From the NCBI RefSeq assembly GCF_018141545.1, contig NZ_CP064356.1, forward strand, positions 2,865,001 to 2,929,000: DNA of 64,000 nucleotides, read 5' to 3'. This DNA is from Miltoncostaea oceani. Its GTDB lineage: Bacteria > Actinomycetota > Thermoleophilia > Miltoncostaeales > Miltoncostaeaceae. Shown in pieces: positions 1 through 64,000 of the stretch. A program made the translations under genes and the position numbers. Each line of letters starts with the position of its first letter. Positions within the stretch are counted from its first letter, which is position 1. Under the pieces are notes generated by a model. The model searched no databases, was not told the DNA's origin, and saw nothing but the letters and a program-made list of their open reading frames with translations.

Positions 1-90
1 CTCCGACGACACCACCAACCGCTGCGCCACGAACACCAACAAGATCACGATCAAAATCGGGAACGCCGCGCTCTTGAGGAACTTGTTCAC
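1..90 (-). CDS. ftsH: FtsH membrane protease, N-terminal fragment
   Basis: Only the first 30 codons lie in the window; the gene continues beyond the left edge. It starts with GTG at 90, preceded by a GGAG Shine-Dalgarno at 95-98. The translation opens VNKFLKSAAFP and then a hydrophobic stretch ending in VVSSE, the usual N-terminal transmembrane anchor of FtsH, the ATP-dependent zinc protease that degrades membrane and regulatory proteins. The neighbours support the call, since tilS-hpt-ftsH is a conserved order in Gram-positive bacteria and all three are on the minus strand. Neither AAA nor protease domain is visible here. Confidence 0.72.
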   Translation of the reverse strand, partial: MNKFLKSAAFPILIVILLVFVAQRLVVSSE

Positions 91-252
91 CGTGCTCCAG
101 ACAGGCGGGGGTGTTGAGCCGTCGATCGGCACGCGCGACGAGCTGCTTGACCGCCGGGCGGGACGCGATCCCTGCGTCCGAGGATAGCAGCGCCCTCCCC
201 GCCCCCCGCTCCCCCCGCCGCGGGGTCCCCGGACCCGCTCACGACGGTGGGG

Positions 253-786
253 TCAGAGCTCCAGCTCGGCGATGTAGGGCAGCTCGCGGTACCGCTCCGC
301 GTGGTCGAGGCCGTACCCGATGACGAAGACGTCGGGCAGGTCGAAGCCGATGTAGCGGGTCGGCATCTTCAGGCGCTTGTGGCCCGGCTTGGTCAGCAGC
401 GAGCAGATCTCGAGCGACGCCGGCTTGCGCGACGCGAGGTTCTTCAGCAGGTACGAGAGCGTCAGACCGGAGTCGATGACGTCCTCGACGAGGAGCACGT
501 GGCGCCCGGCGATCGGGATGTCCAGGTCCTTCAGGATCCGGACGACGCCCGACGAGTGGGTCGCGGAGCCGTACGACGAGACGGCCATGAAGTCGAGCTC
601 GCACGGGACGCTGATGCGCCGGACGAGGTCGGCGATGAAGAAGATCGCGCCCTTCAGGACCCCGATGACGAGCAGCTCGCGGCCCTCGTAGTCGGCGGAG
701 ACCTCGGCGGCGATCTCGGTGATGCGCGCCTGCAGCTCCTCCTCGGAGACGAGGGTGCGGCCGATGGACCCGTAGTCGCCGCTCAT
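253..786 (-). CDS. hpt: Hypoxanthine phosphoribosyltransferase
   Basis: Purine salvage enzyme that joins hypoxanthine or guanine to PRPP to give IMP or GMP in the cytoplasm. The 177-residue length is normal for the family. The PRPP-binding loop is clear at about residues 100-109 (VEDVIDSGLT), and the N-terminal region has the VLKGAIFF motif near residue 43. The ATG start overlaps the tilS stop by four bases (ATGA at 786-783), so translation is probably coupled to tilS. It lies between tilS and ftsH on the same strand, the usual order. Confidence 0.96.
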   Translation of the reverse strand: MSGDYGSIGRTLVSEEELQARITEIAAEVSADYEGRELLVIGVLKGAIFFIADLVRRISVPCELDFMAVSSYGSATHSSGVVRILKDLDIPIAGRHVLLVEDVIDSGLTLSYLLKNLASRKPASLEICSLLTKPGHKRLKMPTRYIGFDLPDVFVIGYGLDHAERYRELPYIAELEL

Positions 787-2084
787 GCGCCCACCAGCTC
801 GAGCACGACGGCGCGGACGCCGGGAGGGGCGAGCAGGTCGTCGGCGGCGCGGTGGCCGGCGACCCAGACGACGCGGTCGCCGTCGGCCACGACGGGCACC
901 TCGGGACGCCGGCGCGCCGGGACGCCGCGGTCGGCGAGCAGGCGCCCGACCGCCACGTGACCCCCGTCGCGCAGGGGCAGGCGGTCGCCGGGCCGCGTCG
1001 ACCGCACCCGCAGGGGGCGTCCGCAGGCGACGGCCACCCGGTCCGCCGCGGGCGGCGCGGCGGCGCCGATGCGGGCGGCGACGGCGACGTCCCCGAACCG
1101 GACGCGACCCGGGATCCCGAGGTCGGCCTCGGCCGGCGCCGGGCGAGGGGGGCCGCTGACCACCAGCACGCCCCGTGCGACGGCGGCGCGCCCATCACCC
1201 GGCAGGTTGACCACGCCGGGCGCCCCGCAGAGTCCGAGCACCCGCGCGAGCGGGCCGGTGCCCGCCGCGTCGGCGGGCAGCCCCGCCCCGGCGACGAGGC
1301 GGCGGACCAGCAGGCGGCGCATCGCGGCGGGCTCGGCGAGGAGGGCGTCCACGCGCAGCCCGTCGCCGTCGCGGGCGCGGTCCCACGCCGCGTCGACCAG
1401 GGGGGCGATCAGCTCGGCCTCGTCGCGCAGCACCTCGGCGAACGCCGCCACGTGGCGCTCGGCGCCGGGGTGGACCGCGGCGAGCGCGGGCACGAGGCCG
1501 TCGCGCACCCGGGTGCGGGCATACGCCGGGTCCGCGTTGGTGGGGTCGACGGCGACCGGCAGGCCGTGGGCGGCGCACCAGGCGCGCGTCTCGGAGGCGT
1601 CGAGCGGCAGCAGCGGCCGCACCAGGTCGCCGCGGCGGGGCGCCATGCCGAGGGCGCCCGTCCGCCCCGCGCCGCGGGCCATCCGGAAGAGGACCGTCTC
1701 GGCCTGGTCGGAGGCCGTGTGGCCCGTCGCGATCCGCGTGTACCCGCCCGCGGCGGCGACGCGCGCGGCGGCGTCGAGGCGCAGCGCCCGGGCCCGCTCC
1801 GGCGCACCGGGCCCCGGCTCCATCGCGAGATCGGCCCGGTGGGTCCGCAGGCCGAGCGCCGCGGCGGCCTCGAGGGCGGCGTCGGCCTCGCCGGCGGAAC
1901 CCGCACGCAGGCCGTGGTCGACGCTCAGCACGCCGACGGGTCCGTCGTGGACCCGGGTCAGCAGGTGCATCAGGCAGGTCGAGTCGGCGCCGCCGGAGAC
2001 CATCGCCAGCACGGGCGCGCCCGGCGGCAGCAGACCGTGGCGGCGGCAGTGGTCGGCGACGCGGGCCTCGGCGGACGACGGCAC
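783..2084 (-). CDS. tilS: tRNA(Ile)-lysidine synthase
   Basis: Modifies cytidine 34 of the CAU-anticodon tRNA(Ile) to lysidine, which changes both its charging and its codon reading. About 433 residues. The PP-loop ATP motif SGGADS is at residues 30-35 from the chosen start, followed by the N-type ATPase domain, the middle substrate-binding domain and the C-terminal TilS domain (RSTRPGDRLPL near the end). I chose GTG at 2084 because earlier in-frame codons run into the redoxin gene; GTG at 2123 is an alternative. A CATACT box just before 2084 suggests a promoter, possibly leaderless. The 3' end overlaps hpt by four bases. Confidence 0.93.
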   Translation of the reverse strand: MPSSAEARVADHCRRHGLLPPGAPVLAMVSGGADSTCLMHLLTRVHDGPVGVLSVDHGLRAGSAGEADAALEAAAALGLRTHRADLAMEPGPGAPERARALRLDAAARVAAAGGYTRIATGHTASDQAETVLFRMARGAGRTGALGMAPRRGDLVRPLLPLDASETRAWCAAHGLPVAVDPTNADPAYARTRVRDGLVPALAAVHPGAERHVAAFAEVLRDEAELIAPLVDAAWDRARDGDGLRVDALLAEPAAMRRLLVRRLVAGAGLPADAAGTGPLARVLGLCGAPGVVNLPGDGRAAVARGVLVVSGPPRPAPAEADLGIPGRVRFGDVAVAARIGAAAPPAADRVAVACGRPLRVRSTRPGDRLPLRDGGHVAVGRLLADRGVPARRRPEVPVVADGDRVVWVAGHRAADDLLAPPGVRAVVLELVGA

Positions 2085-2127
2085 CGACGGAGTATGGAGG
2101 ACCGCGGGGGCCGCCGCCGCCACCGGA

Positions 2128-2649
2128 TCAGGTCCCGAGCTGCTGCGCGAAGGCGTCGAGCTGCTCGCGGTCGATCTCGCCGGGGAACACCGAGGCGACA
2201 CGCCCCTCCGCGTCGATCACGACCGTGACGGGCAGGCCCTGCACGTTGAAGTCGGCGGCGACGTCGCCGCTGCGGTCGACGCCGAGCTCGAACGGGATGC
2301 CGATCTCCTCGGCGAAGCGGCGGCTGTCGGCCGGGCGGTCGTTCACCGCGATGCCGACGACGTCGAGCTCCGGGTGGACGGTCGCGAACTCCACGAGGGC
2401 GGGCATCTCGCGGGTGCACGGCTCGCACCACGAGGCCCAGAAATTGAGGATCACCGGCCGGTCGCGGTCGTCGAGCGTCACCGTGCCGCCGCCGTCGAGG
2501 GCCGGCACGGAGATCTCGGGGGCCGGGTCGCGGTCGGGCGCCGTCTGCACCGTCTGGATCGCGTCCCCGCCGAGCCCTCCGCCGCCGCACCCCGCGACGA
2601 CGAGGGCCGCCGCGACGACGGCCAGGAGGGCGAGCGCACGGCGTGTCAT
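2128..2649 (-). CDS. TlpA/ResA-like thioredoxin-fold lipoprotein
   Basis: Predicted extracytoplasmic thiol-disulfide oxidoreductase of 173 residues. A lipoprotein signal peptide covers residues 1-21 and ends in AGC, with Cys21 as the lipidated residue and a glycine-rich linker after it. The redoxin domain carries the active-site motif WCEPC at residues 74-78. An upstream in-frame ATG exists, but only the ATG at 2649 gives a correct signal peptide. Relatives reduce cytochrome c apoproteins or other cell-surface thiols; no cytochrome gene is nearby, so the substrate is open. It reads toward tilS with a 43-base gap. Confidence 0.88.
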   Translation of the reverse strand: MTRRALALLAVVAAALVVAGCGGGGLGGDAIQTVQTAPDRDPAPEISVPALDGGGTVTLDDRDRPVILNFWASWCEPCTREMPALVEFATVHPELDVVGIAVNDRPADSRRFAEEIGIPFELGVDRSGDVAADFNVQGLPVTVVIDAEGRVASVFPGEIDREQLDAFAQQLGT

Positions 2650-2723
2650 CGCCGCCGACGATAGCAACGCGCCGCACCCCTCCCACCCGCCGCCGGCGCC
2701 GCGCGGGCTAGCCTGTCGCCCGC

Positions 2724-3206
2724 ATGCGGACACTCACCCGAATCGACCGCCGCCTCGGGGCGGGGGTCCGCCGCGCGAGCGCCGCGACCCCCGGCGCGCC
2801 GGCCGCCGCCCGCGCCCTCGCCGCCGGCATGAGCCCGGCCTTCCGGGTCGTGGTCGCCGCCATGGTCCTGCGCCGCCCGACGCGCGCGGCGGGGCTGCGC
2901 GCCCTGGCCGCGGGAGCCGGGGCGAGCCTCGTGGCCCGGGCCCTGCGCGACCGCCTCGGCCGCCGGCGTCCGGGGGCGCGGGCCGACGGGGGGTTCCCGA
3001 GCCGCCACGCCGCGGCGTCGGTCGCCATCGCCGCGGCCGCCGGCCGCGACCACGCGCGCATCGGGTCGGGCCTCGCCGTCGCGACGGCCGCCGGGCTGCT
3101 GGCGCGGGTCGCCGACGCCGAGCACGAGCCGGCCGACATCGTGGCGGGGGCCGCCCTCGGGCTGCTCGCGGCGCACCTGGTGGAGCGGATCGCGCCCGCG
3201 GGATAG
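2724..3206 (+). CDS. PAP2-family membrane phosphatase, short form
   Basis: A 160-residue protein with the three phosphatase motifs of the PAP2 superfamily: an arginine-rich block ending RRP at residues 81-83, FPSRH at 91-95, and R128-x5-H134-x3-D138. Relatives dephosphorylate lipid phosphates such as undecaprenyl diphosphate or phosphatidic acid at the membrane. Hydrophobic stretches lie at about 42-72, 97-128 and 138-152. The second motif has Arg where Gly is usual (PSRH for PSGH), as seen in actinobacterial members. A TAGCCT box nine bases before the ATG suggests leaderless transcription. The next gene starts 11 bases downstream. Confidence 0.85.
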   Translation: MRTLTRIDRRLGAGVRRASAATPGAPAAARALAAGMSPAFRVVVAAMVLRRPTRAAGLRALAAGAGASLVARALRDRLGRRRPGARADGGFPSRHAAASVAIAAAAGRDHARIGSGLAVATAAGLLARVADAEHEPADIVAGAALGLLAAHLVERIAPAG

Positions 3207-3217
3207 GTTGGCGCCGC

Positions 3218-3691
3218 ATGGCCACGGCCCCGCCGACCACCGCCGCCCGCGCCCGCGCCGTCACCGGGGTCGCCCGGGGCATCTCGGGGATCGCGTTCAC
3301 CCTCGGCCTGCTCGGGGTCCTCAACACCGGCCTCGACGACGTCGGCAGCGACAGCGCCCAGACGCTGTTCGTCTTCCTGGTGCACCCGATCACGGCACTC
3401 GCCTGGCTCGTCATCGGCCTCGTCGGCATCGCCATGGCGACGCGCACGTGCTCCGCGCGCCGGTTCCTGGCGGTCACCGGGCCCCTCCTCATCGTGTGGG
3501 CCCTGCTGGCGCTGGCCGTCGGCGACGGGGCCACCCAGGTGCTGACCCGGGACCCCGAGGTCGTCGTCATGCACCTCGCGGGCGGCCTGCTGGCGCTCGC
3601 CGCGGCCTTCGCCCCCCTCCCGCCCGCGCTGGTGCGCCTGCTCGACCGTGAACCCGGGGACGACCCGGGGGCCGCGCCCCGCGAGACCTAG
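3218..3691 (+). CDS. Four-helix membrane protein, DUF4383-like
   Basis: Predicted 157-residue integral membrane protein with four hydrophobic segments at about residues 22-40, 46-70, 84-102 and 115-135. The spacing and the pattern of HPITALAWLVIGLVGI resemble DUF4383 proteins, which have no known function. The ATG at 3218 follows a TAGGTT box by eight bases, so it may have its own leaderless promoter although it sits only 11 bases after the PAP2 gene. The stop overlaps the end of the convergent GGDEF gene by four bases. Confidence 0.7.
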   Translation: MATAPPTTAARARAVTGVARGISGIAFTLGLLGVLNTGLDDVGSDSAQTLFVFLVHPITALAWLVIGLVGIAMATRTCSARRFLAVTGPLLIVWALLALAVGDGATQVLTRDPEVVVMHLAGGLLALAAAFAPLPPALVRLLDREPGDDPGAAPRET

Positions 3692-4599
3692 GAGGCGGCC
3701 GCCCAGCGGTGCTCGGGGGCGAAGAGGCTGACGCGGTCCCGGCCGGAGGCCTTCGAGTGGTAGAGCGCCTTGTCGGCCTGGTCGAGCATCCGCGTGCCGT
3801 CGTCGCCGTCGCCGTTCTGGAAGTCGGCGACCCCCGCCGAGATCGTGGTGCCCGCCGACTCGCCGCCGGCGACCAGCACCGAGACCCGGGAGACCGCGGC
3901 GCGGATCCGCTCCGCCGCCTCGAGTGCCTCCTCCGCCGGACCCGGGACGATCAGCGCGAACTCCTCGCCGCCGAAGCGCGCCGCGATGTCGGACGCGCGG
4001 GAGCTGGCGCGGATCGCCTCGCCGACCGCGGTCAGCAGGCGGTTGCCGGCGTCGTGCCCGTGGCGGTCGTTGAAGGCCTTGAACCGGTCCAGGTCGAGCA
4101 CCACCAGCGACAGGGGGAGCCCGTACCGCTCGGCCCGGCGGCACTCGCGCGGGAGGGCGTCGGCGAAGAAGGCGTAGTTGTGGACGCCGGTGAGCCGGTC
4201 GATCAGCGACAGGTTCGCGATCCGCCGCGCATCGCGCTCCTGCGCCCGGTGGCCCGCGCCGATCGCGAGGCCCGTCACCAGGAAGGCGGCGACGCCGAGT
4301 GCCATCGCCGCGCCGTCCGCGCCCGGCCGCCCCGAGGCGTACGCGACGGTCAGGCTCGCCACGGCGCCGGCGGCGGCCATGGCGCGGGGCCCGCCGAGGG
4401 GCAGCGACAACGCGATCGGCAGGGCGTAGAGGGGCCACGCCGAGACGGAGCCCGCGAGGATCAGGACGGTCGGGACGAGGGTCGCGACGACCAGGAGCGC
4501 GTGACGCCTGCGCGCGGCACCGTCGGCGTGGGGCAGTCCCTCGCGATCGTCGAGCAGTCGGTGTATCGGCGTGCCTTCCGCGGGATCCGGGCGCGACAC
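3688..4599 (-). CDS. Membrane-anchored diguanylate cyclase (GGDEF)
   Basis: Makes cyclic di-GMP from two GTP. The protein is about 303 residues: a cytoplasmic N-terminus, hydrophobic segments between about residues 33 and 115, then a GGDEF domain. The active-site motif GGEEF is at 210-214 and is preceded five residues earlier by RASD at 201-204, which matches the product-inhibition I-site (RxxD), so both catalysis and feedback look intact. No EAL phosphodiesterase domain is fused. The start is taken as GTG at 4599; the reading frame stays open further upstream, so this is uncertain. PilT at 39 kb is the only surface-motility function in the window that such a signal might influence. Confidence 0.88.
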   Translation of the reverse strand: MSRPDPAEGTPIHRLLDDREGLPHADGAARRRHALLVVATLVPTVLILAGSVSAWPLYALPIALSLPLGGPRAMAAAGAVASLTVAYASGRPGADGAAMALGVAAFLVTGLAIGAGHRAQERDARRIANLSLIDRLTGVHNYAFFADALPRECRRAERYGLPLSLVVLDLDRFKAFNDRHGHDAGNRLLTAVGEAIRASSRASDIAARFGGEEFALIVPGPAEEALEAAERIRAAVSRVSVLVAGGESAGTTISAGVADFQNGDGDDGTRMLDQADKALYHSKASGRDRVSLFAPEHRWAAAS

Positions 4600-4645
4600 T
4601 AGAGGCGCGCTCGGACGTAACCCCGGCCCACGACCGGGCTCCGGA

Positions 4646-4651
4646 TACACT
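4646..4651 (+). promoter_or_regulatory. Predicted -10 box of argF (leaderless type)
   Basis: TACACT eight bases before the argF GTG start, with no Shine-Dalgarno between. The same arrangement occurs before several other genes in the window, suggesting that transcription begins at or near the start codon. Confidence 0.45.
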
Positions 4652-4659
4652 CCGCCACC

Positions 4660-5619
4660 GTGATCGCCACCCCCTTCACGCCGCACCCGGACATCGCCGG
4701 GCGCTCCCTCCTCACCCTGCGCCACCACTCGCCGGAGGGCGTCGCGGCGGTGCTCGACCTCGCCGCCGCCCTCAAGGACGGGCGCGCCGCCGGCTGGCCG
4801 CCGCTGCTGCGCCACCAGGTGATCGCCCTGATCTTCGAGCGCCCGTCCACCCGGACCCGGGTCTCGTTCGTCAGCGGCATCGAGCGGCTCGGGGGCTCGG
4901 CGATGGTCCTCTCGCCCGCCGACATGCAGCTCGGGCGCGGCGAGACGATCGAGGACACCGCCAAGGTGCTCGGCCGCATGGCCGAGGCCATCGTCCTGCG
5001 GACCGGCCCGCACGAGACGCTCCTGGAGCTCGACCGCCACGCCGGCGTCCCGGTCGTGAACGGCCTCACCTACGAGCACCACCCCTGCCAGGCGCTCGCC
5101 GACGCCCAGACGCTCCGGGAACGCTTCGGCGACCTGTCGGGCCTGCGGGTCGCCTACCTGGGCGACGGCAACAACGTCTGCGTGTCGCTGATGATCGTCG
5201 GGGCGCTCACCGGCATGGAGGTCGTCGCGGCGTGCCCCGAGGGGTACCGGCCGCCCGGGGAGGTCGTCGCATGGGCCGACGCCACCGGCGCCGAGCGTGG
5301 CGGCGGGGCCCGCGTCGTGGACGACCCGCACGAGGCCGTCGCCGGGGCCCGCGCCCTCTACACCGACACCTGGGTCTCGATGGGCGACGAGGGCACCGAG
5401 GAGCGGCGGCGGCGCGACCTCGCGCCGTACCGCATCGACGACGCCCTGCTCGACCGGGCGGGGGACGGCGCCGTCGCGCTGCACTGCCTGCCGGCCCACG
5501 CCGGCGACGAGATCACGTACGAGGTGCTGCACGGCCCGCGCTCGGCCGTGTGGGACCAGGCGGAGAACCGCATGCACGCGCAGGCGGCGCTGCTGGCGCA
5601 CATGCTCGCCCCGGGGTGA
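4660..5619 (+). CDS. argF: Ornithine carbamoyltransferase
   Basis: Arginine biosynthesis enzyme that joins ornithine and carbamoyl phosphate to give citrulline. 319 residues, a normal length. The carbamoyl-phosphate motif STRTR is at residues 63-67, and the ornithine-side motif HCLPAH is near residue 275, which separates it from aspartate carbamoyltransferase. The GTG start follows a TACACT box by eight bases. No other arginine genes are in the window, so argF stands alone here. The rhomboid gene begins 13 bases after the stop. Confidence 0.95.
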   Translation: MIATPFTPHPDIAGRSLLTLRHHSPEGVAAVLDLAAALKDGRAAGWPPLLRHQVIALIFERPSTRTRVSFVSGIERLGGSAMVLSPADMQLGRGETIEDTAKVLGRMAEAIVLRTGPHETLLELDRHAGVPVVNGLTYEHHPCQALADAQTLRERFGDLSGLRVAYLGDGNNVCVSLMIVGALTGMEVVAACPEGYRPPGEVVAWADATGAERGGGARVVDDPHEAVAGARALYTDTWVSMGDEGTEERRRRDLAPYRIDDALLDRAGDGAVALHCLPAHAGDEITYEVLHGPRSAVWDQAENRMHAQAALLAHMLAPG

Positions 5620-5632
5620 GGTCCACCGCGGC

Positions 5633-6376
5633 GTGATCCCGTTCAAGGACGTCAACCCGATCCGGCGCCCGGCGGTGCTGACGATCGGGTTGATCGTCGC
5701 CTGCGTCCTCGTCTTCGCCTACACGGCGAGCCGGCCCGACGACCTCAGCCTCGACGGGCGGCAGGCGCTCTTCTGCGAGTACGGGCTGGTCGCCGACCAC
5801 CTCGTCGGGGGCGAGGCGCCCGACGCCGACGCCTGCCAGCAGCTCAACCAGCGCCAGGACCGGCTGCTCGGCCTCGTCACCAGCCAGTTCCTGCACGCCG
5901 ACGTGCTGCACCTGGTGTTCAACATGCTGTTCCTGTGGGTCTTCGGCAACAACGTCGAGGACCGCCTCGGGCGGCTCCGGTTCCTGCCGTTCTACCTGCT
6001 GTGCGGCGCGCTCGCGGGGGTGGCGCAGGCGCTCACCGACCCCGGGAGCCCGGTGCCCCTGATCGGTGCGTCGGGGGCGATATCGGGGGTGCTCGGCGCC
6101 TACCTCGTGCTCTATCCACGGGTGCGCATCTGGACCGTCGTGCTGCCATTCTTCTTCCTCCCCTTCAAACTGCCGGCCTGGCTGTGGCTCGGCATCTACT
6201 TCGTGCTGCAGTTCGCCTACCTCGGCGACGCGGCCACATCGGGAGGCGGCGGCGTGGCGTACATGGCGCACATCGGCGGGTTCGTCGCCGGCGCCGTCCT
6301 GATCCGGCCGTTCCTCGCGGGGCGGCGCGAACCGCCGCCGCGCACCGGGGCGCCCGTCCCCGGCTCGGCCTTCTGA
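5633..6376 (+). CDS. Rhomboid-family intramembrane serine protease
   Basis: Predicted protease that cuts transmembrane segments within the lipid bilayer. 247 residues with about six membrane segments. The catalytic pair is visible: Ser148 in GASG (146-149) and His213 in AHIGGF. His93 and Asn97 in the second helix (HLVFN) complete the oxyanion site. A roughly 50-residue extracytoplasmic loop with two Cys residues (about 48 and 68) precedes the core, an insert seen in actinobacterial rhomboids. The start is GTG 5633, shortly after argF. A small DUF2007-like gene follows after one base. Confidence 0.9.
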   Translation: MIPFKDVNPIRRPAVLTIGLIVACVLVFAYTASRPDDLSLDGRQALFCEYGLVADHLVGGEAPDADACQQLNQRQDRLLGLVTSQFLHADVLHLVFNMLFLWVFGNNVEDRLGRLRFLPFYLLCGALAGVAQALTDPGSPVPLIGASGAISGVLGAYLVLYPRVRIWTVVLPFFFLPFKLPAWLWLGIYFVLQFAYLGDAATSGGGGVAYMAHIGGFVAGAVLIRPFLAGRREPPPRTGAPVPGSAF

Positions 6377-6377
6377 G

Positions 6378-6653
6378 ATGGGGCTCTTCCGCCGCGGGTC
6401 CCGGTCCGACGCGGACCCGCCGCGGCCGGAGTGGGTGAAGGTCGCCTTCGCCCGCCACCAGCCGGAGGCGGAGATGCTCGCGTCGTTGCTGGCCCAGCTC
6501 GACATCCCGGTGCTGATGCGCCGCGCCACGGTCGACGTGCCCGACATGCTGGCCGGGGGCCCACGGGAGCTGCTCGTCCCCGCCGACCGGGCCCTCGAGG
6601 CCCGGGCGCTGCTCGACCCCGTCGAGCCGATCGACGCCGGGCCGGACGACTGA
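6378..6653 (+). CDS. DUF2007-like small protein
   Basis: A 91-residue soluble protein whose core (WVKVAFARHQPEAEMLAS through the LLVPADRALEARALL end) matches the DUF2007 'putative signal transducing' fold: a single beta-alpha-beta unit with conserved A/E-rich helix and a closing helix. The family function is unknown. It starts one base after the rhomboid gene, so they are probably cotranscribed and perhaps functionally linked. Confidence 0.75.
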   Translation: MGLFRRGSRSDADPPRPEWVKVAFARHQPEAEMLASLLAQLDIPVLMRRATVDVPDMLAGGPRELLVPADRALEARALLDPVEPIDAGPDD

Positions 6654-6688
6654 CGGCGGGTGGTTGCGCGGTGCGCCATGATCGGTAC

Positions 6689-7873
6689 ATGACCCAGCCA
6701 TCCCTCTTCGGCGTCGGCCTCTCCCGGTCCGGCGACCCCGCGCTCGCCGTCCGCGAGGCGTGCGCCCCGGTGCGGGCGGCACTCGACGGCGCCGCGCCCA
6801 CCCTCGCCGTCGTGTTCGCGTCGCCCACCCTCTGCGAGCACGCCGAGGACCTCCTCGCCGCGATCCACGCGGAGATCGCCCCCGGCCACCTGATCGGCGC
6901 CATGGGCGAGGCGATCGTCGGCCAGGGCCGCGAGATCGAGGACGGGCCGGCGCTCGCCGTGTGGGCGGCGGTCCTCCCCGGGACCGAGGTCGTTCCGTTC
7001 CGCCTCGTCGCCCGCCCGGTCGGCGAGGGGATGGGCGTGCTCGGCTGGCCCGACGCCATCGCCGACGCCCCCGCCGGCAACATCGGCCCGGTCATCATGC
7101 TCGCCGACCCGTTCACCTTCCCGGCCGACGGCCTCCTCGCCGAGCTCAACGAGGAGCCGGGCGCCCCGGTGGTCGTGGGGGGCCTCGCCTCCGGCGGCCT
7201 GAAGCCGGGCGAGCACCGCCTCTTCGCGGGCGAGGACGTGCTGCTGGAGGGGGCGGTCGCCGTCGCGTTGCGCGGCGCGCGCATGAGCACCGTCGTCTCG
7301 CAGGGCTGCATGCCGATCGGGCCGGAGATGGTCATCACGGCCGCTGACGGGTCGAGCGTCGAGGAGCTGGCCGGGATGCCGGCGCTGCAGAAGCTGCAGG
7401 AGGTCGTCGAGGCCCTCGAGCCCGACGAGCGCCAGCTCGCCGTCGAGGGGCTGCTCGCCGGCCTCGTCATCGACGAGAACACCCCCGACTACGAGCGCGG
7501 CGACTTCCTCGTGCGCTCCATCCACGGCGGCGACCGGGAGACCGGCGCGCTGGTGGTCGGCGAGCAGGTGCGCGTCGGGCAGACGATGCGGTTCCACGTC
7601 CGGGACGCGCGCTCCGCCGACGAGGACCTGCGCCTCGCCCTGCGGGGCGCCCGCGACGCACTCGGGCCCGCCGGGCCGGGCGGCGCGCTGCTGTTCAGCT
7701 GCAACGGGCGCGGGACGCGCATGTTCCCCGAGGCGGACCACGACGCCGCGACGATCGAGGACGAGTTGTCACCCATCCCGACCGCCGGGTTGTTCTGCAA
7801 CGGCGAGATCGGGCCGGTCGGCGGACGCAGCTTCCTGCACGGCTTCACCGCGACGATGGTGCTCTTCGCCTGA
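6689..7873 (+). CDS. FIST-domain sensor protein
   Basis: 394-residue cytoplasmic protein with the FIST N-terminal domain (about residues 15-215) and FIST C-terminal domain (about 230-380; note SCNGRG and FCNGEIGP). FIST proteins are thought to bind small ligands such as amino acids and to feed signalling pathways; here no kinase or cyclase domain is fused. The diguanylate cyclase two genes upstream on the other strand is a possible partner, but that is only proximity. The ATG at 6689 lacks a clear Shine-Dalgarno. Confidence 0.85.
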   Translation: MTQPSLFGVGLSRSGDPALAVREACAPVRAALDGAAPTLAVVFASPTLCEHAEDLLAAIHAEIAPGHLIGAMGEAIVGQGREIEDGPALAVWAAVLPGTEVVPFRLVARPVGEGMGVLGWPDAIADAPAGNIGPVIMLADPFTFPADGLLAELNEEPGAPVVVGGLASGGLKPGEHRLFAGEDVLLEGAVAVALRGARMSTVVSQGCMPIGPEMVITAADGSSVEELAGMPALQKLQEVVEALEPDERQLAVEGLLAGLVIDENTPDYERGDFLVRSIHGGDRETGALVVGEQVRVGQTMRFHVRDARSADEDLRLALRGARDALGPAGPGGALLFSCNGRGTRMFPEADHDAATIEDELSPIPTAGLFCNGEIGPVGGRSFLHGFTATMVLFA

Positions 7874-7993
7874 ACCTGCGCGCGCCGGCATGTGACACTT
7901 GAATCATGCTCGCGATTAATGTGAATCTCACGCTATAGGCCGCGTGCGCCTATACTCCCGAACGCATCACTTACGAGATCAGGGAGAAGCGAA

Positions 7994-8410
7994 GTGGACG
8001 AGGGCGATCAGAGCACCAACGGCGACGGCCAGGGCCGCCGCGGCAACATCGGGAACGAGATCTTCGAGCAGGTCGAGAAGCTGATCGCCGAGGAGGGCCT
8101 GAGCCGCACCAACGCGTTCGCCCGCCTGTCCGAGATGACCGGCCGGCGCGCGGGCACGGTGGCCGCGAACTACTACCGGGTCGCCCGCCAGCGCGGGGCC
8201 GAGCTGCAGCCGCGCGCACCGCGCGGCTCCAAGCGCGGACGCCCGGCGCGGACCGCGTCGAGCTCGAGCGTGGACGCCGCGCTCGCGAAGGCCACCGAGG
8301 CGCTGCAGGACCTGTCGGCGATCGTGAAGCAGCAGGAGCGGGAGCTCGCCACGTTGCGCTCCCAGGCGGAGCAGGTCGACAAGCTGAAGAGCCTGCTCAA
8401 CCGCATGTGA
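7994..8410 (+). CDS. Putative DNA-binding protein with C-terminal coiled coil
   Basis: 138-residue charged protein of unknown function. Residues 20-65 (EQVEKLIAEEGLSRTNAFARLSE and on to YYRVARQRG) form a helical block that resembles a helix-turn-helix; residues 68-90 are basic and low-complexity (RAPRGSKRGRPAR); residues 95-135 form a predicted coiled coil ending KSLLNRM. It starts with GTG at 7994 behind a good purine-rich Shine-Dalgarno (AGGGAGAAG). The upstream 120 bases are AT-richer than the surroundings and hold a TATACT box at about 7952-7957. A strong hairpin follows the stop. A nucleoid or regulatory role is a guess. Confidence 0.7.
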   Translation: MDEGDQSTNGDGQGRRGNIGNEIFEQVEKLIAEEGLSRTNAFARLSEMTGRRAGTVAANYYRVARQRGAELQPRAPRGSKRGRPARTASSSSVDAALAKATEALQDLSAIVKQQERELATLRSQAEQVDKLKSLLNRM

Positions 8411-8413
8411 CAG

Positions 8414-9442
8414 TCACGGTCTCACGGGGTGCTTCTCACCCCGTGAGACCGTCAGCACCTCGGCCACCTGCGCGAGCGTGACGGGTTCGTTCAACAACCC
8501 GGCCACCGGCAGGACGTCACGTGACAGCAGGTCGAGCGCCCGGGCGACCGCATCCGGGGTGTGGTGGTACGACCCGCGCACCGTCACCTCCGAGTAGTGC
8601 AGCGCGTGGGCCGGCAGGTCCACCACGCCACCCGCCGGCACGCCGCCGTGCAGCACCACCTCGCCGCCCGGCCGGGCGAGCAGCACCGCCGCCCGCCAGG
8701 CCTGCGGCCGGCCGACGGCCTCGACCACGAGGTCGGCGCCGCGGCCACCGGGGAGCGCGGCCCGCAGGGCGAGGGCGGCGTCATCGTCGCGGGGGGCGTC
8801 GTGCACGACGTCGACGCCGAACCGCCGCGCCCGGTCCCGCCGCGCGGGGCGGGGGTCGGCCAGGTGGACGCGGTCGCCGCGCCCCGACAGGAGCCCCGCG
8901 AGCAGGGCGCCCTGGACCCCGCCGCCGAGCACCAGCACCTCGCGCCCCGACCCGGGGCCGCACGAGGCGGCCGTGTGGACGGCGCAGGCCAGGGGCTCCG
9001 CGGCCGCGGCGAGCTCGGGCGCGAGGCCCGGGGGCAGCGGGTGGACGTTGCGGGCGACGATCGCGGCGGGCACCCGGACCCGCTCGGCGAAGGCGCCCGT
9101 CAGATACACGAGGTGCGGGCACAGGTTCGGGCGCCCCGCCCGGCAGTCGGCGCAGGAGCCGCACGGGGCCGAGTTGGCGACCACGACGGCGTCGCCCGCG
9201 CGCAGTCCGCGCACGCCCTCCCCCACCGCCTCCACGACCCCGCACATCTCGTGGCCGAGGGGGGCCGGGAGGGGCCCGAGCGCGGGGTGGGCGCCGGCGG
9301 CCATCATCTTCGCGTCGGTCGCGCAGGTGAGCGCGACGGTCACCGCGACCACCGCCTCGTCGGGACCCGGCACGGGGTCGTCGACCTCCTCGAGGCGCAG
9401 ATCCCCGGGTCCGTGGAGGATCAGGGCGCGCACCGGGACCAT
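8414..9442 (-). CDS. Zinc-dependent alcohol dehydrogenase (MDR family)
   Basis: 342-residue medium-chain dehydrogenase/reductase. Catalytic zinc ligands are Cys40 (LTCATD) and the GHE motif at 63-65; the structural zinc site has four cysteines at 94, 97, 100 and 108. A Rossmann motif (LVLGGGVQGALLAGLL) lies in the middle third. The family oxidises alcohols or polyols with NAD(P)+; the substrate cannot be read from sequence. ATG at 9442 is chosen because upstream codons extend past the family's N-terminus. The last 13 codons form the 16-bp hairpin at 8416-8452, an unusual overlap of coding and terminator. Confidence 0.9.
   Translation of the reverse strand: MVPVRALILHGPGDLRLEEVDDPVPGPDEAVVAVTVALTCATDAKMMAAGAHPALGPLPAPLGHEMCGVVEAVGEGVRGLRAGDAVVVANSAPCGSCADCRAGRPNLCPHLVYLTGAFAERVRVPAAIVARNVHPLPPGLAPELAAAAEPLACAVHTAASCGPGSGREVLVLGGGVQGALLAGLLSGRGDRVHLADPRPARRDRARRFGVDVVHDAPRDDDAALALRAALPGGRGADLVVEAVGRPQAWRAAVLLARPGGEVVLHGGVPAGGVVDLPAHALHYSEVTVRGSYHHTPDAVARALDLLSRDVLPVAGLLNEPVTLAQVAEVLTVSRGEKHPVRP
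8416..8452. terminator. Perfect 16-bp hairpin between convergent genes
   Basis: Arms 8416-8431 and 8437-8452 are exact reverse complements with a five-base loop (CTTCT). It follows the stop of the plus-strand gene at 8410 and lies inside the last codons of the minus-strand dehydrogenase, so it could end transcription of the former and fold at the 3' end of the latter. There is no U-tract, which is common in GC-rich bacteria. Confidence 0.7.
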
Positions 9443-9494
9443 GCTACGCCGGGCCCCCAGGCAATAGCATTGCGCCCCGTCGAAGGAGGTCGTC

Positions 9495-10388
9495 ACGCCG
9501 TACCCCGAGCACCTGCGCGACGAGGTCGAGGCCTATCTGGAGGCCCTGGACTTCAGTCCCGCCGACCCCCTCGAGCGCGAGGAGGCCGCCGGCACCGAGG
9601 GCCTCGTCGAGGCGATGCGGCACTCGCTGCTGGCCGGCGGCAAGCGCATCCGGCCGGTCCTGGCGCTCGCCACCTGCGAGGCCCTCGGGCGCGACCCCGC
9701 GGAGCTGATGCCCGCCGCCGCGGCGATCGAGCTGGTGCACACCTACTCCCTGATCCACGACGACCTGCCGGCGATGGACGACGACGACCTCCGGCGGGGG
9801 CGCCCGACGTGCCACAAGCTGTTCGGCGAGGACACCGCGATCCTCGCCGGCGACGCCCTCTTCGCCGAGGCGGTCCGGCTCGTCGCCGAGCGCCAGCCCG
9901 GCGGCGACGCGACCCGCGTCGGGATCCTGCTGGAGATCAGCCGCGCCACCGGCGTGGGCGGCATGGTCGGCGGCCAGTACCTCGACCTCAGCGACGCCGG
10001 CTCGGCGTCGGCGGCGGCGCTGCGGCGGGTCCACGCCCTGAAGACGGGGCGGCTGATGGCCTGCGCGGTGCACTGCGCCCTCGTGCTCGCCCGCCCCGCC
10101 CCCGACGTCGACGCCGCCCTGCGCCTGTTCGCCCGCGAGCTGGGGCTGCTGTTCCAGATCGTCGACGACATCCTCGACGTCGAGGGCTCCGAGGAGGAGC
10201 TCGGCAAGGCCGTCGGGGCGGACGCCGCGCGCGGCAAGGTGACCTACGTCAGCGTGCACGGGCTCGAGGGCGCCCGGCGGCGCGCCGAGGAGGCCCACGC
10301 CCGCGCGCTCGCGGCGCTCGCGACGATGCCGGGGCCGGCGGAGGACCTGGTGGGGATCGCCGACCTCACCTTCGCCCGCCAGCACTGA
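9495..10388 (+). CDS. Polyprenyl (farnesyl/geranylgeranyl) diphosphate synthase, ACG start
   Basis: Condenses isopentenyl diphosphate with allylic diphosphates. Family motifs are intact: GGKRIRP, first aspartate motif DDLPAMDDDD (about residues 89-98) and second motif DDILD (about 224-228). The two extra residues in the first motif are typical of bacterial IspA-type enzymes. No ATG, GTG or TTG lies in frame upstream of residue 41, yet the frame codes a normal N-terminus back to ACG 9495. That ACG stands five bases after a perfect AAGGAGG (9483-9489) and gives the usual length of 297 residues. Its product could feed the hopanoid operon 1.5 kb away. The next gene overlaps its stop (CTGA). Confidence 0.9.
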   Translation, partial: TPYPEHLRDEVEAYLEALDFSPADPLEREEAAGTEGLVEAMRHSLLAGGKRIRPVLALATCEALGRDPAELMPAAAAIELVHTYSLIHDDLPAMDDDDLRRGRPTCHKLFGEDTAILAGDALFAEAVRLVAERQPGGDATRVGILLEISRATGVGGMVGGQYLDLSDAGSASAAALRRVHALKTGRLMACAVHCALVLARPAPDVDAALRLFARELGLLFQIVDDILDVEGSEEELGKAVGADAARGKVTYVSVHGLEGARRRAEEAHARALAALATMPGPAEDLVGIADLTFARQH

Positions 10389-11281
10389 GCGGGTCCGGCC
10401 TGGCCCGCGACGCCGACGCCTGGGGCCTCGCCGAGGGCGACGAGATCGTGCCGGGCCGCCGCGCCGTGCGGCTGCTCGGCGGGGGGCGGCGGTACGAGGC
10501 CTACCTCGCGTGGGACGACGACCTCCACGCGCTCGTCGTCGTGAAGGTGCTCCGGCCGGGCCTCGTCGACGACCCGCCGACGCGGGCCGGGCTGGCGGGG
10601 GAGGTGGACGTCCTCGGCCGGTTGTCGCACCCCGTCATCGTCCGGGCCTTCGGGTCGGACCTCGACGGGCCCCGCCCCCACGTTGTCCTGGAGTTCCTCG
10701 ACGGCCCGCGCCTCTCCACCCTGATCCGCCGGTACGGGGTGGTGGTCGAGCAGCTCCTGCCGCTCGCGCTGCAGATGTGCTCCGCGCTCCACTACATGTC
10801 CCGCCGCGGCGTGCTGCACCTCGACGTCAAGCCGCGCAACATCATCATGGCGGGACCACCGCGGCTGATCGACCTGAGCGTCGCCCGGCACGCCGACGGG
10901 GTCGCCGCGATCACGGGCCCCGTCGGCACCGACGCCTACATGGCCCCCGAGCAGTGCGACCCGTCCCGGTTCCGCGACGTCGGCCCCCCGGCCGACGTGT
11001 GGGGCCTCGGCGTCACCCTCTACGAGGCGCTCACGACGCGCACCCCCTTCCCCGCCGGGACGCCGGACGACCGCTTCCCCCAGCTCCACCACGCCCCCGC
11101 GGCCTTCCCCGACCCGCGGCGGGTGCCGCCCGCCGTGGGCGACGCGGTGATGGCGTGCCTCGACCCCGACCCCGGCGCGCGGCCCACCGCCGCCGCGCTC
11201 GCCGCCACGCTCGAGCCCCTCGTCGACGCGCTCCCGCGCCCGCGCCTCGGCCTCTTCCGCCCCGGTGGGCGCCGCCGCTGA
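10385..11281 (+). CDS. Ser/Thr protein kinase, probable CTG start
   Basis: Single-domain eukaryotic-type kinase of about 298 residues with no transmembrane segment. Visible motifs are the glycine-rich loop LLGGGRRYEAYLAW, VVKVL with the ATP-anchoring Lys, HLDVKPRNI (catalytic loop, HLD for HRD), and APEQC (APE). The metal-binding DFG is replaced by DLS (LIDLSVA), which keeps the Asp. The first ATG/GTG is GTG 10448, but the codons before it (LARDADAWGLAEGDEI) look coding. CTG 10385 overlaps the preceding stop as CTGA, the same geometry as this region's ATGA/GTGA junctions. GTG 10448 is the conservative alternative. Confidence 0.85.
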   Translation: MSGSGLARDADAWGLAEGDEIVPGRRAVRLLGGGRRYEAYLAWDDDLHALVVVKVLRPGLVDDPPTRAGLAGEVDVLGRLSHPVIVRAFGSDLDGPRPHVVLEFLDGPRLSTLIRRYGVVVEQLLPLALQMCSALHYMSRRGVLHLDVKPRNIIMAGPPRLIDLSVARHADGVAAITGPVGTDAYMAPEQCDPSRFRDVGPPADVWGLGVTLYEALTTRTPFPAGTPDDRFPQLHHAPAAFPDPRRVPPAVGDAVMACLDPDPGARPTAAALAATLEPLVDALPRPRLGLFRPGGRRR

Positions 11282-11302
11282 CGCCCCTCCCGTGAGAGCA
11301 CT

Positions 11303-11329
11303 CTCATCCCCGCCTCACGGAGCGCTCAC
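11303..11329 (+). promoter_or_regulatory. PhoB/OmpR-type direct-repeat box
   Basis: CTCAT at 11303, CTCAC at 11314 and CTCAC at 11325 repeat at exactly 11-base intervals, the spacing bound by tandem OmpR/PhoB-family response regulators. The block lies 55-82 bases before the ATG at 11385 and is preceded by the dyad TGAGAGCACTCTCA. A regulator has not been identified in the window. Confidence 0.45.
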
Positions 11330-11384
11330 GACCCGCGCCTAGCCTCGTCCACGACGGTCCGGACGCACCGACGCGGGAGGGACG

Positions 11385-11777
11385 ATGATCGGCAGGCTCG
11401 CAGTGGTCGCCCTCGCGGCGGCCATCATCCTCGGAGGGCTCGCGGCGGGGTTCGCCCTCTCCGACGACGACGGGGCCGGTGACGGCCGCATCGGGGTGGT
11501 CGACCTGCGCCGGGCCGACGACGCCCCGGAGATGGTCGCCATCGACGACGACGAGGGCGCCGGCGACGGCACCCGCGACGGCGACGGCACGGACCGCGGG
11601 GACGACGGCGGGCCGGACAGCCGCGACGGCGACGGCACCCGCGGCGACGACGGCACCCGCGGCGGGGCGACCTCCGTCGCGGCCCCGGCGCCCGCGCCCG
11701 CCCCCGCGGCGTCACCCGCGCCCGCCCCGCGCGCCGCCGGCGGCGACAGCTGGAGCGGCGGCGGCAGCTCCGGCTAG
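11385..11777 (+). CDS. Membrane-anchored or secreted Asp/Gly-rich protein
   Basis: 130-residue protein of unknown function. Residues 1-27 form a hydrophobic signal or anchor (VVALAAAIILGGLAAGFAL). The rest is low complexity: an acidic block rich in Asp, Gly, Arg and Thr (about 28-92), an Ala-Pro linker (about 96-115) and a Ser/Gly tail. It has no catalytic motif. The composition suggests a flexible cell-surface protein, perhaps binding cations. ATG 11385 follows GGGAGGGACG, a good Shine-Dalgarno, and the gene has its own regulatory block upstream and a hairpin downstream. Confidence 0.65.
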   Translation: MIGRLAVVALAAAIILGGLAAGFALSDDDGAGDGRIGVVDLRRADDAPEMVAIDDDEGAGDGTRDGDGTDRGDDGGPDSRDGDGTRGDDGTRGGATSVAAPAPAPAPAASPAPAPRAAGGDSWSGGGSSG

Positions 11778-11798
11778 CCGGCGCCTCCCCCCGAACGA

Positions 11799-11826
11799 CG
11801 CGCGGGCCCCGAGGGGGACCCGCGCG
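11799..11826 (+). terminator. GC-rich hairpin before the hopanoid operon
   Basis: Imperfect stem with CGCGGG and CCCGCG arms around a CCCC/GGGG core, about 25 bases after the stop at 11777. It probably separates this gene from hpnH; a TTAGAGT box at about 11838 may be the operon's -10 element. Confidence 0.45.
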
Positions 11827-11884
11827 GGGATGTTGGGTTAGAGTCGGACGGTCCGCCCGGACCCCGCGGAACCAGGAGCCGACC

Positions 11885-12892
11885 GTGCCGAACCGCCCCC
11901 GCGCACTCGAACTCGGAATGGCGACGTACCTCGTGAAGAAGCGCCTGATCCGGCGCGAGGCCCGCTTTCCGGTGACGCTCATGCTCGAGCCGCTCGAGAT
12001 CTGCAACCTCGCCTGCCACGGGTGCGGCCGCATCCGCGAGTACGCGGACGTCTTCCACAAGCGGATGTCCGTCGAGGAGTGCCTGCGGGTCGCCGAGGAG
12101 GCGGGCGCGCCGATCGTGAACATCCCCGGCGGCGAGCCCATGATCCACAAGCAGATCGACGAGATCGTGAACGGGATCATCGCCCAGGGCCGCTTCGTCT
12201 ACATGTGCACCAACGGCCTGCTGATGGACCGGGCGTTCGGGCGCATCCCGCCGACCGACCACTTCGCGTTCGTCGTGCACCTCGACGGCATGCGCGAGGT
12301 GCACGACGCCGCCGTCGACCGGGCCGGCGTCTTCGACAAGGCCACCGCCCACATGCGGGAGGCCATCGGGCTCGGGTACCGCGTCTGCACCAACACGACC
12401 ATCTACCGGGGCGTCGACGCCGAGGAGTACGTCGAGCTGTTCCGCTTCCTCCGGGACATGGGCGTCGAGGGCTGCATCACCGCCCCCGGCTTCGACTACG
12501 ACTCGGTCACCCACGACCGCGAGCAGTTCCTCGCCCGGCGCGAGTCGCAGGAGCTCTACTCCCGCGTCCACGAGCTGTGCGACCACATGCGGATCCCCTT
12601 CTACAACAACCCCCTCTTCCACGAGTTCCTGCAGGGCAAGCGGGAGTACCGGTGCTCGGCGTGGGCGATGCCGACGTACACGGTCGAGGGCTGGCGGAGC
12701 CCCTGCTACCTGCTCGCCGACGCGCACGTCGGGAGCCTGAAGGAGCTGTACGAGGGGACCGACTGGGAGGCGTACGGCACCGACCGCGACCCCCGGTGCG
12801 CCAACTGCCTGATGCACTGCGGCTACGAGGCGAGCACGATCCTCGACGCGTTCTCCAAGCCCCGGGACCTGGTGGCGCTGGCCCGCTCGTGA
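11885..12892 (+). CDS. hpnH: Adenosyl-hopene transferase (radical SAM)
   Basis: Adds the 5'-deoxyadenosyl group to diploptene, the first step in making C35 bacteriohopane side chains. 335 residues, normal for HpnH. The iron-sulfur cluster motif CX3CX2C is at Cys40, Cys44 and Cys47 (CNLACHGCG), and GGEP (SAM binding) follows near residue 85. A second Cys group near the C-terminus (CANCLMHC) is also typical. GTG 11885 has AGGAG upstream. It is the first gene of a seven-gene operon, and its stop overlaps hpnG by four bases. Confidence 0.96.
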   Translation: MPNRPRALELGMATYLVKKRLIRREARFPVTLMLEPLEICNLACHGCGRIREYADVFHKRMSVEECLRVAEEAGAPIVNIPGGEPMIHKQIDEIVNGIIAQGRFVYMCTNGLLMDRAFGRIPPTDHFAFVVHLDGMREVHDAAVDRAGVFDKATAHMREAIGLGYRVCTNTTIYRGVDAEEYVELFRFLRDMGVEGCITAPGFDYDSVTHDREQFLARRESQELYSRVHELCDHMRIPFYNNPLFHEFLQGKREYRCSAWAMPTYTVEGWRSPCYLLADAHVGSLKELYEGTDWEAYGTDRDPRCANCLMHCGYEASTILDAFSKPRDLVALARS

Positions 12893-13521
12893 TCGCCGTG
12901 GTCTGCGCCGTCCCCGCCGAGCGACGCGCACTGGCGGGGCTCGCCGGCCCCGACGTGACGCTCCACCTCTCCGGCATCGGCGCGCCCGCCGCCGCCCGCA
13001 CCGCGCGCGGGCTGCCGGCGGGCCTGCGCGCGATCGTGTCGGCGGGCTTCTGCGGCGCCCTCGACCCCGCGCTGCGGGTGGGCGACCTGGTCGCCGCCGA
13101 CGTCGTCGCCGACGAGGGGACGGGCGACCGCTTCCCCGCCGACCCCGGCCTGCTCGCCGCCGCGCCGGGGCGCCGCGGCACCCTCGTCACCGCCGTCAGG
13201 CTCGCGCGGACACCCGCCGACCGCGCGCGGCTCGACGGCACGGCCGTCGACCTCGAGAGCGCGGCGCTCGCCCGGGCCGCGGCGGCGGACGGCATCCCGT
13301 TCCTCGCCCTCCGCGCCGTCACCGACGAGTCGCGCCACCGCCTCCCCGACTTCGACCGCCTCATGGACGCCGCGGGGCGCCTCACCCCCGGCGCGGGGCT
13401 CGTCCACTTCGTGCTGCACCCGCGCGAGGTGCCGGCGCTGCTGCGGCTGGGGCCGGCGTCGCGCACCGCCGGCCGGGCGCTGCACGACGGCCTGGAGAGC
13501 CTCCTCGAGGTGGTGCGGTGA
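12889..13521 (+). CDS. hpnG: Hopanoid-associated nucleoside phosphorylase-like protein
   Basis: 210-residue member of the MTA/SAH nucleosidase-like family. In hopanoid synthesis HpnG removes adenine from adenosylhopane to give a ribosylhopane-type intermediate. Visible family features are the ISAGFCGAL-like stretch (IVSAGFCGALDP), the DLVAADVV segment, and DLESAALARAA with the conserved Asp/Glu of the active site, followed by LRAVTDE. It starts with GTG 12889 overlapping the hpnH stop (GTGA) and ends in a GTGA overlap with hpnA, so the genes are probably translationally coupled. Confidence 0.9.
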   Translation: MIAVVCAVPAERRALAGLAGPDVTLHLSGIGAPAAARTARGLPAGLRAIVSAGFCGALDPALRVGDLVAADVVADEGTGDRFPADPGLLAAAPGRRGTLVTAVRLARTPADRARLDGTAVDLESAALARAAAADGIPFLALRAVTDESRHRLPDFDRLMDAAGRLTPGAGLVHFVLHPREVPALLRLGPASRTAGRALHDGLESLLEVVR

Positions 13522-14507
13522 GCCGCCTCGCCCTCGTGACGGGGGCGACGGGGTTCATCGGCGGGCACGTCGCCACCGACCTGATGGCCTCCGGCTGGCG
13601 TGTCCGGGCGCTGGTGCGCGACAACCCGGGGCGCGCGGGACGCCTGCCCGACGGGTGCGAGGCCGCGGCGGGGGACATGTGCGACGCGGCGGCGGTCGCG
13701 CGGGCCGCCCGGGGCGTGGACGCCGTGGTGCACGTCGCCGCCCAGTACTCGCTGGCCCGCGCCCGCGGCGCCCGGGTGGAGCACGACAACGTCGAGGGGA
13801 CGCGCGTCGTGCTCGCCGCCGCGCGCGCCGCCGACGTGCCGATGGTGCACACGTCGTCGGTGGCGACGATCGGCACGCCGCCGGGGGGCGGGCCGGGCGA
13901 CGAGGACACGCCCCTCGACGAGGCGAAGGTCATCGGCGCCTACAAGCGCTCCAAGCTGGCGTCGGAGCGGCTGGCGCTGGCGGCGGCGGAGGAGGGTCAG
14001 CACGTCGTGGTCGTCAACCCGACGGCCCCCGTCGGGCCGGGGGACCACGCGCCCACGCCGACGGGGCGGATCGTCGTGGACTTCCTCGCCGGCCGCATCC
14101 CCGCCTACGTCGACACGGGCCTCAACGTGGTGGACGTCCGCGACGTCGCCGCCGGGCACCGCCTCGCGCTCGAGCGGGGGACCCGCGGGCGCCGGTACAT
14201 CCTCGGCGGCGAGGACATGACGCTGCGCGAGATCCTGCGCGTGCTGGCGGGCCTCAGCGGCCGGCGGGCGCCCCGGGTGCGCATCCCCCACGCGCTCGCC
14301 ATCGCCGTCGCCGCCGTCGACGAGGCCGTCGAGGGCGGCGTGCTCCGCCGCGAGCCGGTCGCCCCGCTCGACGGGGCGCGGATGGCGCGCACCTCCATGT
14401 TCGCGGACGGCGGCCGGGCCCGCTGCGAGCTGGGGGTGCCGTGCTCCCCCGCCCGCCTCGCCCTGGCCGACGCGGTCGACTGGTTCCGGGCCCGCGAGGC
14501 GGCATGA
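13518..14507 (+). CDS. hpnA: Hopanoid-associated sugar epimerase
   Basis: Extended short-chain dehydrogenase/reductase of 329 residues. The NAD(P) motif GATGFIG is at 9-15 and the catalytic YxxxK is Tyr142 to Lys146 (YKRSK). HpnA proteins are found in hopanoid clusters and are thought to act on the sugar-like side chain, but their exact reaction is unproved. The conserved substrate-side motif PTAPVGPGD near residue 175 is present. GTG 13518 overlaps the hpnG stop; the hpnA stop overlaps shc (ATGA at 14504-14507). Confidence 0.92.
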   Translation: MSRLALVTGATGFIGGHVATDLMASGWRVRALVRDNPGRAGRLPDGCEAAAGDMCDAAAVARAARGVDAVVHVAAQYSLARARGARVEHDNVEGTRVVLAAARAADVPMVHTSSVATIGTPPGGGPGDEDTPLDEAKVIGAYKRSKLASERLALAAAEEGQHVVVVNPTAPVGPGDHAPTPTGRIVVDFLAGRIPAYVDTGLNVVDVRDVAAGHRLALERGTRGRRYILGGEDMTLREILRVLAGLSGRRAPRVRIPHALAIAVAAVDEAVEGGVLRREPVAPLDGARMARTSMFADGGRARCELGVPCSPARLALADAVDWFRAREAA

Positions 14508-16393
14508 GCACCGGGGCCGTCCACGACCCCTCCGTCCGGGCCCGCGCCCGGGAGGCGCTCGAGCGGGGCGCGGCGCACCTGCGCGGCATGCGCGCCCCCG
14601 AGGGCTACTGGTGGGCGGAGCTCGAGTCGAACCCGACGATCACGGCGGAGCACGCGTTCATGCTCCACGCCCTCGGGCTCGCCGACGACGCGACCCGGCG
14701 GCGCCTCGCGAACGAGCTGCTGGCCACGCAGGGCGACGACGGCGGCTGGCGGGTCTGGTACTCGGGCCCCGCGGACCTCTCGACGACGGTGGAGGCGTAC
14801 TACGCGCTGAAGCTGTGCGGGGTGCCCGCGGACGACCCGCGAATGGCGGCGGCGCGGGCCGTGGCGCGCGACCTCGGCGGCGTGAACCGCGCCCGCTTCT
14901 TCACGAAGCTCTGGCTGGCGGTGCTCGGCCGGTACCCGTGGGACGCGATCCCGGTGCTGCCCCCCGAGATGATGCTGCTGCCCCCCCGCGCGCCCCTGTC
15001 GCCGTGGCGGTTCGCCTGCTGGGCGCGGGGCACCTTCGTCGCCCTCATGGTGGTGCTGTCGCGGCGTCCCGTGTACGCCCAGCCGACCGGCGTGGACGAG
15101 CTCTTCCTGGAGGAGCCGGGGGCGGGGCCGCCGCCGGGTCCGCGCACCCCCGGCCGGTGGACGCCGTTCCTGGCGTGGACGATGCGCGTCGCACGCGCCT
15201 ACAACCGGCGGCCGGTCCCCGCGCTGCGGCGCCTGTCGGAGGCCCGGGTCGCCCGGTGGATCTGCGAGCGCCAGGAGGCCGACGGGTCGTGGGGCGGCAT
15301 CCAGCCGCCGTGGGTCTACTCGATCCTCGCGCTGCACAGCCTCGGCTACCCCCTCGACCACCCCGTCATCCGGCGCGCGCTCGACGGGTTCGACGACACG
15401 TTCTCGATGCACCTCGACGGCGACCGCCTGCGCATCCAGGCGTGCCTGTCGCCCGTCTGGGACACGGCCCTCGCCGCGGTGGCGCTGGAGGACGCCGGGG
15501 CCGGGGACGGCGACCCGGACCTGGCGGCGGCCCGTGACTGGCTCCTGTCGAAGGAGGTCACCCGCATCGGCGACTGGCGTACCATCCCGCGACGCGGACG
15601 GGCCGGGGGATGGTCGTTCGAGTTCGCGAACGAGTGGTATCCCGACACCGACGACACCGCCGAGGTGCTGATCGCCCTCCGCCGCGCCGGGACCCCCGCC
15701 TCGCACCCCGCGATCCGCCGCGGCGTGGACTGGCTGCTCGCGATGCAGAGCTCGAACGGCGGGTGGGGGGCCTTCGACGTCGACAACGACCACGCGATCA
15801 TGCGGCAGCTCCCCCTCTGCGACTTCGGCGAGGTGATCGACCCGCCGACCGAGGACGTCACGGCCCACGTCGTCGAGGCGCTCCGCGCGTGCGGGGTGCC
15901 CGCCGACCACCCCGCCGTGCGGCGCGGCGTCGCGTACCTGTGGGCGACCCAGCGCGACGACGGCTCGTGGTGGGGGCGCTGGGGCGTCAACCACGTCTAC
16001 GGGACGGGGGCGGCGCTGCCCGCCCTGGCGGCCGCCGGCGAGGACATGGGCGACCCCCGCGTCCGGCGGGCGGTGGACTGGCTCGCGGCGCACCAGAACC
16101 GCGACGGCGGGTGGGGCGAGAGCGTGCTGAGCTACACCGACCCCGCGTGGATCGGGCGCGGCGACTCCACGCCGTCGCAGACCGCGTGGGCGCTGATCGG
16201 CCTGCACGCCGCGGCGCCGCGGCACCCCGCCGTCGCCCATGGGCTGCTGTACCTGGCCGACACGCAGAACCCGGACGGGTCGTGGGACGAGCCGTACTTC
16301 ACGGGGACCGGGTTCCCCGCCGACTTCATGATCCGGTACCACTCGTACCGGCAGGTGTTCCCGGTCAGCGCCCTCGGGCGGCTCGCGCGATGA
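14504..16393 (+). CDS. shc: Squalene-hopene cyclase
   Basis: Cyclises squalene to the pentacyclic hopene/hopanol at the membrane. 629 residues, a normal length. The acid catalyst motif DxDD is DTDD at residues 381-384. Several QW repeats, including GSWGG, GGWGAF, GSWWGRW and GGWGE, are spread through the alpha-alpha barrels. The N-terminal hydrophobic region around 140-190 is the usual membrane-entry area. The DTDD form, not the DCTAE of oxidosqualene cyclases, indicates squalene as substrate. It overlaps both neighbours by four bases. Confidence 0.97.
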   Translation: MSTGAVHDPSVRARAREALERGAAHLRGMRAPEGYWWAELESNPTITAEHAFMLHALGLADDATRRRLANELLATQGDDGGWRVWYSGPADLSTTVEAYYALKLCGVPADDPRMAAARAVARDLGGVNRARFFTKLWLAVLGRYPWDAIPVLPPEMMLLPPRAPLSPWRFACWARGTFVALMVVLSRRPVYAQPTGVDELFLEEPGAGPPPGPRTPGRWTPFLAWTMRVARAYNRRPVPALRRLSEARVARWICERQEADGSWGGIQPPWVYSILALHSLGYPLDHPVIRRALDGFDDTFSMHLDGDRLRIQACLSPVWDTALAAVALEDAGAGDGDPDLAAARDWLLSKEVTRIGDWRTIPRRGRAGGWSFEFANEWYPDTDDTAEVLIALRRAGTPASHPAIRRGVDWLLAMQSSNGGWGAFDVDNDHAIMRQLPLCDFGEVIDPPTEDVTAHVVEALRACGVPADHPAVRRGVAYLWATQRDDGSWWGRWGVNHVYGTGAALPALAAAGEDMGDPRVRRAVDWLAAHQNRDGGWGESVLSYTDPAWIGRGDSTPSQTAWALIGLHAAAPRHPAVAHGLLYLADTQNPDGSWDEPYFTGTGFPADFMIRYHSYRQVFPVSALGRLAR

Positions 16394-17256
16394 CCCCCAC
16401 CACCGGCGACGCCCGCGCCGCGGGCCGGGCGGCCGTGCGCGCGCACGACGAGAACTTCCCCGTCGCGTTCCTGCTCGCCCCCGCCGACGTCCGGTCGGAC
16501 ATGGGGGTCGTCTACGCGTTCTGCCGCACCACCGACGACCTCGGCGACGAGGGTGACGGCGGCCCCGCGGCGCGCCTCGCCGCCCTCGACGCGTGGGAGG
16601 CCGACCTGCGCCGGGCGGCGGACGGCGGGGAGGCCCCGGCCCTGCCGGCGGCGGTGGCGGAGCTCGCGGACCGGCGGGGGATCCCGCTCGACGTGTTCAC
16701 CCGCCTGGTCGAGGCGAACCGGATGGACCAGCGCCGGTCCCGCTGGGACACCCACGCGGAGCTGATCGACTACTGCCGCCACTCGGCGACGCCCGTGGGT
16801 GAGATGGTGCTGGGCGTGCTCGGCTACCGCGACGCGTGGAGGACCGGTCTCTCCGACGAGACGTGCATCGGGCTGCAGCTCGTCAACTTCTGGCAGGACG
16901 TCGGGCGGGACCTGCGCGACCGCGACCGGGTGTACCTGCCGCGCGAGGCGATGGAGGCGCACGGCGTCACCGTGGACGACCTGCGGCTCCCCGCGGCGAC
17001 GCCCGGAGTGCGAGCGGTGATCGCCGAGGAGGTCGGGCGGGCGCGGGCGCACCTCGAGGCGGGCGCCGGGCTGCACCGCCTCGTGCCGCGGCGGGTCGCC
17101 CTCGACCTGCGCATGTTCACCGCCGGCGGGCTCGCCCTGTGCGACGCCATCGCCGACCAGGGCTTCGACACGCTCTCCCGGCGACCGGCACCCGGCCGGA
17201 TCGGCCGGGCGCGGATCGCGGCGCGCGCGCTGCGCCACGCGGCGCGCGGCCGATGA
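16390..17256 (+). CDS. hpnC: Hydroxysqualene synthase
   Basis: 288-residue trans-isoprenyl diphosphate synthase fold. In the three-step bacterial route HpnC converts presqualene diphosphate (made by HpnD) to hydroxysqualene. Seen here are the first acidic motif DDLGDE (about residue 53; DDxxD-like) and the second, NFWQDVGRDLRDRDRVYLP (about 170-188). It is split from HpnD by a four-base overlap, and the order hpnC-hpnD-hpnE is the common one. Which of the two homologues is HpnC rests on position and the NFWQDV form. Confidence 0.93.
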   Translation: MTPTTGDARAAGRAAVRAHDENFPVAFLLAPADVRSDMGVVYAFCRTTDDLGDEGDGGPAARLAALDAWEADLRRAADGGEAPALPAAVAELADRRGIPLDVFTRLVEANRMDQRRSRWDTHAELIDYCRHSATPVGEMVLGVLGYRDAWRTGLSDETCIGLQLVNFWQDVGRDLRDRDRVYLPREAMEAHGVTVDDLRLPAATPGVRAVIAEEVGRARAHLEAGAGLHRLVPRRVALDLRMFTAGGLALCDAIADQGFDTLSRRPAPGRIGRARIAARALRHAARGR

Positions 17257-18107
17257 CCCGGGAGGAGGCCTACGCCCACTGCGGCGCCGTCGCCCGGTCG
17301 GAGGCGCGCAACTTCTACTTCGGCTTCGTGCTGCTCCCCCGGGAGCGGCGCGACGGCATCTACGCGGCGTACGCGTTCAGCCGGCGGGCGGACGACGCCG
17401 TCGACGGGGACGAGCCGGTCGCGGAGCGCCTGGCCGCCGTCGGGGCGCTGCGCCGCGAGCTCGACCTGTGCGCGGCGGGGACGCCACCCCCCGACGACCC
17501 GGTGCTCGTCGCCCTGGCCGACGCGATGCGCCGGTTCGCGATCCCGCGGGAGCACTTCGACGGCCTGATCGACGGCGTCGAGATGGACCTGACGGTCACC
17601 CGGTACGCGGACTGGCCGGCGCTGCGGCTGTACTGCGACCGGGTCGCCGGCGCGGTCGGCCTGGTGAGCCTGCACGTCTTCGGGTTCCGCGACCCCCGGG
17701 CGCCCGGGTATGCGGAGCAACTGGGGCTGGGGATGCAGGTCGTGAACATCATGCGCGACGTCGCCGAGGACGCCGCCCGGGGACGGGTCTACCTCCCCCA
17801 GGACCAGATGGCGGCCCACGGCGTGACCGACGACGACCTCGTCGCGGGGCGGCTCACCCCCGGGTTCCGGGCGTTGATGGCCGACCAGGCGGCGCGGGCC
17901 CACGCGTTGATCGACGAGGGCGAGCGGCTCCTGCCGCTGCTCGACCGGCGCGCGCGGATGTGCGTGGCGATGCTGTCCGGCCTGTACCGCGCGATCCTCG
18001 TGGAGATCGAGGCCCGCGACCACGACGTCTTCGCCGGCCGCGTCGCCCTGTCGACGCCGCGAAAGCTCGCGTTGATGGCGCGCCGCACGGCCGGCGCCCT
18101 CTGGTGA
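17253..18107 (+). CDS. hpnD: Presqualene diphosphate synthase
   Basis: 284-residue enzyme joining two farnesyl diphosphates to presqualene diphosphate. Acidic motifs are present: SRRADDAVDGDE (about residues 43-54) and NIMRDVAEDAARGRVYLP (about 166-183). The start FYFGFVLLPRERRDGIYAAYAF is characteristic of the phytoene/squalene synthase family. It lies between hpnC and hpnE, overlapping each by four bases. Phytoene synthase is the main alternative for an isolated gene, but no carotenoid genes are nearby. Confidence 0.93.
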   Translation: MTREEAYAHCGAVARSEARNFYFGFVLLPRERRDGIYAAYAFSRRADDAVDGDEPVAERLAAVGALRRELDLCAAGTPPPDDPVLVALADAMRRFAIPREHFDGLIDGVEMDLTVTRYADWPALRLYCDRVAGAVGLVSLHVFGFRDPRAPGYAEQLGLGMQVVNIMRDVAEDAARGRVYLPQDQMAAHGVTDDDLVAGRLTPGFRALMADQAARAHALIDEGERLLPLLDRRARMCVAMLSGLYRAILVEIEARDHDVFAGRVALSTPRKLALMARRTAGALW

Positions 18108-19444
18108 GCGCGGCCACCCCCCACGTCGTGGTGTGCGGCGGCGGGCTCGCCGGGGTCGCGGCGGCGTGCGAGGCGGCGCTCGGCGGGGCGCGCGTCACGC
18201 TCGTGGAGCGGCGCCCGTTCCTCGGCGGCCGGGCGTTCAGTTTCCGCGACCCCGACAGCGGCCGCGAGGTCGACAACGGCCAGCACGTGTTCCTCGGCTG
18301 CTGCCCCGCCTACATCTCGCTGCTGCGGATGCTCGGGACGCTCGGGCACACGACGTTGCAGCGCCGCCTCGACACCCCCGTCCGCGACCGTGCGGGGCGC
18401 CGGGGCGCGCTGCGCGCCGCCCCGCTGCCGGCTCCGCTGCACCTCGCGGCGAGCTTCGCCGCGTACCCGCTGCTGAGCGCCCGGGAGAGGGCCGCCGCCC
18501 TGCCGGCGCTGGCGGCGTTGGCGGCGCGACGGCGGGAGGCGACGGAGCGCCTCGACCAGCGCAGCTTCGGCGACTGGCTCGCGGAGCACGGGCAGGGCCC
18601 GGGGGCGGTCGCGCGGTTCTGGGACCTGATCGTGCTGCCGACGTGCAACGACCGCAGCGACCGGGTGTCGGCGGCCCTCGCGGCGTTCGTGCTGCGGCGG
18701 GGGTTCCTCGAGTCGCCGCGCGGGTCGGCGGTCGGCTGGTCGCGGGTCGGGCTCACCCGCCTCGTGGACCCGGCGGCGCGGCGGTGGCTGGAGGCGCGCG
18801 GCGGCCGGGTCCTCGACGGGCGCGGGGTGGCGTCGGTCGAGCCGGGGGTGGTGACGCTGGGCGACGGTGAGCGCCTCGCGGCGGACGGGGTGGTGGTGGC
18901 GTTGCCGCCGGGGCGCGCGCGGGAGGTCGCCCCCGGCGCCCTGCCGGACGACCCCGGCCTGGGGACGTCGCCGATCGTGAACGTCCACCTCTGGTACGAC
19001 CGTCCGGTGATGGACGAGCCGTTCACGGCCGTCGTGGACTCGCCCGCCCAGTGGATCTTCAACCGCACCGCGATGGGGGCCGAGCCGGAGCCGGGACGGG
19101 CCCCCGACGGCACCCACCACCTCGCCGTCTCGATCTCGGGGGCGCGCGACGAGATCGACGTGCCGCGCGCCCGCCTCGCCGCCGACCTCCGCGCCGAGGT
19201 CGAGCACATCCTCCCCGCCGCCCGCGGCGCCGACCTCGTGGCGAGCGCCGTCGTGAAGGAACCGCACGCGACGTTCGCCGCCGCTCCCGGCCAGGCCGCC
19301 CGCCGGCCCGGACCCCGCACCCCGATGCCGGGCGTCGCGCTCGCCGGGGCGTGGACGGCGACGGGCTGGCCGGCGACGATGGAGGGCGCCGTCCGCAGCG
19401 GCATCCGCGCCGCCCGGCTCCTGCGGGGGGATCTCCGGGGCTGA
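18104..19444 (+). CDS. hpnE: Hydroxysqualene dehydroxylase (FAD-dependent)
   Basis: 446-residue amine-oxidase-like flavoprotein that reduces hydroxysqualene to squalene. The FAD-binding beta-alpha-beta motif GGGLAGVAAACEA is at about residues 11-23, with the ER(R)PFLGGRAFS extension used by the desaturase-like family. The C-terminal GVALAGAWTATGWPATMEGAVRSG is the second FAD contact. GTG 18104 overlaps the hpnD stop (GTGA). It is the last gene of the hopanoid operon; a 23-bp tandem repeat begins seven bases after its stop. Confidence 0.94.
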   Translation: MSAATPHVVVCGGGLAGVAAACEAALGGARVTLVERRPFLGGRAFSFRDPDSGREVDNGQHVFLGCCPAYISLLRMLGTLGHTTLQRRLDTPVRDRAGRRGALRAAPLPAPLHLAASFAAYPLLSARERAAALPALAALAARRREATERLDQRSFGDWLAEHGQGPGAVARFWDLIVLPTCNDRSDRVSAALAAFVLRRGFLESPRGSAVGWSRVGLTRLVDPAARRWLEARGGRVLDGRGVASVEPGVVTLGDGERLAADGVVVALPPGRAREVAPGALPDDPGLGTSPIVNVHLWYDRPVMDEPFTAVVDSPAQWIFNRTAMGAEPEPGRAPDGTHHLAVSISGARDEIDVPRARLAADLRAEVEHILPAARGADLVASAVVKEPHATFAAAPGQAARRPGPRTPMPGVALAGAWTATGWPATMEGAVRSGIRAARLLRGDLRG

Positions 19445-19450
19445 CCCCAA

Positions 19451-19542
19451 GGTCCAATCGGACCTCGACGCGTGGTCCACGTGGCCGCGACCCCGTGGTC
19501 CATTCGGACCTCGACGCGTGGTCCACGTGGACCCTCGGACGC
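19451..19542. repeat. Four tandem 23-bp repeats with internal dyad
   Basis: GGTCCA begins at 19451, 19474, 19497 and 19520, exactly 23 bases apart. Each unit opens with a dyad: GGTCCAATCGGACC, GGTCCACGTGGCCG, GGTCCATTCGGACC and GGTCCACGTGGACC. Units 1 and 3 are almost identical over 23 bases, and the 46-base double unit repeats with one change over 34 bases. It lies between hpnE and the PAP2 gene and has no coding potential I can support. A protein-binding array is plausible. Confidence 0.8.
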
Positions 19543-19608
19543 CCCCGTGCCGGGCCACCGTCGGGGGGAGACCGCCCGGGGACCCGGTGTTACGATCGGC
19601 GTCGATCA

Positions 19609-20541
19609 ATGGTTCCGCGATGGCGGTCGTCGCTCGTGCGGAGGTCCACCGGACAACGGCTCTCCCGCCGCCCCGAGGGCGGCCGGGATCTCGACGCGCT
19701 CCGCGGCGCGCTGGTGGACGGTGCCGCCAGCGCCGGGGGCGGGGTCGCGTCGGGGCTGCGCACGGCGCGGCGGGCCGCGGCGTCCGTCGGCGACGGGCGC
19801 CGCGAGGCCACGATCATGGCCGCCGCGTACGGGGTGTACCTCGTCGTCCGCGGCCTCTGGGGCGGGACGCTGGAGGAGGGCCGCGCCAACGCCGCCGCCC
19901 TCATCGAACGGGAACGGGACCTCGGCATCTGGGTCGAGCCGGCGTGGCAGCGGGCGTTCGCCGAGAACAACCTCGGCCTGCCGGCGTGGAGCGCCTTCTA
20001 CGTCCTCAGCCAGGTGATCGTGCTGCCGCTCGCCCTGTTCCTCGTCTACCGCCACCGCCGCGCGTCGTACGCGTTCCTCCGCAACATGGCGCTGCTGTCG
20101 TGGGCGGGCGGGCTCGCCTGGTACGCGCTCCAGCCGGTCGCGCCGCCGCGCCTCATCGCGTCGGGCCTGGAGGACACCGTCAGCACCCAGACGCCGGTGG
20201 CGCTCGACTCCGACCTGGTGCGCCTCGTCTACAACCCCGTCGCGGCGATGCCGAGCCTCCACGTCGGGATGGCGCCGGTCGTCGCGTGGGCGCTGTGGCG
20301 GCTCACGCCCTGGTGGTGGTCGCGGGCGCTCGGGCTCGTGTACCCCGTCCTCGTCTCGGTGGCCGTCGTCGTGACCGGCAACCACTACGTGCTGGACATC
20401 GCCGGGGGCGTCGCGGTGGTGCTGCCCGCCGCGGTCGTCGCGGCGTGGCTCGCGCGGGCCCCCGGCGGGGCGCCTACGGTCCCGGGGGGATCGCCACCAT
20501 CGGACGGGTCGGGTCCGCTGCCGCGCGCCGCCCCACCTTGA
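19609..20541 (+). CDS. PAP2 superfamily membrane enzyme (AUR1-like)
   Basis: 310-residue integral membrane protein. After a basic, Ala/Gly-rich N-terminus (about 1-70) it has about six membrane segments. PAP2-type motifs MPSLHVG and GNHYVLDIAGG sit near residues 217 and 260, as in the inositol-phosphorylceramide synthase/AUR1-like subgroup, which transfers phospho-head groups between lipids. A lipid head-group enzyme next to the hopanoid operon may be meaningful, but it has its own promoter-like TACGAT at 19591 and is separated by the tandem repeats. The C-terminal codons overlap the convergent gene by 68 bases. Confidence 0.85.
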   Translation: MVPRWRSSLVRRSTGQRLSRRPEGGRDLDALRGALVDGAASAGGGVASGLRTARRAAASVGDGRREATIMAAAYGVYLVVRGLWGGTLEEGRANAAALIERERDLGIWVEPAWQRAFAENNLGLPAWSAFYVLSQVIVLPLALFLVYRHRRASYAFLRNMALLSWAGGLAWYALQPVAPPRLIASGLEDTVSTQTPVALDSDLVRLVYNPVAAMPSLHVGMAPVVAWALWRLTPWWWSRALGLVYPVLVSVAVVVTGNHYVLDIAGGVAVVLPAAVVAAWLARAPGGAPTVPGGSPPSDGSGPLPRAAPP

Positions 20542-20809
20542 CGACGCCCCACAGCAGCTCGCGGTAGTCGGCGGGGGAGCCGACGCCGGCGACGTCCAGC
20601 TCCGTCGCCAACCGGTTCGCCCACGCCACGAGGCTCGCCTGCGGGCTCGCCGTCGCGTCCAGCACCGCCTGCTCGTACAGCAGGCCGCCCAGGGCACGCA
20701 GGTCCGACATCACCACGATCCGGGGACGGGGCGGCTTCGGCTTGGCGCGGCTCCGCCGGCGGGGTGGGGCGGGCGGAGCGGGACGGGCGGCGAGTGAGGC
20801 GGGGGCCAA
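20474..20809 (-). CDS. Conserved-looking hypothetical protein, TTG start
   Basis: 111 residues, function unknown. The N-terminal third is Ala/Pro/Arg rich; the rest (SDLRALGGLLYEQAVLDATA to ELLWGVVKVGRR) is amphipathic and helical. TTG at 20809 is preceded at seven bases by AGGAG, which is what decides the start. The 3' end overlaps the last 68 bases of the convergent PAP2 gene, so the two transcripts would be antisense there. I see no family motif. Confidence 0.55.
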   Translation of the reverse strand: MAPASLAARPAPPAPPRRRSRAKPKPPRPRIVVMSDLRALGGLLYEQAVLDATASPQASLVAWANRLATELDVAGVGSPADYRELLWGVVKVGRRAAADPTRPMVAIPPGP

Positions 20810-20907
20810 GTCGTTCTCCTGGGGGCGGGCGAGGTGCCGGGGTGTGACCTATCCCCCCTGTCGGCGCGTCAGGGCGCCGGGTACGTCCCCCATTCGGGGG
20901 ATCCGCC

Positions 20908-21420
20908 TCAGAGACCGGTGGTGGTCGCGTCCGTCCCGTGGGCCTGGTGGGAGTACTCCGCCACGATCCGGACGAGGCGCTGCGGGTCGGCGATGCCGGT
21001 GTAGTGGAAGCCGCTGTCGTCGACGTCGGAGCCCGCCGTGTCGAACTCCACCGACCCGACCTTCATCAGCCGGTCGAGGAAGCTCTGCGAGATGTTGACG
21101 TTCTGCACGCGCTCGAACCGCGCGGTCTGCTCCTTGCGGGCGAGGATGCCGCGCCGCACCCGGAGCCGCTGCGTCGTCACCAGGTACAGGGTCGCGTACC
21201 GCTGCAACGTGTCCCACACGACCACGACGGCGAGCAGGACCAGCGAGATCAGCAGCCACTGCCAGTACGGCAGCCCCGTGCCGGTGTCCGTCGCGCGCAG
21301 CAGCCCCGCGCCGATCACCGGGAGCAGCGCCAGCGGGATCCACAGGATGTAGAAGCTGAGGTGGGCGCGCCACGACGGGCGGCCCCGCCAGAGGATCCTC
21401 TCGCCGTCGAGCAAGTCCAT
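20908..21420 (-). CDS. Bacterial PH-domain membrane protein
   Basis: 170 residues. Two membrane segments at about 22-40 and 54-72 (WLLISLVLLAVVVVW) are followed by a bacterial Pleckstrin-homology domain of the YdbS/YdbT type, with the typical YLVTTQRLRVRRGILARKEQTARFERVQNVNISQSFLDRL pattern spread over residues 80-118. Function of these domains is not established. The ATG is at 21420, about 100 bases from acs on the opposite strand, so the two genes share a divergent promoter region. Confidence 0.85.
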   Translation of the reverse strand: MDLLDGERILWRGRPSWRAHLSFYILWIPLALLPVIGAGLLRATDTGTGLPYWQWLLISLVLLAVVVVWDTLQRYATLYLVTTQRLRVRRGILARKEQTARFERVQNVNISQSFLDRLMKVGSVEFDTAGSDVDDSGFHYTGIADPQRLVRIVAEYSHQAHGTDATTTGL

Positions 21421-21527
21421 GGCGGGAATCTACCGGCGGTCCCGGTCGGCCGCGCACCGGGGACCGAGAACGTGCCGACGGATACGATGTCCCCGACCCG
21501 GCGCACGGTCCTCCAGGAGACGTCCCC

Positions 21528-23492
21528 ATGAGCAGCGACTCGCCCAACATCACCTCCCTCGAGCTCGAGGACCGGCGCTTCCCGCCGCCCGACGACTTCG
21601 CGGCGCAGGCGAACGCACGCGAGGAGCTGTACGCCGAGGCGGCGGCCGACCCGGAGGCCTTCTGGACCCGGCAGACCACGGAGCTCCTCACCTGGGAGAC
21701 GCCGCCCACCCAGGGCGTCGACCGGTCCAACCCGCCGTTCTTCACGTGGTTCGCCGACGGGACCCTGAACGCCAGCGTCAACTGCCTCGACCGGCACCTC
21801 GAGACGCGCGGCGACCGCGTCGCGTTCCACTGGGAGGGCGAGCCGGACGAGCGGGTCGACATCACGTACCGCGACCTCCACGAGCGGGTCTGCCGCCTCG
21901 CCAACGGCCTCCGCGCCCGCGGCGTCGGTAAGGGCGACCGCGTCGCGATCTACCTCGGGATGGTCCCTGAGATCGTCGTGGCGATGCTGGCCTGCGCCCG
22001 CATCGGCGCACCCCACACCGTCATCTTCGGCGGCTTCTCCCCCGACTCCGTGCGCGACCGCGTCGTCGACTGCGGCGTCACCGCCATGATCACCGGCGAC
22101 GGCGCGTGGCGCGGCGGCAAGCTCGTCGCCCTCAAGGCGAACGTCGACACCGCCCTCGAGGGCGCCCCCGACGTCCACACCTGCATCGTGGTGCGGCGCA
22201 CGGAGAACGAGGTCGGGTGGGTCGAGGACCGCGACGTCTGGTACCACGACCTCGTCGCCGACCAGCCCGCCGAGTGCGCGCCCGAGATGGTCGGCGCCGA
22301 GCACCCGCTCTACATCCTCTACACGTCCGGCTCGACGGGGAAGCCGAAGGGGATCCTCCACACGACCGGCGGCTACCTGACGGGCGTCGCCGCGACGCAC
22401 CGGTGGGTGTTCGACCTGAAGGACGACGACGTCTACTGGTGCGCCGCCGACGCCGGCTGGGTCACCGGGCACAGCTACATCGTCTACGGGCCGCTCGCGA
22501 ACGGGGCGACCAGCGTCCTCTACGAGGGGGCGCCCGGCACGCCCGACAAGGACCGCTGGTGGCAGATCGTCGAGCGGTACGCCGTCACGATCCTCTACTG
22601 CGCGCCGACCGCGATCCGCACCTTCATGAAGTGGGGGGTGGAGTACCCGAAGCGGCACGACCTGTCGTCGCTCCGGCTGCTCGGCTCGGTCGGCGAGCCG
22701 ATCAACCCCGAGGCGTGGATCTGGTACCGCGACACCATCGGCGGCGGCACCTGCCCCGTCGTGGACACCTGGTGGCAGACGGAGACCGGCAACATCATGA
22801 TCTCGCCGCTCCCGGGGGTCAGCACCCTGAAGCCGGGCTCCGCGTCCCGCCCCCTCCCCGGCATCACCGCCGACGTCGTCGACGGCGAGGGCCGCAGCGT
22901 GCCCCTCGGCCAGGGCGGCTACCTCGTGCTGACCGAGCCGTGGCCGGCGATGCTGCGCACCCTCTACGGCGACGACGACCGGTTCGTCGAGACCTACTGG
23001 AGCCAGTACGAGGGCATGTACCTCGCGGGCGACGGCTGCCGCCGCGACAAGGACGGCGACTACTGGCTGCTCGGGCGCATCGACGACGTCATGAACGTCT
23101 CCGGCCACCGGCTCTCGACGATCGAGATCGAGTCGGCCCTCGTCGACCACCCGAAGGTCGCGGAGGCCGCCGTCGTCGGCCGCAGCGACGAGACCACCGG
23201 CCAGGCCATCGCCGCGTTCGTCACCCTCAAGGGGGACGTCGTCGGCGACGAGGCCCTCATCGCCGAGCTCCGCCAGCACGTCGCCACCAAGATCGGCGGC
23301 ATCGCGCGGCCGAAGTCGATCGTGCTGACCGACGACCTCCCGAAGACGCGCTCCGGCAAGATCATGCGCCGCCTGCTGCGCGACATCTCCGAGAACCGCC
23401 AGCTCGGCGACGTCACCACCCTCGCCAACGAGGACGTGGTGAGCGACATCGCCGGGCAGGCCGAGAAGGCGAGGTCCGCCGACTCCGGGTGA
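21528..23492 (+). CDS. acs: Acetyl-CoA synthetase
   Basis: Activates acetate with ATP and CoA to acetyl-CoA. 654 residues, the usual length. The adenylate-forming P-loop is YTSGSTGKPKG (near residue 265), the DTWWQTETG core is near 415, and the catalytic, acetylation-controlled lysine lies in PKTRSGKIMRR near residue 606. ATG 21528 has CAGGAGA upstream and a TACGAT box at 21483-21488. Activity of this family is usually switched off by acetylating that lysine; no acetyltransferase is next to it here. Confidence 0.96.
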   Translation: MSSDSPNITSLELEDRRFPPPDDFAAQANAREELYAEAAADPEAFWTRQTTELLTWETPPTQGVDRSNPPFFTWFADGTLNASVNCLDRHLETRGDRVAFHWEGEPDERVDITYRDLHERVCRLANGLRARGVGKGDRVAIYLGMVPEIVVAMLACARIGAPHTVIFGGFSPDSVRDRVVDCGVTAMITGDGAWRGGKLVALKANVDTALEGAPDVHTCIVVRRTENEVGWVEDRDVWYHDLVADQPAECAPEMVGAEHPLYILYTSGSTGKPKGILHTTGGYLTGVAATHRWVFDLKDDDVYWCAADAGWVTGHSYIVYGPLANGATSVLYEGAPGTPDKDRWWQIVERYAVTILYCAPTAIRTFMKWGVEYPKRHDLSSLRLLGSVGEPINPEAWIWYRDTIGGGTCPVVDTWWQTETGNIMISPLPGVSTLKPGSASRPLPGITADVVDGEGRSVPLGQGGYLVLTEPWPAMLRTLYGDDDRFVETYWSQYEGMYLAGDGCRRDKDGDYWLLGRIDDVMNVSGHRLSTIEIESALVDHPKVAEAAVVGRSDETTGQAIAAFVTLKGDVVGDEALIAELRQHVATKIGGIARPKSIVLTDDLPKTRSGKIMRRLLRDISENRQLGDVTTLANEDVVSDIAGQAEKARSADSG

Positions 23493-23495
23493 GCC

Positions 23496-23514
23496 CGGCG
23501 GCGCCCCGCCGCCG
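23496..23514. terminator. 8-bp GC hairpin between acs and mgsA
   Basis: CGGCGGCG at 23496-23503 pairs with CGCCGCCG at 23507-23514 across a three-base loop, directly between two convergent stops. No U-tract follows. Confidence 0.5.
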
Positions 23515-23515
23515 G

Positions 23516-23944
23516 TCAGACGGCGGCGGGGATCCCCGCGTCCGCGACCATGCTGCGGTAGGGCGCGCCCAGCAGCGGCGACGACAGCAGGAAGTCCGCG
23601 GTGGCGCGGTTGCACGCGATCGGGCAGTCGTGCACCACGGCGATCCGCAGCAGCGCCTTCACGTCGACGTCGTGCGGCTGGGACATCAGCGGGTCCCAGA
23701 AGAAGATGACGATGTCGACCCGGCCCTCCGCGATGCCGGCGCCGATCTGCTGGTCACCGCCGAGCGGTCCGCTCAGGAAGCGGTGGACGGGCACGCCGAT
23801 CTCGGCCTCCACGAGGGCGCCGGTCGTCCCCGTCCCGAACAGCTCGTGGCGCGCGAGGGTGCCGCGGTTGAAGCGGGCCCAGTCCAGGAGATCGAGCTTG
23901 CGGTTGTCGTGGGCGATCAGGGCGATGCGCTTGCGATCGTCCAA
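23516..23944 (-). CDS. mgsA: Methylglyoxal synthase
   Basis: Converts dihydroxyacetone phosphate to methylglyoxal and phosphate, a bypass of lower glycolysis under phosphate limitation. 142 residues. The start is TTG 23944, fixed by GAGGAGG six bases upstream and by the family N-terminus (RKRIALIAHDNRK). Active-site segments are present: HDNRK, TGTTG, SGPLGGDQQIGA (with the catalytic Asp) and FFWDPL. No methylglyoxal detoxification gene is adjacent. Confidence 0.95.
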   Translation of the reverse strand: MDDRKRIALIAHDNRKLDLLDWARFNRGTLARHELFGTGTTGALVEAEIGVPVHRFLSGPLGGDQQIGAGIAEGRVDIVIFFWDPLMSQPHDVDVKALLRIAVVHDCPIACNRATADFLLSSPLLGAPYRSMVADAGIPAAV

Positions 23945-24040
23945 TGGGTCCTCCTCAGGTGGCGCGTGTGCGTCGAGGTCACGGTAGCGCGGTCCCCGCG
24001 CCACGCCGTTGCGATCGCGTGAAGTCGGACCCGGAGGTCG

Positions 24041-24664
24041 TCAGAGGCCGGGGGGCAGGGTGCGGCCGGCTTCGCGCAGCCGGTCCTCGGCGTGCGCGAG
24101 GGCGAAGGCGAGGGCCGCGCGGGGCGGCGCCTGCCGGTCCGACTCCCGGTGCCACGCCATCAGACCCTCGATGCCGAGGGCAAGCGCCAGGCGGTCCTCG
24201 TCGGCGTCGGCGGCGAGCGCGATCAGCAGGGCCAGGGAGGCGATCTCGAGTGCCGGGCCGGCCTCGTCGGGACGGTCGACGATGCGGGGGACGAGCCCGG
24301 ACGACGACGTGACGACCTCCGTCTCGACCCGCAGGCGGCCCTCCCCCTCCCACGGCACCACCTGCAGCAGCCCCGACTGGCCGAGGGCGGTCAGGTCGAC
24401 GAGGTCGCCCCGCAGCGGTCCGGGCGCGGACCGCGCGACGCGGGCGGCGAGGGTCACGAGCGCGGCGCGGTACGCCTCCCACCGCGGAGGCGGGGCGGCG
24501 CGCGACGCGAGCGCCGCGGTCCCGAGGCCGACGGCGAGCCGGTCGGCCCGCTCGGCCCCCGGCCAGCGGCCGTCGGCGGGGTGCAGGAGCACCGCCGCCC
24601 TGCGGGGTCCGTGCAGGGCGACCTCGGCGCGCACCAGCGGGACCTTCCGGAACAGTGGCGACAC
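24041..24664 (-). CDS. Hypothetical protein, no recognised family
   Basis: 207 residues. GTG 24664 follows GGGAGGAGAGCC, a strong Shine-Dalgarno. No signal peptide or membrane segment is clear. The middle part (VDLTALGQSGLLQVVPWEGEGRLRVETEVV) looks like beta-strands, and the C-terminal half (EIASLALLIALAADADEDRLALALGIEGLMAW) is helical. A single-stranded stretch of about 95 bases separates it from mgsA, with which it may be cotranscribed. I cannot assign a function. Confidence 0.65.
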   Translation of the reverse strand: MSPLFRKVPLVRAEVALHGPRRAAVLLHPADGRWPGAERADRLAVGLGTAALASRAAPPPRWEAYRAALVTLAARVARSAPGPLRGDLVDLTALGQSGLLQVVPWEGEGRLRVETEVVTSSSGLVPRIVDRPDEAGPALEIASLALLIALAADADEDRLALALGIEGLMAWHRESDRQAPPRAALAFALAHAEDRLREAGRTLPPGL

Positions 24665-24752
24665 GGCTCTCCTCCCGCGGACACGTCGTTAGCCCCGGCT
24701 GGGGCGGCGCACTCGCCGCGACTAGCCGGCGGAGGCGCGCGCCGGGCCCGAC

Positions 24753-24772
24753 TTGACTTAGCAACAGGCTAA
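24753..24772 (+). promoter_or_regulatory. -35 box and TTAGC dyad before the cation efflux gene
   Basis: TTGACT at 24753-24758 resembles a -35 element. The dyad TTAGC-N5-GCTAA (24758-24762 and 24768-24772) overlaps its edge, 20 bases before the GTG. This AT-rich island in GC-rich DNA is a good candidate operator for a metal-responsive repressor, but no regulator gene is adjacent. Confidence 0.45.
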
Positions 24773-24791
24773 ATCACTACGGTCCCCCGTC

Positions 24792-25664
24792 GTGCACGAG
24801 AACGCCCGAGCGAACCGCGCCGCCGCGCTCCTGTCGGTGGCGTCCAACACCGTCCTGATGATCGCGAAGCTGATCGTCGGCCTCCTCACGGGCTCCGTCG
24901 CCGTGCTCTCCGACGCGGCGAACTCCGGCGGGGACCTCGTCGCGTCGGGGATCGCCTTCGCCGGCGTCCGCGCCGCGGCCCGTCCCGCCGACCACGACCA
25001 CCCCTACGGCCACGAGAAGACGGAGAACCTCGCGGCGTTGATCGAGGGGGTGCTGGTGCTGCTCGCGGGGGCGGTCGTCGCCGTCGAGGCGGGGCGCCGG
25101 CTCGTCGACGGCTCCGCGGGTCTCGTCGGCGTCGACCTCGCCGTCGCGGTGATGGTCTTCTCGGCCGTCGCGAACCTGGCGGTGTCGGCGCGGCTGCGGC
25201 GCGTCGCCCGCCGCACGGGGTCCCCCGCCATCGAGGCGGACGCCGCCCACCTCGCCAGCGACGTGTGGACGTCGGGTGGGGCGGCGGTCGGCCTCGTCAT
25301 CGTCGCCGCGACCGGCTGGACCCGGGTGGACGCGGTCGTCGGCGTCGCCATCTCCCTCTACGTCATCTGGATCGGCGCCCGCCTCGCGTGGCGCGCCGCG
25401 CAGGTGCTGCTCGACACGGCCCTCCCGCCGGAGGAGATGCAGGCCATCGAGGTGGTCCTCGCGGGCTTCTCCCGCGACGAGGACATCAGCTTCCACGCCC
25501 TCCGCGGCCGCCGCGCCGGCAGCAAGCGGCACGTCGACCTGCACATGGTGGTCCCCCCCGACACCACCGTCCGCAACGGCCACGCCATGAGCGGCCGGGT
25601 GAAGACCGCGGTCCGCGACGCGTTGCCGAACACCGAGGTCCTCATCCACCTCGAGGACCACTAG
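24792..25664 (+). CDS. Cation diffusion facilitator (metal efflux)
   Basis: 290-residue CDF antiporter that exports divalent metals (Zn, Co, Fe, Mn or Cd) against protons. Six transmembrane segments span about residues 10-190, and a cytoplasmic C-terminal domain follows. Metal-site elements are SDAANSGGD in helix II and HPYGHEKTE after helix III, and DAAHLASDVWTS in helix V, which carries the second Asp pair. The D-x3-D pattern does not fix metal specificity. The GTG start has no clear Shine-Dalgarno. A candidate operator precedes it. Confidence 0.9.
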   Translation: MHENARANRAAALLSVASNTVLMIAKLIVGLLTGSVAVLSDAANSGGDLVASGIAFAGVRAAARPADHDHPYGHEKTENLAALIEGVLVLLAGAVVAVEAGRRLVDGSAGLVGVDLAVAVMVFSAVANLAVSARLRRVARRTGSPAIEADAAHLASDVWTSGGAAVGLVIVAATGWTRVDAVVGVAISLYVIWIGARLAWRAAQVLLDTALPPEEMQAIEVVLAGFSRDEDISFHALRGRRAGSKRHVDLHMVVPPDTTVRNGHAMSGRVKTAVRDALPNTEVLIHLEDH

Positions 25665-25710
25665 CCGGACGTCGGAAGGAGGGCGGCGGCGCGCGGCGAA
25701 CACGCCCGCC

Positions 25711-25905
25711 ATGACGACCCAGACGCTCTCCCACGCCTCCGACGACGACACCCTCCAGGTGTCGCGCGCCGACCTCCGGGCCCCGGCCCCGTCCCGCCGC
25801 CTGGCCGAGATGGACCTCGACCCGCCGTCGGGCCCCGTGCCAGCCGACGTGCTCGCCTACTTCGAGCGCGCCGTCGCCCGCGAACGAGGCCGCCGGGCCG
25901 CCTGA
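25711..25905 (+). CDS. Small ORF, possible hypothetical protein
   Basis: 64 codons from ATG 25711. The product is charged, with proline-rich middle (LDPPSGPVPADVLAYFERAV) and an Arg-rich end. AAGGAGGG occurs at about 25676, but it is over 25 bases from the ATG, too far for normal initiation. It lies between the CDF gene and a long inverted repeat. Codon use is like the neighbours, but I have no homologue in mind, so it may not be translated. Confidence 0.35.
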   Translation: MTTQTLSHASDDDTLQVSRADLRAPAPSRRLAEMDLDPPSGPVPADVLAYFERAVARERGRRAA

Positions 25906-26032
25906 GGTCTTTCTCGGCGGCCGTCCCCGGCGGCAGCCGGTGCCGCCGTCCGCGCCGTCCTCGCGATCAGCGGCGAAGCCGCCGCGAGAGGCGCTTGTCG
26001 CGCTTCGCCGGGGACGGCCGCCGGAAGGACCT
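25905..26032. repeat. Long interrupted inverted repeat (possible structured RNA or terminator)
   Basis: The arm 25905-25932 pairs with 26006-26032 over about 26 bases with one extra base and one mismatch. Inside the loop is a second dyad, CTCGCG with CGCGAG around GCGGCGAAGCCGCCGC (about 25960-25989). The whole 128-base unit fills the gap between the convergent ends at 25905 and 26037. It is far longer than a normal terminator stem. Confidence 0.65.
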
Positions 26033-26036
26033 CTCC

Positions 26037-27248
26037 CTACATCCAGGCACCGCCGCTCAGCACGGGTGACTCCGTGCCGTCGTGCGCGACGCCGGTGACC
26101 GTCACGTCGGGTCCCCCGATCATGAAGTCGATGTGGATCTGGCTGTCGTTGATGCGCCCGGGGTCCTCGCCGGGGGCGCCCTTCGGGTAGCCGGCGCCGA
26201 GGGCGATGTGGCTCGCGGCGTTCTCGTCGAGCAGGGTGTCGTAGAACACGGTCCCGAGGGGGCCGATCCGCCCGCTGCCGTCGACCAGCGCGACCTCCCC
26301 GAGGCGCGTGCCGCCCTCGTCCACGGCGACGCGCGCGCGGAGCGTCTCGGCGCCCGCGTCGGCGGTGATCTCGACGGCCCGCCCGCCCTCGAAGCGCACC
26401 CGGAGGCCCTCGACGACGGTGCCGCCGAGGTCGAGGGGCCGCGTCGACGTGACGACGCCCTCCGTCCGGAGGGGGTCGGGCGTCGTGAAGACCTCCTCCG
26501 TCGGGATGTTGGGGAGGTGCTCCAGGCCGTCGCGGCGGTGGTCGATCCCGCCGACCCACGTCGATCCGGGCAGCAGGCCGACGGTGAGGTCGGTGCCGGG
26601 GCCGCGGAAGCGGAGGGCGGTGAGGCGCCGCTCGTCGAGCCGCGCCGCGGACGCGGCGAGCTCGTCGCCGCGGGCGCGCCACGCCGCCGCGGGATCGGGT
26701 TCGTCGAGGCGGCAGATGTGGGCGATCTGGGTCCACAGCCGCTCCAGCGCCTCGTCGGGCGGGAGGTCGGGGAAGACCACGCCCGCCCACGCCGGGTTGG
26801 GGCAGGGGACGACGGTCCAGTTGATCTTCGCCTCCATCAGCACCGCGATGCCCTCGCGCACCGACGGCAGGCGGTCGCGTCCCGCCCGCACCGGGTCGAC
26901 GTCGTCGAAGAGGCCGGGGGCCGTCGGCCCGGCCAGCGCGATCGTCGCGGCCGCGAGCTCGCCGAGGCCGAGGGCCCGCTGCCCGTACCAGGGGGGCACG
27001 TACTCGAGCGTGTCGTCGGCGGCGTGGCGCAGGCGCGCGAGCTTCACGTGGGGGTCGAACCAGGCGAGGTCGACGAAGCGCGCGCCGCGCTCGTAGGCGG
27101 CCGACGCGATCGCGCGGGCGAGGTCCTCCTGCCCGGGTCGCGCGCCCACCGAGACCACCTGCCCGGGCTGGACGTTGGCCCCCACCTCGACGGCGAGGCG
27201 GGCGAGCTGCTGGATGCGCGGATCCCCCGCGCCGGTGCCGGTCGTCAT
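26037..27248 (-). CDS. Aminopeptidase, M29 family
   Basis: 403-residue metallo-aminopeptidase of the thermophilic M29 (AmpS/PepS/aminopeptidase T) family. Visible signatures are the N-terminal VEVGANVQPGQVV, the metal-binding region NIPTEEVFTTPDP with its Glu, the GGTVVEGLRVRFEGGR segment, and the C-terminal NAASHIALGAGYP and INDSQIHIDFMIG with the His/Asp ligands. These enzymes release N-terminal residues from peptides in the cytoplasm. It ends five bases beyond the long inverted repeat. Confidence 0.93.
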   Translation of the reverse strand: MTTGTGAGDPRIQQLARLAVEVGANVQPGQVVSVGARPGQEDLARAIASAAYERGARFVDLAWFDPHVKLARLRHAADDTLEYVPPWYGQRALGLGELAAATIALAGPTAPGLFDDVDPVRAGRDRLPSVREGIAVLMEAKINWTVVPCPNPAWAGVVFPDLPPDEALERLWTQIAHICRLDEPDPAAAWRARGDELAASAARLDERRLTALRFRGPGTDLTVGLLPGSTWVGGIDHRRDGLEHLPNIPTEEVFTTPDPLRTEGVVTSTRPLDLGGTVVEGLRVRFEGGRAVEITADAGAETLRARVAVDEGGTRLGEVALVDGSGRIGPLGTVFYDTLLDENAASHIALGAGYPKGAPGEDPGRINDSQIHIDFMIGGPDVTVTGVAHDGTESPVLSGGAWM

Positions 27249-27313
27249 GCGCCGATGCTAACGGGCGGGGAGGCAGAGCCCTCCCCGGTGCGCCGGGGAG
27301 GGGAGGGGGCGGG

Positions 27314-27712
27314 CTAGCGGATCGTGAAGTACCGAGCTCCAATGCGGCTGAAGGAGCCGTTGGTCCGGTTCGTGACCGCGACGTTCGCCGAGTAGAGCCC
27401 GTTGGCGAACGTGTCGGGCACCTTGATGTAGGCGTACCCGCAGTAGTCGTAGATGCGTCCGGACACGCGCCGCTGGAAGACCTTGATCGAGCCTGATCCG
27501 TTCTCGTCCCAGATCCGGAAGGTGGACGAGAACGAGTCGGAGAGGTCACCGGTGTAGTCGCAGAAGTTCACCTTGAGCTGGATCTGCCGGCCCTCGTCCT
27601 TCACGTAGAACGAGGAGATGCGGGGTCGGGCGTCGGCGTGCCCGGGGGCGGACAGCGCGATTCCTCCGAGGACCAGGGCGCTGATGACGGCGGCGCAGGC
27701 GGGGCGGAGCAC
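27314..27712 (-). CDS. Small secreted protein, unknown fold
   Basis: 132 residues. Start taken as GTG 27712 because GGAGG lies just upstream and the resulting N-terminus is a signal peptide (ACAAVISALVLGGIALSA, cleavage near HADA). The mature part has a PKD/Ig-like beta pattern with three cysteines (FCDYTG, YDYCGYAYI), ending RIGARYFTIR. It may be an extracellular beta-sandwich. No enzymatic motif. The gene is followed by a short gap and then the aminopeptidase. Confidence 0.65.
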   Translation of the reverse strand: MLRPACAAVISALVLGGIALSAPGHADARPRISSFYVKDEGRQIQLKVNFCDYTGDLSDSFSSTFRIWDENGSGSIKVFQRRVSGRIYDYCGYAYIKVPDTFANGLYSANVAVTNRTNGSFSRIGARYFTIR

Positions 27713-27914
27713 GGGGGCCTCCACGGAGAGTGGTCGATAGTGGGATCCCGATGGTGCGCGTGTCCACCGGATCGCAGACCGTCCCGCGGGGGGGTCTGGC
27801 CACTCGACGGACGGATGGTCGCGTCGCCGGCGCGTGCCGGACCGCCACCCGGTGGCGCCCCCCGCCCGGGTGTGGTGTGCTCGGAGCCCGGAACGTCGGC
27901 AGCGGGAGGCGGAC

Positions 27915-28331
27915 ATGAGCGATCACCCCGACGGGCTCCACGACCTCGTCACCCGGGCGCACATCGCCCGGCGCCTGCACCTCACGCGCGGCGCCCTCGG
28001 GCGCGCCACCGCGGCACCGGGCTTCCCCACCCCCCTCGGGCGGCTCGGCGCCTCCGAGGTGTGGCGCTGGAGCGACGTCCGCGCATGGGCGGAGGGCGCC
28101 GCGGGCTCCCCGCACGGCCCGAGCCCCGAGGGCCTGCGCCTCGCGGGCATCCGCGACCGGTTCCGGGGCGCCGGGTTCCGGCTGAAGCTCGCGCCCGACG
28201 CCGGCGGGGACGGCTGGACGGCGACGCGCGTCGCGCCGGGGCGGCCGTCGAGCTCCGGCGAGGCGTTCCACGGCCGCGACGCGACCGAGGCGGCCGAACG
28301 CGCGCTGGAGTGGCTCGAGACGCACCACTGA
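27915..28331 (+). CDS. AlpA/MerR-like helix-turn-helix protein
   Basis: 138 residues. The N-terminal half (residues 12-60) is laid out like an AlpA/excisionase DNA-binding domain: TRAHIARRLHLTRGALGRATAAPGFPTPLGRLGASEVWRWSDVRAWAEG, broken here only as a description of the order helix, turn, helix and wing ending in the W-rich anchor. The C-terminal half has no known family; it could be a DUF1508-like beta hairpin. ATG 27915 has GGGAGGC upstream. No phage genes are nearby. Confidence 0.6.
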   Translation: MSDHPDGLHDLVTRAHIARRLHLTRGALGRATAAPGFPTPLGRLGASEVWRWSDVRAWAEGAAGSPHGPSPEGLRLAGIRDRFRGAGFRLKLAPDAGGDGWTATRVAPGRPSSSGEAFHGRDATEAAERALEWLETHH

Positions 28332-28337
28332 CGACGG

Positions 28338-28360
28338 GCGGGCGGCGGGGAGCCGCCCGC
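28338..28360. terminator. 9-bp hairpin between convergent genes
   Basis: GCGGGCGGC at 28338-28346 pairs with GCCGCCCGC at 28352-28360 across a five-base loop, between stops at 28331 and 28363. Confidence 0.6.
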
Positions 28361-28362
28361 GG

Positions 28363-29040
28363 TCAGGCCGAGAACCCGGAGATCGCGTCCCCGATCAACG
28401 TCGCGCCGATCACCAGCGCGAGCACCGCGAGGATCACGTCGTTGTGGCGGACCATCCCGTCCTTCACGGCGGCGAGGACCCGGTCTCCGCGGTGGCCGAG
28501 CACGACCGACATGGCGAGCGGCGCCGTCACCCCGAGGGTCGCGACCACGACGAAGAGGGCGAGGGCGACGGCGGCGGACCCCGCGGGCAGCTCGGCCTGG
28601 GCGATCGCCGCGGAACCCGCGACGGCGAGGGCGAGGTTCTTCGGGTTGAGGGCCGACAGCAGCAGGCCCATCCCGGCGGCGCCCCCGGGGCGGAGGCCGT
28701 CGATGCGGCCCATCCAGCCCGGCAGCGCGGGTGTGTCACCGGGCGCCGGCCGGCCCCGCCACTTCGACGCCGCGAGGGCCACGAGCCCGAGGCCGATGGC
28801 GAGCCGCAGCACGCTCACCCACGTGGCGGGCCGACCGGACCCGGTCGCCGCCTCGTCGCCCGCGAGCAGGAGAACCACGACGCCCACCGCGGCGACGCCG
28901 ACGACCGAGGCGAGGGCGAAGACCGCCCCCGTCGCCCGCCCGCCCGGGGCGCCGAGGATGAGGACCATCGCGACCAGGGGGAAGGGGCTGAGGGCGAGGC
29001 CGACCGCGAACGGCAGGCTCTGCCCGATCGCGACGCCCAT
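28363..29040 (-). CDS. GAP-family membrane transporter (LysE-like fold)
   Basis: 225-residue integral membrane protein with six hydrophobic segments. Its pattern (GLALSPFPLVAMVLILGAP, then LSALNPKNLALAVAGS) is that of the GAP/'Sap, sulfolipid-1-addressing' family, related to LysE exporters. Some members act in surface glycolipid transport in mycobacteria; substrate here is unknown. ATG 29040 is chosen; earlier in-frame codons run into the tRNA-Leu gene 39 bases upstream. Confidence 0.82.
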   Translation of the reverse strand: MGVAIGQSLPFAVGLALSPFPLVAMVLILGAPGGRATGAVFALASVVGVAAVGVVVLLLAGDEAATGSGRPATWVSVLRLAIGLGLVALAASKWRGRPAPGDTPALPGWMGRIDGLRPGGAAGMGLLLSALNPKNLALAVAGSAAIAQAELPAGSAAVALALFVVVATLGVTAPLAMSVVLGHRGDRVLAAVKDGMVRHNDVILAVLALVIGATLIGDAISGFSA

Positions 29041-29078
29041 CAGGCGCCCCCGCCCGTGGGCCGGCGGTGCCGTGCCGA

Positions 29079-29160
29079 TGCCGGAGCCGGGGGTCGAACC
29101 CGGACGCCCGAGGGCAGGGGAGTTTAAGTCCCCCGCGTCTACCGATTCCGCCACTCCGGC
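29079..29160 (-). tRNA. tRNA-Leu (anticodon TAA)
   Basis: 82 bases, class II with a long variable arm. The acceptor arms CTCCGGC (29154-29160) and GCCGGAG (29080-29086) pair over seven bases with discriminator A at 29079. The anticodon loop is CTTAAAC between GGGGA and TCCCC stems, giving TAA. The T-arm GGTTCGACCCC is present. No CCA is encoded. It lies between a GAP transporter and a small minus-strand gene. Confidence 0.93.
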
Positions 29161-29203
29161 CGGTGATCAGGCTACCCCAGGCCGCGGGCCGGGGCGCGCG
29201 CGG

Positions 29204-29428
29204 TCAGCGGCCGAAGCTCGCGGCGCCGGGCGTGCGGTCCACGGCGGCGAGCCGGGTGCTCTCGACCGCGGCGGCCCAGCCCTCCGGGATGAGCGGCCAG
29301 CGCGCGAGGATCTCGGCGTGGCGCACGTGGCGCATGTTCGCGCCCGACGCGTGGATCGTGCGACGACCACCCATCACGTCGCCCGCGGCCGTGGCCGGTG
29401 ACGCCGCCTCAGTCCGTGCGATTGCCAT
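29204..29428 (-). CDS. Small protein, paralogue of 54586-54819
   Basis: 74 residues, function unknown. The C-terminal half reads RHVRHAEILARWPLIPE and continues WAAAVESTRLAAV; the same pattern (RHIRHAEILARWPVLPE, WARVIEAGRLA) occurs in a gene 25 kb away. The N-terminal parts differ except for a short R-T-I block. No signal peptide or cysteine is present. It starts 24 bases after the Ppx/GppA stop and is probably in that operon. Shared core across two unlinked loci suggests a real, selected family. Confidence 0.68.
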   Translation of the reverse strand: MAIARTEAASPATAAGDVMGGRRTIHASGANMRHVRHAEILARWPLIPEGWAAAVESTRLAAVDRTPGAASFGR

Positions 29429-29452
29429 CGCCGGGATCCTAGGAGAACCTCG

Positions 29453-30391
29453 TCACGATCGGAACAACCCGGATGAGGGGTTCACCGCCGCGAGGGCCAG
29501 TCCGTCGAGGATGTCCCGCTCGCTGACGGTCATCCGGTCGAGCCCCGCCACCTCCAGGACCGTCGCCGCGATGAGCGCCCCCGCGGGGATCACCTCGGCG
29601 CGCGCCGGCTCGAGGCCGGGCAGCTCCCGGCGCGCCGCGACCGTCATGCCGCAGAGCCGGCCGGTGATCCGCTCCACGGAGTCGCGGTCGAGGACGTGGC
29701 CGTGGACGGCCACCGGGTCGTACCCGCCGAGCTCGATGGCGGCGAGGGTGGTGATGGTGCCGGCCACCCCGACGACGGGGGCCGGCCCCCCGATCCGCTC
29801 GAGCGCGGCGGCGACGAGCAGGCGGGCCTCGTCGCGGAGCGCGTCGATGCCGTCCTCCCCGGGCGGGTCGCCGCGCAGGTGCAGCTCCGACTGCCGGACG
29901 GCGCCGAGCTGCAGGCTGACCCCGGCGCGGGGGCCGTCGCCGGCGCCGCGGACGAGCTCGGTGCTGGCGCCCCCGATGTCCACGACCATGATCTCCTCGT
30001 CGCCGGGGGCCCCGAGCCGCGCACCCGCGAAGGAGCACCGCGCCTCCTGGTCGCCGTCGATCACCGCGAGGACGGCGCCGGTGCGGCGCGCCACGACCTC
30101 CGCGACCTCCGCCCGGTTGGGCGCGTCGCGGACGGCGCTGGTGCCCGCCGCCACCACCCGGGCGGGCGCGAACGCCGCGATGCGCTCCCCGTAGCCGGCG
30201 AGGCAGTCGTCGAGGCGCGCGAGGGCCTCGGCCGCGACGGAGCCGTCGGCGCCGGCGCCCCGGCGCAGGGCCGTCACGGTGCTGATGCGCTCACCCTCCG
30301 GCCCGGCCGGGCCGATCCGCTCGCAGAGCAGGAGCCGGACCGAGTTCGACCCGACGTCCACGACCGCGATGCGGTCGGGAGCGGGTGTCAC
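29453..30391 (-). CDS. Exopolyphosphatase / pppGpp phosphohydrolase (Ppx/GppA)
   Basis: 312 residues. The ASKHA-fold phosphate motifs are DVGSNSVRLLL at about 11-21, GTSAVRDAPN at about 95-104, and DIGGASTELVRG at about 140-151. These proteins remove terminal phosphate from polyphosphate or pppGpp. The short length, without the C-terminal HD domain, is usual in Actinobacteria. GTG 30391 overlaps the stop of the upstream membrane gene (GTGA), so the two are coupled. Confidence 0.92.
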   Translation of the reverse strand: MTPAPDRIAVVDVGSNSVRLLLCERIGPAGPEGERISTVTALRRGAGADGSVAAEALARLDDCLAGYGERIAAFAPARVVAAGTSAVRDAPNRAEVAEVVARRTGAVLAVIDGDQEARCSFAGARLGAPGDEEIMVVDIGGASTELVRGAGDGPRAGVSLQLGAVRQSELHLRGDPPGEDGIDALRDEARLLVAAALERIGGPAPVVGVAGTITTLAAIELGGYDPVAVHGHVLDRDSVERITGRLCGMTVAARRELPGLEPARAEVIPAGALIAATVLEVAGLDRMTVSERDILDGLALAAVNPSSGLFRS

Positions 30392-30720
30392 CGCCCGATG
30401 TAGCGGAGCGGCGCCCGCAGCACCTCGGCCGCCTGGCCGGCGCTGGTGGCCAGCACCCCGAGCGCGGCGGCCCGGCGCTGGAGCGACGCGACGGCCGCGC
30501 CCATCTCGGCCTGGCGGTCCGGCAGCGCCGCGAGCGAGGCCTGCAGGCGGTCGGCCTCGGCGGTCAGCGCCGCGCCCGCCTCCGTCACGCGGGTCTGCGC
30601 GCGGCGCACGACGCGCCACAGCCGGAACCCGGCGATGCCGAGCACCGCCAGACCGGCGACGACGAGCAGGCCGAGCAGGATGGCGGACAGTCCCACCGCG
30701 TTGTCCCAGACGACGTCCAC
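30388..30720 (-). CDS. Membrane protein with coiled coil
   Basis: 110 residues. One transmembrane segment at about residues 10-33 (AILLGLLVVAGLAVLGIAGF) is followed by a long Ala-rich coiled coil (about 38-95). DUF948-like or a phage-shock-type anchor is possible, but no motif decides it. GTG 30720 follows a GATACT box by eight bases, so leaderless initiation is likely. It overlaps ppx by four bases. Confidence 0.7.
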   Translation of the reverse strand: MDVVWDNAVGLSAILLGLLVVAGLAVLGIAGFRLWRVVRRAQTRVTEAGAALTAEADRLQASLAALPDRQAEMGAAVASLQRRAAALGVLATSAGQAAEVLRAPLRYIGR

Positions 30721-30758
30721 GGGGTGCAGTATCGCACCCGGGTATGGTCCGTCCCGCC

Positions 30759-31769
30759 ATGACGGTCGCCGCGCGTCCCGACCCGCGCACACTCCCCCGC
30801 GTCGCCGACGACGCGGAGTTCGTCCCGCCCGAGGCGCTCGCGGGGCGCCCCCACGCACAGGTGGACGGCGCCCGGCTCGACGGCACGGTGCTCTCGTTGT
30901 CGCACTGGCCGGGCAGCGGCACCCCCGACGCCCTGCGGGCCGACACCAGCGCCCTGATCGTCGAGCGCTACCTCGACGCGGGCGCCGCCGGGCCCGAGGT
31001 GCGGCTCGTCAGCACGAACCACTACGACGAGGACGGGCTGCTCGCGATCTGGCTGCTGCGCGAGCGCCCGCCCGCCGGGGCGCCCGCCCGCCGCCTGGCC
31101 GTCGCCGCCGCGGAGGCCGGCGACTTCGGCACCTGGACCGACCCCGCCGCGCCGCGGGTGGCGATCGCCGCGATGGCGATGGCCGAGCGCCGCACGACGC
31201 CGTTCCCCGATGTCGGCCGCATCCTCGCCCGCGCGGGCGGGAGCGACCCGGCGGGCCTCCTGCACCAGGCGATCCTGCCGCGGGTCGCGGGCCTGCTCGC
31301 CGACCCCGACCGCTACCGGATGCTCTGGCGGCCGCGGTGGGACCGCATCGCCGCCGACGTGGCGCTGCTCGACGCCGGGGACGCCGTGATCGACGAGGTC
31401 CCCGACGCGGACCTCGCGATCCTCCGCACCCCCCGCCCCCTCGATCCGATGGCGGTGCACCCCCGCACCCGGCGCATGCGGGTGCTGACCGCGACGCCCG
31501 ACGGCGTCCTCTCCCTCGCCCACCGCTACGAGACCTGGGTCGACTACGTCAGCCGGCCGCTCGCCCCGCGGGTCGACCTGACCCCGCTCGCCGCGCGGCT
31601 GCAACGCGACGAGGCGCGCCCCGTCCGGTGGCTGTTCGAGGGGGTCGGGGCGATCACCCCGCGCCTCCTGCCCGCGGGGCCGGACGGGCGGCCCGCGCCG
31701 ACGTCGTGGGGCGCCGACGCCCTCGCCGACGCGCTCGTGCGCTTCCTCGGGTCGGCGGTGGCGGCGTGA
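30759..31769 (+). CDS. DUF6687-like protein of unknown function
   Basis: 336 residues, soluble. The pattern in the N-terminal third (LSLSHWPGSGTPDALRADTSA, then VSTNHYDEDGLLAIWLLRE) resembles the uncharacterised DUF6687 family. The NHYDEDG stretch is DHH-like and could bind metal, but I do not see a full phosphodiesterase motif set. It has a TATGGT box ten bases before the ATG, divergent from the GATACT box of the gene at 30720. Its stop overlaps the PhzF gene (GTGA). Confidence 0.7.
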   Translation: MTVAARPDPRTLPRVADDAEFVPPEALAGRPHAQVDGARLDGTVLSLSHWPGSGTPDALRADTSALIVERYLDAGAAGPEVRLVSTNHYDEDGLLAIWLLRERPPAGAPARRLAVAAAEAGDFGTWTDPAAPRVAIAAMAMAERRTTPFPDVGRILARAGGSDPAGLLHQAILPRVAGLLADPDRYRMLWRPRWDRIAADVALLDAGDAVIDEVPDADLAILRTPRPLDPMAVHPRTRRMRVLTATPDGVLSLAHRYETWVDYVSRPLAPRVDLTPLAARLQRDEARPVRWLFEGVGAITPRLLPAGPDGRPAPTSWGADALADALVRFLGSAVAA

Positions 31770-32644
31770 GCGCCCTGGCGTGGGTCGACGTCTTCGCGGC
31801 GGGGCCGCTGAGCGGCAACCCCCTGGCGGTGGTCCTCGACGCCGACGACTGGACCGCGGCGCGGATGCAGGCCCTCGCCGCCGAGCTCGGCATCTCCGAG
31901 ACGGCCTTCGTGATCGCCGCCGGGCCGGGCGCCGACCACCGCGTCCGCATCTTCACCCCCGTCCGCGAGCTGCCGATGGCCGGACACCCCGTCGTGGGGA
32001 CGGCGTGGGTGCTCCACGCCGGGGGACGCACCGGCGAGCGCGCCCGCCTCGAGACCGGGGTGGGCGTCATGGCCACCCACGTGCGGGGCGGCGTCGCGAC
32101 CGTCGCCCTCGGTCCCGTCGCGCCGGGCGCGGAGGTCGACCCGTACGAGGCGGCCCGGGCCGTGGGCCTGCCGTCCGCGGCGCGCGCCCGCATCTGGAGC
32201 GCCGGCGTGCCGCAGCTGATGCTGGAGGCCCCCGACGCGACCGCCGTGCGCGACGCGCGGCCCGACCACGACGCCCTCCGCCGGCTCGGCGAGCGCGACG
32301 GATGGGTCGGCGTCAGCCTCTACGCCCTCGACGGGTCCGGGGGTCGGCTCCGCGCCGACGTGCGCCACTTCGCCCCCCTGGTCGGCGTGCCGGAGGACCC
32401 CGTCACGGGGTCCGCGGCGGGGGCCCTCGGCGGGTGCATCGCCGCGGCCCGTGCCCCCGGCGGGGGGGAGCTCGAGATGGTCGTCCGCCAGACCACGGCG
32501 GCGGGTCGCGGTGGCGAGGTCGCCGTGCGCGTCGAGATGACCGGGGACGGCTCCGGACGGGTACGGATCGGCGGGCGGGTCGTCCCCCTCTTCGAGGGAC
32601 GGTTCGTCGACGAGGACGCGGCGCGGGGGGCCTCCGGGAGGTAA
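31766..32644 (+). CDS. PhzF-family isomerase
   Basis: 292 residues of the PhzF/diaminopimelate-epimerase fold. Typical motifs are the N-terminal WVDVFAAGPLSGNPLAVVL, the catalytic Glu in ISETAFV (about residue 45), HPVVGTAWVL near residue 74, and DPVTGSAAGALG near residue 211. Most members act as isomerases of unknown substrate; no phenazine genes are present, so phenazine synthesis is unlikely. Translation is coupled to the upstream gene by a four-base overlap. Confidence 0.92.
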   Translation: MSALAWVDVFAAGPLSGNPLAVVLDADDWTAARMQALAAELGISETAFVIAAGPGADHRVRIFTPVRELPMAGHPVVGTAWVLHAGGRTGERARLETGVGVMATHVRGGVATVALGPVAPGAEVDPYEAARAVGLPSAARARIWSAGVPQLMLEAPDATAVRDARPDHDALRRLGERDGWVGVSLYALDGSGGRLRADVRHFAPLVGVPEDPVTGSAAGALGGCIAAARAPGGGELEMVVRQTTAAGRGGEVAVRVEMTGDGSGRVRIGGRVVPLFEGRFVDEDAARGASGR

Positions 32645-32682
32645 GCTCCCGCGTCCCGGCGATCGGTGCGAGGAGCCGTTCG

Positions 32683-32895
32683 ATGAGCGAGCAGGACGAG
32701 GCACGGAAGCGGATCCACCAGCTCCTGCTCTCGGGTGACAACACCCTGAAGAACCGGGACGACGACGGGCGCCGGGACCGTGCGCGCACGCGCTTCGAGG
32801 AGGCGCGCGCCGTGGCCGAGGGCGCCGGGCTGGACGACGCCCTGACGATCATCGACCGTCGCCTCGCGCTGCTGGGGACGCCGGATGAGGCGTAG
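32683..32895 (+). CDS. Small charged helical protein
   Basis: 70 residues, unknown function. Almost entirely predicted helix with heavy charge (RKRIHQLLLSGDNTLKNRDD, RARTRFEEARAVAEGAGL). ATG 32683 follows AGGAG at nine bases. The same-strand gene after it overlaps by 11 bases. A TPR-like or DNA-associated helical hairpin is conceivable. No cysteines. Confidence 0.65.
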   Translation: MSEQDEARKRIHQLLLSGDNTLKNRDDDGRRDRARTRFEEARAVAEGAGLDDALTIIDRRLALLGTPDEA

Positions 32896-33097
32896 GGCCT
32901 CCGAAGGCCCCGGGGACTGCGCCGTCTGCGGCCGCGTCGTGCTGCCCGGCGAGCCCGTGCACCACTTCGTGGAGCCGTCGCGGGGGAGCCGCCAGCGGGT
33001 CGTCTGCCCGCTCTGCCACCGCCGCGCCGCCGCGCAGGGGTGGGTGCGCACCGGCGGCTCGCGCGACCATCTCGACCGGAGCGCGCCTGCCGCCTGA
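32885..33097 (+). CDS. Small zinc-ribbon protein
   Basis: 70 residues with two CxxC-type pairs, CAVC near residue 12 and CPLC near residue 41, the second followed by His. This predicts a zinc ribbon. It begins inside the preceding gene (11-base overlap) and ends just before the first ArsA ATPase, so all may be one operon. The short length suggests an adaptor rather than an enzyme. Confidence 0.6.
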   Translation: MRRRASEGPGDCAVCGRVVLPGEPVHHFVEPSRGSRQRVVCPLCHRRAAAQGWVRTGGSRDHLDRSAPAA

Positions 33098-33104
33098 GGC
33101 GCGC

Positions 33105-34067
33105 ACGGGGGACGCTCCCGGTCCGCCGCTCGCCCAGCGACGGCTGCGGTTCGTCCTCGGCAAGGGCGGCGCCGGCAAGAGCACGGTGGCCGCGGCCATG
33201 GGCCTCGCCTCCGCGCGGGCCGGCGGACGCGCCCTGGTGGTCGAGGTGTCCGGGCAGCACCACCTGTCGCGGCTCTTCCGCGCGACCGGGGTCGAGGGCG
33301 ACGAGCCCGCCGAGCTCGCGCCCGGCCTGTTCGGCGTCTCGATCGACGCGGAGACCGCCACCGAGGAGTACCTGTCGGGGCAGCTCAAGATCCGCCCGCT
33401 CGTCGAGATCCTCACCCGCAGCCGCGCCTTCCACACGTTCGCGGCCGCCGCGCCGGGCCTGCCGGAGCTGGTGACCGTCGGGAAGATCTGGAGCATGGCG
33501 ATCGCCATCGACGCGGCGACCGGACGGCCCGTGTGGGACACCATCACGGTCGACTGCCCCGCCACCGGCCACGGCATCGCGCTCCTGGAGACCGCCGGGA
33601 ACGTCGCCGACCTCGCGGCGAACGGACCGATCCGCGACCAGGCGAGCCGCATCCAGGAGGTCGTCTCCCACCCGGCGGCGACGGGCATCGTGGTCGTCGC
33701 GCTGCCGGAGGAGCTCGCGGTGGCCGAGGCGGTCGAGGCGGCCACGATCCTCCGCGGCCACGGGCTCCCGGTGGCCGCGACCGTCCTGAACGCGGTCCAC
33801 CCGCCCCGGTTCACCGACGCCGACGCCCCGGCCCTCGAGGCCGTCGCCGGCGGCGACGGCGACGCCCCGGTGCGCGAGGCCGCCCGCGCCGCGCTGGCCC
33901 ACCTCGACCACCAGCGCACCGACGCCGGGTACCGGGCGCGCCTCGCTGAGGAGGCCGGCCTCCCGGTGATCGACCTGCCGCGCCTCGTGCGGCGGCGGAT
34001 GGACCTCGACGCGCTCGGCGTGCTCGCCGACGCCCTCGCCGGCAGCGTCGCGGGGGCGACGTCGTGA
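33105..34067 (+). CDS. ArsA/Get3-family ATPase (first of two), ACG start inferred
   Basis: About 320 residues. The Walker A motif GKGGAGKST lies near residue 18 from ACG 33105; it would be lost from the first GTG at 33186. No ATG, GTG or TTG lies between the upstream stop and the P-loop in this frame. ACG 33105 stands five bases after GAGG (33096-33099), the same spacing as the ACG starts at 9495 and 63652; CTG 33087 and CTG 33144 are alternatives. The signature Asp-Cys-Pro stretch VDCPATGHG (switch II) is intact. Paired ArsA proteins in Actinobacteria form heterodimers. Overlaps the second copy by four bases. Confidence 0.82.
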   Translation, partial: TGDAPGPPLAQRRLRFVLGKGGAGKSTVAAAMGLASARAGGRALVVEVSGQHHLSRLFRATGVEGDEPAELAPGLFGVSIDAETATEEYLSGQLKIRPLVEILTRSRAFHTFAAAAPGLPELVTVGKIWSMAIAIDAATGRPVWDTITVDCPATGHGIALLETAGNVADLAANGPIRDQASRIQEVVSHPAATGIVVVALPEELAVAEAVEAATILRGHGLPVAATVLNAVHPPRFTDADAPALEAVAGGDGDAPVREAARAALAHLDHQRTDAGYRARLAEEAGLPVIDLPRLVRRRMDLDALGVLADALAGSVAGATS

Positions 34068-35176
34068 TCGACGACCTCTCGACGCGCCGGCTCGTCGTCT
34101 GCGCCGGCGCCGGCGGCGTCGGCAAGACCACCGTCTCGGCGGGCATCGCCCTGCGCCTCGCCGCCGAGGGCGCCCGCACCGTGGTGGTGACCATCGACCC
34201 GGCGCGCCGCCTCGCCACCGCACTCGGCATGACCGGCCTCTCCGACGAACCCCAGCGGGTCCCCGCCGACGGGGTGCTCCCGGAGGGCGCCGGCGAGCTG
34301 TGGGCCCTCCAGCTCGACGCGAAGGCCACGTTCGACCGCCTCGTCGGCCGGTACGCCGCCGACGACGCCGCCCGCGACCGCATCCTCGGCAACCGCATCT
34401 ACCGCCACCTGTCGGGCGCCGTCGCCGGCGCCCAGGAGTACATGGCGGTCGAGCGCCTCCACGAGCTCGTGGAGGAGGGACGGTTCGAGCGGATCGTGCT
34501 GGACACGCCCCCCGCGACGAACGCCCTCGACTTCCTAGACGCGCCCCAGCGGATCACGCGGTTCATCGAGGGACGCGCCCTGCGCCTGCTGATCCGGCCC
34601 GGCATGGCCGCCGGCGGCATCGGCTGGAAGATCATCCACGCGGGATCCGGGACGGTGCTGTCGCTCCTGGAGCGGCTCACGGGCGCCCAGCTGCTCCGCG
34701 ACGTCGGCGAGTTCCTCGCGGGGTTCGAGGGGATGTACCAGGGCTTCGCGGAGCGGGCGCAGGCGGTGCGCGCGCTGCTCCTGAGCGACGACGCGGCGTT
34801 CGTCGTGGTCGCCGCCCCCGACCCCGACCCCCTCGAGCAGGCCGTCGCGCTCGCCGCGCGGCTGCGGGAGGAGGGCTTCCCGCTCGCCGGGGTCGTCCTG
34901 AACCGCGTCCACCGGCTGCCGCCGGGCGGGCCCCCCGCCGCGGGATCCCTCGCGGCGGCCCTCGCCGGCGCGGGCGCCCCCGACCCGGAGGGCCTCGCGG
35001 ACCGTGCCGCGGCGGCGCTCGCCGACGAGCAGGTGCTGGGGCTGCGCGACCTCGACGCGCGCGAGGGGCTGAGGGGGGCGGTCGGGGCGGACCGCGTCAC
35101 CGAGATCCCGGCGTTCGTCCGCGAGCCCGTGGAGCTGACCGGCATCGCCGAGGTCGCGGCGGCCCTCGGGCGGTGA
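34064..35176 (+). CDS. ArsA/Get3-family ATPase (second of two)
   Basis: 370 residues. Walker A is GAGGVGKTT at about 15-23, followed by TIDPARRLATALG (the A-loop) and LDTPPATNALDFLDAP (switch II). The region VEGRALRLLIRPGMAAG is a helical lid. The pair resembles the mycobacterial Rv3679-Rv3680 proteins. ArsA proteins handle arsenite or tail-anchored membrane proteins; no ArsB pump or arsenic regulator is here, so an arsenic role is not supported. GTG 34064 overlaps the first copy. Confidence 0.92.
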   Translation: MIDDLSTRRLVVCAGAGGVGKTTVSAGIALRLAAEGARTVVVTIDPARRLATALGMTGLSDEPQRVPADGVLPEGAGELWALQLDAKATFDRLVGRYAADDAARDRILGNRIYRHLSGAVAGAQEYMAVERLHELVEEGRFERIVLDTPPATNALDFLDAPQRITRFIEGRALRLLIRPGMAAGGIGWKIIHAGSGTVLSLLERLTGAQLLRDVGEFLAGFEGMYQGFAERAQAVRALLLSDDAAFVVVAAPDPDPLEQAVALAARLREEGFPLAGVVLNRVHRLPPGGPPAAGSLAAALAGAGAPDPEGLADRAAAALADEQVLGLRDLDAREGLRGAVGADRVTEIPAFVREPVELTGIAEVAAALGR

Positions 35177-36153
35177 GCGGCCCCCGGGTCACGGTGCTGG
35201 GGGCGGGCGTCGTCGGCGCGGCGTGCGCCCGGCACCTGGCCGATGGGGGCGCGCGGGTGCGGGTGCGCGACCCGGGGGCGGGGCGGGCCGCCGCGTCGTG
35301 GGCGGCCGCCGGGATCCTCTCCCCCTCGCACCCGGAGCGCCTGCCCGACGCGGTCCACCTGCTCGCCGACCGCAGCCGGGACCTCTGGGACGACCTCGGG
35401 CGGCGCCACCCGGCGGTGGAGCTGCGGCGCACGGGGCTGGTGGTCCGGGGCGCCGAGCCGGAGTGGCTCGCATGGCGCCGCGCGCGCGGGCTGGCGGTGG
35501 AGGAGGCCGCCTGGCCCGGGTCCGCCGGGGACGGCGCCCCGGCGCACCGGTTCCCGGAGGTCGCGGTGGTGCGGTCGCCGCGGGTCGCCCCGGCCCTCCT
35601 CGGGGACCTCCCCGTCGACCGGGGCCCGGTGCCGTCCCCCGGCGCCCTCCGCGACGAGGCCGACGTCGTCGTGATCGCGACGGGCGCGTGGGCGGCGCCG
35701 CACCTCGCCGAGGCCGGGCTCGACCTCGCCGTCGCCCCGCGCCGCGGCCAGATGCTGCTGTTCTCCTCCGGCGACCTCGGCACGGTGCTGATGGAGGGGG
35801 CCCGGGAGGGCGTCGCGGTGCCGCGCGCCGACGGCCGCGTCGTGGCCGGGACGACCCTCGAGGACGCCGGGTTCGACGCCGGGACCGTGGACGCCGACCT
35901 CGACCGCCTGGAGGGGTGGGCGCGCGCGGCGGTCCCCGGGCTGGGACGGCGGGAGGACGCCTGGGCGGGCCTGCGCCCCTGGTCACCGCGCGCCACCCCC
36001 GTGATCGACCGGCTCGCCCCCGGCGTCGTCGCGGCCGTCGGGCACTTCCGCAACGGGATCCTGCTCGCGCCCGCCACCGGCGAGCTGGTCGCCGACCTCG
36101 TCCTCGGCCGCGCCCCCCACGTCGATCCCGCGCCGTTCCGGGCGGCCCGGTGA
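35173..36153 (+). CDS. thiO: FAD-dependent glycine oxidase-like protein (ThiO-like)
   Basis: 326-residue DAO-fold flavoprotein. FAD binding is shown by VTVLGAGVVGAACARHLA (about 7-24), and the C-terminal GHFRNGILLAPATGELVADLVLG matches the glycine/D-amino acid oxidase family. ThiO supplies dehydroglycine to thiazole synthesis. No other thi gene is within the window, so the name is tentative; a generic D-amino acid oxidase is an alternative. GTG 35173 overlaps the second ArsA gene, and the stop overlaps a candidate upstream start of the methyltransferase frame. Confidence 0.72.
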   Translation: MSGPRVTVLGAGVVGAACARHLADGGARVRVRDPGAGRAAASWAAAGILSPSHPERLPDAVHLLADRSRDLWDDLGRRHPAVELRRTGLVVRGAEPEWLAWRRARGLAVEEAAWPGSAGDGAPAHRFPEVAVVRSPRVAPALLGDLPVDRGPVPSPGALRDEADVVVIATGAWAAPHLAEAGLDLAVAPRRGQMLLFSSGDLGTVLMEGAREGVAVPRADGRVVAGTTLEDAGFDAGTVDADLDRLEGWARAAVPGLGRREDAWAGLRPWSPRATPVIDRLAPGVVAAVGHFRNGILLAPATGELVADLVLGRAPHVDPAPFRAAR

Positions 36154-36188
36154 GCACGCCCGCGCCGACCGGGGCGGGCGCCCCCGGA

Positions 36189-36194
36189 TACGAT
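36189..36194 (+). promoter_or_regulatory. Predicted -10 box of the methyltransferase gene
   Basis: TACGAT nine bases before ATG 36204, inside the 3' end of the upstream operon. It favours the internal ATG over the GTGA-overlapping GTG at 36150. Confidence 0.45.
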
Positions 36195-36203
36195 CGTCCG
36201 GTC

Positions 36204-37124
36204 ATGTCCGCCGACAGCGAAGCGGCCGCCCCGCCGGGGACGGCGGCCCAGAGCCCCGCCGAGGCGCTCACCGAGATCCGCGCGCTCGTCGCCGCCGGGA
36301 CGCCCCTCGTCGGCGCCCTCGCGGCGCGCTTCCAGCGGGCCGTGCACGCCCTCGACCCCGCCGCCACCGAGGACTCCCTGGCCGTGCTGCCCGGGAACCG
36401 GGGCGTCCACCTCTACGACACCATCGTGTCGTGGGCGCCGATCGTGGCGGGCGAGCAGGTGATCGACCTCGGCTGCGGGTCGGGTGGCGCCACCCGCGCC
36501 GCGGCGCGCGCCACCGGCCCCGAGGGCATGGTGGTCGGCATCGACGCGAGCCCGGAGTGCATCGCCGAGGCGCAGGCGCGGACCGACCCCGACCTGCCGG
36601 TCCTCTACCGGCGGGGCGACGTCCAGCGCCTCGGCACCGTCCCGGACCGCACCTTCGACTGCGCCATCGCGAGCATGGTCCTCGAGCAGCTCGACGACCT
36701 GGGGCCGCTGCTCGGCGAGGTGTTCCGGGTGCTGCGCCCCGGCGGCCGCTTCGTCGCGAGCGTCACCGCCTTCGACCGCCTCCGGCCGATCGACGCGGCG
36801 TTCATGGGCGCCGTCATCGCCGTCGTCGGCCGCCACGCACCCGGTGCCCTCGCCGGGCGGGCGAGCCGCGCCAGCATCCCGCACGAGCCGCTCGACCAGG
36901 CCGCGTTCAAGGCGGCGGGGCTCGCGACGGTCGAGGAGCAGGACGTCCAGTTCGCCGTGGTGATGGAGGACCTCGACGACGCCTGGCGCGTCTTCTCCCG
37001 CACCTACATCGCCCAGATCCTCGACGAGGAGGGGCAGGAGGAGCTGCGGCGCATCCTGACGCGCCGGACGCCGCACACCCTCTACCTGCCGTTGCGCTTC
37101 CTGCGGACCCGCCGGCCCGGCTAG
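36204..37124 (+). CDS. SAM-dependent methyltransferase
   Basis: 306 residues, class I methyltransferase. Motif I is VIDLGCGSGGATRAAA near residue 90, followed by GIDASPECIAEA, and motif IV/post-I VLEQLDDLGPLLGEVFRVLRPGGRF near 165-190, as in UbiE/Coq5-type enzymes. The target is unknown. ATG 36204 is preferred because of the TACGAT box; GTG 36150, overlapping the thiO-like stop as GTGA, would add 18 residues. It meets the acyl-CoA ligase gene end to end. Confidence 0.87.
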   Translation: MSADSEAAAPPGTAAQSPAEALTEIRALVAAGTPLVGALAARFQRAVHALDPAATEDSLAVLPGNRGVHLYDTIVSWAPIVAGEQVIDLGCGSGGATRAAARATGPEGMVVGIDASPECIAEAQARTDPDLPVLYRRGDVQRLGTVPDRTFDCAIASMVLEQLDDLGPLLGEVFRVLRPGGRFVASVTAFDRLRPIDAAFMGAVIAVVGRHAPGALAGRASRASIPHEPLDQAAFKAAGLATVEEQDVQFAVVMEDLDDAWRVFSRTYIAQILDEEGQEELRRILTRRTPHTLYLPLRFLRTRRPG

Positions 37125-38722
37125 GCGCCCCCGCCGAACCGCTCCCGCAGGTCGGCCTTGCGGAACTTGCCGGTCGCCGTCCGCGGGATCGCGTCGATGA
37201 ACTCCACGGCGTCGGGCAGCCACCACCGCGGGAAGCGGGTCGCGAGGTGGGCGACGAGCTCGTCGGCGCCGGCGCTCGCGCCCTCGGCGAGCACGACGCA
37301 CGCGAGGGGGCGCTCGAGCCACTCGGGGTGCGGCACGGCGACCACCGCGGCCTCCGCGACGGCGGGGTGGTCCATCAGGGCGTTCTCGAGCGCGACGGAG
37401 CTGATCCACTCCCCGCCCGACTTCACCAGGTCCTTCTCGCGGTCGGTGATCTGCACGAAGCCGCGGGGGTCGATGGTGACGACGTCGCCGGTGCGGAACC
37501 AGCCGTCGGGCGTGACCCGGTCCCCGTCGTCGGCGCCGTGGTACCCCGAGGCGACCCACGGCCCGCGGACCTCGAGCTCCCCCATCGCGACGCCGTCCCA
37601 CGGCACGAGGCCCTCCGCGCCCCGCGCGCGGATCTCGACGAACGGGATCGGCCGGCCCTGGGACCCGCGGCGGCGCCACGCGTCGTCGGACCCGTCGTCG
37701 GGGACGTCGGGGGGCAGGCGGCTGATGGTTCCGAGGGGGCTGAGCTCGGTCATCCCCCACGCCTGGACGGTGCGGATGCCGTGGCGGGCCTCCAGCCCCT
37801 CCATCAGCGAGCGGGGCGGCGCCGAGCCGCCGATGATCACGGTGCGCAGCGACGACACGTCGTGCGCGCCGGGGTCCGCGTCGAGCGCGGCGAGCATGCC
37901 GAGCCAGACCGTCGGCACCCCCGCCGTGACGGTGACGCCCTCCGCCGCGACGGCGGCGAGGAGGCTGGCGGGGTCGAGGTGGCGCCCGGGCAGCACGAGG
38001 GCCGCGCCGACCATGGGGCAGGTGAAGGGCAGGCCCCACGCGTTGACGTGGAACATCGGGACGACCGGCATCACGACGTCGGCCTCGCGGATGTCGAACG
38101 CGTCGCCGAGGGCGCCGGCGAGCGAGTGCAGCACGAGGGCGCGGTGCGAGTAGAGGACGCCCTTCGGCCGCCCGGTGGTGCCCGACGTGTAGCAGAGCAC
38201 CACGGCGTCGCGCTCGTCCGCCGCGACCTCCGCCGACGGGGCGCCCTCGGGTGCGAGCAGGTCCTCGAACGCCACGGCGCCGTCCGGGAGCACCCCGTCG
38301 CCGACCACGGCGACGTGCTCCAGCGGCACCCGTCCCCGCAGCGCCGCGAGCACCTCGCCGAGCTCGGCGTCGGCGACGACCATGCGGTCGCCGGCGTCGG
38401 CGGCGATGTACGCCAGGTCGTCCACCGGCAGGCGCGGGTTCAGCGTGTGCAGCACCCCGCCCATGAGCGCGACCGCGAAGTACGTCTCGAGGTGGCGGTC
38501 GTGGTTCATGCAGAGCGTGGCGACCCGGTCGCCGGGCCCGATGCCCCGGTCGCGCAGGCCGGCGGCCAGCCGCCGCGCGCGGGCGACGACCTCGCCGTAC
38601 GTGCTGCGCCGCGCGCCGCCGCCACCGGTCAGGGAGACGACCGGGCGGGTGGGGTGGATCGTCTCGGCGCGGGCGAGGAGCGCGCCCAGGGTGAGCGGCC
38701 CGTCCATCATCAGGCCGCGCAC
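37121..38722 (-). CDS. Acyl-CoA ligase (AMP-forming)
   Basis: 533 residues of the fatty-acyl-CoA synthetase family. Motifs are YTSGTTGRPKG near residue 192, then MTELSPLG near 318, WFRTGDVV near 408, and the C-terminal PRTATGKFRKADL with the catalytic Lys. A medium- or long-chain substrate is likely from the overall pattern. GTG 38722 or the adjacent ATGs at 38710 and 38707 may be the start. It is followed on the same strand by nothing close; the HxlR regulator reads toward it from 14 bases upstream, so the two may form a pair. Confidence 0.9.
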   Translation of the reverse strand: MRGLMMDGPLTLGALLARAETIHPTRPVVSLTGGGGARRSTYGEVVARARRLAAGLRDRGIGPGDRVATLCMNHDRHLETYFAVALMGGVLHTLNPRLPVDDLAYIAADAGDRMVVADAELGEVLAALRGRVPLEHVAVVGDGVLPDGAVAFEDLLAPEGAPSAEVAADERDAVVLCYTSGTTGRPKGVLYSHRALVLHSLAGALGDAFDIREADVVMPVVPMFHVNAWGLPFTCPMVGAALVLPGRHLDPASLLAAVAAEGVTVTAGVPTVWLGMLAALDADPGAHDVSSLRTVIIGGSAPPRSLMEGLEARHGIRTVQAWGMTELSPLGTISRLPPDVPDDGSDDAWRRRGSQGRPIPFVEIRARGAEGLVPWDGVAMGELEVRGPWVASGYHGADDGDRVTPDGWFRTGDVVTIDPRGFVQITDREKDLVKSGGEWISSVALENALMDHPAVAEAAVVAVPHPEWLERPLACVVLAEGASAGADELVAHLATRFPRWWLPDAVEFIDAIPRTATGKFRKADLRERFGGGA

Positions 38723-38735
38723 CGCCGTGTCGCTG

Positions 38736-39113
38736 CTACGCGCCGACGGCCCGGAGCCGGACCCCGTCGTCGCAGTCGCCGTCGGCGCCGAGCCAACGAC
38801 TGCCGTAGGCGCGCATCGCGTCCACGATCGGGACGAGGTGCTCGCCCTGCGCGGTCAGCGTGTACTCGACCCGCGGCGGCATCTCGGCGAACTCGCGCCG
38901 CTCGATGATCCCCTCCTCCTCGAGGGAGCGCAGGCGCACGGACAGCGTCCCGGGGCTGATGCCCGCCAGCGAGCGCTGGAGCTCGCAGAAGCGGCGGGGC
39001 CCGAGGGCGAGGTCACGGAGGAGCAGGAGCGTCCACTTGCCGGACACGATCCTCGCGGTGGCGAGGACGGGACAGTCGGACGGGGACGTCTCGCGCGGTG
39101 CGGTGGTCGCCAT
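38736..39113 (-). CDS. HxlR-family transcription regulator
   Basis: 125-residue winged-helix regulator. The HxlR signature is clear: CPVLATARIVSGKWTLLLLRDLALGPRRFCELQRSLAGIS, described here only as the segment 14-53, followed by the wing EEEGIIERREF. Cys14 is at the usual redox-sensitive position. It probably controls the acyl-CoA ligase gene just downstream and itself. The ATG follows a TATCTT box by about 15 bases. Confidence 0.9.
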   Translation of the reverse strand: MATTAPRETSPSDCPVLATARIVSGKWTLLLLRDLALGPRRFCELQRSLAGISPGTLSVRLRSLEEEGIIERREFAEMPPRVEYTLTAQGEHLVPIVDAMRAYGSRWLGADGDCDDGVRLRAVGA

Positions 39114-39170
39114 ACGTGACAGAAGATACCACCGAGTGTGCCGGGTCCCGAAACACCCCGCGACCGCCCG

Positions 39171-40340
39171 TCAGCTGTACTGCGCCGCCTCGCGCCGGGC
39201 CGCGCCCGAGTCGAGCATCAGCTTGAAGTCGTGCGGGCTCGACGCCGCCTCCATCGCCGCGGCCAGGTGGACCCGGCCCGAGGTGACGTGGTCGAAGAGC
39301 GACTGGTCGAACGTCTGCATGCCGTAGTAGTCGCCCTCGCGGATGACCTCGTGCAGGCGCCCGGTCTCGTCGGGGTTGAGGATCATGTCCCGCGCGCGTC
39401 CCGTGGTGACGAGCACCTCGCAGGCGGGCACGCGGCCCGCGCCGTCGACGGTCCGCACGAGGCGCTGGGAGATGATCCCGCGCAGCGTCCCCGCGAGCAT
39501 CGCCCGCACCTGCTGCTGCTGGTGCAGCGGGAAGAAGCCGATCGCGCGGTTCACGGTCTCCGTCGCGTCGAGCGTGTGCATCGTCGAGAGGACGAGGTGG
39601 CCGGTCTCGGCGGCGCTGAGGGCCGTCTCCATGGTGATCAGGTCGCGGATCTCGCCGATCATGATCACGTCGGGGTCCTGCCGCAGCACCCGCCGCAGGG
39701 CGCTGGAGAACGAGGAGGTGTCGAGGCCGACCTCGCGCTGGTTGACCAGCGACCCCCGGTCGACGTGGAGCATCTCGATCGGGTCCTCGATCGTCACGAC
39801 GTGCTTGTGCGAGGTCCGGTTGATCCGGTCGATCATCGCGGCGAGGGTCGTGCTCTTGCCGGAGCCCGTCGTGCCGGTCACGAGGATGATCCCCCGCTCC
39901 TGCTCGGCGAGCCGCGACACCACCGGCGGCAGCTGCAGGTCGTCCACGGACAGCACCCGGAAGGGCACGACGCGCAGGACGATGCTCACCGAGCCGCGCT
40001 GCCGGAAGATGTTGACGCGGAAGCGGCCGAGGCCCTCGCGCGAGTGGGAGAGGTCGGTCTCGCCGTTCTCCTCGAACTCGGCCCGCTTGGTGTCGTGGCC
40101 GGTGAGGAGCTCGTCCGCGAAGCGCTGCGTGTCGGCGGCGGCGAGCGCGGGGAGGTCGGGGATCGGCTCGAGCGATCCGTTGATGCGGACGACCGGGCGG
40201 GCGGGCACCTTCAGGTGCAGGTCGCTGGCGCCACGCTCGACGGCGTAGGCCAGGAGCGTCCGGAGGCGGTCGTCACCGGTGGGCGGGGGCGTGCGATCGG
40301 CGGTCACGCCCTCTTTTTCGGCAGGTCCCCCGCGGTCCAT
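39171..40340 (-). CDS. pilT: PilT-type twitching motility ATPase
   Basis: 389 residues. The retraction ATPase of type IV pili. N-terminal PAS-like domain to about 110, then Walker A GTTGSGKST at about 166-174, Asp box IMIGEIRD near 232 with GEIRD, and the His box MHTLDATETVNRAIGFF. The AIRNLIRE-like element is LAGTLRGIISQRLVR. GTG 40307 is an alternative start close to an AGAGGG. No pilin or pilus assembly genes are in the window, so this may be a stand-alone copy. A divergent TPR gene starts 95 bases away. Confidence 0.93.
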   Translation of the reverse strand: MDRGGPAEKEGVTADRTPPPTGDDRLRTLLAYAVERGASDLHLKVPARPVVRINGSLEPIPDLPALAAADTQRFADELLTGHDTKRAEFEENGETDLSHSREGLGRFRVNIFRQRGSVSIVLRVVPFRVLSVDDLQLPPVVSRLAEQERGIILVTGTTGSGKSTTLAAMIDRINRTSHKHVVTIEDPIEMLHVDRGSLVNQREVGLDTSSFSSALRRVLRQDPDVIMIGEIRDLITMETALSAAETGHLVLSTMHTLDATETVNRAIGFFPLHQQQQVRAMLAGTLRGIISQRLVRTVDGAGRVPACEVLVTTGRARDMILNPDETGRLHEVIREGDYYGMQTFDQSLFDHVTSGRVHLAAAMEAASSPHDFKLMLDSGAARREAAQYS

Positions 40341-40435
40341 GAGACGCGGAACGGAGGTCCGCCGACGACGTCCGTCCCCGCGTGCCGGGACGTCGGCCGG
40401 CGGCGCGGGACGCGGGGACGGCTAACGTCCGTGCG

Positions 40436-41164
40436 ATGGACGCGACCACCCCGGGCCCCGGCCCCGCCCCCTCGCCCTCACCGGCCCGCCGTTCGCTGCG
40501 GCGCGCCGGCGTGATCCTCGCGGTGTGGGTCGTCGCGGCGGGCGGCGCGCTGCTGGTCGCCCAGGCGCTCGACTCGCCCGTCGGCGAGGGCGCGCGCGAC
40601 GCCGCCCAGCCGGCGGTGCCCGGGCAGATCGACGACCCCACGGCCGGCACCACCGACGGCCTCGTCGAGGGCCTGCCGCCCCTGTCGCTGATCCTCGACC
40701 GCCCCCTGCCCCCCGCCATCGCGGCGCTGCCGCCGATCCGGCAGGTCGCCGCGCTCCGCGCGCGGGCGCAGCGGACGGCGACGGCCCGGGCGCACGTGGA
40801 GCTCGGGTCGGTGCTGCAGACGCTCGGCGACGAGGTCGGCGCCACCGCCGCGTACCGCACCGCCCTGCGCATCGGCGGTGACGACCCCGCGGCCGAGGCC
40901 GGCCTGGCGCTGATCGAGGGGACCCGCTCCGGCGACGGCCCCGCCCGGGCGGCGGCCCGCCTCGCCGATCTCGTCGCCGCCCGGCCCCGCGACCAGCTGC
41001 TCGTCTTCAACCAGGGGTGGCTCGAGATCTACCGTCGCCGCGGCGATTCGGCCCGCGCGGCGTGGGAGCGGACGGTGGAACTGGGACCCGCCACGCGGCT
41101 CGGCCGGGTGGCGACCGCGCTCATCGCCTCTCTCGCTCCGCCCGGTTCCGGCCGAAACCCCTAG
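40436..41164 (+). CDS. Membrane protein with TPR-like helical repeats
   Basis: 242 residues. A single transmembrane segment at about 24-43 (VILAVWVVAAGGALLVAQAL) anchors an Ala-rich outer or cytoplasmic region with TPR-like helices (about 110-235; ELGSVLQTLGDEVGATAAYRTAL, FNQGWLEIYRRRGDSARAAWE). A TAACGT box is seven bases before the ATG. It faces pilT on the other strand; a link to pili is only proximity. It precedes the sigma factor gene by 324 bases. Confidence 0.75.
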   Translation: MDATTPGPGPAPSPSPARRSLRRAGVILAVWVVAAGGALLVAQALDSPVGEGARDAAQPAVPGQIDDPTAGTTDGLVEGLPPLSLILDRPLPPAIAALPPIRQVAALRARAQRTATARAHVELGSVLQTLGDEVGATAAYRTALRIGGDDPAAEAGLALIEGTRSGDGPARAAARLADLVAARPRDQLLVFNQGWLEIYRRRGDSARAAWERTVELGPATRLGRVATALIASLAPPGSGRNP

Positions 41165-41321
41165 GGACGGCGTCACCGACTTCACCACGTCCGTACGAGC
41201 GCTTAACCCGCGCTTAAGGCGGGGCTGGTTGCATGCGCCATCAGCATGGGCAGGAAGGTCCGACGCAGCCGGGAAGTGTGCGGGGGTCCGGGAGCCCGGG
41301 AAAGAAATTCCGTCGTAGGGC

Positions 41322-41349
41322 TAAAGGTCTGGGGCCGATGTGCCGATAG
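41322..41349 (+). promoter_or_regulatory. WhiG/FliA-like promoter upstream of sigA
   Basis: TAAA at 41322-41325 and GCCGATAG at 41342-41349, separated by 16 bases, match the sigma-28 (FliA/WhiG) consensus TAAA-N15-GCCGATAA closely. It lies 140 bases before the sigA ATG. One match may be chance, but it is the only such sequence I see in the window. Confidence 0.45.
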
Positions 41350-41377
41350 ATGTTCGCTGCGGCACGTCGCGCGGCCC

Positions 41378-41406
41378 TTGCACTTCAAAGATCGAAGCGG
41401 TACCGT
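41378..41406 (+). promoter_or_regulatory. Housekeeping promoter of sigA
   Basis: TTGCAC at 41378-41383 and TACCGT at 41401-41406 with a 17-base spacer match a sigma-70-type promoter about 83 bases before the ATG. The stretch 41165-41488 holds no gene; besides the two promoters it contains a CGCTTAA repeat near 41200. Confidence 0.5.
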
Positions 41407-41488
41407 ACCGAACGGGCGTTCGATGCGGACGGCCGGCGGTCGCATGGATTCGTCCATGGTCCGATGGCGTTCAGCCGGAGGTGAGGAC

Positions 41489-42574
41489 ATGACGGTGAGT
41501 GAGATGGTCGAGCTGGAAGAGGTCCAGGCTCTCCTGACCCGTGGTCAGGAGCAGGGCTTCCTCAGCATCGACGAGGTCGCGAAGTCGGTCGAGGGCGTGT
41601 CCCTCGACGAGGGCGCGGCGGAGGACCTGTACCGTCACCTCGACGAGGTCGGGGTGGAGCTGATCGAGGAGAGCGAGGCGCGTGACCGCCTCGCCGCGAT
41701 CGCCGAGGCGGCCGACAAGCCGCCCCGCAAGCTCAACCTCAAGGCGGACACCAGCACCGACGCGCTGCAGCTCTTCCTCAAGGACGTGGGCCGGGTCCCC
41801 CTGCTCACGGCCAAGCAGGAGGTCGAGCTCGCGAAGCTCATCGAGCTGGGCGATCTCCAGGCCAAGAAGAAGATGGTCGAGGCCAACCTGCGGCTCGTGG
41901 TCTCGATCGCGAAGAACTACCGCAACCAGGGCCTCGCCTTCCTGGACCTGATCCAGGAGGGGACGCTCGGGCTGGTCCGCGCGGCGGAGAAGTTCGACTA
42001 CCGCAAGGGCTTCAAGTTCTCGACCTACGCGACCTGGTGGATCCGCCAGGCGGTGGCCCGCGCCATCGCCGACAAGGGCCGGACCATCCGGATGCCCGTG
42101 CACGTCGTGGAGAAGCTCAACAAGATCAACCGCGCCGAGCGCAAGCTCGTCAGCGAGCTGGGCAGGGAGCCGTCGATCGCCGAGATCGCCGACGCCGTCA
42201 AGCTGCCGGAGCCCGAGGTCGAGTCGATCAAGCGGAGCGCGCAGACCCCGGTCTCGCTGGAGAAGCCGGTCGGCGACGACGAGGAGTCGGAGTTCGGCCA
42301 GTTCCTCGCCGACGACAAGGCCATCGCCCCCGAGGCGGCGGCCGAGACGGTCCTCCGCAACGAGGCGCTCCGCGACGTCCTGAACTCGCTGAGCTACCGC
42401 GAGCGGCGCGTCCTGGAGCTGCGGTACGGCCTGGGCGGAGAGCACCCGCGCACGCTCGACGAGGTCGGGCGGACGTTCAACGTCACGCGCGAGCGGATCC
42501 GGCAGATCGAGAACCAGTCCCTGCAGAAGCTGGCGAGCCTCGCCGAGGCCCAGCGCCTGCGCGACGTGGCGTAG
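41489..42574 (+). CDS. sigA: Principal RNA polymerase sigma factor (RpoD/SigA)
   Basis: 361 residues. Region 1.1 (about 1-65), region 1.2 ([26 protein letters not shown]), region 2 with the [37 protein letters not shown] block, region 3, and region 4 ending in [17 protein letters not shown]. This sets -10 and -35 recognition for most genes. ATG 41489 has an excellent GGAGGTGAGGAC Shine-Dalgarno. The N-terminus is short compared with streptomycete HrdB, which has an acidic extension. The frame is also open upstream to about 41246, but that part has no family similarity. Confidence 0.96.
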
Positions 42575-42597
42575 CCGCACCACCGATCGGCGGTACC

Positions 42598-42623
42598 GAG
42601 GGGCCCCGGAGACGGGGCCCCTC
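42598..42623 (+). terminator. Terminator of sigA
   Basis: GAGGGGCCCCG (42598-42608) pairs with CGGGGCCCCTC (42613-42623) across a GAGA loop, followed by GTCGTT. Confidence 0.8.
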
Positions 42624-42713
42624 GTCGTTCCGGGCCGGGGGGCTCGCGCGCCATCCGGTCGTCCGGTCGTCCGCACCGGCCCCGTCACCGGGCCGGCGCG
42701 CTAGATTCGGCCC

Positions 42714-42890
42714 ATGGCCTACGACGACGAAGAGCCCGAGCCCGAGCGCGTGACCGACCCCGAGGCGATCGAACGGTCGCGACAGGGGATCCGCGAGCTC
42801 TATGAGGTGCGGCGCAACGTGCTGCGCTGGGTGTACGCGGGGCTGGGGCTGCTCGCGATCATCGTCATCGTGCTGGCCATGACGCGCTGA
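42714..42890 (+). CDS. Small single-span membrane protein
   Basis: 58 residues, too short to appear in most gene lists. The N-terminal 35 are acidic to mixed (YDDEEPEPERVTDPEAIERS), then VYAGLGLLAIIVIVLAM forms one membrane helix at about 40-56. ATG 42714 is six bases after TAGATT, a leaderless-type box. Its TGA forms CTGA with the next gene's probable CTG start. Codon use is like the neighbours. Function unknown. Confidence 0.7.
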   Translation: MAYDDEEPEPERVTDPEAIERSRQGIRELYEVRRNVLRWVYAGLGLLAIIVIVLAMTR

Positions 42891-43600
42891 GCGGGGACGG
42901 CCCGGCGGTCGGGATCCTCTCCGACCTCTGGCGGTTCCCGGTCAAGTCGTTCGGCGGCGAACGCGCCCGGCGCGCGTTCGCCGGGCCCTTCGGCCTGCTG
43001 GGCGACCGCCGCCACGCCGTGGTCGACCCGGCGGGCGAGGCGGTCAGCGCGCGGCGCGCCCACGGCATGCTGCGCTTCTCAGCGCGCTGCGGCGAGCCCG
43101 AGACCGGCGAGGGCGTCGAGGTCACCACCCCGTCGGGCCTCACCCTCCCCTGGGACGACCCGGAGGTGACGCGCGAGGTGGCCGCCGCGCTCGGGCGCGA
43201 CGTGACGCTCACCCGCAGCGCCGTCGGCGTCCACGACGCCGCCCCCATCCACATCGTCAGCACCCGGTCCCTGGAGGCGGGGGCCGCGTGGACCGCCGGC
43301 GAGCCCCTCGACCGGCGTCGCTTCCGCGCGAACCTCGTCATCGAGGTGGAGGACGCCGAGCCGTTCGCCGAGGCCGGGTGGGTCGGCGCGTCCCTGCGCG
43401 TCGGGGACGGCGGGGCGGTCCTCCGCGTCGTCTCCCCGACGGAGCGCTGCGCCGTCACGACGTTCGACCCCGACACCCTCGAACGCGACAACCGGGTGCT
43501 CGCCGGGCTCGCCCGCGACCGGGAGAACTTCTTCGGCGTGTACGCCACCGTCGCCCGCGCGGGATGGCTGACGGTGGGCGACGAGGTCCGCATCGCATGA
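42887..43600 (+). CDS. MOSC-domain protein, probable CTG start
   Basis: 237 residues. The N-terminal barrel opens GILSDLWRFPVKSFGGE (the WxxPVKS motif of MOSC_N) and is upstream of the first GTG at 43019; a start there would cut the domain. CTG 42887 overlaps the small membrane gene stop as CTGA. The C-terminal MOSC domain has the conserved Cys in SPTERCAVTTFDPDTLERD. MOSC proteins deliver sulfur or reduce N-hydroxylated compounds with a molybdenum cofactor. The last Cys is present, so it may be active. Confidence 0.85.
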   Translation: MSGDGPAVGILSDLWRFPVKSFGGERARRAFAGPFGLLGDRRHAVVDPAGEAVSARRAHGMLRFSARCGEPETGEGVEVTTPSGLTLPWDDPEVTREVAAALGRDVTLTRSAVGVHDAAPIHIVSTRSLEAGAAWTAGEPLDRRRFRANLVIEVEDAEPFAEAGWVGASLRVGDGGAVLRVVSPTERCAVTTFDPDTLERDNRVLAGLARDRENFFGVYATVARAGWLTVGDEVRIA

Positions 43601-43661
43601 CCCCCGACGGGGGCGGGACGGCTTGACCTCCCGGCACGATTCCCTACAATCCTTGGTCCGC

Positions 43662-43775
<114 letters not shown>

Positions 43776-43850
43776 GGGGCCGCGTGCGTGAGGCCGCGCG
43801 AGGCGTCCGCCGACCGGTCGCGCGGGTGGCCTCGTGCGTTCCACTTCTAT

Positions 43851-43862
43851 TCCGATATCGGA
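43851..43862. promoter_or_regulatory. Palindromic operator of the toxin-antitoxin operon
   Basis: TCCGATATCGGA is a perfect 12-base palindrome, ten bases before a TACGCT -10 box (43872-43877) and 22 before the antitoxin ATG. It is placed for autorepression by the helix-turn-helix protein. Confidence 0.55.
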
Positions 43863-43883
43863 TGTCAGTGGTACGCTCGCGCC

Positions 43884-44522
43884 ATGGACGCCAGCGTGGC
43901 CGAAGCAGCCGAGGCCCTCGGGATCAGCCCCCGCCGGGTGCGCGCGCTCGCCGAGGCGGGAGAACTCCCCGCCCGCCGGGTGGGCCGAGCCTGGGTGATC
44001 GACCTCGACCGACGGCAGCCGCCACGCCCTCCCGGCCGGCGGCTGTCGGCCCGCTCGGCCTGGGCGGTCCTCGGCCTCGGTCATGAGGGTCTCTCCCGCT
44101 CGGAGCGTCAGCGGGCCCGTGAGCGACAGGGGCGACTCGCGGACTTGCCGCCAGCCGCGCTGGCCCGCCGCGCCGAGGCGCACCATGTCGTCGCCCATCC
44201 GGCCGCGCTGCGGCGCCTCGCGGACGACCCTCGGATCGTCCTCGGCGGTGTCTCGGCGGCCGCCCACCACGGCGCCGACGTCATCGCCCTGGATCGGGTG
44301 GAGGGCTACATCCGGGCCGCCGACCTCGACGACGTCCGGCGGGAGTACGCCCTCGGCCCTCCTGCAGACGGCGACAGCGCCAACGTGGTGCTGCGCGTCC
44401 CGGCGCCGGTGTGGCCGTTTCCCGAGGGCGAGCGGTACGCGCCGCGGCTCGTCGTCGCCGCCGACCTCCGCGATGCCGGCGACGAGCGGAGCGTCCGTGC
44501 GGCGCACGGGCTGATCGCGTGA
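43884..44522 (+). CDS. AbiEi-like antitoxin with helix-turn-helix
   Basis: 212 residues. The N-terminal part (1-45: AEAAEALGISPRRVRALAEAGELPARRVGRAW) is an excisionase-type HTH. The C-terminal region, including GGVSAAAHHGADVIALDRVEGYIRAADLDDV and NVVLRVPAPVWPF, resembles the AbiEi domain of type IV antitoxins. It is followed without a gap by a nucleotidyltransferase (GTGA overlap), which is the AbiE arrangement. ATG 43884 is chosen because it follows the promoter box and Shine-Dalgarno-less, as for other genes here; an upstream in-frame ATG has a low-complexity lead. Confidence 0.75.
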   Translation: MDASVAEAAEALGISPRRVRALAEAGELPARRVGRAWVIDLDRRQPPRPPGRRLSARSAWAVLGLGHEGLSRSERQRARERQGRLADLPPAALARRAEAHHVVAHPAALRRLADDPRIVLGGVSAAAHHGADVIALDRVEGYIRAADLDDVRREYALGPPADGDSANVVLRVPAPVWPFPEGERYAPRLVVAADLRDAGDERSVRAAHGLIA

Positions 44523-45253
44523 TCACCCTTCCGCCTCTCGGCGAGTTGGAGGATCGGCTCTGGCTGGCGCTGATGGAGATCGCTGAGCGGCGCGCAGGGG
44601 ACTGGACGCTGGTGGGCGGCCAGATGGTGCTGCTGCATGCGCTCGAGCACGGCGCCACGCCACCGCGGATCAGCACGGACCTCGACCTGGTCGTCGACGC
44701 CCGCGTGCGCCCGCCTGCGATCCCGGCGATGGCCGAGGTCCTCGACGACCTCGGCTTCCGACTCGGCGGAGTCGCGCCCGACGGGGTGGGTCACCGCTTC
44801 ATGCGCGGACCGGTCACGATCGACCTCCTCGCTCCCGAGGGCGCCGGGCCCCGCGCCGACCTGACCGTCGGCGGTGGGGCCGAGACCGTCCCGATCCGCG
44901 GGGGCACATACGCCCTCAGGCGCACCCAACTCGTCGATGTCTCGGCCGGCGGCCGCGTCGGACGCGTCCCGCGTCCCGATCTCGCCGGCGCCCTGGTGGT
45001 GAAGGCCGCCGCGGCGCGTGCAGACCGCAAGCGCGGACCGGAGCGACACCTGGGCGACTTGGCGCTCCTCCTCTCCCTCGTCCCCGACCCGTTCGCGCTG
45101 CGCGACGAACTCGGCGCGAAGAACTGTGGGCGCATCGGGGCGGTCTCGGCGCTCGCCGACGACGAGCATCCCGCCTGGCTAGGGCTCGACATCGCCGCCC
45201 GCTCCAACGCCAAGGCGGCGTTCACACTCATCACGGGACACGCGGTCGCGTAG
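44519..45253 (+). CDS. Nucleotidyltransferase toxin (AbiEii-like)
   Basis: 244 residues. The nucleotidyltransferase core GGQMVLLHALEHG then STDLDLVVDAR gives the GG and DxD (Asp-Leu-Asp) metal-binding residues near residues 30 and 52. A second-half Lys/Arg-rich helix (AAAARADRKRGPERHL) follows, as in AbiEii/MenT-type toxins that modify tRNA ends or other targets. It is coupled to the antitoxin. Phage defence is possible. An IS3 element begins 34 bases after its stop; the operon end is intact. Confidence 0.82.
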   Translation: MITLPPLGELEDRLWLALMEIAERRAGDWTLVGGQMVLLHALEHGATPPRISTDLDLVVDARVRPPAIPAMAEVLDDLGFRLGGVAPDGVGHRFMRGPVTIDLLAPEGAGPRADLTVGGGAETVPIRGGTYALRRTQLVDVSAGGRVGRVPRPDLAGALVVKAAAARADRKRGPERHLGDLALLLSLVPDPFALRDELGAKNCGRIGAVSALADDEHPAWLGLDIAARSNAKAAFTLITGHAVA

Positions 45254-45350
45254 GGCGAGTCAGGCGTGGGCCCAAGCCTCCGCAGCTGGGGTCGCCCCGC
45301 TTCTGCGGACACCATCGGAGAGGCGATGATGCTTCTCCAAGGAGGTCCAC

Positions 45351-45653
45351 ATGGAGCAGCGGGAGCGACGGGCACGGCGGGAGTTCAGTGAGGAGTTCAA
45401 GGCCCGCACGGTCGAGTTGATCGAGTCCTCGGGGAAGTCCATTGGGGCGGTCTGTCGAGAGCTCGACCTCAGCGAGACGGCGGTACGCCGGTGGGTCAAG
45501 CAGGCGCAGATCGACCAGGGCACGGCGCCGGGGCTCACCAGCGACGAACGCGCCGAGCTCGCCCGGCTTCGGCGTGAGAACAAGGTGTTGCGTGAGGAGC
45601 GGGAGATCCTGAAAAAAGCCGCGGCCTTCTTCGCCACGGAGACGACGCGGTGA
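45351..45653 (+). CDS. IS3-family transposase OrfA
   Basis: 100 residues: helix-turn-helix (SEEFKARTVELIESSGKS to RRWVKQAQ) and a leucine-zipper end (ELARLRRENKVLREEREIL). Near the 3' end is a run of six A then G (45611-45617 region, AAAAAAG), a classic -1 slippery site; orfB is in the -1 frame, so an OrfAB fusion transposase is expected. ATG 45351 follows AGGAGG. Confidence 0.95.
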   Translation: MEQRERRARREFSEEFKARTVELIESSGKSIGAVCRELDLSETAVRRWVKQAQIDQGTAPGLTSDERAELARLRRENKVLREEREILKKAAAFFATETTR

Positions 45654-46534
45654 GCCTCTACCGGTTCATCGCCGCCGAGAAGGCCGCACACGGGGTCTCC
45701 ACCCTCTGCAGGACGCTCGGCGTCTCACGCTCGGGCTTCTACTCGTGGGCCGCCCGACCACCGTCGAGCCGCCGGCGCGAGGATGAACAGCTCCTCGAGC
45801 GGCTCCGCGCGGTGCATCGGATGAGCCGCGGCACCTACGGCGCCGCCCGCATCCACGCCGAACTGCGTGCTGACGGCCACCGCCACGGCCGTAAGCGGAT
45901 CGCCCGGTTGATGCGCGAGGCGGGGATCGAGGGCACCCACCGGCGCCGCTTCCAGCGCACCACCGAGCGCGACCCGCTGCGGGCCCCGGCCGCGGATCTG
46001 GTGGAGCGACGCTTCCTCGCCGAGTGCCCGAACGCGTTGTGGGTGGCTGACATCACCTACGTGCGGACCTGGGCGGGGTGGCTCTATGTCGCGGTGGTCG
46101 TCGATGCCTACAGCCGCCGCGTCGTCGGCTGGTCGATGCGCGAGGACCTGCGGGCCGAACTGGTCGTCGATGCGATCCAGATGGCGCTGTGGCGGCGCCA
46201 GGTGGAGCCCGGCCAGCTGGTGCACCACAGCGACCGGGGATCCCAGTACACGAGCTTCGCCTGCGGACGCGCCCTGCGCGAGGCGGGGATCGCCCAGTCG
46301 ATGGGCTCACGTGGCGATGCCTATGACAACGCCCTCGCCGAGTCGTTCATGTCGACCCTCAAGACCGAGCTGATCGACCGACGCTCCTGGCCGACCCGCC
46401 AGCAGGCGCGGACCGCGATCTACGACTACATCGAGAGTTGGTACAACCCACGCCGCCGGCACTCGGGCCTCGGTTACCTCAGCCCCGCCGAGTTCGAGGC
46501 ACAGCACCACCGCCGGCAGGAGTCGGCGGCCTAG
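45650..46534 (+). CDS. IS3-family transposase OrfB (DDE integrase)
   Basis: 294 residues with the rve integrase core: the DDE residues are in WVADITYV (Asp), HHSDRGSQYTS (Asp) and SFMSTLKTELI (Glu), about 35 residues apart, with the N-terminal HTH_21 domain (STLCRTLGVSRSGFYSW). GTG 45650 overlaps the orfA stop as GTGA. It is full length, so the element may be active. Confidence 0.95.
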   Translation: MSLYRFIAAEKAAHGVSTLCRTLGVSRSGFYSWAARPPSSRRREDEQLLERLRAVHRMSRGTYGAARIHAELRADGHRHGRKRIARLMREAGIEGTHRRRFQRTTERDPLRAPAADLVERRFLAECPNALWVADITYVRTWAGWLYVAVVVDAYSRRVVGWSMREDLRAELVVDAIQMALWRRQVEPGQLVHHSDRGSQYTSFACGRALREAGIAQSMGSRGDAYDNALAESFMSTLKTELIDRRSWPTRQQARTAIYDYIESWYNPRRRHSGLGYLSPAEFEAQHHRRQESAA

Positions 46535-46568
46535 GAAAACTGTCCGCCAAAGCGGGGCGACTCCAAGC

Positions 46569-46931
46569 CGCGCCTCAGCGGACGGGCCCCACCGGCAACC
46601 CTTTCCTCGTCGCAACCATCTGACTGCCCAGAAGTCGAGCCGGCCGCCCAGGGATCATGAGAAGCAGCCGAGGGCCTCGAGCGACCTCGGCTGGTTCCGC
46701 GCTTTCCCGCTCTTGGTGTCTTTTTCGGACGTCGGGCCGGACAGCTGATCTCGGCCACTCTCGGCAGGTCGTGTTGCTTCTTTGTTGGCTCCCCCGGTTG
46801 GGCGGACGGTGCACATCGACCGGCGGAGGCTCCCATTTGGCGCACCGCGTCTGGCCACCTGTGCTGGGTGACGGGTAGAAATCGGCGCCCTCGCGCGCCG
46901 ACGCGACACTCTTCTGGGAGTTCGATTCCGG
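46569..46931. other. Non-coding stretch inside the island
   Basis: About 360 bases between the IS element and the zinc-ribbon region. Open frames on the minus strand here (to 47010 and 47032) are Arg/Ser/Pro-rich with no Shine-Dalgarno and no family look. I see no promoter or repeat beyond short T-runs near 46730. Confidence 0.5.
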
Positions 46932-47372
46932 CTAGGCCGAGTCGTCTCCAGTTGCCTTGTCGAATGCACGCGTCGCTCCGAGTACATCGACGACTTGGGC
47001 TTCCAGCCATCGCCCAAGCTCATCCGTTCCAAGGTCTCCGTCGGGCAAAGAGACGCGAAGAAAGCCCCCCCAGGCGGTCCCTCCGCCCTCAGTTCGGTAG
47101 GCCGCGAAGAAGGCGGCTAGGTCAATGTCGGCGTTGATGTCGTTCACGTCCTCGGGCGAAAAGCTTGGATCCTCGACCGGGGCGTAGATTAGAACCCGGT
47201 CATACGCAAGCGCCTGAAGGTGCGCCCGCCCGGCGCCCAGGATGATGTCGCCGCTCCGGAGTCGCACATCCCAGCCGAGGCCCTCGAAGGCTTCGACCAC
47301 CCGGTACCGGAGCGCCTTCCTCTTCGCTTCGACCTCCTCGTCCGTCGGGTCGGGCGGACCGTCGTCCGTCAA
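46932..47372 (-). CDS. Hypothetical protein, possible C-terminal half of the zinc-ribbon gene
   Basis: 146 residues from TTG 47372, with GGAAG upstream. The body (ALRYRVVEAFEGLGWDVRLRS through WGGFLRVSLPDGDLGTDELGRWL) has an alpha/beta order like the YbjN/Tir-chaperone fold; this is a weak resemblance. The frame is open upstream to 47510. The zinc-ribbon gene upstream is in another frame and overlaps it by 173 bases. A single-base change near the G7 tract (47427-47433) would fuse them into one protein. Confidence 0.55.
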   Translation of the reverse strand: MTDDGPPDPTDEEVEAKRKALRYRVVEAFEGLGWDVRLRSGDIILGAGRAHLQALAYDRVLIYAPVEDPSFSPEDVNDINADIDLAAFFAAYRTEGGGTAWGGFLRVSLPDGDLGTDELGRWLEAQVVDVLGATRAFDKATGDDSA

Positions 47373-47997
47373 TGTGGGCTGCTTCCTTTCTTTCCGTGGG
47401 GGGAGGCGCTGGCGCACCCGAGGCCTGGGGGGGCGGGGGAGGCGGCGGGGATCCGCCGTTGGGGGGTGTGGCCCCACTAATGAGGCCGAGAGCGTCGATG
47501 GGCGGCCCAACGGCCTTGCTGGGTGGAGGTTCGGCCGGCAAGGGCATGTTGCCCCCGCTCATGAGACTCAGTGTGCTCGCCGCTAGGTCTCGATCGTCGG
47601 CTACCTCAGGCAGGGTCTGGAAGATGGTGTCGAGGCCTCCGGCCAACTCATCGGCGACAACCTCGCGCACTGCGGGCACAAGGTCAGGAAACGCTCCCTC
47701 GGCCAGAACGAGCGCTGACTGGGAGAGCTGGCGAGACGACAGATCCGCTTGGAGGCCAAGAACCTTCGACACCTTGAGCGCGTGGTGCCATTGGTCGGCG
47801 TCTAGGTCCCACCCGCGTTGGCAGTGGCTGCAGGCCATGAAACGTTCGGAACCGTACTTCGCCACCCTCACGCCGTACAGCTGCGCGTATCCGTAGTTCT
47901 CAAGCAGACCGAAGACGTTCAAGCGCTGGCATTCGAAGCAAACAAAGAAGACCTCGCCCCGCTGTTTAGCCTTTCTCCCGTAGCCACCAAAGATCAC
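47200..47997 (-). CDS. Zinc-ribbon protein with Pro-rich tail (possible frameshift)
   Basis: 265 residues in this frame. GTG 47997 has AGAGGA upstream and gives a typical zinc-ribbon N-terminus: CFEC near residue 22 and CSHC near residue 56. A helical region (about 70-150) and a Pro-rich linker (PPPPPPPQASGAPAPPP) follow. The last 61 residues overlap the next gene and look like its shadow (Gly/Arg rich). So the natural protein probably ends, or shifts frame, around 47385. It reads away from the hypothetical gene at 48479. Confidence 0.6.
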   Translation of the reverse strand: MIFGGYGRKAKQRGEVFFVCFECQRLNVFGLLENYGYAQLYGVRVAKYGSERFMACSHCQRGWDLDADQWHHALKVSKVLGLQADLSSRQLSQSALVLAEGAFPDLVPAVREVVADELAGGLDTIFQTLPEVADDRDLAASTLSLMSGGNMPLPAEPPPSKAVGPPIDALGLISGATPPNGGSPPPPPPPQASGAPAPPPTERKEAAHIDGRRSARPDGRGGRSEEEGAPVPGGRSLRGPRLGCATPERRHHPGRRAGAPSGACV

Positions 47998-48478
47998 AGC
48001 GCTATCCTCTCGACCAAAGACGTGTCGGCTCTCGCGACTTCGCGGCCGAAGCAACCGCCAAGATCTCGACGGCGATATGTCCGCGACAGCCGCCAACGGC
48101 CAGCCAGGTCAGGACGCCCGAGACGCCCTGTTGAGGGTTCGGGGACTGGAATAGCGGCATCGTCCTCTGAGACAAACTCTTGCGGCACCCCCCGCACGGG
48201 GGGTTCTTTGGTTAGGCGGGCTGATCGGTCTAGACAGGCTCTGCACTGCGCTCGTGACACAGGAACCGGCTGCCTGGGTCGCGTCCAAGTCGATCCAGGC
48301 TTGGAGCACCAGCCGCGTGCCCGGGGGGACGACGTCGAGAACGCCGCCTGCTCGTAGAAAGCTGGATCGCGAGATGCCATCTAGCGTCTGGCTCCTGCCT
48401 CCTTGTCACCAAGTTAGCCCCCGTGGTGAACTGGGTCGCCTCCGGGCTCGCAGCCGAGTCAGACCAACAAGAGAAGGG
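47998..48478. other. Divergent intergenic region with a terminator-like hairpin
   Basis: 480 bases between two divergent island genes. At 48187-48204, ACCCCCC and GGGGGGT form a stem with a GCAC loop, followed by TCTTTG, which is a plausible terminator on the plus strand. No other gene is supported here; a candidate integrase remnant was looked for and not found. Confidence 0.4.
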
Positions 48479-48829
48479 ATGGCGATACGCGTGACCCCCC
48501 CTCAGGATCTGATTGTGGTCGCCGAGTCGTCCGCTGGCTTCTACCCAGGGCGATTTTCCGAGTACACGAGCATCCGAGGCGCCCGGATTACGAACGGACA
48601 CCTCGCCGCGGTCGAACAAGACGGCAACCTCGCGCTGATGTTCGCGACGCGGGAGGAGGGCCCACTCTTCGCCATCGCCAACGAGGACCTCCGGCGCGCA
48701 GACAAGGTCAAGAGCGGCCTGAACACGGTCGTCGAGGTCGTAGCGAAGGACGGGGAGACCGTGTGTTTCGTGGGACCGCGCGGCCGGATGCGGAAGATCT
48801 TCGCAGGCGTCGGCCACCCCCTGATGTGA
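48479..48829 (+). CDS. Hypothetical protein of the island
   Basis: 116 residues. ATG 48479 has GAGAAGG upstream. The protein is beta-rich (RGARITNGHLAAVEQDGNLALMFATREEGPLF, EVVAKDGETVCFVGPRGRMRKIF), with no membrane span. I recognise no family. The ORF is also open further upstream to 48254, but that lead is low-complexity and lacks a ribosome site. It is the last gene before attR. Confidence 0.6.
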   Translation: MAIRVTPPQDLIVVAESSAGFYPGRFSEYTSIRGARITNGHLAAVEQDGNLALMFATREEGPLFAIANEDLRRADKVKSGLNTVVEVVAKDGETVCFVGPRGRMRKIFAGVGHPLM

Positions 48830-48950
48830 GCTTCAGGTAGATGGCGATGTGCCCCCGACGCTCACGATTAAGCCGCTAGGCCGTCGCTGAATTCCCAGGA
48901 CCGGGCGCGATCGCTGGCAATGACACCGATGGGCGCAAGCGAGGAGCCGC

Positions 48951-49036
48951 CGGGCTCATAACCCGAAGGTCGCAGGTTCGAATCCTGCCCCCGCTACTTC
49001 CGAAGGGCCCGTCATCGACGGGCCCTTCGTCGTTCA
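48951..49036 (+). repeat. attR: right copy of the 86-bp direct repeat
   Basis: Exact copy of 43690-43775. The upstream sequence diverges from tRNA-fMet before the anticodon stem, so this is not a functional tRNA. The terminator hairpin (49002-49028) is kept. Confidence 0.9.
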
Positions 49037-49103
49037 CGGCGCCGACGCGACGGTCGACCGACCCGTCCTCCGGCTCGCCGGCCCCGGGTAACCTGGAGCG
49101 ACG

Positions 49104-50069
49104 ATGACGACGCTCCCGGCCGGATTCTCCGTGACCTCGCCGGACGGATCCCGCGCCCGGATCGGCCTCGGCCTCGCGGCGCTCGGGCGCCCCGGCTACC
49201 TCAACCTCGGCCACCACGCCGACCTCGGCGGGGACCGGTCGGTCGAGGCGATGCGGCGCCGCGCCCACGACGTGCTCGACGCCGCGTACGAGGAGGGCGT
49301 CCGCCACTTCGACGCGGCGCGCTCCTACGGGCGGGCGGAGGAGTTCCTCGGCGGGTGGCTCGCGTCGCGCCGTCCCGGGGACGTCGTCGTCAGCTCCAAG
49401 TGGGGCTACGTCTACACCGCCGGCTGGCAGGTCGACGCCGACCCCCCGGAGGTCAAGCACCACGACCTCGCGACGCTCCGCCGGCAGCTCGGCGAGACGC
49501 GGGAGCTCCTCGGCGACTGGCTCTCGCTCTACCAGATCCACTCCGCGACCCCCGAGAGCGGCGTGCTCGAGGACGACGCCGTCCTCGCCGAGCTCGCCGG
49601 GCTGCGGCGCGACGGCGTCGCCGTCGGCGTCACCGTCAGCGGCACCAGCCAGGCGGAGACGATCGGGCGCGCGCTCGACCTCGGCCTGTTCGACGCCGTG
49701 CAGGCGACGTGGAACCTCCACGAGCGCGCCGCGGGCGACGCCCTCGCCCGGGCGCACGCCGCGGGCCTGCGGGTCTATGTCAAGGAGGCCCTCGCCAACG
49801 GCCGCCTCGCGGGCCGGGAGCCCGTGCCCGCGCTCGAGGCCGCGGCGGCCGAGGCCGGCGCCACGCCCGACGCGCTCGCCCTCGCGGCGGTCCTCGCCCG
49901 GCCGTGGGCGGACGTCGTGCTGAGCGGCGCCGCGAGCGCCGACACGTTGCGGAGCAACCTCGCCGCGACCGGGGTCGCCTGGTCCGACCGGCTCGAGGAG
50001 CGGCTCGCGCCGTTGCGCGAGGACAGCGCCGCATACTGGTCGCACCGGTCGGGGCTCCGCTGGAACTGA
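49104..50069 (+). CDS. Aldo/keto reductase
   Basis: 321 residues, NADPH-dependent TIM-barrel oxidoreductase. The catalytic Asp-Tyr pair is in FDAARSYGRAEEFLG and the Lys in SSKWGYV; His in YQIHSATP fits the tetrad. Residues GVTVSGTSQAET and the C-terminal VVLSGAAS bind the cofactor. Substrate unknown. ATG 49104 has GGAG upstream. It is the first chromosomal gene after the island. Confidence 0.9.
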   Translation: MTTLPAGFSVTSPDGSRARIGLGLAALGRPGYLNLGHHADLGGDRSVEAMRRRAHDVLDAAYEEGVRHFDAARSYGRAEEFLGGWLASRRPGDVVVSSKWGYVYTAGWQVDADPPEVKHHDLATLRRQLGETRELLGDWLSLYQIHSATPESGVLEDDAVLAELAGLRRDGVAVGVTVSGTSQAETIGRALDLGLFDAVQATWNLHERAAGDALARAHAAGLRVYVKEALANGRLAGREPVPALEAAAAEAGATPDALALAAVLARPWADVVLSGAASADTLRSNLAATGVAWSDRLEERLAPLREDSAAYWSHRSGLRWN

Positions 50070-50111
50070 CGCGCACCCCGCCCGCGCCGCCGCGCCGGGA
50101 CGGCTGAGGGG

Positions 50112-51230
50112 GTGTTCCTCGCCCTCCGCGAGATCCGCCGCGCGAAGGCGCGCTTCGGCCTGCTCACCGCCGCCGTCGCCCTGCTCATGTTCCTCATCCT
50201 CGTGCAGCAGGCGCTCCAGAGCGGGTTGATCACCGCCTTCGTCGGAGCGATCGAGCGCCAGTCCGCGCCCGTGCTCGTCTACGCCGTCGACGGGCAGCGG
50301 ACGCTGCAGGGCAGCGTCATCACGCCGCCGCTCGAGGCGGCGATCGACGGGACCCCCGGCGTCGCGGACGCCGGGCGCATCGGCCAAGGGACGTTCACGG
50401 TGGTCGTCGGGGACGGCGGCGACCGCTCCGACGCGGCCCTCATCGGCTACGAGCGCGCGGACCTCGGCGGGCCGGACGAGCTCGCCGCCGGCCGGATGCC
50501 GCGGGACGGCGGCGAGGCCGTCGGCAGCGCCGGCGACTTCTCGCTCGGCGACCGGGTGCGGCTCGTCGCCGGCGGGGACGGCCCCGCCCTACGGGTCGTC
50601 GGCCTCGCGCAGGGCGCGCAGATCCAGGCGACCCCGACCCTCTTCGTCGCGTGGCCCGACTACGTCGCCGCGACGCGCGCCGCGAACCCCGACGCCCGGA
50701 CGGTGCTGCCGAGCGTCATCGGCGTCCGCCCGGCCGAGGGCGTCGGCGACGCGGCGCTCGCGGAGCGCGTCAACGCCGCCTCCGGAGAGGCCGACGCCCT
50801 CACCCGGGCCGCGGCCGCGGACGAGACGCCCGGCGTCGCCGAGGTGCGGCGCTCGTTCGACATCATCTTCGTGCTCTTCGCGCTCGTCGTCCCCCTCGTC
50901 ACCGGCCTGTTCTTCCTGATCATCACCTTCCAGAAGTCCCGGGCGCTGACCCTGCTCCGCGCGGTGGGGGCGCCCGCCGGGGCCCTCGTCCGGGCGCTCC
51001 TGATCCAGGTGGTGCTCATCATCGGCGTCGGCGCGGCCGGCGGGGTGCTGCTCTACCTCCCGCTGTCGCAGGCGACCCTCGGGACCGTCGCCCTGAGCTT
51101 CGACGGGCGGGCGGTCCTCACGTGGACGGCCCTCCTCCTCGCGCTCGGCCTGCTGAGCGCGCTCGTCGCCGCGCGCCGGGTGCTCGCGATCGACCCCGTC
51201 GAGGCGACCAGCGGCGGGGGCGCCCGGTGA
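50112..51230 (+). CDS. ABC transporter permease, FtsX-like (first)
   Basis: 372 residues: an N-terminal membrane helix (about 15-40), a long extracytoplasmic MacB-like domain (about 45-235), then three membrane helices (about 250-360) of the FtsX type. With the next permease and the ATPase it makes an exporter or lipoprotein-release (LolCDE/MacB-like) system. GTG 50112 follows GGCTGAGGG; the stop overlaps the second permease (GTGA). Confidence 0.88.
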   Translation: MFLALREIRRAKARFGLLTAAVALLMFLILVQQALQSGLITAFVGAIERQSAPVLVYAVDGQRTLQGSVITPPLEAAIDGTPGVADAGRIGQGTFTVVVGDGGDRSDAALIGYERADLGGPDELAAGRMPRDGGEAVGSAGDFSLGDRVRLVAGGDGPALRVVGLAQGAQIQATPTLFVAWPDYVAATRAANPDARTVLPSVIGVRPAEGVGDAALAERVNAASGEADALTRAAAADETPGVAEVRRSFDIIFVLFALVVPLVTGLFFLIITFQKSRALTLLRAVGAPAGALVRALLIQVVLIIGVGAAGGVLLYLPLSQATLGTVALSFDGRAVLTWTALLLALGLLSALVAARRVLAIDPVEATSGGGAR

Positions 51231-52342
51231 GGCTCGCCCTCCGCGAGATGCGCCGCCGCCCCGGACGCTTCACCGTCGCCGCGGCGATCCTCACCCTCAT
51301 CGCCCTGCTGCTGATGTTCCTCGGCGGGCTGCTCGACGGGCTCCTCGCCGGCAGCACCGGCGCGTACCGGGCGCAGCAGGCCGACCTCATCGCGTACTCC
51401 TCCGACGCGGAGGAGTCGCTGGTGCGCAGCCGCATCACCCCCGAGGTGCGGGCCGAGGTCGCGCGCGCCGCGGACGGCGCGCGCGTCGCGGGTCTCGGCA
51501 GCGTCCAGCTCGGCGCGCGCCTCGACGGGCGCGGCCCCCGGGACCTCGTGCCGGTCGTGCTGTTCGGCTTCGAGGCGCCGCCGCGCGGCATCGACGGGGA
51601 CCCGCCGCCACCCGGCGAGGTCTACGCCGACGACTCCCTGCGCGCCGAGGGCGTGGAGCGGGGCGACGTCGTGCGCCTCGGCGCGGACCGGACGCCCGTC
51701 ACCGTCATCGGATTCCTCGACGACAGCCGCTACTCGGGGCAGGCGACGCTGTGGGGCTCCCTCCCCACCTGGCGTGCCGTCCTGGAGGCCAACCGGCCCG
51801 GGGCGCGCGTCGGCGAGGGCGTCGTCCAGGCCCTCGTCATCGGCGGCGGCGGGTCCGCGCCGGCCCCCGCGGCCCGGGACATCGACGACGCCACCGGCGG
51901 CGCCACCTCCACGCTCACCGTGGACGCGGCGATCGAGGCGCTCCCCGGGGTCGCGCAGCAGCGGACCGTCTTCAACCAGATCATCGCCGTCACCGTCGTC
52001 GTGGCCCTCGTCGTCGTCGCCCTCTTCTTCGCGCTCATCACCGTCGAGCGGACGGCACTGTACGGGGTGCTCAAGGCGATCGGCGCGAGCTCCGGGACCC
52101 TCTTCGCCGGGGTGCTCCTGCAGGCGCTGGTCGTGACCCTCGTCGCCGCGGTCATCGGGATCGCCGCCTCGCTCGCCCTCGACGCCGCGATCCCCGCCGG
52201 GTCGCTGCCGTTCCTCGCCGACCCGGCGCGGCTGCTCACCAACGTCGGGTACCTCGTCGTCGCCTCCGTCGTCGGCTGCGCGTTCTCCCTGCGCCGCGTG
52301 CTGCGCGTCGACCCCGCCCGCGCGATCGGCGGCGAGGGATGA
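51227..52342 (+). CDS. ABC transporter permease, FtsX-like (second)
   Basis: 371 residues with the same layout: membrane helix at about 15-40, extracytoplasmic domain, and three C-terminal helices (FNQIIAVTVVVALVVVALFFALITVERTALYGVLKAIG, described as 245-282, and following). The ALREMRRRPGRF start is typical. Overlaps both neighbours by four bases, so the three genes are one operon. Confidence 0.88.
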   Translation: MRLALREMRRRPGRFTVAAAILTLIALLLMFLGGLLDGLLAGSTGAYRAQQADLIAYSSDAEESLVRSRITPEVRAEVARAADGARVAGLGSVQLGARLDGRGPRDLVPVVLFGFEAPPRGIDGDPPPPGEVYADDSLRAEGVERGDVVRLGADRTPVTVIGFLDDSRYSGQATLWGSLPTWRAVLEANRPGARVGEGVVQALVIGGGGSAPAPAARDIDDATGGATSTLTVDAAIEALPGVAQQRTVFNQIIAVTVVVALVVVALFFALITVERTALYGVLKAIGASSGTLFAGVLLQALVVTLVAAVIGIAASLALDAAIPAGSLPFLADPARLLTNVGYLVVASVVGCAFSLRRVLRVDPARAIGGEG

Positions 52343-53139
52343 ACCCCGCGACGCCGCCCACGCCCCTCCCCGCCCCCACCGACCCCGGAGCACCCATGGA
52401 CGACGAGCGCACCCCCGCGTTGCGGATGGAGGGCGTCCGCAGGACGTTCCGCAGCGGGGACGACGAGGTCGTCGCCGTGAGCAACGTCGACCTGACCGTC
52501 GGGGCCGACGAGATCGTCGCCCTCGTCGGGCCGTCCGGCTCCGGGAAGACGACGCTCTGCTCGATCGCCGGTGGGCTGCTGCAGCCCACCGCCGGCACCG
52601 TCGTCGTGGGCGGCCGGGACATCTCCGGCTACTCCGCACGGGAGCTCACCGGGTTCCGGAGCACATCGGTCGGGTTCGTCTTCCAGACGGTCAACCTCGT
52701 GCCCTTCCTGACCGCCCGGGAGAACTTGCTGGTCGTCGACGAGCTCGGGCCGCGGACCGGCCGCCGGGCCCGGGACCGGGCCGACCAGCTCCTCGAGGAG
52801 CTCGGGCTGGCCGACAAGGCCGACCGCCTGCCGGCGGAGCTCTCCGGCGGGCAACGGCAGCGCGTCGCGATCGGGCGCGCCCTCATGAACGAACCGTCCC
52901 TCGTGCTGTTCGACGAGCCCACCTCGGCGCTCGACACGGAGCTCGGCGACCAGGTCATGCGCCTCATCCGGGACGAGATGAAGTCGCGGGGCACGGCGGC
53001 GATCATCGTCACCCACGACGACCGCATCACCCACTACGCCGACCGCATCGTGAGGATCGTCGACGGGGCGCTGAGCGACGGCTCCGCGCGCGGCGCCGAC
53101 GACCCGGCGGCGACCCCGGCCCCCGGGGGGCGCGACTAG
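52339..53139 (+). CDS. ABC transporter ATP-binding protein (LolD/MacB type)
   Basis: 266 residues. Walker A GPSGSGKTT near residue 65, Q-loop FVFQTVNLVPFL, signature LSGGQRQRVAIGRAL and Walker B LVLFDEPTSALD, His switch VTHDD. ATG 52339 overlaps the permease stop (ATGA); ATG 52396 would also give a full domain. The C-terminal tail is low complexity. It powers the two FtsX-like permeases. Confidence 0.93.
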   Translation: MNPATPPTPLPAPTDPGAPMDDERTPALRMEGVRRTFRSGDDEVVAVSNVDLTVGADEIVALVGPSGSGKTTLCSIAGGLLQPTAGTVVVGGRDISGYSARELTGFRSTSVGFVFQTVNLVPFLTARENLLVVDELGPRTGRRARDRADQLLEELGLADKADRLPAELSGGQRQRVAIGRALMNEPSLVLFDEPTSALDTELGDQVMRLIRDEMKSRGTAAIIVTHDDRITHYADRIVRIVDGALSDGSARGADDPAATPAPGGRD

Positions 53140-53200
53140 GGACCCCGACCGGGGAACCCCCGGAGGCGGGTGCCCGGCCCCGGATCGCAGGATCCCCGGC

Positions 53201-54541
53201 ATGACCACACACACGCACCCCACCCCCCGCCGCCGCGCCGCCCGCGCCGCGGCCCTGCTCGCCGGCATCGCCTGCCTCGCCCTCCCCGGCTCCGCGGTCG
53301 CCGACTCGATCGTCTACATCGACGGCGGCGACGTCTGGTCGGCGCGGCCCGACGGGTCCGGCAAGGTGAAGCTCACCGACGGCGGCGACTGGCACTCCCC
53401 CACCCAGGCCGACGACGGCACCATCGCCGCCGTGAAGGGGACCGGGCCGATCCAGGTGATGGCCCGCGACGGCCGCCCGATCCGCACCATCACCACCCCG
53501 CCGGCGCGGTCCGGGGACGGCGGCACCTTCGCCCCGCGGCCGGTGCAGCTCTCCTTCTCCCCGGACGGTACGAGGATCGCCTACGCCTACGTCGCGAACT
53601 CGTGCCCCGTCGCGTCCAGCTGCGGCACCATCCAGCGCTCGACCTTCTACACCCGCGCCGACGTGACCGACGCGACGCCCCACTCCGTGTGGGGCAACCA
53701 GTTCGGCGTGTCCGACCCCGAGTGGGTCACCAACGACCGCACCCTCGTCTTCGGCGGGTACGGCAGCCAGGTGTCGATCGACGACCTCGGCCCCGGCGAC
53801 TACTCCCAGACCCCGTGGATGACGCCGAACGCCGACCAGGGGGACGGTGAGCTCAGCCGCGACGGCACCCGCCTCGCCACCACCTTCTTCTACGGCGCCG
53901 ACACCGTCATCGCGTTCTTCGCCGTCACCGGCGACCCCCGCACCCAGCTCCCGCCCCCGCTGCCGCAGGCCGCCTGCACCTCGACCCCGCCGGACGCCGC
54001 CTACTCCGACCCCTCGTGGTCACCCGACGGCACGTCCATCGCGATCCGCAGCTCCGCGGGTATCGAGGTGCTCCGCTTCGCCCGGCTCGCGCCCGGCGAC
54101 TGCTCGGTCGCCTCGTCGGCGGTCCTGACCGCGACCGGGCACTCCCCCGACTGGGGGCCCGCCGACCCGGCGCCCGCCCGCTGGACCCCGCCCGCCGGGG
54201 GCGGCGCCCCGCCCGCCGGCGGCCCCGGCCCCGTCGCCGGCGCGGCGCGGGTCGCGCTCACCACGCCGAGGGCCACCCGGGCCGCCCTGCGCGCCGGGCT
54301 GGTGGTGCGCGTGCGCACCCCCGCCGCCGGGCGCGTGCGCGTCACCGTGACCTCCGCCGGCCGGACGATCGCGACCGGCACCCGGCGGGTCGCGCGTCCC
54401 GGCGCGGTGGCCGTGCGGCTGACGAAGGTCCCCCGGGTCCGCGCCGTCGCCCTGCGCGGCCGCACCGTGAGGATCGTGGCGACCGTCGTGCCCGCGCGGG
54501 GCCCGCGCCTCTCCGTCGCCCGCACCGTCCGCGTGCGCTGA
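53201..54541 (+). CDS. Secreted TolB/WD40-like beta-propeller protein
   Basis: 446 residues. A signal peptide covers about 1-34 (ARAAALLAGIACLALPGSAVA). The propeller repeats contain SFSPDGTRIAYAYV, DPEWVTNDRTLVFGGYG, and DPSWSPDGTSIAIRSS, typical of TolB-like blades, with a Cys-rich insert. The C-terminal third (about 330-446) is Ala/Arg/Thr-rich, beta-sandwich-like, perhaps cell-wall-binding. Probably an extracellular protein of unknown binding partner. It follows the ABC operon by 61 bases on the same strand. Confidence 0.8.
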   Translation: MTTHTHPTPRRRAARAAALLAGIACLALPGSAVADSIVYIDGGDVWSARPDGSGKVKLTDGGDWHSPTQADDGTIAAVKGTGPIQVMARDGRPIRTITTPPARSGDGGTFAPRPVQLSFSPDGTRIAYAYVANSCPVASSCGTIQRSTFYTRADVTDATPHSVWGNQFGVSDPEWVTNDRTLVFGGYGSQVSIDDLGPGDYSQTPWMTPNADQGDGELSRDGTRLATTFFYGADTVIAFFAVTGDPRTQLPPPLPQAACTSTPPDAAYSDPSWSPDGTSIAIRSSAGIEVLRFARLAPGDCSVASSAVLTATGHSPDWGPADPAPARWTPPAGGGAPPAGGPGPVAGAARVALTTPRATRAALRAGLVVRVRTPAAGRVRVTVTSAGRTIATGTRRVARPGAVAVRLTKVPRVRAVALRGRTVRIVATVVPARGPRLSVARTVRVR

Positions 54542-54551
54542 GGCCACCGTG

Positions 54552-54585
54552 GCACCCCCGGGGCCCCGCGGGGCCCCGGGGGTGC
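54552..54585. terminator. Perfect 16-bp palindromic terminator
   Basis: Arms 54552-54567 and 54570-54585 are exact complements around a two-base centre. It sits between convergent stops at 54541 and 54586. Confidence 0.75.
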
Positions 54586-54819
54586 TCACCGGTCGGCCAG
54601 CCGCCCCGCCTCGATCACCCGCGCCCACTCCTCCGGGAGAACCGGCCAGCGGGCGAGGATCTCCGCGTGACGGATGTGGCGGTAGTTGCCGCCGCGGGTC
54701 ACGATCGTGCGGCCCGGGTCGCCGGGGTCCTGCTCCGCGGAGATCCCCAGGCCCATGAACGCCGCCTGGGGCGAGCCCGTCGACGTCGTCGTGCCGCGGT
54801 GCATGCCGGTGTCGGCCAC
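54586..54819 (-). CDS. Small protein, paralogue of 29204-29428
   Basis: 77 residues. The C-terminal half (RHIRHAEILARWPVLPE and WARVIEAGRLA) matches the gene at 29204 at about two of three positions; the lead regions differ. Function unknown. It is downstream of chaB on the same strand, with a 26-base gap, so it may belong to the topoisomerase IB-chaB group. ATG 54819. Confidence 0.68.
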   Translation of the reverse strand: MADTGMHRGTTTSTGSPQAAFMGLGISAEQDPGDPGRTIVTRGGNYRHIRHAEILARWPVLPEEWARVIEAGRLADR

Positions 54820-54845
54820 GGACCGATGCTACCCCGCCGCGGCGC

Positions 54846-55238
54846 CTAGCCCTGGGCGCGGCCGATCGCGGCGGCCAGCTCGGCCTTCGTCATCCTCGAC
54901 CGGCCGCGGATGTCGAGGGCGCGGGCCCGCTCCATCAGCTGCGCCTTCGTGTTCCCCACCGCGTCCACGCCGCCGTAGGTCTCGCCGACGCCCCGCCGCC
55001 TCTCGGCGGGCGACGCCTCCGAACGCGGGTCGGAGGGGCCGTACTCGTCCTTCTCGACCCACTCGTCGCCGACCTTCTCGTGCGTGTGCTTCAACGCCGC
55101 GAACGCCGTCCGGTACGCCCGCTCGCTCTCCCCGTACTGCGCGATCGCGCCGTCCAGCGCGCCGAGCCACACCGCGCGGGCGCTCGGCGCCGACCGTGCG
55201 ATGGTCGCGGGGACGTCGCGTTCCGCCTTCGGTGCCAT
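54846..55238 (-). CDS. chaB: ChaB-domain protein with Rho_N/SAP-like tail
   Basis: 130 residues. The N-terminal part (about 8-60: PATIARSAPSARAVWLGALDGAI, through YRTAFAALKHTHEK) matches ChaB, a small cation-transport-regulator protein. The C-terminal end (KAQLMERARALDIRGRSRMTKAELAAAIGRAQ) is a Rho N-terminal/SAP-like nucleic-acid-binding helix pair. The combination is common in Actinobacteria. It starts one base after the topoisomerase IB stop. Confidence 0.85.
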   Translation of the reverse strand: MAPKAERDVPATIARSAPSARAVWLGALDGAIAQYGESERAYRTAFAALKHTHEKVGDEWVEKDEYGPSDPRSEASPAERRRGVGETYGGVDAVGNTKAQLMERARALDIRGRSRMTKAELAAAIGRAQG

Positions 55239-55239
55239 G

Positions 55240-56286
55240 TCAGCCTCCGCTCGCGCGCTCCTCGAGGCCGCGCCGCAGCAGCGCCAGCACCGCGAGCTCC
55301 TCGGCGCTGTGGCCGTTGCGCAGCTTGCGGTCGATCTCGCCCATCAGGGACGAGATGGTCCGGCCGTCGAGGAAGTGGTCGATGACCCGTGGGTCGATGT
55401 AGCTCGCCCGGCAGACCGCCGGGGTGTTGCCGAGCAGCTCCGACGCGACCCGGCAGACGCGCGTGACCGCCCGCTGGCGCTCCCGCGCGCCCTCGATGGG
55501 GCCGACCTCGTCGAGCGCCACCGCCGCCGCGACGGTGCCGGCCCAGGTGCGGAAGTCCTTCGCCGAGAAGTCCTCCCCCATCTGCTCCTTGATGTACGCG
55601 TTCACGTCCTCGGAGCGGACGTCGGCCGGGTTCCCGTCCTCGTCGAGGTAGGACAGCACCTCGTATCCCGGCAGGGCGTCCATCTCGGCGACGACCTTCG
55701 CGAGCCGGGCGTGGGTGATCTCGGCGTGGTTCGCGACACCGCCCTTGCCGACGAAGTCCAGCACGAGGGTGTCGCCGTCGATCGTCAGGTGCTTCGACCG
55801 GAGGGTCGCGAGCCCGTACGTCTTGTACCGGTTCGCGTACTGCTCGCTGCCGACCCGGATCCGGGTGCGGTCGAGGATCTGCACGGCCGCGGCGAGGGCC
55901 TTCGTGCGGTCGAGGCGCCTGCGCCGCAGCTGCGACTCGGTGGTCCGCCGCAGGTCGGGCAGCCCCTCGGCGAAGCGGAGGATGCGCTCGTACTTCTCCT
56001 GCTGGCGCTGCTCGTGCCACGCCGGGTGGTAGAGGTACTGGGTGCGGTCGGCGGCGTCGCGACCGGTCGCCTGCAGGTGACCGCGGGACGACCGGCAGAT
56101 CCACACGTCCGTCCACGCCGGCGGGATCGCGAGGGCCGCGAACCGCGCCTTCAGCCGGTCGTCGGTGACGGGCCGGCCCTCGGGGTCGTGGTAGCTCCAG
56201 CCGCGCCCCCGCCGCCGGCGCGTGTAGCCCGGTTCGCGGTCGGTGCTGTGGCGGAGGCTCGGCATCGGCGCGAGGGTTGTTCCCAC
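55240..56286 (-). CDS. DNA topoisomerase IB
   Basis: 348 residues, poxvirus/bacterial type IB topoisomerase. It relaxes supercoils through a 3'-phosphotyrosine. Catalytic residues are seen in order: Arg in RTRIRVGSEQYANRY, Lys in DFVGKGGVANH, Arg in FRTWAGT, and the nucleophile Tyr in CRASYIDPRVID. This family often sits with chaB and stress genes. ATG 56286 with no obvious Shine-Dalgarno; GTG starts inside are possible. Confidence 0.93.
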   Translation of the reverse strand: MGTTLAPMPSLRHSTDREPGYTRRRRGRGWSYHDPEGRPVTDDRLKARFAALAIPPAWTDVWICRSSRGHLQATGRDAADRTQYLYHPAWHEQRQQEKYERILRFAEGLPDLRRTTESQLRRRRLDRTKALAAAVQILDRTRIRVGSEQYANRYKTYGLATLRSKHLTIDGDTLVLDFVGKGGVANHAEITHARLAKVVAEMDALPGYEVLSYLDEDGNPADVRSEDVNAYIKEQMGEDFSAKDFRTWAGTVAAAVALDEVGPIEGARERQRAVTRVCRVASELLGNTPAVCRASYIDPRVIDHFLDGRTISSLMGEIDRKLRNGHSAEELAVLALLRRGLEERASGG

Positions 56287-56412
56287 GCCGCCGCGCCCGA
56301 AACAGGGTGCGTCCGGTGGCGGCGGACGCCGTCCCCGGCGGACGCGCGCGGGTTACCGGTGCGACCCCGGGGGCAGTGGGGCCGGTGACGAACCACATCC
56401 CGGGAGGGACCC

Positions 56413-56676
56413 ATGTCCGACACGACGCTCAGCCCCGACCTCGCGCGGCAGCTCGACGACCTGCGCGCCGCCGGTCACCGGGTCTTCGGCCCCGGCCCGA
56501 TGACGCCGGGCCAGACCACGCCGACCGCGGACGCCCAGGTCACGACCCCCGGCATGCACGTCCAGATCGGCGACGCGTCGGGGCAGCTGATCGAGGGCGT
56601 CGGGGCCACCGCGGACGACGCCGCGCGGGACGCCCTCACGAAGCTCGGTACCGACCCCGCCCACCCCGCGACCTGA
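56413..56676 (+). CDS. Small hypothetical protein
   Basis: 87 residues, soluble, function unknown. The sequence (LARQLDDLRAAGHRVFGPGPMTP then GMHVQIGDASGQLIEGVGATADDAARDAL) is of mixed alpha/beta type with no cysteines. GGGAGGG is seven bases before the ATG. The gene lies between topoisomerase IB (divergent) and ferritin (convergent). Confidence 0.62.
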   Translation: MSDTTLSPDLARQLDDLRAAGHRVFGPGPMTPGQTTPTADAQVTTPGMHVQIGDASGQLIEGVGATADDAARDALTKLGTDPAHPAT

Positions 56677-56682
56677 CGCGGC

Positions 56683-56715
56683 GCGGTGCCCGGCCCGCGC
56701 GGGGCCGGGCACCGC
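56683..56715. terminator. 14-bp hairpin between convergent genes
   Basis: GCGGTGCCCGGCCC (56683-56696) pairs with GGGCCGGGCACCGC (56702-56715), five-base loop. Confidence 0.7.
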
Positions 56716-56721
56716 GGGCGC

Positions 56722-57228
56722 TCACGCCCGGCCCTCCGCCTCGTACTCGCGGAGGAAGCCCTCGAACAGGCGGCGGTGCTTCTGCTCGTCGCGGAGGATC
56801 GCGATCAGCATGTCCTCGGTGACCGGGTCCACGTCACCGGCGAACTCGATGATCCGCTGGTAGTGCTCGATCGCGCCGGACTCGGCCTCGATCACGCCGC
56901 GGATCACGTGGACGATGTCCGTCTGGCGGTCGGGGGGCTGCAGGTAGCCCTGGCTCGGCCGGAAGGCCTCCGAGCCGGGGACGACGCCGTACAGCTCCTT
57001 GATGCGCTCGGCGAACTGCTGCGCGTGCCCGAGCTCCTCCGCGATGTCCTCGCGCAGCGACTCGATGATCTCCTGCGCGCGGACGCCGTCGGGGTTCACC
57101 GAGTTGGCGATGTAGTTCATCACCGTCTCGATCTCCATCCAGTACGCCGTGGTCAGCATCTCGACGAGTTCCTCGCGTTCCGCGGTGCGGGCGTCGTCGA
57201 GGATGCCGGTGCTCGTGCTGGTCGCCAT
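56722..57228 (-). CDS. Ferritin-like / bacterioferritin-type diiron protein
   Basis: 168 residues, four-helix bundle. Iron ligands appear in order: Glu in YWMEIETVMNY, ExxH in EELGHAQQF, Glu in EAESGAIEHYQR, and ExxH in RDEQKHRRLFEGF. Such proteins oxidise and store iron or protect DNA from peroxide. ATG 57228 is preceded by GGAGGCGACCC, an excellent Shine-Dalgarno. A divergent flavoprotein starts 137 bases away. Confidence 0.9.
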   Translation of the reverse strand: MATSTSTGILDDARTAEREELVEMLTTAYWMEIETVMNYIANSVNPDGVRAQEIIESLREDIAEELGHAQQFAERIKELYGVVPGSEAFRPSQGYLQPPDRQTDIVHVIRGVIEAESGAIEHYQRIIEFAGDVDPVTEDMLIAILRDEQKHRRLFEGFLREYEAEGRA

Positions 57229-57365
57229 CGGGTCGCCTCCATCGGGTCTCGTTCGTTCCGGGACCGGGTGGATGCCCGGGGCGCGCCGCGCGAAACGGGG
57301 ATCACGCCCCGCCGGCCCGGCGCCCCCCACGCGTGGCGGGTGGCGGGGGCGGGTAGCCACGGTGC

Positions 57366-58556
57366 ATGCCGGCGTACGAGACCGTGGTGATCGTCGGCGG
57401 CGGGCCCGCGGGCCTCGCCGGCGCCCGCGGCTACCGTGCCGCCGGGGGGACGGCCCCGGTGGTGCTGTTGACCGCCGACGACCGGCCCCCGTACCGGCGT
57501 CCCCCGCTGTCGAAGGAGCTGCTCCGCGGCGAGATCGGGGAGGGCGACCTGCCGCTGGCCGCCGACGGGTGGTACGCCGACGAGGGGATCGACGTTCGGT
57601 GCGGCACGGAGGTGACGGGCATCGACACCTCGGCCCGCGTCGTCGTCACCGGCGACGGCGAGCGGCTCCCGTACGCGGCGTGCCTGATCGCGACCGGTGC
57701 GGAGCCGGGGCGGCCTCCCGTGCCGGGGATCGACCTCCCGGGCGTCCACGTGCTGCGGAGCGCCCGGGACGCCCTCGATCTGCGCGCCGCGCTCCCGTCC
57801 GGGGGGCGGGTGGTGGTCGTCGGCTCCGGGTTCGTGGGGTGCGAGGCGGCCGTGTCGATGGCGATGACCGGCGCGCGGGTCACGATGGTGACGGCCGAGG
57901 CGGCGCCCCAGGTGACGCGGCTCGGCGCCGCCGTCGGCGCGCGCCTGACCTCATGGCTGACCGCGCACGGCGTGTCGCTGCGCCCCGGCCGCCCGCTCAC
58001 CGGTGTCACCGCCGCCGACGGGACCCTGCGGGTCGCCGCCGGGCGCGGCGCCACCGATGCCGACCTGGTGCTGGTGGCGACGGGCGGTCGGCCCCGCGCC
58101 GACCTGGCGGAGCGCGCGGGTCTGCGGGTCGAGGCCGGCGCGGTGCGCACCGACGCCTCCATGCGCACCTCGGCGGCGGGGGTCCTCTGCGCCGGCGACG
58201 TCGCCCTGGCGGACAACCCGGCCGCGGGGCGGCCGCTGCGCGTGGAGCACTGGGGCGAGGCGCTCGCCCAGGGGGAGGTCGCCGGCCGGGTGATGGCCGG
58301 CGAGGAGGCCGTGTGGGACGCCGTCCCGGGCTTCTGGTCGACGATCGGCCGCCGTACCCTGAAGCAGGCGGCGTGGGGGGACGGATGGGACGTGGACACG
58401 GTGCGCGACCACGGCGGCGGCGCGTTCACCGCCTGGTACGGACGCGGGGGACGGATCGTCGGCGTGTTGACGCACGACCGCGACGACGACTACGACCGCG
58501 GATCCGCCCTCGTGCGCGCGGGGGCGCCCTGGCCCCCGCCCCCCGACGACGCGTGA
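57366..58556 (+). CDS. NAD(P)/FAD ferredoxin reductase-like flavoprotein
   Basis: 396 residues. FAD motif VVIVGGGPAGLAGARGYRAAG at about 7-27 (GxGxxG), NAD(P) motif VVVVGSGFVGCEAAVSMA at about 150-167, and the FAD-pyrophosphate motif ADLAERAGLRVE/GVLCAGDVAL later. The C-terminal reductase domain (WSTIGRRTLKQAAWGDGWD) is typical of the BenA/RubB-type family. It would pass electrons to a ferredoxin or oxygenase, but no partner gene is adjacent. ATG 57366. Confidence 0.9.
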   Translation: MPAYETVVIVGGGPAGLAGARGYRAAGGTAPVVLLTADDRPPYRRPPLSKELLRGEIGEGDLPLAADGWYADEGIDVRCGTEVTGIDTSARVVVTGDGERLPYAACLIATGAEPGRPPVPGIDLPGVHVLRSARDALDLRAALPSGGRVVVVGSGFVGCEAAVSMAMTGARVTMVTAEAAPQVTRLGAAVGARLTSWLTAHGVSLRPGRPLTGVTAADGTLRVAAGRGATDADLVLVATGGRPRADLAERAGLRVEAGAVRTDASMRTSAAGVLCAGDVALADNPAAGRPLRVEHWGEALAQGEVAGRVMAGEEAVWDAVPGFWSTIGRRTLKQAAWGDGWDVDTVRDHGGGAFTAWYGRGGRIVGVLTHDRDDDYDRGSALVRAGAPWPPPPDDA

Positions 58557-58557
58557 C

Positions 58558-59007
58558 CTACCCGGGATCCCCCGGCAGGGTCACCGACGTCCGGGGACCC
58601 GCCCCCGGGGTGCGCTCCTTCTGGCGTGCCTCGAACCGGTGGCGCACCCCGCCGGCGAGGGCGTCGCGCACCTCCCGGTCGAACGACCGGGCGGGCTCGA
58701 GCAGGTGCGCGCGGAACTCGTCGACCACCTGGTAGGTCCACCGGCCGGCCGCGGCGTCGCGCGAGGCCACCTCGCGCTCCGCCCGGTCCGCGAGCGCCGG
58801 GTGGCCCGCGGCGCGCAGCGACTCGGCGGCCTCCAGGAGGAGGCCCTGGGCGTGCCCGACCTCGTGGTGGGCGTCGAGCAGCGCGCCGAACGCCCGCTCG
58901 ATCCACTCGACGGCGACCTCGACGCGGTGGACGGCGACGAGGGTCGCCTCGTCGGCGCCGGCGGCCGCGGCGGCCGGGTCGATGTCGTGCGCGGGGGCGT
59001 CGTCCAT
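58558..59007 (-). CDS. Hypothetical helical protein
   Basis: 149 residues, function unknown. Mostly predicted helix with scattered His and Glu (VEVAVEWIERAFGALLDAHHEVGHAQGLLLEAAESL) and a mixed tail. Not enough ExxH motifs for a diiron protein. ATG 59007. Its last codons face the flavoprotein stop, two bases apart. Confidence 0.55.
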   Translation of the reverse strand: MDDAPAHDIDPAAAAAGADEATLVAVHRVEVAVEWIERAFGALLDAHHEVGHAQGLLLEAAESLRAAGHPALADRAEREVASRDAAAGRWTYQVVDEFRAHLLEPARSFDREVRDALAGGVRHRFEARQKERTPGAGPRTSVTLPGDPG

Positions 59008-59119
59008 GCCCTGCTGGCTCCCCCGCACCCGGGTGGGTGAAACGGGGAACCGCGGCCGTTTCCCGCCGACCTGCGCGGGTATCGCTGACCCGTTACCGAC
59101 CGGAGACGAGGAGGACCGC

Positions 59120-59683
59120 ATGTCCGACGAGATCGCCGACCGCAGGATCGCCTTCCTGGCGACCGACGGCGTGGAGCAGGTCGAGCTGGACGCGCCGTGG
59201 CGCGCCGTGACCGAGGCCGGCGGCACCGCCGTGCTGATCGCCCCCGACGCGGGCGAGATCCAGGCCTACAACCACCTCGACGCCGGTGACCGCCGCACGG
59301 CGGAGCTGGGGCTCGACGACGCCTGGGCCGAGGACTTCGACGGGCTCGTGCTGCCCGGCGGCGTCCACAACCCCGACACCCTCCGCGCCGACGAGCGGGC
59401 CACCCGCTTCGTCCGGGGCTTCTTCGAGCAGCACAAGCCGGTGGGCGTCATCTGCCACGGGCCGTGGACGCTGATCGACGCCGGCGTGGTCGAGGGGCGC
59501 ACCCTGACCTCCTGGCCGAGCCTCCGGACCGACCTCGTCAACGCGGGCGCGACCTGGGTCGACGAGGAGGTCCACGTCGACGCCGGACTCGTCTCGAGCC
59601 GCAACCCCGACGACCTCCCCGCCTTCTGCGACAAGATCGTGGAGGAGTTCGCCGAGGGCCCGCACGAGGGGCAGACCACCTAG
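59120..59683 (+). CDS. DJ-1/PfpI-family protein
   Basis: 187 residues. The nucleophile elbow is VICHGPW (Cys about 115) and the Glu in LDAPWRAVTEAGG region aligns with the second member; VLPGGVHNPD completes the triad. The family includes glyoxalase-type and stress proteins; the His after Cys is present. GAGGAGG is seven bases before ATG 59120. A strong hairpin follows. Confidence 0.92.
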   Translation: MSDEIADRRIAFLATDGVEQVELDAPWRAVTEAGGTAVLIAPDAGEIQAYNHLDAGDRRTAELGLDDAWAEDFDGLVLPGGVHNPDTLRADERATRFVRGFFEQHKPVGVICHGPWTLIDAGVVEGRTLTSWPSLRTDLVNAGATWVDEEVHVDAGLVSSRNPDDLPAFCDKIVEEFAEGPHEGQTT

Positions 59684-59693
59684 CGCGTGCCGG

Positions 59694-59717
59694 CCCCGGG
59701 CGCCGCGGCGCCCGGGG
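59694..59717. terminator. 10-bp hairpin after the PfpI gene
   Basis: CCCCGGGCGC (59694-59703) pairs with GCGCCCGGGG (59708-59717) across CGCG, between convergent stops. Confidence 0.7.
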
Positions 59718-59722
59718 CCCGG

Positions 59723-61384
59723 TCACCGCACGACGCTGAGGGAGCCACGCGCCTCGGCCATCGGGGGGCGCTCCAGGAGCGACACGTCGCGCGGGCGCAC
59801 CGTCCCGTCGGCGCCGGGCACGAGCATCCGCCCCGCCGCGAGCGCCGCGAAGGCGTCCTCCGGCAGCCCGCGCGACAACCCGGCGCACATCACCTCGAGG
59901 GCCATCGCCCCGAGGGCCCGCAGGGGCTGGTGCCGGTTCTGGCGCGTGCCGAGGTCCACCTGGGCCATCGCGTCGAGCCCGTGCGCCCGCCACACGTCGA
60001 TCAGCATCGACGTCTCCACGCCGTAGCCGACGGGAAACGGCAGGGTCTCGAGCACCGACCGCCGGCCGGCGGTCTCGCCCGCGAGGGGCTGCGCGAAGCA
60101 CCCGAGCTCGGGTGCGACGAGCGACAGCACCGGCCGGGCGACGAGCTCCGTGACGCGGCCGCCCTCGTCCGGCAGGAGGGTGTCGCCCGCGCGCATCGGG
60201 CGCGAGAACGTGCCCTTGACCAGCACCACGTCGGGCTCGTCGATCAGCGGCCCGAGGATCCCCGTGACGAACGTCGGGGTGAAGTCGGTGGTGTCGGCGT
60301 CGACGTAGGCGATGAGGTCGCCGCGGGCGACCGCCAGGGCACGCCACATGGCGTCCCCCTTGCCGCCGCACGGACCGAGGTGCGGCATGACCTCCGACTC
60401 CTGCACCACCCGCGCGCCGTGCGCGCGGGCGACGTCGGCGGTGCCGTCGGCCGAGTCGGCGTCGATCACCAGCACCTCGTCGACCAGGCCGACGCGGACG
60501 AGGGGCTCGATCGCGTCGATGATCCCGCCGATGGTCCCCGCCGTCTCGCGGCACGGGAGCACGACGGTGACGCTCTCCCGGCGTCGGCGCGCGAGGTCGG
60601 ACGGGTCGAACCGCGACCCCTCGTAGCACCGCCGGTCGCTCCACGCGTCGACCCGCAGGTCCGCGGAGAGCCCGTGGCGGACGCGGCCCTCCGTCCGTCC
60701 CGACGTCCGGACGCGGACGGCGCGGGAGCGGACGATCGGGATGCCCGCGGCCACGAGCGCGCCCTCCAGCGCCTGGTCCTCCAACGCGACCCGCTCCGGC
60801 ACCCCGCCGACCCGGCGGTGGGCGGCGACCGTCAGGCCGAGGGAGGCCCCGCTGAAGAACGGGTGGGCGGCGTCCGCCCCTCCGGCGGCGGCGCGGCGGT
60901 CGCGCAGCCGGGTGTCGCGGCGGCGCAGCGCCCCGGGCGCCAGCCCCTCCTCGTCGACCTCGATCAGGCCCCCGATCGCGTGCGCGCCGTCCGCGACGAG
61001 GTCGAGCTGGCGCCGCAGCCAGTCGGGGTCGACGACGGAGTCGGCGTCCGTCGAGGCGATCAGCCCGTCCTCCCGGCCGACGTGCTCCAGCCGCCGCGCC
61101 GCCTCGAGCATCCCGAGGCGCCGGGCCGGGCCCGCGCCGTGGGCGCCGGCCGGCAGGAGGTGGAGCCGCAGCCCGGGGAAGGCCGTCGCGGCGGCGGCGG
61201 CCCGGTCGGCGGTCGCGTCGGTGCAGGCGTCGAGGACGAGGATGACCTCGTACGCCTCGGGGGCGACGCCCCGCTGCGCGCCGAGGGCGGTCACGCACGC
61301 GCCGATGCGCTGCTCCTCGTCGTGCGCGGGCACCACCACGCACGCCGTCAGAGCCGGGTCCGGTGGCCGCGGGACGCCCGTCAC
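59723..61384 (-). CDS. Double glycosyltransferase: GT2 domain fused to GpgS-like domain
   Basis: 553 residues. Domain 1 (about 10-215) is a GT2 fold: CVVVPAHDEEQRIGACVTAL, IASTDADSVV (DxD). Domain 2 (about 240-553) resembles glucosyl-3-phosphoglycerate synthase: VVLPCRETAGTIGGIIDAI, DSADGTADVARAHGA, YVDADT, RQNRHQPL. GpgS makes the first intermediate of glucosylglycerate or mycobacterial methylglucose polysaccharide. A fusion of the two is unusual. GTG 61384 overlaps the methyltransferase stop. It ends a group with acyl-CoA dehydrogenase and deacetylase. Confidence 0.85.
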   Translation of the reverse strand: MTGVPRPPDPALTACVVVPAHDEEQRIGACVTALGAQRGVAPEAYEVILVLDACTDATADRAAAAATAFPGLRLHLLPAGAHGAGPARRLGMLEAARRLEHVGREDGLIASTDADSVVDPDWLRRQLDLVADGAHAIGGLIEVDEEGLAPGALRRRDTRLRDRRAAAGGADAAHPFFSGASLGLTVAAHRRVGGVPERVALEDQALEGALVAAGIPIVRSRAVRVRTSGRTEGRVRHGLSADLRVDAWSDRRCYEGSRFDPSDLARRRRESVTVVLPCRETAGTIGGIIDAIEPLVRVGLVDEVLVIDADSADGTADVARAHGARVVQESEVMPHLGPCGGKGDAMWRALAVARGDLIAYVDADTTDFTPTFVTGILGPLIDEPDVVLVKGTFSRPMRAGDTLLPDEGGRVTELVARPVLSLVAPELGCFAQPLAGETAGRRSVLETLPFPVGYGVETSMLIDVWRAHGLDAMAQVDLGTRQNRHQPLRALGAMALEVMCAGLSRGLPEDAFAALAAGRMLVPGADGTVRPRDVSLLERPPMAEARGSLSVVR

Positions 61385-61947
61385 GAGGGGCGGTCGAAGC
61401 GGTCGAGGCGGTACTCGGGCCACATCCCCGAGCGGCCGATCTCCAGGGCGCCGGGGGCGGACCGCAGCAGCGTGTGCACCTCGTCGCCCCCCTGGGGGTA
61501 GTGGCGCACCGGTCCGCGCCAGTGCACGGCCAGCAGCGACCCCCCCGGCGCGACCGTCGCCTTCAGGCGCTCCCAGAGCGACGCCAGGGCCGGCGGGTCC
61601 CAGTAGTAGAGGACCTCCGAGCAGACGATCAGGTCGAACGGCCCGTCGGGCATGTCCGCGGGGATGCTGCGCCGCTCGACGCGCACCCCCGGCGTCCCGG
61701 CGACCCGTGCCGCCGCGGCCTCGACGGCGCGCGGCGCGGCGTCGACGGCGAGCAGGTCGTCGCACCAGGGTGCGAGGCGCTCGGTCAGCACCCCGATGGA
61801 GCACCCGATCTCGAGCGCCCGGGCGAAGCGGCGCCCGTCGAGCGCGTCGATCGTGACGGCGTACTTGCGGCGTTCGTAGTCGCTCGTGGCGAGGTCCCAC
61901 GGGTCGGGGTCCGCCCGGTACAGCTCGTCGAAGTACTCGGCGCTCAT
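61381..61947 (-). CDS. NodS-like SAM-dependent methyltransferase
   Basis: 188 residues. The N-terminus EYFDELYRADPDPWDLATSDYERRKYAVTI (described as 4-33) is the NodS/methyltransferase form. Motif I is ALEIGCSIGVLTERLA (about 45-60), and motif IV DLIVCSEVLYYW follows. NodS methylates a sugar amine in lipochitooligosaccharides; here an N- or O-methyl on a sugar is plausible. ATG 61947; the stop overlaps the glycosyltransferase. Confidence 0.9.
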   Translation of the reverse strand: MSAEYFDELYRADPDPWDLATSDYERRKYAVTIDALDGRRFARALEIGCSIGVLTERLAPWCDDLLAVDAAPRAVEAAAARVAGTPGVRVERRSIPADMPDGPFDLIVCSEVLYYWDPPALASLWERLKATVAPGGSLLAVHWRGPVRHYPQGGDEVHTLLRSAPGALEIGRSGMWPEYRLDRFDRPS

Positions 61948-61955
61948 GCGCGACC

Positions 61956-63050
61956 TCACCTGCGGCGCTCCTCGATCAGGGCCCGCCCGGTGCGCGCCAG
62001 CATGGGCTCCAGGCGGTGCTGGAGCAGGAACAGGTCGAGGTCGCGGCGGCAGCGGTCCAGGTCCCCGCCCCCGGCCAGCGCACGCGACCCGGCGGCCCGC
62101 ACGCCCTCGTCGAGGATGACCCGGCACGCGTCGGCGACCGCCGTCCGCAGCGCCACCGACGCGGCGCGCAGGTCGCGGCGGGGGTCGCGGGCGGCGGCGG
62201 CCGCCCAGTCCATCCAGCGGTCGATCGTGCCGCGGGCCGCGGCGACGCGGCCGGCGGCGAGGCCGGCGAGGTCGTCGGGCTCCCCGCGGGCGGCGAGGGC
62301 GTCGAGGGCGGCGTCGTGGGCGCGGTCGGCGATGCCCGCCCACGACGCGGCCGTGCGGATCGCGTCGCGCGGGAACCACGGGTCGCGGACGATCTCGCCG
62401 GGGCCCCCGAGGACCGCGACGACCCGCGCCCGGTGGAAGACGACGCGGTGGCTCTCGGAGGAGCGCAGGCCGGACGCCCGGTACCAGCCCCGGTCGACCT
62501 CGACGTCCTCGGTGAGGTCGACGTACGCCAGCCGGGCGTCGCCGCGGTCGTCGCGGGCGACGACGAGGGCCCGGTCGACCCCGCCGGCGCCCGAGCAGAA
62601 CACCTTCACCCCGTCGATGCGGCCGTCGCCGGTGAGCCGGGCCGGGTCGCCCTCGCCGGGGGCGGGGTCCGCGCCCCACACGCCGATGCGGCGACGCCCC
62701 GCGCGCACCGCGTCCATCTCGGCGGCGGCGAGGTCGGGTGGGGCCAGGACCCCGACGCGCTCGACCCCGTTGAGGTGCCCGTCGACGATCCGGCCGACCG
62801 ATCCGTCGGCGCGGGCGACCCGCCGGGCGAGGTCCCACTCGGCGGCGTGGTCCGGCAGCCCGGCGCCGGCGGTCGCGACGGTCGCCGCCAGGGCGCCCGC
62901 CCGCTCCAGCAGGCCGATCGCGTCCTCGGGGAACGCCGGCGGGGCTGCGTCGCGCGCGGCCGCCCCCGCCGCCACCCGGGCGAGGGCCTCCTCCAGGTCG
63001 GGAACGGCGGGGGCGGCGGGGGCCGGCCCGGCCACGGCCCCGGTCGTCAC
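61956..63050 (-). CDS. Acyl-CoA dehydrogenase-family protein
   Basis: 364 residues. The N-terminal helical domain (to about 95) and the C-terminal helical bundle are acyl-CoA dehydrogenase-like; the middle FAD part (GVKVFCSGAGGVDRALVVA) is present. The catalytic Glu of true dehydrogenases is not obvious, so it may be an oxygenase or a hydroxylase-type relative. GTG 63050 overlaps the deacetylase stop as GTGA. It is next to a methyltransferase and glycosyltransferase in the same operon. Confidence 0.82.
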   Translation of the reverse strand: MTTGAVAGPAPAAPAVPDLEEALARVAAGAAARDAAPPAFPEDAIGLLERAGALAATVATAGAGLPDHAAEWDLARRVARADGSVGRIVDGHLNGVERVGVLAPPDLAAAEMDAVRAGRRRIGVWGADPAPGEGDPARLTGDGRIDGVKVFCSGAGGVDRALVVARDDRGDARLAYVDLTEDVEVDRGWYRASGLRSSESHRVVFHRARVVAVLGGPGEIVRDPWFPRDAIRTAASWAGIADRAHDAALDALAARGEPDDLAGLAAGRVAAARGTIDRWMDWAAAAARDPRRDLRAASVALRTAVADACRVILDEGVRAAGSRALAGGGDLDRCRRDLDLFLLQHRLEPMLARTGRALIEERRR

Positions 63051-63652
63051 GCGGTGCCAACGGGGGAGCCCATGACGTCGAGGGCCAGGCCCTGCACACG
63101 GGCCTCGCGCGCCAGCGGGGCGAGCAGGCGCAGCGTCTGCAGGCAGTCCGCGCGACGCGCGCCCGGGCCGAGGCCGTCGTGCATCAGCACGCTCCCGCCG
63201 GGCGCGAGGTCGTCGCGGATGGCGTCGAGCATCTCCTCGGCCGTGTCGCCCCTCCAGTCGTGCGTGTCGGCGGTCCAGCGGACGAGCGTCAGGTCGCGGG
63301 CGGCGGCGACGTCGGCGGTCCACTCCGCGGTGTCACCCCACGGCGTCCGCCACAGCCGGGGGGCGACACCGAGGCCGGCGAGCACGGCGAGCGCCCGGTC
63401 GGTCTCGTCCTCCACCACGTGCCGCGCCGAGCGGCTGTGGCGTTCGTGCGTCCAGCAGTGCAGGCCGATCTCGTGGCCTCCGTCGCCGATGTCCCGCACG
63501 ATGTCGGGCCGCGCCGCGGCGAGGGGGGCGATCACGAAGAACGTCGCCCGCGCGCCGAGGCGCGCGAGCTCGCGGAGGACGATCGGCGTCCACGCCGGGT
63601 CGGGACCGTCGTCGAACGTGAGCGCGAGCCCCCGGTCATGCGTCGCCGACGT
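63047..63652 (-). CDS. Polysaccharide deacetylase-like protein, ACG start inferred
   Basis: 201 residues from ACG 63652. The metal-binding motif TFDDGPDPAW is encoded before the first ATG/GTG (63535), so the start must lie earlier. ACG 63652 is five bases after GGAGGG (63658-63663), as in the gene at 9495. Later motifs are HCWTHERHS (His pair, HxxxH-like) and RTPWGDT. The family removes N-acetyl groups from chitin-like or peptidoglycan sugars. It overlaps the end of the HAD gene by 17 bases. Confidence 0.85.
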   Translation of the reverse strand, partial: TSATHDRGLALTFDDGPDPAWTPIVLRELARLGARATFFVIAPLAAARPDIVRDIGDGGHEIGLHCWTHERHSRSARHVVEDETDRALAVLAGLGVAPRLWRTPWGDTAEWTADVAAARDLTLVRWTADTHDWRGDTAEEMLDAIRDDLAPGGSVLMHDGLGPGARRADCLQTLRLLAPLAREARVQGLALDVMGSPVGTA

Positions 63653-64000
63653 GGCGTCCCTCCGCGCGGAAGGGCGGGTCGCCGAGGCGCTCCACCAGCT
63701 CGTCGAGGGAGTCGTACACCGCCGCGGCGCCCGCGGACACCAGCTCGCCGGCGCCCGTGCCGCCCGTGAGGAGGCCCACCGACGGCAGGCCCGCGCGGTT
63801 CGCCGACTCGCAGTCCCAGATCGAGTCGCCGATCATCACGGCCGGCCCGCCACCCGCCATCCCCAGGGCGACCTGCAGCAGGTCGGGCTCGGGCTTGGTG
63901 GCGTCCACGTCGCCGGAGGTGGTCCAGCCCGTGACGAGGTCGCGTCCGTCCACGAGGTCGAGGTAGCGCTCGGCGTCCTCCGCCGGCGCGGAGCTGGCGA
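63636..64000 (-). CDS. HAD-superfamily hydrolase, C-terminal part
   Basis: Truncated at the right edge; about 121 codons are seen. The HAD motifs III and IV are visible: KPEPDLLQVAL (Lys of motif III) and VMIGDSIWDCESANRAGL (motif IV, GDSxxD). The N-terminal DxDxT is beyond the window. Family members are phosphatases such as phosphoglycolate or sugar phosphate phosphatases. The stop TGA lies within the start region of the deacetylase gene. Confidence 0.85.
   Translation of the reverse strand, partial: ASSAPAEDAERYLDLVDGRDLVTGWTTSGDVDATKPEPDLLQVALGMAGGGPAVMIGDSIWDCESANRAGLPSVGLLTGGTGAGELVSAGAAAVYDSLDELVERLGDPPFRAEGRHVGDA

Follow-up and report, generated by a model that had tools for sequence, protein, structure and literature searches.

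Genes A and B, two unlinked small genes of Miltoncostaea oceani located in the analysed window (the whole 64,000-nt stretch, contig NZ_CP064356.1, positions 2,865,001 to 2,929,000), are, as judged from sequence comparison, paralogues belonging to one small-protein family, which is undescribed and restricted to the Miltoncostaeaceae, with no convincing member elsewhere. The initial annotation had proposed two small genes with a common 35-residue C-terminal core around RHAEILARWP. Both reading frames are present on the minus strand (Table 1), and the resemblance is unambiguous: 25 of 39 residues are identical (64%; BLASTP E 1e-18), and the local alignment score of 141 compares with a maximum of 58 among 5000 shuffles, none of which was as good, ruling out chance similarity of A and B. 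The extent of the core had to be corrected, though, as the common segment comprises 39 residues and is C-terminal in B only; in A it is followed by 13 more residues that end in the conserved tail VDRTPGAASFGR.

Table 1. Features in the window (first 12 rows; window coordinates) and representatives of families E and F elsewhere in the genome.
Feature	Position	Strand	Remarks
tRNA-Leu(UAA)	29079..29160	-	directly 3' of A, gap 43 nt
Gene A	29204..29428	-	74 aa, pI 11.5; ATG start 24 nt past the ppx stop codon; orthologs in all family genera
A residues 63-74	29207..29242	-	C-terminal tail VDRTPGAASFGR, conserved in subfamily A (ortholog comparison)
A residues 23-61	29246..29362	-	segment common to B, 64% identity (pairwise alignment)
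A residues 36-45	29294..29323	-	motif RHAEILARWP
Ppx/GppA phosphatase gene	29453..30388	-	directly 5' of A; PF02541, E 1e-45
Small predicted membrane protein gene	30388-30786	-	upstream of ppx; no Pfam match
Gene B	54586..54819	-	77 aa; GTG start 26 nt past the chaB stop codon; core without tail
B residues 37-75	54595..54711	-	segment common to A (pairwise alignment)
B residues 50-59	54643..54672	-	motif RHAEILARWP
ChaB + Rho_N-like protein gene	54846..55238	-	immediately 5' of B, also in congener G003; ChaB PF06150
Bacterial topoisomerase IB gene	55240..56286	-	PF01028
Family E	L185:3942-4160 (G000:C1:2250441-2250659)	+	72-aa basic protein, 'FADDNSSYRR...RRHADLLDRYPPLF'
Family F	L240:3346-3684 (G000:C1:1870845-1871183)	+	overlaps the uvrB stop by 4 nt

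By comparison of orthologs, A and B were shown to be translated genes under purifying selection. Between congeneric orthologs, dN/dS ranged over 0.02-0.28 in A and was 0.30 in B and 0.33 in C, a third copy introduced below, and the differences between orthologs of all three genes fall mostly on third codon positions. This substitution pattern, together with conservation across genera, excludes A and B as spurious antisense reading frames, for example of the 587-aa plus-strand frame that runs over A.

Searching for the core in the genome itself and in related genera, as the initial annotation had suggested, uncovered a third clear copy, C (G000:C1:3295733-3295897), and orthologs throughout the sampled family; this excludes the situation of no other copies and no conservation in which the earlier reading would have seen mere chance. 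The family core follows the consensus RHxxxLxRWPVLxExWAxxIExxR in proteins of roughly 50-110 residues. Among 20 members from four subfamilies with unrelated flanks, the core residues R, L, R-W-P, E and W are invariant and H is nearly so; A, B and C all have R-H, L, R-W-P, E and W in place.

The 32-residue core profile matched 42 of the 42 sampled genomes of the Miltoncostaeaceae (GTDB family), with one to six matches per genome when E values up to 1 were allowed; the faintest of these matches are at chance level. In a sample of the class (399 genomes, 357 of them outside the family), eight outsiders gave weak partial matches (E 0.001-0.009, covering 12-24 of the 32 columns), and one further genome outside the family, G110, gave a marginal match (E 1.7e-4) to the longer profile A1. 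Matches in the phylum sample (396 genomes, about 385 outside the family) were confined to Miltoncostaeaceae. A pattern scan covering 84,980 prokaryote species, with one genome for each, yielded 36 loci, and those compared matched Miltoncostaeaceae loci already identified. The earlier suggestion of a lineage-specific small-protein family is thus upheld by its occurrence in all sampled family genomes, against only weak or marginal matches in the class and none outside the family in the phylum sample. As a side observation, four contigs titled 'Bifidobacterium breve' or 'Acidobacteria' (L095, L104, L116, L098) carry the family in its usual slot and correspond to contigs from genomes placed in the Miltoncostaeaceae; these are apparently mislabelled MAG records.

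Neither Pfam nor NCBIfam contained a known domain above cut-off for the family, and PHROGs and PDB sequences gave none either. A phage, plasmid or mobile origin was considered and rejected, as no relatives were found in PHROGs (best E 0.085), IMG/VR, plasmid collections (searched with A) or phage collections (searched with B). Among publications naming Miltoncostaea, no title or abstract dealt with proteins of the A/B type. Orphan-gene families of single bacterial families are likewise small, universal within their family and devoid of a database family or outside relative. The present case differs from such families in general in comprising several paralogous subfamilies that combine a common core with distinct conserved tails, and in that its minimal motif possibly also occurs in two other small proteins, E and F (see below).

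At least four subfamilies (A, B, C and D) can be distinguished, and the larger ones each have their own conserved tail. Members of subfamily A read, in most genera, '...DERRLIFAKGEN', then the core, then the tail VDRTPGAATFGR, in which D-R-T-P-G and F-G-R are invariant across 29 orthologs; some genera have a second A copy, either elsewhere (L108, L109, L124) or in tandem (L101). Subfamily B has the core without a tail and was found in two of the four sampled genomes of the genus, with B-like forms in genus g2 (L072, L144). Subfamily C is composed of 'FHTARDRxRPELLW', the core and then NPxxRDITYLHGAGR, and subfamily D of the core followed by PLTAINRxxGLPDDHGxDAV. In a tree of these short sequences, C and B were grouped with good local support (0.96, 0.92) and D with somewhat less (0.84); the tree does not settle the order of the subfamilies. 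An HxxH metal site was rejected because Phe or Tyr replaces either His in orthologs.

The AlphaFold2 models of A and B are weak as a whole (mean pLDDT 59 and 64, pTM about 0.3). In the model of B, residues 1-45 are unstructured and helices span residues 46-57 and 64-76, with block means of pLDDT 75-88 in the core; the model of A is similar, with pLDDT 75-78 in the core and lower values in most remaining parts. The core is thus predicted to consist of two short helices broken at the invariant Trp-Pro and carried on a disordered arm. Foldseek searches with the A and B models returned no match to a solved fold, a result that is uninformative at such model confidence.

A conserved hairpin built from the structural and hydrophobic residues L, W, P and W plus R-H and E, tails that differ between subfamilies and a disordered arm together resemble protein-protein adaptors. 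By this analogy, a docking or adaptor function is the best supported role, and we tentatively favor the notion that A-D are small adaptors. The helix-WP-helix element would dock in a groove of one partner, or of several related ones, common to the lineage, while the subfamily-specific tail or arm would bind a second, client-specific target; with a common core and differing tails, the paralogues would join the same hub to different clients. As B has no tail, such a second binding site would not be general. For the Arg-rich helix, binding to nucleic acid would be just as conceivable.

The neighbors named in the initial annotation, Ppx/GppA next to A and ChaB and topoisomerase IB next to B, were all confirmed by Pfam. 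The short distances from A to the ppx stop codon and from B to the chaB stop codon would fit co-transcription. The suggested link to these neighbors is weaker than it first seemed. It is the tRNA-Leu(UAA) gene that directly follows A in 34 of 34 A loci, at a gap of 5-87 nt, whereas ppx directly precedes A in 31 of the 34, the exceptions being L119, where the contig ends, and L094 and L101, two species of genus g4 in which A is kept with no ppx in the slot that separates it from the small membrane-protein gene. Retention of A in these two loci indicates that an adjacent ppx is not required by A, and a functional dependence of A on Ppx is weakened accordingly. The tandem duplication of A in L101 is found in this slot lacking ppx, and the position of the small membrane-protein gene upstream of ppx is conserved across much of the family. 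The association of B with ChaB was seen in two genomes only, the present one and congener G003. In the latter, the topoisomerase IB gene is separated from chaB-B by three genes spanning about 2.5 kb (L070:2815-3458); since B stays with chaB at this distance from the topoisomerase IB gene, chaB-B is the more stable unit. The neighborhoods of C and D differ between genera.

According to the nucleic-acid alternative, the Arg/His-rich first helix would sit on RNA or DNA, as in a ribosome or RNA polymerase accessory protein, and the hairpin would be a minimal globule, with A acting in translation or the stringent response and B near DNA topology genes. The strongly basic nature of A (pI 11.5), the conserved Arg and His in the motif, the constant proximity of tRNA-Leu and frequent proximity of ppx to A, and the location of F overlapping uvrB and of E preceding a carD-like gene (in genus g10) or adjoining mreB (in this genome and G003) would all agree with this. 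However, B and C have pI values close to neutral (6.8-6.9), the invariant W, P, E, W and L form a hydrophobic and structural set rather than a basic patch, A persists without ppx in its slot in two species, and no nucleic-acid-binding family matched above cut-off. We consider this explanation unlikely; a nucleic-acid or ribosome role is possible chiefly for the very basic A.

The nearest known parallel to the core, and a guide to the docking reading, is BcsR (YhjR; PF10945), the regulator of cellulose secretion in E. coli (PDB 6YB3 and others), which is likewise short and carries L-x-R-W-P-L-L-x-E near its C-terminus. CBP_BcsR was the best library match, found weakly with 10 of the 29 A orthologs (best E 0.0046), the NCBIfam BcsR model gave E 0.044, and hhalign assigned 82% over 13 columns, as might be expected if A-D were distant homologs of this enterobacterial cellulose-secretion subunit. 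Yet the scores lie under the curated cut-offs (13.8 versus 25.2 bits for the PF10945 gathering score, first member; 13.5 versus 46), and the alignment extends over only 13-17 residues (LxRWPLLxE), leaving the N-terminal half of BcsR without a counterpart. The layout of PF10945, an N-terminal BcsA-contacting segment plus BcsQ-binding helices, is not reproduced either, the hhalign match covering 13 C-terminal columns only. BcsR, from another phylum, lacks the R-H-x-x-x-L start and the E-x-W-A-x-x-I-E second half of the family core, and no cellulose-secretion (bcs) genes were found among the window neighbors by Pfam or recognized by eye around A-D loci elsewhere. Being limited to 13-17 residues and below curated cut-offs, the likeness is to be taken as analogy, not membership; homology seems very improbable, and the resemblance is probably convergent. 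The C-terminal domain of BcsR forms a V-shaped helix pair seated on the BcsQ NTPase dimer (PMC11470070). By analogy, A-D might dock to their partner in a similar manner.

A further observation concerns the minimal motif R[RH]xx[VIL]Lx[RK][WY], which is found at or near the C-terminus of two further small proteins, E and F, that are conserved but differ in all other respects. E was first seen as weak but repeated core-profile matches that covered half the core. It occurs in 38 of the 42 sampled Miltoncostaeaceae genomes and is absent from all 257 class genomes examined outside the family, and no Pfam family matched it above cut-off. In this genome, E ends in '...RARRHADLLDRYPPLF', directly before its stop codon, and is divergent to the adjoining mreB gene; in genus g10, it ends in RWPANW. 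The pattern RHxx[VIL]LxRWP, searched at the DNA level in the 42 genomes, gave 71 matches versus 3 for the control, nearly all of them in A-E, and led to the discovery of F in G016. With the Tyr form of the motif there were 25 matches, 17 of them in family E, versus 17 in the control. Conservation of F extends across much of the Miltoncostaeaceae; the protein has a conserved 'FRSLAAPGLDEDDLFAALxGLPG' in its N-terminal part and ERRRRHExLLxKW near its end. Its overlap with uvrB makes translational coupling likely, judging from the gene arrangement, and the coupled protein might act in DNA repair.

In hhalign comparisons, E and the core matched at 90%, E and F at 91% (23 columns) and F and the core at 72%, with every one of the 100 column-shuffled controls scoring lower in each comparison, and outside A-F the loose motif occurred in one protein among 1048 called proteins in the examined loci; as E and F were chosen by the motif, and many loci were also fetched for it, these figures overstate the case. 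The A-F genes lie beside unrelated housekeeping genes, namely ppx/tRNA-Leu, chaB, mreB or carD, and uvrB. The far-reaching interpretation would be a lineage-wide docking code, in which a C-terminal helix R[RH]xx[VIL]Lx[RK][WY], in many cases with Pro after it, in at least six kinds of small conserved protein (A-F) would be read by one hub protein, amounting to a wiring system; we regard this as improbable at present. It is also conceivable, though again rather doubtful, that the A-D family is real while its likeness to E and F reflects chance or convergent helix capping (R-R-H-x-x-L-L-x-R-W/Y), in which case there would be no common docking motif and the function of A-D would be unrelated. Indeed, the motif served to single out E and F from the complete protein sets of 42 genomes, with thousands of proteins per genome, so that part of their similarity may stem from this choice, and the match spans only 16-23 columns. 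Moreover, the C-terminus of E orthologs beyond g10/g11 reads RYPPLF or the like instead of RWP, and F orthologs often have R-R-R-E-E-I-L-R-K-W, without the His or Pro. On the other hand, the profile scores exceeded all shuffled controls in every comparison, and the mutual match of E and F extends over 23 columns even though A-D had been the starting point for finding each of them. Both proteins are also small and conserved, and both carry the motif at their C-terminal end or close to it.

These genes also represent a case for annotation, as no family model in the searched libraries covers them. If the motif were indeed a common docking tag, a single tagged 30-residue peptide could catch the partner and explain six uncharacterized proteins. 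The family has no database entry, yet it has invariant residues and several paralogues and occurs in all sampled members of a deep-branching actinobacterial lineage, which probably relies on its function.
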